Shown piece after piece: positions 1 through 32,592 of a stretch of DNA of 32,592 bases. Source of the DNA: an uncultured bacterium (GTDB lineage Bacteria; Verrucomicrobiota; Kiritimatiellia; RFP12; UBA1067). Every line of letters begins with the position of its first letter. Position 1 is the first letter of the stretch. Where the stretch lies: positions 1 through 32,592 of the forward strand of contig CACWJS010000040.1 in assembly GCA_902761275.1 (NCBI GenBank). The letters are read 5' to 3'. Made by a program: the position numbers and the translations under genes. The notes under the pieces are model-generated. The model was not told where the DNA came from. It did no database searches and saw nothing but the letters and a program-made list of their open reading frames with translations.

Positions 1-2342
1 CCCGGCACGGTCGTGTCGAGGTAATGTATGGAATGGAATCGCAGCATCCCGAATTCATCGCAGGCCCGAGTTATCGCATCCAACGAAGACTCCATGTTTC
101 GACATTTCTTTTTAAGCGTAGCCGTATATCTCAAGTACTTGAATCCAGTCTCACCAAAGAAGCGCGCCAGATTGCCCCTAAGTTCGGCAGAGATCCAGTC
201 GAAGTCCAGATGCGGGACCATGATCGCAAACGGCAGCAGCTTGCGTCCGTGACGTTCGAGGCAGAGTGCGAAGCGGTTGACCTGCACTCCTTCCGGATCG
301 TAGTCACGCTTGACGACCTCCGCCTTTTCGCCGTCGACGGCGACAGTGTTCGTGCCGACAGGAAGATTTCTGATGTCGAGCGTAAACTCATCCGTCTTGC
401 CGTTCCGGGTAATGCGGAACTTCGCTTCCGGCTCGTTCATGTAGTAGTTGAGCCGCCCGACAACCTTAACGGCCTCGGCCTTTTTCTCCACGACCGTCGA
501 ACCCTTCACGCGCCGCCACGCTGCCGCCACGTCGTGCGGGAAGGAAAGTTCCGCCCAACGTTGAATGTCGCGGAAGTTGAGAGTGCCAATCTTTACTGGA
601 TAGACGCAAGAACTCTCCCTGTTCGCAATATCTTTGCGGCAGAAGTTCGCAAACCAGGTGTCTTTCAGGTCGGGCGAGGCGAAATCCTCGGCCGGTATCG
701 CCACGAAGTAATCGACTCCGCCGGGGACGGCCTTCGTTTCGAGTTTCCACTTGCCGTTCCATGCAATGTTCTCGCTCCAGAGATCGGTCTGCTGTCCGTT
801 CGCGTTTGCCATAAGGTGAAACCACTTCTTCTCCTGCGTCGGCGAAAGGAAGAGTTCGATGGAGTCGCGCATGTAAAGCCCCAGCACGTCGCGGGTTTCC
901 GTCGATCCGTTTGACAGAAGCGGCTTCGCCGTCAGGTTCGCCGCCGGCTCCCCTTCGCACCTCATGCCGACATAAAGGTTAGACTTATCACAGGCGAGCT
1001 GGAGGCGTGTTTGGAGTTTTGCAGCGCGAGGGCCCGTCTGGAATTCGCCGCCCACAGCGGCGTGTTCGCACCAGGCGTCAAGATCGAGGCTCGGAATAAT
1101 TCCCTGCGGCAGTTCCGGCACATCGTAGCGTGGACGCTCGATCACCTCCTTCGGGCCGTAGCGGACGGCGTCGCTGTCCGCCACGCGGAAGGGACTTGCG
1201 TAAGAAACCCCATCTTTGAAACCGCCCTCCGGCAGATCGACGATCTCGGCCTGAAAGTCGTCCATCCAGACCGTGAACTTTCCTTCGGGGCTTTCCTTCT
1301 TGACGATATTGACGCTAACCGGCGAATATGTGCCCTTGCCCTGAAGAGACGGGTTGGCGACTTCATAACGCGCCCAGTCGGTCGTCAGGCGAACCTTCCG
1401 CGACTTGCCGGCGTATGAAAGCGAAACAGTCACATCCGGCACAGATGCTTTCATATAAACGGAAAACACGCCCGCCGCGCCCTTGACCGTTCCCGCGTTG
1501 AACGGCTGGATGCTACCGCCGTGGTATGGGCCCGCCGTCAGGAAGAGCGACTGGCGTCCGGAATGCGCCACATTCGTATCGACGCCAAAGCCCGTCAAGA
1601 AGTCGCACTCGTATCCCTCCGACGGCCCTTTGCCAAAGTCGTAGAGACCTGGACGCGCAAACATGGACGGGATGCCGTCGCGGTCGTGTTCGACGCTTGC
1701 GTTGGAAATGAGATTCGGCGAGGCATTCTCGTCCGCGAGCGCATACACGCCGATGTCGTCAAGCGTGGACTTGAGATCATACGTGCTGAACACGGGCATG
1801 GCGGGCTTGTCCGGCACAGGGGCCGCAAAGGTTCCGGCGGGAATTCCGTTGGCGTAGAAGGAATACTCGCACGATTCGCCGCGCTTGCGGCGCACGACAG
1901 TCAGCTTCACGCTGTCGCCGGTCTTGTAGCCGCCGATCTTGACCAGTTTGCCGTTGTCGGCGGATTGAAGTTTCTTGTTGAGGTTGAGCCACGAGCTGCC
2001 GCGAGGCGTCAGCAGAAAGAGGTAGCCGTCCAAGTTGAAGCCAGTCCAGCCAACTCGACGCCCCTCGTCGAGAATGGCGATCGACCCTTCAATGAGAACG
2101 TCAAGTGGCGCAGTGCGGGCTGGCGTGGCCTGTGTAACGGTGCCAATGGCGTTGGCGACCATGCGGCCATCCTCGCTTTTGACCTTGCCGTGGGGCTTGC
2201 CCCAGTTCTCGGCGAACGTCCCCGGCTGGTCGAAGCCATCCACAAACACGGCCGCGCCTCTGCGCGGCATATTTGCAAACGCCGTCGCCGCCGAAAAAAC
2301 GGCGAGTACGGCAAAGGTCGTAATGCTATTCAATGCTTTCAT
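1..2342 (-). CDS. Secreted multidomain carbohydrate-binding protein with family-9 CBM-like domain (3' end beyond the window)
   Basis: The frame beginning at ATG 2342 stays open through position 1, so about 780 residues are visible and the C-terminus is missing. Residues 1-23 form a signal peptide (MKALNS, hydrophobic core, ATAFA). Residues ~25-200 look like a LamG/concanavalin-type sandwich (VFVDGFDQPG start). Residues ~210-367 resemble a CBM4/9-type galactose-binding fold (NLISNASVEHD start). Residues ~415-600 resemble the family-9 CBM-like domain, with SIELFLSP and a FHLMANANGQQTD stretch. The last ~60 residues (GFKYLRY, LDAITRACDEFGM) look like the first beta-alpha unit of a TIM-barrel hydrolase, so a catalytic domain may follow; that is inference. 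It lies 22 bases after the fucosidase stop and is probably co-transcribed. An in-frame ATG at 2357 would add five residues. Likely role: exported glycan binding or hydrolysis. Confidence 0.8.
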   Translation of the reverse strand, partial: MKALNSITTFAVLAVFSAATAFANMPRRGAAVFVDGFDQPGTFAENWGKPHGKVKSEDGRMVANAIGTVTQATPARTAPLDVLIEGSIAILDEGRRVGWTGFNLDGYLFLLTPRGSSWLNLNKKLQSADNGKLVKIGGYKTGDSVKLTVVRRKRGESCEYSFYANGIPAGTFAAPVPDKPAMPVFSTYDLKSTLDDIGVYALADENASPNLISNASVEHDRDGIPSMFARPGLYDFGKGPSEGYECDFLTGFGVDTNVAHSGRQSLFLTAGPYHGGSIQPFNAGTVKGAAGVFSVYMKASVPDVTVSLSYAGKSRKVRLTTDWARYEVANPSLQGKGTYSPVSVNIVKKESPEGKFTVWMDDFQAEIVDLPEGGFKDGVSYASPFRVADSDAVRYGPKEVIERPRYDVPELPQGIIPSLDLDAWCEHAAVGGEFQTGPRAAKLQTRLQLACDKSNLYVGMRCEGEPAANLTAKPLLSNGSTETRDVLGLYMRDSIELFLSPTQEKKWFHLMANANGQQTDLWSENIAWNGKWKLETKAVPGGVDYFVAIPAEDFASPDLKDTWFANFCRKDIANRESSCVYPVKIGTLNFRDIQRWAELSFPHDVAAAWRRVKGSTVVEKKAEAVKVVGRLNYYMNEPEAKFRITRNGKTDEFTLDIRNLPVGTNTVAVDGEKAEVVKRDYDPEGVQVNRFALCLERHGRKLLPFAIMVPHLDFDWISAELRGNLARFFGETGFKYLRYTATLKKKCRNMESSLDAITRACDEFGMLRFHSIHYLDTTVP

Positions 2343-2364
2343 TTGATTTTCTTTCATCTGATTT

Positions 2365-3813
2365 TCAGTTTCCCTTGTTCGTCTGCTTTAACCAACATTC
2401 GATGACAGGGCAATCGACCGCTGGCTTTTTCACGGGGAGGACGAGTCCGCCCAATGCGCCCTTCTGGTCACCTGACTGACTATGGTGATTTGCAGGAGGT
2501 TGAATCTTGACCTCCGAGCCGTCGTGGAGGAACTGCGCGTATTCGATCTTGTCGAGGAACGCGAGCGGGAGAAAGCCCATTGGGTAGTCGAAGAGATGGA
2601 TGTAGAGCCGCTTTGCTTTCTCGTTGTAAGTAAGAATCGTGCCATGCGGCGCATCGAGGCCGTCCGGCGCGGGGCCGCATCCGTATATCGAGCGGGAATT
2701 CCAGTGCATCCAGCGGGAGAGCCCGTCAAGCCGCTCGGTTGCGCGCGCGTCAAATTCGCCGCGAGCCGTCGGGCCGACGTTCAGTATCAGGTTGCCGCCG
2801 TGCGAGACGGAATGAACGAGCAGTTCAACGAGCTGCGGAACGCTCTTCCACGTCTCTTCGTCGCGGTAATATCCCCAGCTACCGGAGAAGGTCTGGCAAG
2901 TTTCCCACGGAACGCGCTTGCCGCGCACCGTAGGCCACGACTGCACCTTGAACTGTTCGGGGGTGACGAAATCCCAGCCGTCGTCCGTGTCCATCAGGTC
3001 GAGGCGGCTGTCGATGATCGCGGTCGGCTGGAGGCGGCGCGTCAGCCGGACGAGTTCAACGGCGTTCCAGTCCTTGTAGGTCTTGCCGAATTTGTCCTTG
3101 ATAGTGAAGTCGTACCAGATTATGTCGATCTTGCCATAGCCAGTCAGAAGTTCACGAACTTGGGCGAACATGAACTCGCGGAAACGCGCCATGTCCTTTC
3201 CGGCGTTGAGGCGGGCGAAGTTCTCTTCCGTCCAGTCGCGCTTGTCCTTCGGGCAGCGCGGGTGGCCGATATCCACCGTGTAGTCGGGGTGGTGCCAGTC
3301 CATGAGCGAGAAGTAGAAGCCGACCTTTAGCCCCGCTTCGCGGCAGGCATCGACGAACTCGCGGACGATGTCGCGGCCAAAGGGCGTGTTCGTGGACTTG
3401 TAGTCTGTGGTCTTCGTATCCCAGAGGCAGAAGCCCTCGTGATGCTTTGTCGTGAGGACGACGTACTTCATGCCAGCGCGTTTCGCCGCCGCGACCCACG
3501 CTTTCGCGTCCAAAAGGTCGGGGTCAAATCGGGAGAAGTATTTTGAGTCGTATTCCTCGTCAGGGATGTATTCGTAGCTCTTCACCCATTCGTGGCGGGC
3601 GGCGACCGAGTATAGGCCGAAGTGAATGAACATGCCGAAGCGGTCATGCCGCCACCAAGCCATGCGCTCTGCCCGCGCCTCGTCCGTCTCACCAGTGATC
3701 CGACGCGTCAATTCGGGGTATTCCTCGCCTCCGTTCACCGAAAGCAGAGGCACCGTCGCGGCAAATGCGGCCAGCAGCGCGGCAGCAGCAAAAGATACAC
3801 TTCTCCTGTTCAT
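2365..3813 (-). CDS. Secreted alpha-L-fucosidase, glycoside hydrolase family 29
   Basis: The 482-residue product would remove terminal alpha-L-fucose from host or algal glycans by retaining hydrolysis. Residues 1-27 form a signal peptide. GH29 landmarks occur in order: RFGMFIHFGLYS (58-69), TKHHEGFCLWD (122-132), FYFSLMDWHHP (166-176), and IIWYDF (231-236), whose Asp235 sits at the nucleophile position. A later GGNLILNVGPT stretch is typical of the family. The start was set at ATG 3813 because the signal peptide begins there. A reading frame extends 14 codons further, but that part overlaps the promoter. The gene is divergent from an AraC regulator and directly upstream of a secreted carbohydrate-binding protein, which suggests a small fucoside-use operon. 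Family call is firm; the exact glycan is unknown. Confidence 0.95.
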   Translation of the reverse strand: MNRRSVSFAAAALLAAFAATVPLLSVNGGEEYPELTRRITGETDEARAERMAWWRHDRFGMFIHFGLYSVAARHEWVKSYEYIPDEEYDSKYFSRFDPDLLDAKAWVAAAKRAGMKYVVLTTKHHEGFCLWDTKTTDYKSTNTPFGRDIVREFVDACREAGLKVGFYFSLMDWHHPDYTVDIGHPRCPKDKRDWTEENFARLNAGKDMARFREFMFAQVRELLTGYGKIDIIWYDFTIKDKFGKTYKDWNAVELVRLTRRLQPTAIIDSRLDLMDTDDGWDFVTPEQFKVQSWPTVRGKRVPWETCQTFSGSWGYYRDEETWKSVPQLVELLVHSVSHGGNLILNVGPTARGEFDARATERLDGLSRWMHWNSRSIYGCGPAPDGLDAPHGTILTYNEKAKRLYIHLFDYPMGFLPLAFLDKIEYAQFLHDGSEVKIQPPANHHSQSGDQKGALGGLVLPVKKPAVDCPVIECWLKQTNKGN

Positions 3814-3820
3814 GGCATTG

Positions 3821-3850
3821 ATTATATCATATTCCCCTTCCGGTTGTAAA
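3821..3850 (-). promoter_or_regulatory. Sigma-70-type promoter of the fucosidase operon
   Basis: On the minus strand a TTTACA -35 box (3845-3850) and a perfect TATAAT -10 box (3821-3826) are separated by 18 bases. TGA precedes the -10, giving an extended -10. Only seven bases separate the -10 from ATG 3813, so the transcript probably starts at or next to the start codon, with almost no leader. Confidence 0.7.
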
Positions 3851-3855
3851 TACAT

Positions 3856-3891
3856 AATCCTGCCATCAGATTATAACATTCGGACAGGATT
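3856..3891. promoter_or_regulatory. Inverted repeat between divergent fucosidase and AraC genes (candidate operator)
   Basis: AATCCTG (3856-3862) and CAGGATT (3885-3891) form a perfect 7-bp inverted repeat with 22 bases between the arms. It lies just upstream of the fucosidase -35 and about 30 bases before the -10 of the regulator gene. That is a plausible position for AraC-family half-sites acting on both promoters. The regulator link is inference. Confidence 0.4.
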
Positions 3892-3905
3892 TCGGGGCAC
3901 ATTTC

Positions 3906-3930
3906 CGCGCGGATTTATGGTATAATTTCC
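3906..3930 (+). promoter_or_regulatory. Extended -10 promoter of the AraC-type regulator
   Basis: TATAAT (3921-3926) is preceded by TGG, an extended -10, with no good -35 box. The ATG at 3934 follows after seven bases, so the mRNA is probably leaderless. The 25 bases 3906-3930 match the citrate synthase promoter (6796-6820, minus strand) at 24 of 25 positions. Confidence 0.65.
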
Positions 3931-3933
3931 GAC

Positions 3934-4776
3934 ATGCCAGCAATAAAACACAATGAAATACTGCGGAATGACGACTACTTCAAGGGCGGCGAGCTGCCTT
4001 GCATAGTCCGCGAAATGCGTGACGCGCCAAGTAATGCATTTGTCGCAATGCACGATCACGAGTTCTCGGAACTGGTGATCGTCGCGTCAGGAAAGATAAG
4101 CCACGTCCACGCCGACAAGACCGACCGGCTCTCAAAGGGGCACTTCTTCGTGATTCATCCCGGCGAGCAGCACGGCTACGCGAAGCTTGCGCCGAAGACA
4201 GTCATTTTCAATGTGCTGTACCACCGCGAAAGGCCGCCACTGCCGCTATCGATATTGGGCTTTCCGCTGATGGACGAGATCTTCCCCGAAGATCCCGCCG
4301 CCGTCCGCGCCAACACGCTCGGACGTGTCGCGCGAAGCAATCTCAAAGCCGTTCTCCAGATAATCGACTTAATCCGGCGCGAAGAGCATTCCGATCAACC
4401 TCTGCGCCGCGTTTCATGCGAATCGCTCTTCATGTCGCTATTGCTCCTGCTCGCCCGCGCGACGCGGCGCGTGAGTGCGCCATCGCAGGAAAACCCCGTG
4501 CAAAAGGAGATTGACTTCATCACCAAAAACCTGAGCCGCAAGATCACGCTCGACGAACTTTGCGGCGTTTCAGGCAAGTCGGTTAGAACCCTGCACCGCG
4601 AGTTCAGAAAAGCCGTAGGCAAGAGCCCTGGCGACTACATCATCGACATGCGCGTCGCAAAGGCAAAGACTCTTCTTGGTCGCAAGGGCAGCACCCTTAA
4701 AAAAGTCGCGGCAAAGACGGGCTTCTGCTGCGCCGCCCACCTCTCCCGCACCCTCCGCCGCGCCAAGCCAGAATAA
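3934..4776 (+). CDS. AraC/XylS-family transcriptional regulator
   Basis: The 280-residue cytoplasmic protein has an N-terminal cupin-like sensor half (residues ~28-100, MHDHEFSELVIVASG, then GHFFVIHPGEQHGY). Its C-terminal double helix-turn-helix of the AraC type spans residues ~188-280 (KITLDELCGVSGKSVRTLHREFRKAVGKSP for the first helix pair, then AKTLL and VAAKTGF for the second). It is transcribed away from the secreted fucosidase and carbohydrate-binding genes, the usual arrangement for a regulator that activates its neighbour in response to a sugar. The ligand cannot be read from the sequence. No Shine-Dalgarno precedes the ATG, in line with leaderless translation. Confidence 0.92.
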   Translation: MPAIKHNEILRNDDYFKGGELPCIVREMRDAPSNAFVAMHDHEFSELVIVASGKISHVHADKTDRLSKGHFFVIHPGEQHGYAKLAPKTVIFNVLYHRERPPLPLSILGFPLMDEIFPEDPAAVRANTLGRVARSNLKAVLQIIDLIRREEHSDQPLRRVSCESLFMSLLLLLARATRRVSAPSQENPVQKEIDFITKNLSRKITLDELCGVSGKSVRTLHREFRKAVGKSPGDYIIDMRVAKAKTLLGRKGSTLKKVAAKTGFCCAAHLSRTLRRAKPE

Positions 4777-4850
4777 TACGCGGTGAATCTGCACCCCGCA
4801 GAGCGCCCGCATATGGCTGCTCATTTCGTTCGGAGGATATGCGCTGTTTT

Positions 4851-5026
4851 GGTTGGGAAGCGGACGAGGGAGAAAGGTCAATAAAGCGCGGCACTTTTGC
4901 CGCGCTTTCCATTTTACCTTGGTTGAAAAGCGGGCGAGGAATAAGGACATAAGGCGCGGCACTTTTGCCGCGCTCTTAATTTATCGTGGTTGGAAAGCGG
5001 ACGAGGGGAAAGCGGACGAGGGGGGA
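4851..5026. repeat. Tandem ~68-bp repeat, two full copies and a partial third
   Basis: Copies start with GGTTGG/GGTTGA at 4851, 4921 and 4988 (spacing 70 and 67). Each begins GGTTGRRAAGCGG(A/G)CGAGG. The first two continue through about 15 variable bases into the same GCGCGGCA-CTTT-TGCCGCGC hairpin. The third loses the hairpin and instead repeats the 15-bp unit twice (4997-5026). Confidence 0.75.
4883..4908. terminator. Perfect 11-bp hairpin, candidate bidirectional terminator
   Basis: AAAGCGCGGCA and TGCCGCGCTTT pair perfectly around a CTTT loop. On the plus strand the stem ends in TTT and is followed by CCATTTTACC. A second copy with an 8-bp core stem lies at 4954-4973. The site lies downstream of the AraC gene and of citrate synthase, so it could end both transcripts. 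Confidence 0.5.
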
Positions 5027-5241
5027 TAGAGCCGCGCCGAGCCGATGGTCGCGGGTGAGGTAGGCGGAAGGTCGCAGGCGTAAGAGAGTCTTGCGTACGC
5101 AACCAGTGATAGACGCCGAGGCACGGCAGACTGAGTAAGGTTATTTGTCTGATGTGCGAGAGCCGTCGCGAGCCTGGAGCCGGACGAGAGCCCCGCGAGC
5201 CATCGGGCGGCGCGGCGGCGAGAAGTGTATCTCGCCTTTGG

Positions 5242-5286
5242 GCGGACGAGGGGAAAGCGGGCGAGGGGAATGCGGACGAGGGGGAA
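5242..5286. repeat. Three tandem copies of a 15-bp repeat
   Basis: Units at 5242-5256, 5257-5271 and 5272-5286 read GCGGACGAGGGGAAA with one to three substitutions. The same unit occurs at 4997-5026 and, singly, near 4860 and 4930. Confidence 0.8.
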
Positions 5287-5392
5287 ATGGTTGTGGAGCG
5301 GTTGGATTGTAGTTGGAGTTGCGCAAGTGCGCGCGAAGCAGGCCATTCGGGACGCGGCAATTACGGTATAATATCCGCTTTTGCCATTGTAC

Positions 5393-6772
5393 TCACTTGC
5401 CGAGAATGCCGAGGATGCCCTTCCTGTCGGAAAGCTTCACGTACTTGCGCGGCCTGTAGATCGGCTTGTACGCCGGACGAATGATTGGACCTTCGTTCAC
5501 GAGTTCCTCCATCCGGTGCGCGCACCAGCTCACGCAGCGCGCGACGGCGAAGATCGGCGTGTAGAGGTCCTTCGGGATGCCGAGCATGTCGTAGACGAGC
5601 CCAGAGTAAAGGTCGACGTTGGCGCAGATGTCCTCCGCGCGCGGATGGCGCGCCCTGATTATCGCGGGACCGACCTCCTCGACGGTCTCGAAGAGCTTCA
5701 TGTCGTCTGTGCGTCCGGCTTCCTTCGCAAGGGCCCTCGCCTTCTCCTTGAGAAGCTGTGCGCGCGGGTCGGAGATCGTGTAGACGGCGTGTCCAAGGCC
5801 GTAGATGAGCCCCGTCCCGTCGCCGGCCTTCTTGTCCGCAATGCGCTCCAGGTAGCGGGCGACGCTCTCGGCCTTTGTCCAGTCCTTGACGTTCGCCTTG
5901 ATCTCCTCCATCTGGCGCATGACGCGCAGGTTCGCGCCGCCGTGCCGCGAGCCCTTCAGCGAAAGTATCGACGCGGCGACAGACGAATAGATGTCGGAGT
6001 GCGCCGAGGTGACGACGTGGGTGGTGAAGGACGAGTTGTTGCCGCCGCCGTGCTCGGCGTGGAGTATGAGCGAGAGGTCGAGCGTCTCGGCCTCGAGCTT
6101 CGTGTACTTCCCGTCCTCGCGCATGAGCATCAGCAGCGTTTCGGCCGTCGACTTCGCTGGGTCGGGGTTGCGAATCATCAGCGACCCGCCGTCATGGTAG
6201 TGGGCCTTCGCCTGGTATGCGTAGGCGACGATCGTCGGAATGGAGCCGATGAGGTCCATCGACTGTTCAAGGCACTTGTCGAGCGACAGGTCGTCGGGCG
6301 TCCCCTCGGGGTCGAACGCATACGCGAAGAGGACGGCGCGGGCGAGTGCGTTCATGATGTCCTTCGGAGGGTTCTTCATGATCGCGTTTTCCTTGAACCC
6401 GTCGGAAAGCTTCCTGTACTCGCCGATGCGCTGCTTCCAGTCGACGAGCTGCCGCGCGGTGGGTAACTCCCCGAAAAGAAGAAGGTACGCCGTCTCCTCG
6501 TATCCGAAGCGGTGCTCGCGCTTGTCGGCCTGCACGATGTCCTTGACGTTGATGCCGCGGTAGTAGAGTTCGCCGGGGATGGCCTTGCGCTCCCCTTCAT
6601 CCATGACATAGCCGTGTACGTTGCCTATCGTCGTGAGTCCGACGAGCACTCCCGAGCCGTTATCGTTCCTAAGCCCCCTCTTGACGCCATACTTCGTGTA
6701 TAGCGCAGGGTCGATGTAGTCGGCCGCACGCGCCTTTTCCGCCTGTTTCTTGAGCCATTTTCTGTCTATCAT
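5393..6772 (-). CDS. gltA: Citrate synthase
   Basis: The 459-residue cytoplasmic enzyme condenses acetyl-CoA with oxaloacetate at the entry of the TCA cycle. The catalytic triad is visible by family comparison: His241 in HAEHGGGNNSSFT, His328 in GLGHAVYTISDPRA, and Asp387 in NVDLYSGLVYDMLG. SIPT at 177-180 and KGSRHGGAN at 273-281 are also characteristic. ATG 6772 is preceded by GAGGAAA at a suitable distance and by an extended -10 promoter. It is a monocistronic gene between a repeat-rich spacer and a LamG-like protein gene. A methylcitrate synthase role cannot be excluded from sequence alone, but no prp genes are nearby. Confidence 0.95.
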   Translation of the reverse strand: MIDRKWLKKQAEKARAADYIDPALYTKYGVKRGLRNDNGSGVLVGLTTIGNVHGYVMDEGERKAIPGELYYRGINVKDIVQADKREHRFGYEETAYLLLFGELPTARQLVDWKQRIGEYRKLSDGFKENAIMKNPPKDIMNALARAVLFAYAFDPEGTPDDLSLDKCLEQSMDLIGSIPTIVAYAYQAKAHYHDGGSLMIRNPDPAKSTAETLLMLMREDGKYTKLEAETLDLSLILHAEHGGGNNSSFTTHVVTSAHSDIYSSVAASILSLKGSRHGGANLRVMRQMEEIKANVKDWTKAESVARYLERIADKKAGDGTGLIYGLGHAVYTISDPRAQLLKEKARALAKEAGRTDDMKLFETVEEVGPAIIRARHPRAEDICANVDLYSGLVYDMLGIPKDLYTPIFAVARCVSWCAHRMEELVNEGPIIRPAYKPIYRPRKYVKLSDRKGILGILGK

Positions 6773-6795
6773 CTGGACATTTCCTCGCTTAAAGG

Positions 6796-6820
6796 GGAAA
6801 TTATATCATAAATCCGCGCG
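6796..6820 (-). promoter_or_regulatory. Citrate synthase promoter, extended -10
   Basis: On the minus strand TATAAT (6800-6805) is preceded by TGA, with no clear -35. The leader is about 20 bases and carries GAGGAAA before ATG 6772. Bases 6796-6820 match the AraC-gene promoter at 3906-3930 at 24 of 25 positions. Confidence 0.7.
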
Positions 6821-6866
6821 TCTATGTGCTTTGCCGCGAATTCTCGAACTATCACTCGGCAGCGGA

Positions 6867-9800
6867 CTATCTGACGATAATCAGGAATCCGCCATTGCCC
6901 GTCATTCGACCAGGCGACGATGCGCATAGCGTCGTCCGGACATAGCCGGCGACATTCGTGACCGCGCCGTACTGGAACGCGCCCGTGCCGGCGCTTGCGG
7001 TGAAGGTTTTGTTCTGGCGGTCGTACATCCCGGCGACTCCGTCCAGCACCGCCGGCACATAGTCGCGCACGAGCGTTCCATCCGGATTTGTCGTCGGGTC
7101 GCCGTCGGTGTACATCTTGAGGTAGTAGCACTTCGCCCGGCAGCCATAGTTCGGCGACCCCTGCGTTGGCTGGTACCAGTTTACCGCAAAGGCGAAGACA
7201 TTGACGTTGTAGTCCGGCGTCCAGGAGGTGTCCGAACCCGCGTACTTGTCCACGCCATCGACCGTCAGCCGCTGTTCGCCGGAATACATCTTCGCCTCGA
7301 CCTCGTAGGGCGTGTCGACGGCGAAAACGCCCTTATTCCAATTGCCGGTTTTCCAGCCCAGCCCCCACTGGCCGTTCTGGTATCCGTAGATCGGGAGGAA
7401 CCGCGAGTCGCCGCTATCCGGGCGTGCGCCTATGAATCCGAAGTCGGACCATCTTGCCAGCCATTCGATGCGGGTTTGGACGCGCAGGCCGTGCTTCGCC
7501 TTGACCCCGGTGTCGAGATAGACGGTGATGTTGTTGTAAGCCGAGTTGCCGGCGGACGAAATGTAGTCGGCGAAGCCTATCGCCTTGACCAGGAAGGCGC
7601 GGAACGCGGACTTGGGCTCCACCACCTTCGCCGGGAAGGAGAACCTCCCGCCCTCCTGCCCGACGGCCACCTGCGTCGCCAGGACATTGGGCCAGTCATT
7701 CGCGAAGATGCCATAGTCGCGGTCGCCCCAGCAGACGACCAGCATGTTGGTTTCGCCGACTGCCGCGCCCGGCGGCACCGTGACGTTGATTGTGCCGCCG
7801 ACAATGCTCGTTTCCAGGGTCTCGGGCATGTAGTCGGCCACGGCAGAACTCCCCACCACCACTTCCGGCTGCAGCAACACGACCGACTCGCCCGTCTCGT
7901 CGCCGCAATTGATGTAGGCTGGCGTGTCAAGGCCATTGAGATAGCACCCCGAATGGAAGACCTTGCCGGTCACGCGGTCGAAGACTCCGCCGCGCCCGTA
8001 GTAGTCCTTCACCGGCACGAAGTCGCGCACGAGGTCGCCTTCGGGATTGTCCGTCGTGTTGCCGTTCTCCCACATCTTGAGGGAATAGCAGCGCGCGCGG
8101 GTGGAAAGCCAGGGGAACTTGCCCTGGCCGTACCAAGCGGCGAAAAGCGTGCAGGTTCCCTCCGTAGTGACCTCGCCTTCGGTGGTCTGCTCGTTAACGG
8201 TGTTGGTCGTCCCCGCATCGACGTCTATGACCTCAAGGCGCTGCAAGCCGTCGTAGAGCCGTGAGGCAACCTGGTAGCGGGTGCAAAGGGTGACGTCGTG
8301 CCCAGTATCCATTCCGACCGCCCCGTATCCCTGGTACCAGTGGCCGCTGACGATGTGGGCCGGGAATATTCGCCGGTTGTCAGCGGTCGTATAGCGCGCG
8401 CCGCAGAACTCGCAGTCGCCAAAATTCAGCCACATCATCTCCGCCTCGATGCGAAGTCCGCTTCGCGCGTCCACGCCCGTGTCGATATAGACCGTGCGGA
8501 GGATGTTGTTGTCTACCCGGATGGTGTTGTCGCTCGCCACGTATTCGACGCGCTTGGCTTCGCCAGGAACGATGAAGGCGCGCATGCGCTGGCCGCCCGT
8601 AATGCCCAACGTGGCGGCCGAGGCGGAGAAGGTTCCCCCGGCCGAAGTGAGTCCGTTCGTCGTGAGTACGTATGAGCTTGGCCAGGAGTCGACAGTGTCG
8701 CCGCCGGCCTCGTAGCCCCAGCATAGAACCACGCCGCACGGCGAGGCAACCCCATCCGGCGGCACCGACACGTTGATCGTGTCGCCCGCAACGGAAACTG
8801 TCGGCAGATAGCAGTTCGCAACCGCGCTGGCGCGGTAGGTCGTAAGGTCAAGCGTCTCGCCGGTTTCCGCTCCGACAGCCAGGTGTTCGACGGGGCCCTG
8901 GCCAAAATAGACCGGCTCGAAAACGAGACCGGACACTTTGTCGTAGAGCGCACCGTGTCCGTCTGGGTCCTTCACCGGCACGAAGTCACGCACGAGGTCG
9001 CCCTCTAGGTTGTCCGTCGTGTTGCCATTTTCCCACATCTTGAGGTAATAGCAGCGCGCATGCGCCGTGGAACCGATCGGGTTGACGGTGTTGGCCATAT
9101 AGTATGCGCCGAAAACCGCGCATTGCCCGCCCGTATCGACGTAGCGGTTGTCATCCGTTTCGCAGATCTGGTTCCCGTCCACCGACAGCGTCTGCCGTCC
9201 GCGATAGAGCTTTGCCTCCACCTCGTAGATGACGTTGGTCTCGCACGCAGTCGAGTTGTATCTCGTGCCGCCGTAGCCGAGAAACCATTTGTTCTGGTAT
9301 GTGTGGATGGGGAAGATGCGGTTGCTATCGCCGCTACCGGATGCCATACGTCCGCCGCATAGATCCATGTCCGCATACGCAAGCCACATCATCCGCGTCT
9401 TCACGTGCAGGCCGGTCCTCGCGCGAACTCCCGAATATACCGACAGCGTCTTATGGGTGACGTCCTCGCCGCCGAGCCCAGCCGTTCCGGTCGTGGACTC
9501 GACATATTCGACCGCCTTGTAGGGACGCGTCACCGCGACAATCGCGCGCATGGCGGCGAAGACGCCCTTCTCCGCGGCCGAGACGGTCCAGACGCCGCCG
9601 GCCTCCGTCACCGTGCCGTCGGCAAGGCACGCCGAATGGCTCCACGCGGGGACCGCTTCGCCAGCGTCCAGCGCGCCCCAGCAAAGGTAGAGCGACGCAT
9701 TGGTCGCAACCGTTCCCTCGGGAACCGTCACCGTGATCGTGTCACCCTCTAACGAGATGGTCGGCTCCCCAGCGCCTTGAACATCTGGAGCGGCGCCAAG

Positions 9801-9869
9801 AGCGGCAAAAACAACAAGCGCCGCAGTCACCGAGCGAACTGCGGACATCTTCATGATCAAACCTCTCAT
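6867..9869 (-). CDS. Secreted three-module LamG-like protein with C-terminal hydrophobic tail
   Basis: The 1000-residue product starts at ATG 9869, chosen because GGAGG lies nine bases upstream and a signal peptide follows (MRGLIMKMSAVRS, hydrophobic core, cut before GEP). An ATG at 9905 lies at the predicted transcription start and is less likely. Three repeats of ~300 residues each contain a short beta-rich lead-in (TISLEGDTITVTVPEG), then an A(V)EYVES..Y-x-D-T-G-V-x-A-x-x-G-L-x-V segment, then YYLKMWENG..LVRDFVPVKD..G..YD, the signature of LamG-like surface proteins. The last residues are GNGGFLIIVR. No catalytic residues are seen. Likely an exported adhesin or glycan-binding protein; the ligand is unknown. 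It is a paralogue of the genes at 13149-22566. Confidence 0.8.
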   Translation of the reverse strand: MRGLIMKMSAVRSVTAALVVFAALGAAPDVQGAGEPTISLEGDTITVTVPEGTVATNASLYLCWGALDAGEAVPAWSHSACLADGTVTEAGGVWTVSAAEKGVFAAMRAIVAVTRPYKAVEYVESTTGTAGLGGEDVTHKTLSVYSGVRARTGLHVKTRMMWLAYADMDLCGGRMASGSGDSNRIFPIHTYQNKWFLGYGGTRYNSTACETNVIYEVEAKLYRGRQTLSVDGNQICETDDNRYVDTGGQCAVFGAYYMANTVNPIGSTAHARCYYLKMWENGNTTDNLEGDLVRDFVPVKDPDGHGALYDKVSGLVFEPVYFGQGPVEHLAVGAETGETLDLTTYRASAVANCYLPTVSVAGDTINVSVPPDGVASPCGVVLCWGYEAGGDTVDSWPSSYVLTTNGLTSAGGTFSASAATLGITGGQRMRAFIVPGEAKRVEYVASDNTIRVDNNILRTVYIDTGVDARSGLRIEAEMMWLNFGDCEFCGARYTTADNRRIFPAHIVSGHWYQGYGAVGMDTGHDVTLCTRYQVASRLYDGLQRLEVIDVDAGTTNTVNEQTTEGEVTTEGTCTLFAAWYGQGKFPWLSTRARCYSLKMWENGNTTDNPEGDLVRDFVPVKDYYGRGGVFDRVTGKVFHSGCYLNGLDTPAYINCGDETGESVVLLQPEVVVGSSAVADYMPETLETSIVGGTINVTVPPGAAVGETNMLVVCWGDRDYGIFANDWPNVLATQVAVGQEGGRFSFPAKVVEPKSAFRAFLVKAIGFADYISSAGNSAYNNITVYLDTGVKAKHGLRVQTRIEWLARWSDFGFIGARPDSGDSRFLPIYGYQNGQWGLGWKTGNWNKGVFAVDTPYEVEAKMYSGEQRLTVDGVDKYAGSDTSWTPDYNVNVFAFAVNWYQPTQGSPNYGCRAKCYYLKMYTDGDPTTNPDGTLVRDYVPAVLDGVAGMYDRQNKTFTASAGTGAFQYGAVTNVAGYVRTTLCASSPGRMTGNGGFLIIVR

Positions 9870-9911
9870 TGCATTTTCCTCCGTAGTTTCAGCATGACGC
9901 TTCATGCAGGT

Positions 9912-9939
9912 ATTATATCACATTTCAGCGCTAAGCCAA
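9912..9939 (-). promoter_or_regulatory. Promoter of the three-module LamG-like gene
   Basis: On the minus strand TTGGCT (9934-9939) and TATAAT (9912-9917, preceded by TGA) are 16 bases apart, at the 3' edge of murG. The predicted leader is about 35 bases and contains GGAGG before ATG 9869. Confidence 0.6.
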
Positions 9940-9946
9940 AAGCCGT

Positions 9947-11026
9947 TCACTTTGCCACGCTCTCGACGAGCGAGGCGACGCGAGCTGCGGCGTCGGGCGT
10001 GGCGAGAGCGCGCATCTTCTCCGCCATCTCGGCAAGGCGCTCGGGGCGGTCATAGCGCCCCATAAGGTAGATATAGAGCTGCTTCGCGGTCAACTGCGAC
10101 TGTATGCCCTCGTCCGCCGCGCCCTTCGACGCAAACGCCTCAGCGTTGAAATGCTGGTGGTTGCGCATCGCCGACGGCAGCGGGATCAGCATCGCCGCCT
10201 TGCCGCAGGCCGCGAGCTCGAAGCAAGTCGATGCGCCGGCGCGCGCGATGACGATGTCGGCCGAGGCAAACGCGTTCGCCATCTCGCGCTCGAACGCCTG
10301 GACGCGCGATTCAAGCGCAACGCTCGCGTACGTCGCAATAACGGCCCCCTCGTCTGCGACACCAGTCTGATGGATCACATAGAGCGGCCGCACTTCCCTT
10401 CCGGACGCAGCACGGCGGTCAATCTCGCTCTTCATCATCGCAAGCGCCTCGCTCGCAAGACAGTTTACCATGTGCGCACCCTGCGAGCCGCCCGTCACGA
10501 ACACGACAAAAGAGTCCTTTGGGATAAAGTCAAAGCGCGTTCCAGACGCGATGTCGGCACGGACGGGAAGTCCTGTCTTCTCCGTGTCGCAACTGGGCAT
10601 GTGCTTGGCCGTCACATCGAAACTTATCGCCACCTTCTTCGCAAAGCGGGAGAGAAATTCCACGGCTCGCCCTGGGACCGTGTTCGCCTCGTGGAGAACG
10701 ACCGGGACGCCGCAGCCTTTCGCCGCGAGAACAGGCGGAAGAGACGAATAGCTCCCCATAGCGAGCAGGACATCTGGCTTTGCGCGACGCATTTCCTTGC
10801 GGCAGCGCAGTATCGAGCGAAGTATCGAAAAAACGTTGCGAGCGGAAAGCTGCTTCGCGCCAGTAGAGAAAACAGGCCCGTGCCAGAATCGCATTACGCT
10901 CGACTCGATATCGCGCCCCGAGTCCCACACGGTCACCTCGTGGCCGCGATCCTTGAGCTCTTCCGCGACCGCGAGCCCCGGAAACGCATGTCCACCGGTT
11001 CCGCCACAGGCGACGACAATCTTCAT
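9947..11026 (-). CDS. murG: UDP-GlcNAc:lipid I N-acetylglucosaminyltransferase MurG
   Basis: The 359-residue peripheral membrane glycosyltransferase converts lipid I to lipid II on the inner face of the cytoplasmic membrane, the last cytoplasmic step of peptidoglycan precursor synthesis. Visible motifs are the N-terminal glycine loop GGTGGHAFPGLAVAEEL (residues ~8-24), MGSYSSLPPVLAA in place of the usual GFGGY-x-S-x-P, HEANTVPGRA, and TGGSQGAHMVN for the UDP-sugar domain. ARAGAST-x-x-ELAACGKAAMLIPLPSA near the C-terminus is diagnostic. It starts two bases after the stop of the TPR gene, so the two are co-transcribed with pyrF. No other mur or fts genes are next to it, so it is separated from the usual dcw cluster. 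Confidence 0.95.
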   Translation of the reverse strand: MKIVVACGGTGGHAFPGLAVAEELKDRGHEVTVWDSGRDIESSVMRFWHGPVFSTGAKQLSARNVFSILRSILRCRKEMRRAKPDVLLAMGSYSSLPPVLAAKGCGVPVVLHEANTVPGRAVEFLSRFAKKVAISFDVTAKHMPSCDTEKTGLPVRADIASGTRFDFIPKDSFVVFVTGGSQGAHMVNCLASEALAMMKSEIDRRAASGREVRPLYVIHQTGVADEGAVIATYASVALESRVQAFEREMANAFASADIVIARAGASTCFELAACGKAAMLIPLPSAMRNHQHFNAEAFASKGAADEGIQSQLTAKQLYIYLMGRYDRPERLAEMAEKMRALATPDAAARVASLVESVAK

Positions 11027-11027
11027 T

Positions 11028-12368
11028 TTACCAGTCCCTTTCGTTTGGCGGGAGCGGCGCCTTTCTCATGCGCGCTTTCTTCTCCGCCTCGTGTTCATCA
11101 CTGCGCTCCTGCGCCTTTTTCAAAACGGCTTCGACCTCCTGATCCTCGGAATCCTGCTGATCGCCCTCATCGGGCTCGTCCTTGTCCTTATCGTTGTCCT
11201 TGTTTTCATCCTCGGACTGCTGCTGATCCTGTTGCTGTTGTTGCTGGTCCTGGTTCTGCTGATTCTGGTTTTGCTGCTGGTTCTGGTCGTTCTTCTGCTG
11301 CTGATCGTTTTTCTGCTGTTGCTGGCCACCGCCATTGTTGTCCTTCGGAAGCAGCTCGCGTATCTCGTTGATGATCCTGAGCGCATCCTCCTGGTTTGGC
11401 GGGAGCGATTTCTCGACACACTCCATCTGAAGTTTCTCGAGCTCCGTGGCGAGACCCGATATCTTCGCCTGATCCTCGGCCGTGAATGGCGGCTTGTTGG
11501 TGTCGCTCTGCGCCTGCTGCTCGTAGGCACGCGCCCACGCCGGGAACTTCGAGCGGAAAGCACGCGTGTAGTCGAGCGCATCCTGCTGCCAGCTGCGACC
11601 ATTGAACTGCTCCACATCGAGCCATGCGTTCGACTGCGCGACAAGGTCTTCGTCCATCGCCGCGGGCGGCATCACCGTAAGCTTTACGAACCGCGTGAAG
11701 TCGTGCTCTGCGTCAGAGAGAAGAGGATACGCCTCGGGGTCGAGATCAGAAAGCCGCTTCGCCGCGTCCTTCGTCTTCTTGCGCGCCGTGTCAATCTGCG
11801 CGGAGATCGTCGCCGCCTGCTCCTCGTTCGTGACAGACTGCGCGATAAGCTCGCGGACGGGAATCCACGAATCCGAAAGCCGCTCCGCGCGCTTCGAAAG
11901 CGCGTCTGCGAGCGCAACCGCCTTTTCAGCGCGGTTTGTGCGATAGGCGCCAGACTCTGACATGAGCGCACGGCAATCCTTCGTCGCGGCAAGGAGCATC
12001 GCCCCGGGATCTTTCCCTTCCGCGGCCTTGAGAACGGACTTTAAATGCTCCTCCTCGCGAATTGCAGGCAGGCGGTCGGTCGCACGCGTGAAGTTGCGAT
12101 TCGCCTTCGCGTCCTCGGGTGCGGCCCTAAGCGCGATCTGCGCCGCATTCGCCGCCTCTTCGAGATTTCCCTTTTCGTATTCGAGCTTGGCGACGACTTC
12201 GGCCGCACGAGCGCCGTGCGTCTTTGAGAGGAGAAGCGGGCGCAGCGTCTTAAGAGCGTTCGTCACGTCGCCGTCGCGATAAAACGACACACCCTCGTTC
12301 CAGACCTCGCCGTCGGTCATCGCCGGTTCGGTCGCGGCAAGCAGAAGTGCTGCCAGCGCAAAAATCAC
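11028..12368 (-). CDS. Exported or membrane-anchored TPR protein with Gln/Asn-rich and acidic C-terminus
   Basis: The 446-residue protein starts at GTG 12368, whose last two bases plus A form the TGA of pyrF (4-bp overlap); GGAG lies nine bases upstream. The frame is open further up, but that part is pyrF read in another frame. Residues 1-14 (IFALAALLLAA) form a short signal or anchor. Residues ~20-115 carry tetratricopeptide-like helices (VWNEGVSFYRDGDVTNALKTL, AEVVAKLEYEKGNLEEAA). Residues ~349-384 are almost only Gln, Asn and Asp. Residues ~385-410 are acidic and ~411-446 form a charged helix ending PPNERDW. The layout recalls BatC/BatE proteins of aerotolerance (Bat) operons, but no VWA or MoxR partner is present, so function is open. 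Confidence 0.75.
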   Translation of the reverse strand: MIFALAALLLAATEPAMTDGEVWNEGVSFYRDGDVTNALKTLRPLLLSKTHGARAAEVVAKLEYEKGNLEEAANAAQIALRAAPEDAKANRNFTRATDRLPAIREEEHLKSVLKAAEGKDPGAMLLAATKDCRALMSESGAYRTNRAEKAVALADALSKRAERLSDSWIPVRELIAQSVTNEEQAATISAQIDTARKKTKDAAKRLSDLDPEAYPLLSDAEHDFTRFVKLTVMPPAAMDEDLVAQSNAWLDVEQFNGRSWQQDALDYTRAFRSKFPAWARAYEQQAQSDTNKPPFTAEDQAKISGLATELEKLQMECVEKSLPPNQEDALRIINEIRELLPKDNNGGGQQQQKNDQQQKNDQNQQQNQNQQNQDQQQQQQDQQQSEDENKDNDKDKDEPDEGDQQDSEDQEVEAVLKKAQERSDEHEAEKKARMRKAPLPPNERDW

Positions 12369-13060
12369 AGCGCCATCTCCGCAAGAATCGCCGCGGCCGC
12401 CGCCACAGGATCGTCTGCCGCGAGGATCGGGCGTCCAACAACGAGATGGGTCGCTCCGTCGCGCACCGCGTCTGCGGGCGTCGCAACGCGCTTCTGGTCG
12501 CCGACTGCGGCGCCAGCAGGCCTGACCCCAGGCGTCACGAAGATGGTCCCGGCGGCGAGCGACTTTGAAAGCGAGCCGACTTCCTTCGGGCTGCACACGA
12601 GCCCGTTCGCACCGTTCTCGACGGCGAACTTCGCCATCGCCGCGACCTGCTCGGCAGGAGTGCGGCCGACGATTCCGACGTCGGCGAGATCGGCGCCGTC
12701 CATCGAGGTGAGCACAGTGACGGCGAGGATCTTCGGCGCGGCGGCGCCGAACTCGGCTGCGGCGTCCGCTGCAGCGCGAATCATCGCCTTGCCGCCGACG
12801 GAGTGGATCGTCATAAGGTCTACGCCAAGCTTTCCGCCCGAACGAACGGCACGTTCGACTGTGCGGGGGATATCGTGGAACTTGAGGTCGAGGAACACCT
12901 TCTTGCCAAGGTCCTTCACCGCCTTCACGACATCGGGACCCTCGGCCGTGTAGAGCTCAAGCCCGATTTTGTAGAAGCCGACGCCGTCACCGATGGCCTT
13001 CACCTTGGCGACCGCCTCTTCCCTCGTCTGCACGTCAAGCGCAACAATCAGTTCTGCCAT
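12365..13060 (-). CDS. pyrF: Orotidine-5'-phosphate decarboxylase
   Basis: The 231-residue cytoplasmic enzyme converts OMP to UMP, the last step of pyrimidine nucleotide synthesis. The active-site signature FLDLKFHDIP covers residues 56-65 with Asp58, Lys60 and Asp63. Phosphate-loop features near the C-terminus (VTPGVRPAG, HLVVGRPI) also fit. ATG 13060 is used because MAELIVALDVQ is the family N-terminus and GGAAGGG precedes it; upstream codons in the same frame cross the promoter. It overlaps the TPR gene by four bases and heads an operon with murG, an unusual pairing of pyrimidine and cell-wall genes. UMP feeds UDP-sugar supply, so a link is conceivable but unproven. Confidence 0.95.
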   Translation of the reverse strand: MAELIVALDVQTREEAVAKVKAIGDGVGFYKIGLELYTAEGPDVVKAVKDLGKKVFLDLKFHDIPRTVERAVRSGGKLGVDLMTIHSVGGKAMIRAAADAAAEFGAAAPKILAVTVLTSMDGADLADVGIVGRTPAEQVAAMAKFAVENGANGLVCSPKEVGSLSKSLAAGTIFVTPGVRPAGAAVGDQKRVATPADAVRDGATHLVVGRPILAADDPVAAAAAILAEMAL

Positions 13061-13085
13061 TTTCCGCCCTTCCTTGTTTTTGGTA

Positions 13086-13114
13086 ATTATACCATATTCT
13101 TCCCCAAAGGGAAC
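13086..13114 (-). promoter_or_regulatory. pyrF operon promoter with small inverted repeat
   Basis: On the minus strand TATAAT (13086-13091) is preceded by TGG, an extended -10, about 25 bases before ATG 13060. Just upstream TTCCC-TTTG-GGGAA forms a 5-bp dyad. The -35 is weak. The same short spacer lies after the stop of the large LamG/DUF2341 gene. Confidence 0.6.
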
Positions 13115-13148
13115 AGGGGTAATGACAAAGGGCTTCGCGTCATCGCGG

Positions 13149-14180
13149 CTATCTGACGATAAGCAGAAATCCTCCGCCACCAAGGCTCTTCACCGCGCCG
13201 AAGCTGACGTAGTTCGCCATCGTCTCGGTCTTGTACTCCTCGGCGATCCACGCGGCGGAAGACGTCGCCCGGCGAATGCGCACCTCGTCGATGCCGCCAG
13301 TCCAGGCGGCGGCGGTGGGATCCTGGGATCCATCGCCGCCCTTCCAGCCGATGACCAGGTGCTCGGTTGGCGTGACAACCGCCTTGAGCGTGTCGCTTTT
13401 CACGAGACTGCCATTGGCGTAGAGCGAGGCCGTCGTGTTGGTGTAGGTCGCCGCGAAATGCTGCCATGCCGCATTCGATGCGGTTGAAATGGTCGCCTGC
13501 ATCTGGCTGCTGTTCGATGACCCTACGGTGACAATAGTGCGACTGTTCTGAAGCGTCAGTTCATAGCCGGCGGGATTCGTCCAATTAGACATGCTGGAAA
13601 TCATGCGTCCATAGTTCGCCGCGCTATTGGTGTCGCGCGACCAACAGGTGAGCGTGAGCGCCGAGCCCGCCCCCAGCGTCGTCCAGGCCGGATCGGGGGC
13701 ATAGCGGATGGCGGACGTACCATCGAGCCAGATGGTCTTCCCGAGCGGGCCGGGATAGGTGGCGCTGCCCTCATACGTCGGAGTACCATTGGTGATGGCT
13801 ATGGCAAGACCGTTCACCGACTCCGCCGCGCTGCCGTTAAAGTGCCAAACAGCGTTGTAGCCGGCCAGCGACCACACTGTGGACGGCGGCGGCAGGAAGG
13901 ACGCCTGGCGCGGCCGCTTCGCCCAGCGCATCATGATTGTCGTGGCCGACGAAAGCGACGGCACCGAGACCCAGACGAGCGACTCGCCGGACGGACGGAT
14001 TCCAGGTATCGACTTCGCTGGGCAGCGGCACGTCCTCGTCATCCACGAACCAGAGGCAGCCCGCCTGCGGGCATTCCGCGTAGGAGAAGCCGGACGGGGC
14101 ACCCTCCGAGATGCGCACGAGGACCGGGAAGTTCTCGAGCGGCGTCGCAGGCGCGGACGGGAAGGAGAGGACACTCGCAA
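13149..14180 (-). pseudogene. Frameshifted 3' part of the large DUF2341/LamG gene
   Basis: From about 13998 down to 13149 this frame continues the large secreted protein: SGESLVWVSVPSL of DUF2341, then a LamG-type domain (GYNAVWHFNGSA, ALTLTCWSRD, WQHFAATYTNTTASLYANGSL, GGIDEVRIRRATSSAAWIAEEY), and the tail GGGGFLLIVR. The portion of this frame from 14180 to ~13998 is not homologous and is read through only by chance. Its neighbour frame ends at 13837 in unrelated residues. Removing one copy of the duplicated ACGG at 13991-13998 joins both into one 1959-residue product. Either the gene is broken, or it switches, or the assembly is wrong here. Confidence 0.75.
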
Positions 14181-17100
14181 AGCCAGGCCCTTTCGGAATC
14201 TTAAGTGTCCTGAACGTCACCGCATCAGAATCCGCCCCCACCGGCATCGCGGCATTGTTGGTGGCGGTAAACCAGCAGGTATAGACTGTGCCGTCGGCAA
14301 GGCCGCGGACAGGGACGCTGATCTCCGCCGGCGCCGCGTTCGTCGCGCCAAGCGGAATCGTGCGCGTCGCGCCGCCGCCGGAAACGACCAGCCAAATGTC
14401 GGCGGAAGTCGCGCCGGGGCCAAGCGAAGCGAGCCGCGAGGAAACGACGGCGCTGTTCTCCGTTACATCCGAAGCCGCCGCCGGATCAAAACTCAAGCCC
14501 TCGAACTTGACAAAGTCCGCATCCGTAATCGTCGCATACTCCGCGGCAATCCAAGTGGCGGACGACTGGGCGTTGCGGATTCGCGCCTCGTCAACATAAC
14601 CGTCAAGTGGCCCATCCTTATCCGTAAAGCAGCCGAGCCCGATGCCCTTCGTAAGCGCGATGCTGGTCTTATCCAGATTCTCGCCTGCTCCCGACTGGTT
14701 TACACCATCTTCGTAGATGTACGACTTGGCTCCGAAGACACCCGCAAAGTGGAGCCAGTCGGTTGCGCCGCGCAGATTCGACCTGGACGCGTTGCCGCCG
14801 GCCATGACATAGACATTGTCCATGCCAACGGAAATGTTGGCCATGTCGCTGTACACGTCTCCAAAGGTGATTACGCGGCAGCACCCATTGTTGGCGACCT
14901 GCTGCGAATTCACGATTGCGGAAAGCGTAAATCCGGGGCCATTCAGCGTTGTCGAAGAAGTCATATCCGACGGCACGAGGAAGCCGCCCCAGGCCGTGCT
15001 GGATTTTCCGGCCCCATAGGCGATGTTCATCGCCGTGCCGGTAAGTGGCGTGGGGTTCGCGGTGACGCCGGTCGCAGTGGTGACGGGAGTCGGACAGGCG
15101 TCGGCCTCCATCGTCTTGTAGGCGTGCCAGCCGCTCGCGGAAGAATCGGGCGTGTAGTGCGTGGCGGGAGAGGCGGAGGTATCCTCGAGAATCTCGTTCA
15201 TGTGCCAGACGCCGACGTATTTCGCACGCGACCAGACCTCGGACGAGGCCGGCACGACCGCCGGGGCCCCGGCGTTGTCCCAGTGCATCGTAATCTTCGT
15301 GGACAACGAAAGCGACGGCACCGAGACCCAGACGAGCGACTCGCCGGACGGATTCCAGGTGTCGATCTCGCAGGGAAGCGCGTCTCCGTCCTCGTCCTCA
15401 AACCAGAGGCAGGCGGGGTTCGTGCAGTCACCATACAGGAAACCGGCAGGGCGGTTCTCCGCAAAGCGCACGAGAACGGGGAAATTGTCGAGCGCGGCGG
15501 ACAGCGCGGGTGCCGACGGGAAGGAGATTCCCCACGTCTGTTCCGTTTCCGAATACGTCTTCTCCCCCCATGCGAAATGCGTTCCTGCCTCGTTGGGGAA
15601 GAAGATACCATCCACAATGTCGTAGAGGCCCGAGGCACCGGTCAGACTGTCAAAGCACGGGCGGTAATCGTGGACGAGCTGGTACTCGCCACTTTCCTTC
15701 TCCCATATCTTCGAGCCGAAGAAGCGCATCGTGCTGTAATTGCCGAAGTTCTGGAGACCCTGATGCGTCGCTCCGAACACCAGCACACTGCCAGCCGCAG
15801 TAAAGGTGCTGTCAAACGTCCCGACACTGTACTTCTCCGTCTTGCCCTTCAACCAGACGGTGTTCGCCTCGCTGCAGAGCGTCAGCCGCTCTCCCACTGG
15901 CGGGATGAACGAGATGTCCGATGCCGTGTTCTTGACACGGAACTCGAATTGCTTGTGGTTTGGATCGCCCGGCGGATAGATAAGCGTCGTGTAGCAGGCG
16001 CTATTCACATTGGCGCGCGCGCAGAAAACGCACTGAAGATTCGTGTCGGCAAGTTGGAAATACGTCGCCATCTTGATCTTGTCGGGATGGGGAGTATAGT
16101 CCGTCTTGACATACGTGTTGGTAAAGTCCATCCACTCGACTTCCTTGTAGCGCTGCGGCAGGTCCGGCCCGGCAGGTTGCAAATACGTCACGTCGAAGCG
16201 CCAGGTAAAATAGATCGTGTCGCCGTAATAGATGGGGATGTCGCATGTGCTCACGTTGCTCGAGTCGTTCGAGACGACCGTCTCGACGCCCTCCGCCGTC
16301 ACCGTTCTCATCGTCCAGCCGACGACCTGGAACTTCGCCGCGCCGCCCGCCGGGAAAATCTCGCCCGCCGGATAGCTGACGGTGTTGGTCGATGCCATGC
16401 TGGTGGCTCCGCTTATGTTGATTCTCTGGGGGCCGTACACGCCGGCAGTCGGAGTGCCGAGATTGTCCGGATCACCCGAAGTCCAGATGATCGGGTTCTG
16501 CCGCAACGGACAGAAGACATTGCGCACGACATCGTAAAGACCCTTTACGCCGTCCGCCTTGCGAGTGCAGGGGCGGAGATCCACGCGGGGCGTCCCGTCC
16601 TCGGTCCAGACCTTGAACGCGAAAATGTCGCCCTGGAACGGATAAAAGATTCCATAGACGCGCTGTGCCTCGCTGTCATACGCAGTATAGCCGCCGCCAA
16701 TCGTCAGCGGGCACGTAGTGCCAAGGTCCGTCTCCCCAAACCGCGCATCCACGACCGCGCCGTCCTTGTAGAGCCCGCGTCCGTTGATGGCGAGGGTTGT
16801 GCGCGTGTTTGCCGTCACCGAGCCGAGATTGTCCTTGTTGGCGCCGGTTCCGCACATATAGGATAGAACACCGTTGTTCACGTAGATTCTCAGCTGCGGC
16901 TTGACCGCCGGTAGCGCGGCGCTTTCGCGCGAGCAGAAGAGGAAGTAGGTTGAACCGGCCGGCGTTATTGCGGCGACAATCTGGTCATCGAGACTTGGGA
17001 TGTATTTCGTATCGACAAAAGACCACCGCTGAAAGTCCGTTGCGGTTATCTCCAACCGATCAGTCGCCTCGTATTCGTCCGGCAGAGTTCGTGCGCCGTA

Positions 17101-19032
17101 TTGCTCGGGCGACCAGCGCCAGACAAGGGAGATGTTGTCGCCCTCCTGAGGCGTGAAGGAGCAGGTCTGCTTGGTCAAGTCGGTAGATGTAGTCGTGATC
17201 GTCTCCACCCCTCGCGTGATGGAAAGCGTCCAGCCGAGGAGTACTCGCTCTTCGCCGGTCAGGTAGTTGGTGACGGCGATCTGGGGCATCACGGCGTTGA
17301 TGGCCACGCCCTCCTCGAGATTCGTGATTCCATACGAAGGATAGGGGGTTCCCGGCTGCGAGGGCGAGCCGGTCACGTTCAGGGTGGTGCCTCCCGCGGC
17401 CTTCGCCTCGTATCCGAAGCTTCCGCTTCCGCTGGTGTCGGCATTGACGTAAAACGCGGTGGCGGGCTCTTCGTTCAGGATGTCGTAGAGTCCGGCGACG
17501 TTATCGGCTGTCCTCAGACAAGGCACAAAATCCATTACCACCACGCCGTCCTCGTAGATCTTGAACGAATGGAGTTTGGTGCCAACGACGGAATAGACGG
17601 TTGAATACACAGCGCCACCTTCGTTCAGGCGGAAGAGGTATATCTCGTAGTTCAAACTATCCGCGTCATTGGCCGCAAAGTTCTGCGCCTCGCCGTTGAG
17701 GGTGAAGACGTTGACCGCCCCGCCGTTTGAATACTCGGTCGAGATGTAGAGGTTGGTCGTCGGCGCGTTCTGAACGGCGATCTCCGACGTGAGGGCGTTG
17801 GTCAGGCGGTATGCGCGGACTTTTTTGGTGTTGTCGGCGTTGGCGGGCAGGATAAATCCAAAAGACGTGGAGCTGGTTTTGCGCACCCAGTAAAGCGCGT
17901 TCATGCTGTTGAAGTTCGGCACCTCGTAGTGCGCCTCGATGTCGGTCGTCACCTTCGGCTTGTAGAGCGTATTGATGTACTGCCGGTTGTCGTTCACAAC
18001 AATGCATTCGCACTCCACAAGACTGCTCGGGATGTTCGATATCTTGCGGGATGTCCACTGCCACTCGAGGCGGCGATACCCGAGCGTGTCCGGGTGTTTG
18101 TAGGTGAAGGCGGTTTCCGTCCCGTTCGTGAGTTCACTGTCGTCTTCGTTGTAGAGTTTCCAGCCAGTGCAGGTGTATTCGATCATTCCCCAGCTGTTGG
18201 TCCAAGGCGACGCACCGCACGAAACTGGAAACGTCGCGCCCGCAGCCAGGCCATTGGTTATGCCGTATGCGGGCGAAGGCGAGCCGGCACCATAAGCCGA
18301 CGAGGAGACTTCAAGCACCTGGGAGAGCAACTCGTATCCAAAGCTACCGCCGGACGACGCGGCATTGGAAAGAAAATTGCCGCTAACCGTGTCGTAAACA
18401 CCGGCGACGGAATCCGACTCCCGCAAGCACGGCACGAGATTCATCTTGACCACGTCGCCTTCGCGGAGCTTGAACGAGTAGAGCTTGGTGCCGACCACGG
18501 CCTTTACACCCGAATTGAGAATGCCGTTGTCGTTCAGCCGGAAGATGTAGATGTATTTGTCGAGTTCATCCAGGTACTTTGCGGGGAATTTGACCGTCTC
18601 GCCATTGACCGTAAAGGTGTTGACCGAGCCGTTGCCGGAATATCGGGTTGACAGCCGGATATCAGTTGTCAAATCGTTCAAGAGCGCAGTTTCATTGCCA
18701 CTTGATCCGATGGACAGCCGGTACGCACGGACCGACCTCCGATTAGTCGTAAGGACAAAGGCGAATGAGGGACTTCGGTTGTCTTTGTTGTTGCGCGTCC
18801 AGTAGAGCGGATTCTGCTGGGCGAAGTCCGGCACCTCGAAATGCGCCTCGACATCGGTGGCCAGTTTCGGCAGATAGCCGGTTTCCGTGGTATCGATATA
18901 CTGGTTCTCATTGGTCACGTAAATGCATAGGCATTGCTTGTAGCCCGCCGGCAGCGCCGCCGCAAACGCGCTTATCGCGGACATCGCCGTGAAAACGACA
19001 AACCCATACGCGAACTTTCTCACTATAAGCAT
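13837..19032 (-). CDS. Giant secreted LamG-like / DUF2341 surface protein, interrupted by frameshift
   Basis: ATG 19032 is preceded by GAGGAG and starts a signal peptide (MLIVRKFAYGFVV...AISAFAA). Four LamG-like modules begin with a y-x-x-c-x-x-I-x-V-x-x-x-x-Q-Y-I-(D/N)-T pattern and end with (F/W)KIxE(D/S/N)G..DF(V/R)PCxR..D..GLYD. Three are followed by a linker ending GW-x-x-...-L-x-W-x-W. Near residue 1275 a DUF2341 domain starts (NFPVLVRFAE, ACLWFEDEDG, LPCEIDTWNPSGESLVWVSVPSL), followed by a LamG domain and an Fn3-like stretch (CWFTATNNAA). A second DUF2341 begins (NFPVLVRISEG) and is cut after DTWNPS by a 4-bp duplication; the last ~55 codons of this frame are missense. Probable adhesin or glycan-binding surface protein. 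Confidence 0.75.
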   Translation of the reverse strand: MLIVRKFAYGFVVFTAMSAISAFAAALPAGYKQCLCIYVTNENQYIDTTETGYLPKLATDVEAHFEVPDFAQQNPLYWTRNNKDNRSPSFAFVLTTNRRSVRAYRLSIGSSGNETALLNDLTTDIRLSTRYSGNGSVNTFTVNGETVKFPAKYLDELDKYIYIFRLNDNGILNSGVKAVVGTKLYSFKLREGDVVKMNLVPCLRESDSVAGVYDTVSGNFLSNAASSGGSFGYELLSQVLEVSSSAYGAGSPSPAYGITNGLAAGATFPVSCGASPWTNSWGMIEYTCTGWKLYNEDDSELTNGTETAFTYKHPDTLGYRRLEWQWTSRKISNIPSSLVECECIVVNDNRQYINTLYKPKVTTDIEAHYEVPNFNSMNALYWVRKTSSTSFGFILPANADNTKKVRAYRLTNALTSEIAVQNAPTTNLYISTEYSNGGAVNVFTLNGEAQNFAANDADSLNYEIYLFRLNEGGAVYSTVYSVVGTKLHSFKIYEDGVVVMDFVPCLRTADNVAGLYDILNEEPATAFYVNADTSGSGSFGYEAKAAGGTTLNVTGSPSQPGTPYPSYGITNLEEGVAINAVMPQIAVTNYLTGEERVLLGWTLSITRGVETITTTSTDLTKQTCSFTPQEGDNISLVWRWSPEQYGARTLPDEYEATDRLEITATDFQRWSFVDTKYIPSLDDQIVAAITPAGSTYFLFCSRESAALPAVKPQLRIYVNNGVLSYMCGTGANKDNLGSVTANTRTTLAINGRGLYKDGAVVDARFGETDLGTTCPLTIGGGYTAYDSEAQRVYGIFYPFQGDIFAFKVWTEDGTPRVDLRPCTRKADGVKGLYDVVRNVFCPLRQNPIIWTSGDPDNLGTPTAGVYGPQRINISGATSMASTNTVSYPAGEIFPAGGAAKFQVVGWTMRTVTAEGVETVVSNDSSNVSTCDIPIYYGDTIYFTWRFDVTYLQPAGPDLPQRYKEVEWMDFTNTYVKTDYTPHPDKIKMATYFQLADTNLQCVFCARANVNSACYTTLIYPPGDPNHKQFEFRVKNTASDISFIPPVGERLTLCSEANTVWLKGKTEKYSVGTFDSTFTAAGSVLVFGATHQGLQNFGNYSTMRFFGSKIWEKESGEYQLVHDYRPCFDSLTGASGLYDIVDGIFFPNEAGTHFAWGEKTYSETEQTWGISFPSAPALSAALDNFPVLVRFAENRPAGFLYGDCTNPACLWFEDEDGDALPCEIDTWNPSGESLVWVSVPSLSLSTKITMHWDNAGAPAVVPASSEVWSRAKYVGVWHMNEILEDTSASPATHYTPDSSASGWHAYKTMEADACPTPVTTATGVTANPTPLTGTAMNIAYGAGKSSTAWGGFLVPSDMTSSTTLNGPGFTLSAIVNSQQVANNGCCRVITFGDVYSDMANISVGMDNVYVMAGGNASRSNLRGATDWLHFAGVFGAKSYIYEDGVNQSGAGENLDKTSIALTKGIGLGCFTDKDGPLDGYVDEARIRNAQSSATWIAAEYATITDADFVKFEGLSFDPAAASDVTENSAVVSSRLASLGPGATSADIWLVVSGGGATRTIPLGATNAAPAEISVPVRGLADGTVYTCWFTATNNAAMPVGADSDAVTFRTLKIPKGPGFASVLSFPSAPATPLENFPVLVRISEGAPSGFSYAECPQAGCLWFVDDEDVPLPSEVDTWNPSVRRVARLGLGAVAFVGHDNHDALGEAAAPGVLPAAAVHSVVAGRLQRCLAL
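13991..13998. repeat. 4-bp tandem duplication (ACGG x2) causing frameshift
   Basis: The sequence reads CCGG-ACGG-ACGG-ATTCC. The paralogous DUF2341 stretch in the same gene (15308-15366) is otherwise identical for more than 40 bases before and several after, but has a single ACGG. The extra four bases change the frame. Confidence 0.85.
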
Positions 19033-19047
19033 GGCATACTCCTCTAA

Positions 19048-19071
19048 GTTTTGGTGAAATTCTACCAAAAC
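19048..19071. promoter_or_regulatory. Perfect 8-bp inverted repeat over the -10 of the giant LamG gene (candidate operator)
   Basis: GTTTTGGT (19048-19055) and ACCAAAAC (19064-19071) are perfect inverted repeats around eight bases. They straddle the -10 box and the predicted transcription start, a classic repressor position. It could equally fold in the leader RNA. Confidence 0.5.
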
Positions 19072-19104
19072 ATACGGGACTTGCCAACCCCTACTGCGGT
19101 AGGG
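19059..19104 (-). promoter_or_regulatory. Promoter of the giant LamG gene with upstream dyad
   Basis: On the minus strand TTGGCA (19082-19087) and TAGAAT (19059-19064) are 17 bases apart. One base upstream of the -35 a perfect dyad CCCTAC-N4-GTAGGG (19089-19104) begins. The same dyad core and -35, with the same spacing, precede the gene at 19134-21704. Confidence 0.7.
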
Positions 19105-19133
19105 GGTGGAAGTTAGGACGAAAGCGAAAAGGC

Positions 19134-21704
19134 CTATCGAACGAAGATGGTGAGACCTTTTGGCGAGGCATCGACGACATCAGGCCCGGCAAGGAAGACA
19201 TCGGCGCCGCGCGCTGCGCGGCCGGTGTCGTAGAGGAACTGATTGGCTACGGTGTCGTAGACGCCAAGCTCGCCGTCCGCAAGGCGGCGGCACGGCACGA
19301 AGCGATGCGTCTGGACTTGCTCGTCGCCTTCTTTCACATCCATATACATGACGCGATAGGCGACGTAGGTCTTGTAATTGTTGTTGTTGCTGAGCCGTCC
19401 GAAGAGTCCAAAAGTCGTGTTGTCCGCGCGGAACGTGCCGATATCGGTCAGCTTGTCGATGTTAGTTTCATTCAGGACAAACCAGCCGCAAGGCGCGTTG
19501 TTTTCAAGCCGCGTCCGAAGCTTCATCAACGCCCAGTTGTCACCCACGACGGTGGAATAGACGAACCCTGGAGAGTACTTGTTCCCGATGCCCCCGTAAA
19601 TCCTGTCCCCCTTGCCCATGTGGAAACGCTCAACAACACTCCCCACGTCGTCGATCATGCCGACCTGCCCCATTGCATCTGGTATCGGCGACTGGAACTT
19701 GATGTCGACGCGCATGTTTCCGTTTGGATGGACAAGCGTGTCGAGCTGCTGCATGCCGCCCGAGGTCGATTCGATATATGCGATGCGCTGATACTCCGGA
19801 GGAAGTGTTTTCTCCTTCGGCACAATCAAGAACTGGACCGCGAACACCGCGCAGTTTGTATAGCTCCCGATTGGAGTAACCGTCACTTTGCCGAGGCCGA
19901 TATCGGTGTTGTCCATCCAGGCGAGGGTATAGTCCGTGTCCTTGACGAGTCTATGCCCGCCTACCTTGACGACGACCTCGGGGCATACCGGCTCGTCGTT
20001 GAGTATCTGCGGTGGAATTTCGTCATAGTCCAGACTGCCCGGCCCGGGCACAAACTCCCCCGTCCCCACATTGGTCAGGAATTCATTCTTCACCGTATCG
20101 TACATGCCGAGCGCGTTGTCGCTTGCGCGCATGCACGGAACGAGCGACCGGTCTGGGCCGGTCTCCCGTCCGTCCTGCCAGATCTCGACCTTGCTGAGAC
20201 GAACGGTCGCGTACTGCTTAAGCGAAGGCGTACTGCTGTTGCGGCCAAAGAGCCAGATTGTGCTGTGCTCGTTAGCTGCACCGGCATACCCCGGTGAGCC
20301 CATCGCCGCGAAGTCTTGGACTCCGTCGCGGTAGACCTTGTTCTCCTCCAGGTTGATCTCATAGTTGTGCCATGTTCCACCATCGGTATTCAAACTGCCG
20401 ATTCCCTCATCCCTGCGGTCACACCACACCCATATCTTGCCGTTGTTCACATTGAAGTGGAAGCGGTCATGCTTGTTGTCGGTGCCGAGTTTGTCGATGG
20501 CGCCAATCTGCCCGCCAGTGGCACCGTTAAACACCTGCATGCGGAAACGCATGCGTGTATAGCGGTCAAACTGGACGCCGGTGTCGATCGCCTGCGTGCC
20601 CGATGACTCCAGATATTGCAGTTGCATGTAGTTGCCGATCGAATCGAGAGTGCGGAAATCGGCAGGAGCGGAAGATGATCCGGCTGGCGTCGCCGCATTG
20701 TTGGTTGCCGTAAACCAGCACGAGTATGGGGTCCCTGTCGCGAGGTTCCCGAGCGTGACCGAGAGGTTTGCCGGAGCGGGGTCTTTCGCGCCAAGCGAAA
20801 CCGTATTCGTTGCAACGCCGTCGGTGTAGGTAAACCACACATTGGCCGATGTCGCCCCCTCGCCCAGCGCGCGCAGTTCGCACGTGACGGTGGCGCCCGT
20901 CGCGGTCAGGTCGGAAACGGATGGGGGAAAGAACGCCGGCATGGAAAAACTTATGACCCCTATCACGGCCCCGTAGGCAAACGTGCCGCTGCCCGAGTTC
21001 GGGAGGAACACATCGCGGGCGGTGTCGTACACGCCCGACTCGGTGCCGTTCTTGAGGCAGGGAACGAAGTTGCAGCAGAGCGTCCCGCCGACGGTTTTCA
21101 CGGTTCCGCCGAAGAACTTCACCTTCGCCTTGTTGCCCCAAAGGAAGGCTGGCGAACCGCCGGACATGTCGTTTATGGCGAAGAGGTATGCGCTTCCGTC
21201 GCAGGTGAAGGTGTCGGAGCAGTTGTCGGTGTCGGATGCAGTGGTGACAACGTTGCTGCTCGAGTCATATCCGGTCACCGAGCGCGTCGCCGCCGAATCG
21301 ACGACGACATAGCGGCGGTCGGCCGAAATGCTGCCCGCGCTAAGCCGGTACGGGGTATGGTTGCTGTTGTTGAAGTCAACAGTGACTGCCGGCGCGCTGT
21401 TCGCGTAATCCATGAAAAAGGAAATGTTCTTCACGTTGTAGGCGGTGCGGCAGCCATAGCATGGCCTTACCCCGCCTAAGCCAGAAGTGTTGCTCGAGGT
21501 TGGAAGCTCGGTCGGCTGAATGTCGAGCGTGACGACATGGTCGCTCCCGTTCGTCCAGAGCGTGTCGATGTACTGGTTGCCGTCGCTCTCGATGTATTCG
21601 ACCTCGGTATATCCGCTCGGCAACGACCCCGCCGCAAACGCGCTTGATGCAGCGAAAGCCGCGAGACACACGATACCACACGCGAGTTTTCTCACCCCGT
21701 TCAT
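19134..21704 (-). CDS. Secreted three-module LamG-like surface protein with Fn3-like and Ig-like inserts
   Basis: ATG 21704 is preceded by AGGAG and opens a signal peptide (MNGVRKLACGIVCLAAFAASSAFAA); the product is 856 residues. Order: LamG-like module 1 (~28-240, LPSGYTEVEYIESDGNQYIDT), Fn3-like (~255-345, ending CWFTATNNAATPAG), LamG-like module 2 (~350-560, YLESSGTQAIDTGVQF, then KVEIWQDG..LVPCMR..GMYDTV), an Ig-like stretch (~565-640, DYTLAWMDNTDIGLGKVTVTPIG), and LamG-like module 3 (~645-835). The C-terminus is SPKGLTIFVR, comparable with the paralogues. Module 2 shares a 97% identical DNA block with the short downstream-oriented neighbour at 21925-22566. Expression is probably shaped by its dyad promoter and G tract. 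Function: likely adhesin or glycan binding; no enzyme motif. Confidence 0.8.
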   Translation of the reverse strand: MNGVRKLACGIVCLAAFAASSAFAAGSLPSGYTEVEYIESDGNQYIDTLWTNGSDHVVTLDIQPTELPTSSNTSGLGGVRPCYGCRTAYNVKNISFFMDYANSAPAVTVDFNNSNHTPYRLSAGSISADRRYVVVDSAATRSVTGYDSSSNVVTTASDTDNCSDTFTCDGSAYLFAINDMSGGSPAFLWGNKAKVKFFGGTVKTVGGTLCCNFVPCLKNGTESGVYDTARDVFLPNSGSGTFAYGAVIGVISFSMPAFFPPSVSDLTATGATVTCELRALGEGATSANVWFTYTDGVATNTVSLGAKDPAPANLSVTLGNLATGTPYSCWFTATNNAATPAGSSSAPADFRTLDSIGNYMQLQYLESSGTQAIDTGVQFDRYTRMRFRMQVFNGATGGQIGAIDKLGTDNKHDRFHFNVNNGKIWVWCDRRDEGIGSLNTDGGTWHNYEINLEENKVYRDGVQDFAAMGSPGYAGAANEHSTIWLFGRNSSTPSLKQYATVRLSKVEIWQDGRETGPDRSLVPCMRASDNALGMYDTVKNEFLTNVGTGEFVPGPGSLDYDEIPPQILNDEPVCPEVVVKVGGHRLVKDTDYTLAWMDNTDIGLGKVTVTPIGSYTNCAVFAVQFLIVPKEKTLPPEYQRIAYIESTSGGMQQLDTLVHPNGNMRVDIKFQSPIPDAMGQVGMIDDVGSVVERFHMGKGDRIYGGIGNKYSPGFVYSTVVGDNWALMKLRTRLENNAPCGWFVLNETNIDKLTDIGTFRADNTTFGLFGRLSNNNNYKTYVAYRVMYMDVKEGDEQVQTHRFVPCRRLADGELGVYDTVANQFLYDTGRAARGADVFLAGPDVVDASPKGLTIFVR
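20443..20559. repeat. 117-bp block duplicated at 22295-22411
   Basis: The two blocks differ at only four positions and lie in the same orientation inside two LamG-like genes. They encode the segment MQV-x-NGATGGQIGAIDKLGTD and the following HDRFHFNVNN. Identity this high against weaker similarity outside the block suggests recent duplication or gene conversion. Confidence 0.85.
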
Positions 21705-21765
21705 ATTGCTTCTCCTGTTGAATTTTGAGTATGCAAATGAAGAGGCGAGAAAACTATTAAGTTTA

Positions 21766-21774
21766 CCCCCCCCC
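21766..21774. repeat. Nine-base C/G homopolymer in the LamG gene leader
   Basis: Nine Cs in a row on the plus strand (nine Gs in the transcript) lie between the promoter (-10 at 21811-21816) and ATG 21704. Such tracts slip during replication. With nine Gs the tract is read in frame with the gene if translation began at TTG 21779. Confidence 0.85.
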
Positions 21775-21810
21775 TGCAAAAATACTATTACTTATGCAAA
21801 GCATGAGGAA

Positions 21811-21856
21811 ATTATACCACACACTCAGAAATCTGCCAATCCCTACTGAGGTAGCA
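21811..21856 (-). promoter_or_regulatory. Promoter of the 856-residue LamG gene with upstream dyad
   Basis: On the minus strand TTGGCA (21834-21839) and TATAAT (21811-21816, preceded by TGG) are 17 bases apart. One base upstream of the -35 the plus strand reads CCCTAC-TGAG-GTAG (21841-21854), matching the dyad at 19089-19104. The predicted leader is about 100 bases and includes the G9 tract. Confidence 0.75.
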
Positions 21857-21861
21857 ACCAT

Positions 21862-21935
21862 AGTCAGATATTTTACCTTTTCACAGTCATATTTTACGGC
21901 GTTTGACAGTCAGACTTTAGAATATTAGACAGTCA
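21862..21935. repeat. 23-bp-period direct repeats (AGTCA iterons)
   Basis: AGTCA occurs at 21862, 21885, 21908 and 21931, exactly 23 bases apart each time. The three full units start AGTCA and end (C/G)AC (the second and third in GAC), with AT-rich middles that share TTTTAC or TTTA. The last copy falls at the truncation point of the LamG-like gene at 21925-22566, and the first lies just upstream of the dyad promoter. Confidence 0.75.
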
Positions 21936-22566
21936 CGGTATCATACATACCGAGCACGTTGTCGCTTAGGCGCATACAGGGAAAAAGCCGTCGGTTCGGA
22001 CTGTCCAGTTGTCCATCCTGCCAGATTTCAACGTTGCCGAGACGAACGGTAGCATACGATATGCCTGCAGAACCCAAATTGCTATTGCGTCCAAAAAGCC
22101 AGATGGTGCTGTGTTCATTCACTGTGCCGACATAGGCATTCCCCGAGGTGGTAATCTGCGCGATATCTTGCACCCCGTCGCGATAGACCCTGTCCTTCGC
22201 CAGGTTGATGTCATAGTCGTGCCATGTTCCGCCCTCGCTGCTTGCGCTCGGGCATCCTCCGTCCTGGCGGTCGCACCACACCCGCATAAGACCGTTGTTC
22301 ACATTGAAGTGGAAGCGGTCATGCTTGCCGTCGGTGCCGAGTTTGTCGATGGCGCCAATCTGCCCGCCAGTGGCACCGTTAACCACCTGCATGCGGAAAC
22401 TCATGCGTGTATTGCCGCCAAACTTTACACCGGTGTCGATCGCCTGAGTTCCCGACGACTCCAGGTATTGCAGCACCACGTAGTTGTTGATCGAATCGGC
22501 GCGGGCGGTCACGACGACAGTTGTCGCAAGCGCTGCAGTGATAATGGCCAAATGTTTTACTCTCAT
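21925..22566 (-). CDS. Short secreted single-module LamG-like protein, truncated duplicate
   Basis: The 213-residue product starts at ATG 22566 with AAGGAG seven bases upstream and has a signal peptide (MRVKHLAIITAALATTVVVTARA). It then consists of one LamG-like module (VLQYLESSGTQAIDTGVKF ... NVEIWQDG ... LFPCMRLSDNVLGMYDTV), closely matching module 2 of the next gene (19134-21704). Similarity stops abruptly after GMYDTV; two residues later the frame ends within a 23-bp-period repeat. The usual end of the module and the C-terminal hydrophobic tail are missing. It may be a decaying partial duplicate or a functional secreted single module. No clear promoter is visible directly upstream. Confidence 0.7.
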   Translation of the reverse strand: MRVKHLAIITAALATTVVVTARADSINNYVVLQYLESSGTQAIDTGVKFGGNTRMSFRMQVVNGATGGQIGAIDKLGTDGKHDRFHFNVNNGLMRVWCDRQDGGCPSASSEGGTWHDYDINLAKDRVYRDGVQDIAQITTSGNAYVGTVNEHSTIWLFGRNSNLGSAGISYATVRLGNVEIWQDGQLDSPNRRLFPCMRLSDNVLGMYDTVTV

Positions 22567-22592
22567 CTTGTTTCTCCTTTACTTACAAAATT

Positions 22593-22670
22593 CTCTAAGC
22601 TCTAAGCTCTCAGCTCCAAGCTTCCGCCTTCGCTCCTAACGGAGCTATGGCGGACAAGCCAAGCTCTAAG
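22593..22670. repeat. Heptamer array with embedded palindrome
   Basis: Four 7-bp units (CTCTAAG, CTCTAAG, CTCTCAG, CTCCAAG; 22593-22620) are followed by a nested hairpin at 22623-22654 (TCCGCC/GGCGGA outer stem, GCTCC/GGAGC inner stem), then another CTCTAAG (22664-22670) touching the SDR stop codon. The hairpin resembles one inside rplJ (27641-27666). Confidence 0.75.
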
Positions 22671-22671
22671 C

Positions 22672-23478
22672 TCAACGTTTCGCTATCCCCAAAGATTCAC
22701 TGTCAATTGCACGAAATGGCTGGTACATGCAGAGCCGGCCGCCGTCGATGACATGGTTCGTGCCTGTCACGAACGAGGCGTTGTCGCTGCACATGAAGAG
22801 AATGACGTCGACGAGTTCGTGCGTCTCGCCGGCGCGTCCGAGCGCGGTGGGCATTCCTCTCATCGCGGCTCGTGTGAGGACGGGGCCAGGCGTCACGCAA
22901 AGGGCGCGGACGTTGTGCGGCCCGCCCGCAATCGCAAGCCCCTTCACAAAGTTGAAAAGCCCAGACTTGGCAGTGCCGTACATCGTACCTACACCGTCGC
23001 CCTCGAAGCCAGTCACGGAACCGAGGCAGCAGATGACGCCAGATTTCTTTGCCACCATCTGCGGCATCATGGCGCGAGCGAAGTAGACTGCGCCTTTGAG
23101 ATTCACGTCAAGCCCCCAGTCGATGACATCGACCGGCTGTTCATAGAACGGAACGTTCGACTTGCAGCACCGCGCCTCGTTGCCGCCGGCGCATGTGACG
23201 AGAATGTCACAGCCACCAAGAGACGCCGCGATTTTCGCCGCGGCCTCGGCGTGAGCGAACTCGCGCACATCGCCAGCGCAGGCAACAACGCTTTCTATGC
23301 TCTTTTCAACCTTTCCACCTCTCAACTTTTCAACCTCTTGACGAAGCGTTGCTTCGTCAAGATCGCACATCACGACCTTCGCGCCGAGCCGCGCAAACTC
23401 CTGCGCGGCCATGAGCCCCATGCCGCTCGCCGCGCCCGTGACAACGGCGACCTTTCCGCTAAAGTCAATTTCCTTCAA
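22672..23478 (-). CDS. SDR-family NAD(P)-dependent oxidoreductase
   Basis: The 268-residue cytoplasmic short-chain dehydrogenase has the cofactor loop TGAASGMG (residues 15-22), the acidic residue after beta-2 (CDLD), a CAGG in place of NNAG, and the catalytic Ser..Tyr-x-x-x-Lys (LGSVTGF, then YGTAK). PG-x-V-x-T and IDGG near the C-terminus fit the classical subfamily. TTG 23478 is the only start that keeps the Rossmann fold; GGAGG lies eight bases upstream. It overlaps the lyase gene by 14 bases, so translation is probably coupled. Residues ~49-60 (KLRGGKVEKSIES) are an insertion encoded by octamer repeats next to an 11-bp palindrome. Likely oxidises or reduces a sugar or sugar acid of the neighbouring pathway; substrate unknown. 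Confidence 0.9.
   Translation of the reverse strand: MKEIDFSGKVAVVTGAASGMGLMAAQEFARLGAKVVMCDLDEATLRQEVEKLRGGKVEKSIESVVACAGDVREFAHAEAAAKIAASLGGCDILVTCAGGNEARCCKSNVPFYEQPVDVIDWGLDVNLKGAVYFARAMMPQMVAKKSGVICCLGSVTGFEGDGVGTMYGTAKSGLFNFVKGLAIAGGPHNVRALCVTPGPVLTRAAMRGMPTALGRAGETHELVDVILFMCSDNASFVTGTNHVIDGGRLCMYQPFRAIDSESLGIAKR
23307..23361. repeat. Octamer array plus 11-bp palindrome inside the SDR gene
   Basis: Four 8-bp units (CAACCTTT, CCACCTCT, CAACTTTT, CAACCTCT; 23307-23338) run directly into a perfect inverted repeat CTTGACGAAGC-GTT-GCTTCGTCAAG (23337-23361). Both lie within the coding frame. Confidence 0.8.
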
Positions 23479-24523
23479 CGCTGCACCTCCTCATGATTTC
23501 TTGCTTTGTCGCTTCGTCAACTTCGAGGACGTCGAGTTTCCACTTGTACGGATCGTTCGCCTTGTCCTTGCATACGCGCGAAACCGTCGTCTTGAAAATC
23601 CCCTTCTCCTTGAAGAAGACAAGCTGATAGCCGCGAAGGTCGCCCGGAACAGTCTGCATCAGGTTGATCGCAAGAAGATATTTCGCATAAGCCGCGTCGA
23701 GTGCTCCAGTGTCGTCCTTTGCCTCCATGAGACGCCATATTTCGGCAAGCATCGGAGCGAGCGCGGCGCGTTCGGAGATAACGCCTTCGCTACCAAGTCG
23801 CCTCGACTGGTAGAGCCACTGCCAGCCACCCCACGCGCTGAATATTGTCTTGAGGGGAGGCCTCGCGGCAAGTTCGGCCTTCATGCGGCGGTTGGCCTCG
23901 AAACCGTCACGCACCTCTTCCTTGATCCAGCCATAGATTGTCGGATGACGCTCTGCGAGCTTAACGAGAAGATCAACGGACGGCGCGGGGCACTTGTCGC
24001 CGTTGTAGGTCTGGATTATCACAGGACGCTTCGCTACTTCCGCCAACGCTTCGTAGTAGCGGCACAGGTCGTCCTGCGTGCGGCAGTCGTCGGCTGGGCG
24101 CGAAATGAATACGATGGACGGATTGACGGACACAGCAAGCGACTCGCCGTGCCGCGCAAGTTCCATCATTTCGGCAGTGTCGCGCCCTTCTACGCCGAGG
24201 CAAAGTCGGGCACGAAACCCTTTTACCGCTTCCGCGAGGTCGGACATTCCGCGCTTCTTCTCGTCCATAGTCAAAAGGTCGATGCTATCGTCAGACTGCG
24301 GCCAGATGATGCCGTCCACTCCTGCCTTGTCGACCCACTGCGCTTCCTTCACGAGCGAGCCATAGTCAACCGTCCCGTCGGCAAGATATGGCGTAGTCAG
24401 AATCGGATATGCCCCGCGAATCGGCGCGTCGGCGGCAGAAGCACCAAGCGAAAGAACAAGAGCGAGGGCAAGCAACGCCGCTTTTCCAACTTTCAACTTT
24501 GCACTCTCAACTTTCAACTTCAC
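23465..24523 (-). CDS. Exported dihydrodipicolinate synthase/N-acetylneuraminate lyase-family protein
   Basis: The 352-residue protein has a signal peptide (AALLALALVLSLGASAADAP) before a DapA/NanA-type TIM barrel. Motifs: GAYPILTTPYLADGTVDY at the barrel start, YNG in IIQTYNGDKCP as the core tyrosine loop, and WIKEE containing the likely Schiff-base lysine. The family makes or splits C-C bonds between pyruvate and an aldehyde. Export is unusual because these enzymes are normally cytoplasmic. The GTG at 24523 overlaps the transporter stop (GTGA), but spacing to GGGAG is short, so a start a few codons later is possible. The first ~14 codons are made of heptamer repeats. It lies between the MFS and SDR genes in one operon, suggesting sialic-acid or sugar-acid breakdown; substrate not readable. 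Confidence 0.85.
   Translation of the reverse strand: MKLKVESAKLKVGKAALLALALVLSLGASAADAPIRGAYPILTTPYLADGTVDYGSLVKEAQWVDKAGVDGIIWPQSDDSIDLLTMDEKKRGMSDLAEAVKGFRARLCLGVEGRDTAEMMELARHGESLAVSVNPSIVFISRPADDCRTQDDLCRYYEALAEVAKRPVIIQTYNGDKCPAPSVDLLVKLAERHPTIYGWIKEEVRDGFEANRRMKAELAARPPLKTIFSAWGGWQWLYQSRRLGSEGVISERAALAPMLAEIWRLMEAKDDTGALDAAYAKYLLAINLMQTVPGDLRGYQLVFFKEKGIFKTTVSRVCKDKANDPYKWKLDVLEVDEATKQEIMRRCSVEGN
24487..24521. repeat. Heptamer array at the start of the lyase gene
   Basis: Five consecutive 7-bp units read CAACTTT, CAACTTT, GCACTCT, CAACTTT, CAACTTC. Because 35 bases are nearly all codons 1-13 of the lyase frame, the array encodes the start of its signal peptide (KLKVESAKLKV). Confidence 0.8.
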
Positions 24524-25788
24524 GACTCCCGATCCCTTTCAAAGAAGAAGATTCGCGCGATGCCAATCGCTGCAGCTCCGGCAAGCGCGAACACCGAAAG
24601 CGATGCGAGGCCAGCGCTCATCGAAAAATGCGCGTTCATCCAACCGAGGACGGCAGGGCCAGAAGCCCCAATCACGCTTCCACCGCAGCCAAAGACACCG
24701 ACCGCCGCCGCGCGGTAGCGTGGCTTTACGACCTCGAAGAGCGACGCATAGATGTTCGAGTCGTAGACGCCCGACGCAAAACCAAACACCGCCGTGCCGA
24801 AGATGCAGAGCACGGCGGATGGCGCAAGCGCAGTCAAAAGAAGCCCGAGAACGCAGAGAAATATGCCGGCGATGTTCACGTCAAACCTGACCTGCGGACG
24901 CGATGCGGCAAAGCGGTCGGAGATCCACCCGCCCAGAAACACGCCAACAGTCGCGCCAAGGTAGAACCAGAATACGGCGTGGAACGCGGCGGAAGCGGCG
25001 GTGACGTCCAGAAACTCGCGCTGGAGGTATGCAATTATCCAGGTGTTGAAACTGTACTTCGCGTAAAAGTAGAAGCCGAGCCCCGCCATGAGAAGAAGCG
25101 CGGATGGTTTGCACATGACCGCTCCAAGTGCCTCACGGACGCTCGCCTTATCCTCCGTTGCCCCTTCTCCACTCCCCCCTCCCCGCACTTGCGGCGTGTC
25201 GCTGAGAAGCAGTGCAAGCGCGACGACCCAGACCGCACCCAAAGCACCAAACGCCATAAAGGCCTTGCGCCAGCCGCCTGCGCCGAGTCCGGCGAGATAG
25301 CCAGAAACGCAGCTGCACACGACAATCCCAGCGTAGATCACAATCTGGTAGATGGAAAACGCCGTCGCCCGCGTCTTGACGTGGAACTGGCCGATGAGCG
25401 AAGAATTGGCCGGCGGAAGCAGCGCCTGTCCCGCGGCGTTCACCACGCCGTATGCAACAATCAGCATACCTACACCTGCGGCAAAGCCAGAGCAGAAGAT
25501 TCCAACGGAAAAGAGCGAAGTGCCAATGACGATCATCCACTTGCGGCTGAAGAAATCGGCAATGACGCCGCCAAAGGGAATCGCCACTCCGAACACGAGC
25601 GTAAACGCGCTTCCGACGAGTCCAAGCTGCGCGTCGGTGAGTCCCGCGCCTGCAAAGTCCGCCTTTATCTGCGGCAAGACGGCATTGAATATCTGCCGCG
25701 ACCCCTGCGCAAGAAAATACGTTGCGGAGATGATCGCGAGCAGAATCCACTTGTAGTTCTTTGTACAGTCCTTCAACATTCTTTTCAT
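24520..25788 (-). CDS. MFS transporter (sugar-phosphate or sugar-acid type)
   Basis: The ~422-residue inner-membrane protein shows 12 hydrophobic segments in two halves. Family marks are GSRQIFNAVLPQIKADF at the end of helix 1, GGVIADFFSRKWMIVIG (loop 2-3 signature) and GGWISDRFA (its counterpart in the second half). A cytoplasmic linker between helices 6 and 7 is rich in Gly, Glu and Lys. It heads the operon with the exported lyase (4-base overlap) and the SDR enzyme, and is divergent from a XylR-like regulator, so it likely imports the pathway's substrate. The start is uncertain: ATG 25788 touches a TATACT box (25789-25794), so ATG 25779 could be used on a nearly leaderless mRNA. Confidence 0.88.
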   Translation of the reverse strand: MKRMLKDCTKNYKWILLAIISATYFLAQGSRQIFNAVLPQIKADFAGAGLTDAQLGLVGSAFTLVFGVAIPFGGVIADFFSRKWMIVIGTSLFSVGIFCSGFAAGVGMLIVAYGVVNAAGQALLPPANSSLIGQFHVKTRATAFSIYQIVIYAGIVVCSCVSGYLAGLGAGGWRKAFMAFGALGAVWVVALALLLSDTPQVRGGGSGEGATEDKASVREALGAVMCKPSALLLMAGLGFYFYAKYSFNTWIIAYLQREFLDVTAASAAFHAVFWFYLGATVGVFLGGWISDRFAASRPQVRFDVNIAGIFLCVLGLLLTALAPSAVLCIFGTAVFGFASGVYDSNIYASLFEVVKPRYRAAAVGVFGCGGSVIGASGPAVLGWMNAHFSMSAGLASLSVFALAGAAAIGIARIFFFERDRES

Positions 25789-25797
25789 AGTATAGCA
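25789..25797 (-). promoter_or_regulatory. Candidate extended -10 of the transporter operon
   Basis: On the minus strand TGC-TATACT (25789-25797) is a TG-n extended -10 directly before ATG 25788. If used, transcription would start inside the annotated first codons, favouring ATG 25779. Confidence 0.4.
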
Positions 25798-25859
25798 TAT
25801 CCACATAGACAACATATCATTTTCCAAATAAAAGATTAATCACTAATCCAATAATACTG

Positions 25860-25889
25860 TTGTGCGCCCGCAGCTACTTGGTGTATAAT
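25860..25889 (+). promoter_or_regulatory. Promoter of the XylR-like regulator
   Basis: TATAAT (25884-25889) lies 18 bases after a weak TTGTGC -35 (25860-25865). Ten bases separate it from ATG 25900, so the leader would be only a few bases with no Shine-Dalgarno. Confidence 0.55.
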
Positions 25890-25899
25890 ACGCGCCAAA

Positions 25900-27075
25900 A
25901 TGAAAAGCCTTATTCCCAATGTCACGATCGCCAGCATCCTTGCCGAGCCAGCCGGGCAACGCAAGTTCGCGGGTTTGTTCTCGTATCTTGGGACTGTCCA
26001 CCGATGGAATCTGCGCATACTTCGCGCCCAGGACGAGATTGCAGCATTCTTCGCGGACAAGAAAGCCCTGAACGGCATGGATGGCATAATCTATTCCGGA
26101 AGGTACGACAAGGCAGCGTTTAAGGCGATTGCGGCGCTACCGTGTCCTGTCGTGGTCATGGAGAACGAATCGCCGGAACTTGAACGGAGAACGCACAACC
26201 TCATTGTGATAAGAAACGATGCCGCCGAAATAGCCAAAGCCGCCTTGAAGACATTCATGGAGATGGGAAAGTACAAGTCGTTCGCGTATGTAGGCGACTT
26301 GTCGGGGCAGGAATGGTCGAAGAGGCGCGAATCGGCTTTTGCCAGGGAGGTAGTCGAAAAGACTTCAATGCAGGCGAACGTCTATTCGTCTTTGGCGGCA
26401 AGCCCCGACATCGACTGCCCGCGGCTCGCCGACTTCCTGGCGGGACTGGAGCAACCGGCGGCGGTACTAGCTGCGAACGACATGCGGGCGATGGATGTCG
26501 TCGCGGCCGCGAAGATGGCGAAAATCTCCGTGCCGGGGAAACTGGCGGTACTCGGGATAGACAACGATCCGTACGTCTGCGACGGCACTTCTCCTGCGCT
26601 GTCCAGCATTGAGCCAGACTTCCATGCAGAGGGCGCAGCGGCAGCGGAGCTTCTTGACAAGATGATGAGAAGCCGCGTTCCAAAAAGCGCGCGACACCTC
26701 TTCTTCGGCGTGAAGCGAGTCGTCATCCGAGAGTCGACGCCGCGACTTCCGCTGGCGGAAAGTCTCGTCGCAAGAGCGAAGGAATTCATCGACAAGCACG
26801 CAACAGACGGCATTTCGCCAGGAGACGTCGCAGCTCACCTCGGGATTTCGCGCCCCCTTCTGGACCTGCGCTTCCGCGAAACGCAAAAGACTTCCGTCGG
26901 CAAGCTCATCACGGCGACAAAACTCTCGGAAGTTGCGCGAAAGCTGCGAGAGACAAGGCTTTCCATTGCCGCCATTCAGGAAACCTGCGGATTCAAAAAC
27001 GCCAACGCCCTGAAGAACCTTTTCAAGCGGCGCTACAACATGTCCATGCGCGCCTACCGCGCCAGATCCAGATAA
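25900..27075 (+). CDS. XylR-type transcriptional regulator (LacI-like sensor plus AraC DNA-binding domain)
   Basis: The 391-residue cytoplasmic regulator has an N-terminal periplasmic-binding-protein-like sensor (residues ~5-270: GMDGIIYSGRYD, PVVVMENESPE, FAYVGDLSGQEWSKRRESAF, AVLAANDMRAMDVV, KLAVLGIDNDPYVCDGTSPALSSIEPDF). A C-terminal AraC-type double helix-turn-helix follows (~285-391: DVAAHLGISRPLLDLRFRET, IAAIQETCGFKNANALKNLFKRRYNMSMRAYR). This is the architecture of E. coli XylR. It is divergent from the transporter-lyase-SDR operon, which it most likely controls in response to a sugar. It converges on the ribosomal-protein operon at its 3' end, with a shared terminator region between. 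Confidence 0.93.
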   Translation: MKSLIPNVTIASILAEPAGQRKFAGLFSYLGTVHRWNLRILRAQDEIAAFFADKKALNGMDGIIYSGRYDKAAFKAIAALPCPVVVMENESPELERRTHNLIVIRNDAAEIAKAALKTFMEMGKYKSFAYVGDLSGQEWSKRRESAFAREVVEKTSMQANVYSSLAASPDIDCPRLADFLAGLEQPAAVLAANDMRAMDVVAAAKMAKISVPGKLAVLGIDNDPYVCDGTSPALSSIEPDFHAEGAAAAELLDKMMRSRVPKSARHLFFGVKRVVIRESTPRLPLAESLVARAKEFIDKHATDGISPGDVAAHLGISRPLLDLRFRETQKTSVGKLITATKLSEVARKLRETRLSIAAIQETCGFKNANALKNLFKRRYNMSMRAYRARSR

Positions 27076-27087
27076 AAGATGGTGCCG

Positions 27088-27123
27088 AAAAAAGAGCGCC
27101 CGCCTGCGCAAGCAGACGGACGC
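27088..27123 (-). terminator. Intrinsic terminator of the tuf-rplL cluster
   Basis: On the minus strand a 12-bp stem (GCGTCCGTCTGC with GCAGGCGGGCGC, three G-T pairs, TTGC loop; 27096-27123) is followed by TCTTTTTT. It lies 30 bases after the rplL stop. It ends the operon, so no rpoB follows. Confidence 0.85.
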
Positions 27124-27152
27124 TTCCTTTCGCGGGCCGAACCCGGACGAGG

Positions 27153-27521
27153 TTACTTGACCTCGACTTCGGCGCCGGCCTTCTTGAGCTGCTCGGCGAT
27201 CTTCTCGGCCTCGTCCTTCGCGATGGCTTCCTTGACCTTCTTGGGAGCGCCGTCGACCATGTCCTTGGCGTCCTTGAGGCCGAGACCCGTAATCGCGCGG
27301 ATCTCCTTGATGACCGCGATCTTGTTGGCACCGGCGGCCTTGAGGATGACGTCGAACTCCGTCTTCTCCTCAGCGGCGGCAGCACCACCAGCGGCGGGAC
27401 CGGCGACGGCCACGGCTGCGGCGGCGCTCACGCCCCACGCCTCTTCGAGGGCCTTCACGAGGTCGTTGATTTCGAGAACGGTCTTGCCCGACAGTTCCTT
27501 GATGATTTCTTCGTTAGTCAT
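27153..27521 (-). CDS. rplL: Large-subunit ribosomal protein L7/L12
   Basis: The 122-residue stalk protein recruits translation factors to the ribosome. The N-terminal dimerisation helices ([28 protein letters not shown]), the Ala/Gly-rich hinge (~35-50) and the C-terminal factor-binding domain ([39 protein letters not shown]) are all standard, and the length is typical. It is the last gene before the terminator; its stoichiometry of several copies per ribosome may be helped by the hairpin upstream. Confidence 0.97.
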
Positions 27522-27549
27522 TGTCTTGTTCCTTTGTTTTACTTGTCAA

Positions 27550-27573
27550 CCCTGGCCGTTTTTCATGCCAGGG
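27550..27573 (-). other. Hairpin between rplJ and rplL
   Basis: CCCTGGC and GCCAGGG form a perfect 7-bp stem with a 10-base loop in the 61-base spacer. No T run follows, so it is more likely a processing, stability or attenuation element than a full terminator. Confidence 0.5.
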
Positions 27574-27582
27574 AAATTTTGT

Positions 27583-28146
27583 TTACTGTGCAGCGGCCTC
27601 GGCGGCGGGCGCCTCGGCTGCAGGTGCGGCGTCTCCCTCGCCCGCCGTAGCCTCGGCGGAGGCGGGACCCTTCTTGGCCTTCTCGGAGAGGACGCGCGCG
27701 AGACGGGTCGCAGGCTCCTTGAGGAGCATGAGGAGCGTCGCACGGAGCTGATCCTTGCCGGGAACCTTGGAGAGGGCATCGACCATCGCGGCATCAACGA
27801 TCTTGTTGTCGTAGTCAGCGCCCTTGACGGACGCCTTGCCGCCGGAGTCCTTGACGAACTCCATGATGGCCTTCGCAACGGCCGTAGGCTCGCCGTGACC
27901 GGTGACGATCGCGGAGTTGCCCTTGAACATCGCGTTGACCTCTTCGCTCCACCCCTTCTCCTTGGCAACCTTGCCGAGGAAGGTGTTCTTCACGACGAGA
28001 AGACGGCTGTCGAGCGCGCGGAGGGCCTTGCGGAGCTTCGCGAACTGCGCGACGGTAACGCCGCCGTGGTCGATGATGAAGCAGTAGTCAGAGTCCTTTA
28101 CGCGGGCGATGACTTCGTCGAGGATTGCAATCTTTTCGATTCTCAT
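27583..28146 (-). CDS. rplJ: Large-subunit ribosomal protein L10
   Basis: The 187-residue protein forms the base of the L7/L12 stalk. The family pattern is clear (RIEKIAILDEVIARVKDSDYCFIIDHGGVTVAQFAKLRKALRAL, LLVVKNTFLGKVA, FKGNSAIVTG). ATG 28146 is chosen because GGAGG lies nine bases upstream; a GTG at 28155 overlaps that Shine-Dalgarno. The C-terminal ~27 residues are Ala/Glu-rich beyond the normal end (GPASAEATAGEGD and an AAPAAEA run) and are encoded in part by a palindromic repeat. It follows rplA by 14 bases. Confidence 0.96.
   Translation of the reverse strand: MRIEKIAILDEVIARVKDSDYCFIIDHGGVTVAQFAKLRKALRALDSRLLVVKNTFLGKVAKEKGWSEEVNAMFKGNSAIVTGHGEPTAVAKAIMEFVKDSGGKASVKGADYDNKIVDAAMVDALSKVPGKDQLRATLLMLLKEPATRLARVLSEKAKKGPASAEATAGEGDAAPAAEAPAAEAAAQ
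27641..27666. repeat. Palindromic repeat inside the rplJ coding tail
   Basis: CCCGCC (27641-27646) pairs with GGCGGG (27661-27666) around a short inner stem. The minus strand reads CCGCCTCCGC...GCTACGGCGG, matching the intergenic palindrome at 22623-22654, which reads CCGCCTTCGC...GCTATGGCGG. It encodes PASAEATAG. Confidence 0.65.
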
Positions 28147-28160
28147 TTTAGTCACCCTCC

Positions 28161-28856
28161 TTATTCGGCATCACCGACGACCTGAACCGGAACGCCGATG
28201 CCCATGGTCGAGGAAACGCTCATCGACTTGATGAAGACGCCCTTGACCGTGGCCGGCTTCGCGGCCTGAACGGCGGCGACGATGGCCTTGATGTTCTGGA
28301 CGAGCTTGTCGGCGTCAAACGAGCGCTTGCCCGCGACGACGGCCATGTTGCCCGTCTTGTCCATGCGGAAATCGACCTTGCCGCCCTTCGCCTCCTTGAC
28401 GGCCGTGGCCGTGTCGTCGGTGACGGTGCCGGTCTTGGGGTTGGGCATGAGGCCGCGGGGACCGAGGATACGGGCGCACTTGCGGACTTCCTTCATCGCC
28501 TCGACAGTCGCGATCGCGACGTCGAAATCGCACCAACCTTCCTTAGTGACCTTGTCGATGAGGTCTGCGAGGCCGACGTAGTCGGCACCGGCCTGGCGCG
28601 CCTCTTCGGCGTGGTCGCCGCCGGCGAACACCGCGACCTTGACGGTCTTGCCCGAGCCGTTGGGGAGCTTGACGGTGCCGCGCACCGCCGTGTCGCCCTT
28701 GGTGAGCTCCTTGCCGAGATGGAAGTAGACGTCAACCGTCTCGTCGAACTTCGCGCCGGCGTTGTCCTTGACGAACTTGACCGCCTCTTCGAGAGTGACC
28801 TCCTTCTTGGGGGCCTTCTTCAGCGCGTTGAAATATCTCTTTCCGTGCTTGCTCAT
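28161..28856 (-). CDS. rplA: Large-subunit ribosomal protein L1
   Basis: The 231-residue protein binds 23S rRNA at the L1 stalk and in many bacteria also represses its own operon. Family features: [54 protein letters not shown], and [17 protein letters not shown]. The start overlaps the rplK stop as ATGA, so translation is coupled. Length is typical. Confidence 0.97.
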
Positions 28857-29278
28857 TCGACCACCTCGATTCCCATGTTGCGAGCCGTGCCAGCGATCAT
28901 CTTGATCGCCTGCTCGGGATCGTCGGTGTTGAGGTCTGCCTTTTTCATCTCAACGATCTTGAGAAGCTGGGCCTTGGTGACCTTGCCGACCTTGTTCTTG
29001 TTGGGAACGCCGCTGCCCTTGGCGAGACCGGCTTCCTTCTTGAGGAGCACCGACGCCGGCGGCGACTTGAACTGCAGCGAGAAGCTGCGGTCCTGGTAGA
29101 CCGTGATGATCACGGGGATTACGAGCCCTGAGTCCTTGGCCGTCTTGGCGTTGAACTCCTTGCAGAACTGCATGATGTTGACACCAGCAGAACCGAGGGC
29201 CGGGCCCACGGGCGGCGCGGGATTCGCGGCGCCGGCGGGAATCTGGAGCTTGACGACTCCAGTTACTTTCTTGGCCAT
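28853..29278 (-). CDS. rplK: Large-subunit ribosomal protein L11
   Basis: The 141-residue protein binds the GTPase-associated region of 23S rRNA. The N-terminal proline-rich segment ([35 protein letters not shown]) and C-terminal RNA-binding domain ([10 protein letters not shown]) are complete. It is preceded by a 181-bp spacer after nusG, the longest gap in the cluster. Confidence 0.97.
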
Positions 29279-29459
29279 TTGCCTTTTCCTTCTTTCGTGC
29301 GGCTCCTCCCGAGGATCCCTCCCGGTGGTGAGATTGTGCTCGCTCCTACGCTCGTTCCGCTCGGGCTTCGCCCTTGCTCACTTGCTTCGTCGCTCGAACG
29401 ATCTCGGTCATACTCGCCTCTCGGCTCGCACAACCTTTTCGGACCGCAAAACCTGTCTA

Positions 29460-30065
29460 CTACTTAAGCGGCTCGAGAGTGTCCTCGATCGGAACCTTCT
29501 CGACCTGCCAGTATTCGACGTCGACAGGGACCTTCCGGCCGAAGACTGCTACTTCGACCTTGAGCTTGCCCTTGTCGGGATCAACCATTGACACCTGGCC
29601 CGTCAAGCCCATGAACGCGCCATCGTTTATCTTCACCGTCTCGTCGACGCTGAAATCCACTTTCGGACGCTCGGCCATCGCGCCAGCCGAAGGACGGTCG
29701 AGGAGAATGGAATCAACCTCGCTCTGCTTCAGCGGCTGCGGCCTGTCCCCGCCAACGAACCCAATCACGCCGGGTGTCTCGCGGAGGAACTGCCACGTCC
29801 TTTCGAAAATCGCCTTCTTCCCGTTTTCGTCGAGGCCCTTCGCCTCGTCGTAGAGCGCAAGCTCTGCGAGCACATAGCCCGGGAAGAACTTCTTCGTGAT
29901 CGTGCGCTTCTTGCCGTCCTTCTTCTCGGTGACGCGCTCGGTCGGGATCACGCACCGACCGATGAACTCCTCCATGCGCTCGAGCTTTACGCGCGCCTCA
30001 ATCGACTTCTGGGCCTTGTTCTCCTGGCCGGTGAGCGTGTGAAGCACAAACCACTGCTTGACCAT
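29460..30065 (-). CDS. nusG: Transcription termination/antitermination factor NusG
   Basis: The 201-residue protein binds RNA polymerase and couples it to ribosomes or Rho. The NGN domain (WFVLHTLTGQENKAQKSIEAR, FFPGYVLAELAL, TPGVIGFVGGDRPQPL) and the C-terminal KOW domain (VKINDGAFMGLTGQVSMVDPDKGKLKVEVAVFGR) are present. AGGGG precedes ATG 30065. The gene sits between secE and rplK as in most bacteria. Confidence 0.97.
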   Translation of the reverse strand: MVKQWFVLHTLTGQENKAQKSIEARVKLERMEEFIGRCVIPTERVTEKKDGKKRTITKKFFPGYVLAELALYDEAKGLDENGKKAIFERTWQFLRETPGVIGFVGGDRPQPLKQSEVDSILLDRPSAGAMAERPKVDFSVDETVKINDGAFMGLTGQVSMVDPDKGKLKVEVAVFGRKVPVDVEYWQVEKVPIEDTLEPLK

Positions 30066-30108
30066 CTTTATACCCCTTCAGTCTCCTGTGTCAGTCACAA
30101 ACGGCCAA

Positions 30109-30306
30109 TCACGCCCCTGCGTGGACGACCTTGATGAACCCTTCGATCAGCTTGTCGCAGACGAGCGTCGTAGCCGCAAGGATGAAGATGAACGATATGA
30201 CGACGAGCGTCGACTCCCAAAGCTCGGTCTTGCCGGGCCACGTAACGCGCTTGGCCTCGGCTGACACGCCGACCAGATATTCCTTCGTCTTCTTGAAAAA
30301 GCTCAT
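30109..30306 (-). CDS. secE: Preprotein translocase subunit SecE
   Basis: The 65-residue single-span form of SecE clamps SecY in the Sec translocon. The conserved amphipathic KRVTWPGKTELWEST segment (residues ~19-33) is followed by one transmembrane helix (VVISFIFILAATTLV). Position between tRNA-Trp and nusG supports the call. Confidence 0.95.
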   Translation of the reverse strand: MSFFKKTKEYLVGVSAEAKRVTWPGKTELWESTLVVISFIFILAATTLVCDKLIEGFIKVVHAGA

Positions 30307-30326
30307 CTTACTCTTCCTTGTTCTGT

Positions 30327-30400
30327 TGGCAGGGTAGGAGGGAATCGAACCCCCATAGGCGGTTTTGGAGACCGCTGCACTGCCATTGTGCTACTACCCT
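30327..30400 (-). tRNA. tRNA-Trp (CCA anticodon)
   Basis: The minus strand folds as a cloverleaf: acceptor AGGGTAG/CTACCCT, D stem GCAC/GTGC, anticodon stem GCGGT/ACCGC with loop CTCCAAA (anticodon CCA), and T loop TTCGATT. The 3' CCA is encoded. It lies between rpmG and secE. Confidence 0.95.
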
Positions 30401-30411
30401 AATGGCGAGAC

Positions 30412-30561
30412 TTACTTCGTCTCTTTGTGGGTCGTGCGCTTGCGGCAGTGCGGGCAGAACTTCACCTTCTCCAGACGCTCCGTCATAGTCTTCTTGTTAC
30501 GGGTCGTCGTGTAGTTGCGGTTCTTGCACTCACCACAGGCCAAAATAGCGAGATCTCGCAT
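30412..30561 (-). CDS. rpmG: Large-subunit ribosomal protein L33, zinc-binding form
   Basis: The 49-residue protein keeps both CxxC pairs (CGEC near residue 9 and CPHC near residue 36), the zinc-binding version. The typical NYTTTRNKK segment is present. ATG 30561 is preceded by GGAGG; the frame remains open further upstream, but that part encodes no family residues. Confidence 0.95.
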
Positions 30562-30591
30562 TTCTGATACCTCCGCCCTGTTGGAGATAGA

Positions 30592-30617
30592 GCCCGGCCG
30601 GCCACTTCCGGCCGGGC
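30592..30617 (-). other. Strong GC hairpin between tuf and rpmG
   Basis: GCCCGGCCGG and CCGGCCGGGC form a perfect 10-bp stem around a 6-base loop. No T run follows, so it may be a partial terminator or processing site that sets tuf above downstream genes. Confidence 0.6.
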
Positions 30618-30641
30618 ATCTCACAGGACTTCTCTTCTTTA

Positions 30642-31853
<1,212 letters not shown>

Positions 31854-31900
31854 TTTTTAACTCCTGTGAGTAGTTGTTCTTCTTTTGCCTTCGCACCTTC

Positions 31901-31976
31901 TGGAGCCACCTAGCGGAATCGAACCGCCGACCTCATCCTTACCAAGGATGTGCTCTACCTACTGAGCTAAAGTGGC
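31901..31976 (-). tRNA. tRNA-Thr (GGT anticodon)
   Basis: The minus strand folds as a cloverleaf with acceptor GCCACTT/AGGTGGC, anticodon loop CTTGGTA (anticodon GGT), T arm GGCGG-TTCGATT-CCGCT and encoded CCA. It lies just upstream of tuf, as in many bacteria. Confidence 0.95.
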
Positions 31977-32046
31977 CACCCGTCTGGTGCGAAAACTTGG
32001 ATAGTATATCAAAAACGCGCCGACTGGCGCAAGGGGGTATTTTGGG

Positions 32047-32122
32047 TGGTGGCGAAGGAGGGGATCGAACCCTCGACCCAAGGCTTATGAGTCCTTTGCT
32101 CTACCGACTGAGCTACCTCGCC
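32047..32122 (-). tRNA. tRNA-Met (CAT anticodon), elongator type
   Basis: The minus strand folds as a cloverleaf with acceptor GGCGAGG/CTTCGCC, anticodon loop CTCATAA (anticodon CAT), T arm GAGGG-TTCGATC-CCCTC and encoded CCA. The paired first acceptor base pair argues against the initiator. A tRNA-Ile with modified CAT cannot be fully excluded. Confidence 0.9.
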
Positions 32123-32140
32123 ATGTGTCTTAGATGACAA

Positions 32141-32172
32141 CAGGCGCGTAGTTTACCAAAACCACGCGCCTG
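32141..32172. terminator. 9-bp inverted repeat overlapping the tRNA-tuf promoter
   Basis: CAGGCGCGT (32141-32149) and ACGCGCCTG (32164-32172) pair perfectly around a 14-base loop that contains the -10 box. It follows the stop of the protein gene at 32196 and may terminate it, regulate the promoter, or both. Confidence 0.45.
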
Positions 32173-32179
32173 CCGTCAA
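32150..32179 (-). promoter_or_regulatory. Promoter of the tRNA-Met/tRNA-Thr/tuf operon
   Basis: On the minus strand TTGACG (32174-32179) and TAAACT (32150-32155) are 18 bases apart. Transcription would start about 20 bases before tRNA-Met. Confidence 0.6.
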
Positions 32180-32195
32180 GGGCGTTTTGCCGCTT

Positions 32196-32592
32196 TTACG
32201 GAAAGCGGACGATTTCGTAGTAGCAGGTCGCCTCGGCGGGATCGCGCGCGGTGTTCGCGGCAAACGAGACCTTCCCGCCCTCCTGGACGACCGGCACCTC
32301 GCCGCGGCGCGTGCCGTCGGACGCGAGAGCATATACCTTGCAGGGCTTCCCGTCGGCGAACGCGAGCGTCACTTCCGCCACGCTTCGTCGCATGAGGTGT
32401 GGGAGCCGCCCCCACTTGAGCAGCACCTTCTTCGAATCGTCCGCATAGACCGTGCCCTCGTCCTGAACGTCAGCGACATGCGTAAGCAGAAGACGCTTTG
32501 ACGAGGCGATCGGCGCATCGTCCAGTGCGCTCACCCAGACTGCGGCCGGCACTTTCCCGTCGAGCTTCGCAGTAAGAGGCCCGACAGTGCGC
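32196..32592 (-). CDS. C-terminal part of a probable secreted hydrolase (5' end beyond the window)
   Basis: The frame is open from the right edge to the TAA at 32196, giving 131 visible residues. The segment (KRLLLTHVADVQDEG..YADDSKKVLLKWGRLPHLMRRSVAEVTLAF, then KVYALASDGTRRGEVP) looks like a beta-sandwich that ends large glycoside hydrolases in this phylum, by my recollection. No catalytic residues are in view. An internal GTG at 32552 could start a frame, but nothing marks it as a real start. Family call is tentative. Confidence 0.6.
   Translation of the reverse strand, partial: RTVGPLTAKLDGKVPAAVWVSALDDAPIASSKRLLLTHVADVQDEGTVYADDSKKVLLKWGRLPHLMRRSVAEVTLAFADGKPCKVYALASDGTRRGEVPVVQEGGKVSFAANTARDPAEATCYYEIVRFP

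What the first reader, a model, noticed from the sequence alone, without database searches (positions are those of the whole stretch)
21862..21935. Four AGTCA boxes at exact 23-bp steps at the break point of a truncated gene
The spacing is exact and similarity between the 213-residue gene and its paralogue ends right at the last box. Regularly spaced repeats of 20-23 bp are typical of transposase-binding ends (for example TnsB-type) and of activator iterons. Two readings follow: an insertion or deletion scar, or a regulatory array feeding the dyad promoter at 21811-21856.
Basis: partly seen in the sequence, partly recalled or inferred. Interest (0 to 1): 0.65.

Follow-up and report, generated by a model that had tools for sequence, protein, structure and literature searches.

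The report
Orphan 23-bp promoter array, ATPase missing
Four DNA boxes spaced exactly 23 bases apart match the repeat arrays that sit in front of one family of suspected anti-phage ATPase genes in many bacteria and archaea; here the array is stranded without its ATPase gene, at the edge of extra DNA that splits another gene in two.

Summary
In detail: AGTCA lies at 21862, 21885, 21908 and 21931, a pattern never matched in shuffles. The boxes are a row of degenerate 23-bp units read on the minus strand. The nearest array, in another genus of the family (21/23 bases for the best unit), abuts the -35 box of an AAA_14+DUF4143 ATPase gene, PADLOC's uncharacterised phage-defence candidate PDC-S01. 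In this ATPase subfamily such arrays look universal: for 42 genes gathered by protein similarity (Bacteria, Archaea, plasmids), 23 bp was the best upstream period in all 42, against 1 significant case at 23 in 190 other upstream regions. Units differ between clades; spacing and promoter position do not. Best reading: iterons bound by the ATPase's winged helix for autoregulation (inferred, untested). In the window no ATPase follows. The array keeps a -35-like hexamer in register, lacks a -10, and sits at the junction of about 1.84 kb of extra DNA that split a LamG gene left uninterrupted in two same-genus relatives. So it is a scar carrying an orphan array, not a transposon end. Control of the LamG gene is possible but unsupported. 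The array-ATPase link is the main result; I found no report of it.

The parts
21858..21935 (-). Array of 23-bp units read on the minus strand: TGACTGTCTAATATTCTAAAGTC (21935-21913), TGACTGTCAAACGCCGTAAAATA (21912-21890), TGACTGTGAAAAGGTAAAATATC (21889-21867), partial fourth box TGACTATGG (21866-21858)
   Evidence: best unit 21/23 identical to the array before the G237 ATPase
21852..21857 (-). TTGCTA, a -35-like hexamer 9 nt from the last box start, the register of the -35 in the G237 ATPase promoter (TGACTGCTA|TTGCGT); no -10 follows at 17 or 18 nt
21811..21839 (-). Promoter-like TTGGCA-N17-TATAAT of the downstream LamG gene
   Evidence: consensus match only
19134..21704 (-). LamG-like gene with a signal peptide, 856 codons from ATG 21704 (the 881-codon ORF starts at an upstream TTG); residues 379-878 of the 881-codon frame match the relatives' single LamG gene
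21925..22566 (-). 213-codon ORF: 5' part (signal peptide + first LamG-like domain) of the ancestral gene, cut at YDTV
21931..21941 (.). Junction: the last box overlaps CGTGA (21937-21933 on the minus strand), present in the LamG gene here and in G237-type arrays
20090..21933 (.). Approximate extra segment relative to G182 and G210: second LamG-like copy, new N-terminal module, promoter, array
22672..23478 (-). Short-chain dehydrogenase, syntenic neighbour that anchors the empty site in relatives

Best explanation
The boxes are an orphaned promoter array of the kind that precedes AAA_14+DUF4143 (PDC-S01) ATPase genes of the 'GPKWCGKT' subfamily. Shown: at those genes 3 to 7 units with a period of exactly 23 bp run up to the -35 hexamer; the unit differs between clades; in one pair of species array and gene form a block with unrelated flanks. 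Inferred: the ATPase, which has a predicted winged helix between its AAA and PD-(D/E)XK parts, binds its own units side by side (one protomer per 23 bp, about two helical turns) and so represses or gates its own promoter. In the window the ATPase is absent. The array and a -35-like hexamer remain, and recombination at a CGTGA microhomology joined them to the inside of a LamG-like gene, as the edge of about 1.84 kb of extra DNA. The array is probably a relic here; whether it still affects the LamG promoter 18 bp further on is open.
For: Window unit 21/23 to a G237 unit, 19/23 to an L139 unit; the best unrelated matches in about 349,000 positions were 16-17/23. G237, G279 and C53 arrays all adjoin ATPase genes. 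Best upstream period is 23 in 30/30 ATPases found by protein similarity (27 at p<0.01) and in 12/12 more from plasmids, a phage-labelled contig and paralogues; controls significant at 23: 1/190 other upstream regions, 0/128 in-gene windows. Array abuts -35, then N17-18 and TATAAT. The window keeps this register without a -10. No ATPase fragment in the window. Empty site in G182 and G210. Two further orphan arrays (L067, L093) lie in draft genomes without a subfamily ATPase at E<=1e-40. Winged helix (res 213-269 to Zur, Z 8.4, 1.5 A over 55) and Card1/Can2/McrC-like nuclease part (res 272-422, Z 7-8).
Against: No binding data. Unit sequence does not covary clearly with the winged helix, so the binder could be another protein. 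No coding sequence of a lost ATPase remains, so its former presence is inferred from the array and the -35 register. The genome is 88.8% complete, so a cognate ATPase elsewhere cannot be excluded. The AAA part of the model has low confidence.
Confidence: 0.66

Rival explanations
1. The array is a working operator of the LamG-like gene: an ATPase encoded elsewhere, or another regulator, binds it and controls the promoter at 21811-21839.
For: The array lies upstream of a good promoter in the same orientation as at ATPase genes; the genome has two subfamily ATPases, on C53 and C6.
Against: Spacing to the LamG -35 is not that of ATPase promoters; the closest relative of the N-terminal module and other promoters with the same leader lack an array; the two own-genome subfamily arrays have other units; units in the window have diverged from each other.
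Confidence: 0.17
2. The array is an end or attachment site of a mobile element (transposase-bound repeats of the TnsB type, or the ATPase cassette itself as the mobile unit).
For: ATPase plus array occur as a discrete 1.56-kb block, 93% identical, with unrelated flanks in two same-genus species; the window array sits at an insertion junction.
Against: In that block about 118 bp of homology lies beyond the array, so the array is not its edge; arrays end at the -35 box of a promoter; the window junction shows a 5-bp microhomology; no second array in the window.
Confidence: 0.1
3. Chance or an ordinary minisatellite: a tandem repeat unrelated to the ATPase arrays.
For: Many 23-bp tandem repeats with CAGTCA in genomes are ordinary minisatellites.
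Against: Degenerate units with strict spacing, 21/23 match to the G237 ATPase array, same register to a -35-like hexamer.
Confidence: 0.05

Closest known systems
PDC-S01 (PADLOC phage-defence candidate; AAA_14 + DUF4143 single-gene ATPases)
   Same: The ATPases that carry the arrays match PADLOC model PDLC04790 at E 1e-59 to 1e-62 and have AAA_14 and DUF4143.
   Different: No report of promoter repeats was found: PMC12988326 discusses PDC-S01 without repeats or promoters. The window has the array but no such gene.
RptR-controlled defence island (PMC12255303)
   Same: Direct repeats in the promoter of phage-defence genes bound by a regulator.
   Different: RptR is a separate small repressor of three repeats with a 6-bp palindrome; here the array is tied to a single ATPase gene, with 23-bp spacing and a unit that changes between clades.
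Iteron operator-centromeres and initiator iterons (plasmid Rep/ParR type, Orc1/Cdc6 origin boxes); from own knowledge
   Same: Evenly spaced direct repeats at the promoter of the protein presumed to bind them; AAA + winged-helix order resembles Orc1/Cdc6 (weak Foldseek matches 2qby, 2v1u).
   Different: No replication or partition role is indicated; the protein has a PD-(D/E)XK-like part.
Tn7/TnsB-type transposon ends; from own knowledge
   Same: Repeats of 20-23 bp.
   Different: No transposase found with the array; arrays sit at promoters.

Membership tests
23-bp promoter array of the PDC-S01 'GPKWCGKT' subfamily | Three or more degenerate units at a period of exactly 23 bp | tested here: met
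23-bp promoter array of the PDC-S01 'GPKWCGKT' subfamily | Unit related to that of a subfamily member | tested here: met
   21/23 to G237
23-bp promoter array of the PDC-S01 'GPKWCGKT' subfamily | Array abuts a -35 hexamer followed by a -10 at 17-18 bp | tested here: inconclusive
   -35-like TTGCTA in register; no -10 at that spacing
23-bp promoter array of the PDC-S01 'GPKWCGKT' subfamily | AAA_14+DUF4143 gene directly downstream | tested here: not met
   no ATPase match in the window; hence 'orphan', not a working member
Tn7/TnsB-type transposon end | Transposase gene and paired end repeats | tested here: inconclusive
   no second array in the window and none of the ten window proteins scanned is a transposase; the other window genes were not scanned
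Activator iterons of the LamG gene | Array conserved at related LamG promoters | tested here: not met
Activator iterons of the LamG gene | Binding protein and effect on transcription | not testable with these tools
   needs bench work
PDC-S01 defence system | Protects against phage | not testable with these tools
   candidate by genomic context only (PMC12988326)

The most novel reading that the evidence does not exclude
One of the most widespread uncharacterised defence candidates (a PDC-S01 subfamily in Bacteria and Archaea) is a self-addressing AAA+/winged-helix/nuclease protein: each gene carries a private iteron array at its -35, the protein assembles on it with a fixed 23-bp pitch, and array and protein change specificity together. 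Orphan arrays left in genomes are then cis-acting landmarks that still recruit, or once recruited, such proteins to other genes.
Probability: 0.35. Interest if true: 0.85.

Novelty: new variant of a known kind. Interest (0 to 1): 0.66.

Why it matters
PDC-S01 is reported as the fourth most common defence across prokaryotes, with experimental validation pending for most such candidates (PMC12988326). A near-invariant promoter array gives a ready DNA ligand for these proteins, a handle on their regulation, and a marker to find them or their remains. It also explains this window: the array marks a recombination scar instead of a new transposon.

Tried and rejected
Opposite orientation of arrays at different ATPases: an artefact of AGTCA/TGACT; in gene orientation the units align (C[AT]GT[CG]AAA..CCG[AT]AAAA). 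All DUF4143 genes having 23-bp arrays: not so; of 64 genes over the phylum only some show 23, others 22, 32 or 33, many none (one search had frame errors and is superseded). Locating the DNA-reading segment by covariation of units and protein windows: rho 0.32 overall, no clear segment; the top window is near Walker B. Viral carriers: none in IMG/VR by peptide patterns; four unannotated phage-labelled contigs in INPHARED. Sequence relatives in PDB: none. The AAA part of the model was too poor to compare. Common origin of the LamG leader with the array: no array in relatives of that leader. ATPase next to a LamG-type leader in G182:C15: the downstream gene only shares the leader and signal peptide and the ATPase array has another unit, so it is not the donor.

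Full report
Observation. AGTCA occurs at 21862, 21885, 21908 and 21931. Three boxes at 23-bp steps were never seen in dinucleotide shuffles, and a 250-bp scan of the window for three-unit agreement at period 23 gives 12 columns here and at most 8 elsewhere. The stretch is A+T-rich (34% GC against 56-60% in the flanking genes).

Where the same thing occurs. In the same genome one other array of three CAGTCA boxes lies on contig C53, directly before the start of a 422-aa AAA_14+DUF4143 ATPase. In 288 genomes of the class, the pattern CAGTCA x3 hits only the window, C53, G279 (same array as C53) and G237, a different genus of the family. The G237 array, like the others, precedes an ATPase of the same subfamily. 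The window's unit on the minus strand, TGACTGTCAAACGCCGTAAAATA, matches the G237 unit TGACTGTGAAACGCCGTAAAGTA in 21 of 23 bases; the best unrelated matches in some 349,000 positions reach 16-17.

A general rule. Taking ATPases by protein similarity alone, the best repeat period (12-40 bp) in the 250 bp upstream was 23 in 30 of 30 (27 at p<0.01; three of the thirty are loci that had led me there). Eight loci found through the CAGTCA pattern or neighbourhood (Firmicutes, Thermoplasmata, Methanosphaera, G182) agree. Twelve further genes, from plasmids of Collinsella, Bacteroides ovatus and B. uniformis, Prosthecochloris, Actinomyces and Lentilactobacillus, a phage-labelled contig, and paralogues in the Methanosphaera and Firmicutes genomes, down to 28% identity, all have 23 as the best period, all at p<0.01. 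Controls: 1 of 190 upstream regions of other long ORFs is significant at 23, and 0 of 128 windows inside the genes. The p-values are approximate: 27 of the 190 control regions were significant at some period, so the evidence rests on the repeated choice of 23. The array runs up to the -35 hexamer, typically TTGAC(G/A/T)-N18-TATAAT. Units are alike within an array and within a protein clade but differ between clades (TGACCGAATG, GCCAAATTACC, GGTAATGAAAAGTCC and others). Other DUF4143 subfamilies are mixed, some with 22- or 32-33-bp arrays.

The protein. PADLOC files these ATPases as PDC-S01. A recent survey calls PDC-S01 the fourth most common defence across prokaryotes and describes an ATPase fused to a member of the PD-(D/E)XK superfamily, without known function (PMC12988326). 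A model from seven sequences (mean pLDDT 74.6; AAA part poor) shows a winged helix at about 213-292 and a nuclease-like C-terminal part; E321, D351, E365 and K367 are invariant. The winged helix resembles Zur/Fur DNA-binding domains (Z 8.4, 1.5 A over 55 residues) and the C-terminal part Card1, Can2 and McrC (Z 7-8); these Z values are modest and show fold only.

The window locus. In two same-genus relatives, G182:C62 and G210:C40, the dehydrogenase gene (window 22672-23478; 3.3 kb of synteny at 77%) is followed directly by one LamG-like gene of about 535 aa. Its first domain corresponds to the window's 213-codon ORF, and the whole of it to residues 379-878 of the 881-codon ORF. So the window has about 1.84 kb of extra DNA after the codons YDTV: the array, a promoter, a new N-terminal module and a second copy of the first domain. 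The junction is inside the last box, at CGTGA, which occurs both in the LamG codons and in G237-type arrays. After the last box the window has TTGCTA at the same distance as the -35 of the G237 ATPase promoter, but no -10; the LamG promoter TTGGCA-N17-TATAAT follows 18 bp on. No ATPase fragment is left. Orphan arrays also occur in a Christensenella and a Lachnospiraceae genome in which no subfamily ATPase was found.

Interpretation. The array class and its tie to the ATPase genes are shown. Binding by the ATPase and autoregulation are inferred from position, gene-specific units and the winged helix. That the window array is a relic, not an operator of the LamG gene, is inferred from the missing gene, the broken promoter register, the divergence of its units and the lack of arrays at related LamG promoters. 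Transposon ends are not supported.

Limits. The genome is a draft (88.8% complete, 256 contigs), so a cognate ATPase could be missing from it. The literature search covered open papers only, no preprints.

Noticed in passing
L193, L211, L249, L215, L217, L219: Other DUF4143 ATPase subfamilies have upstream arrays with other periods: 22 bp (L193), 32 bp (L211, L249, L219), 33 bp (L215, L217), near two or three helical turns.
   Followed up: partly
L067:4001-4072; L093:941-1015: Orphan TGACTGAATG-type arrays in Christensenella and Lachnospiraceae genomes in which no subfamily ATPase was found.
   Followed up: partly
L004:4435-5993 and L016:4796-6354: ATPase plus array form a 1.56-kb block, 93% identical between two species, with unrelated flanks; a 63-bp stretch at its edge recurs at L004:2567-2629 beside another ATPase.
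   Followed up: partly
window 21766-21774; L171, L172, L187: Poly-C tract (9 here, longer in relatives) in the leader between promoter and ATG of LamG-type genes; a candidate for slippage-based phase variation.
   Followed up: no
L040, L055, L056, L060, L065, L078, L084, L085: Prevotella MAG MB2.90 carries many copies of a 23-bp repeat with inverted CAGTCA/TGACTG halves on separate contigs; looks like a dispersed repeat family unrelated to the ATPase arrays.
   Followed up: no
L261, L262, L263, L268: Same-genus genomes share a dispersed repeat AGTCATAGGTATGACTAGGGGTG, apparently unrelated to ATPases.
   Followed up: no
window 22280-22400 against its copy near 20440-20560: A near-identical tract inside two LamG-like copies that are otherwise 78% identical, suggesting recent gene conversion.
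   Followed up: no
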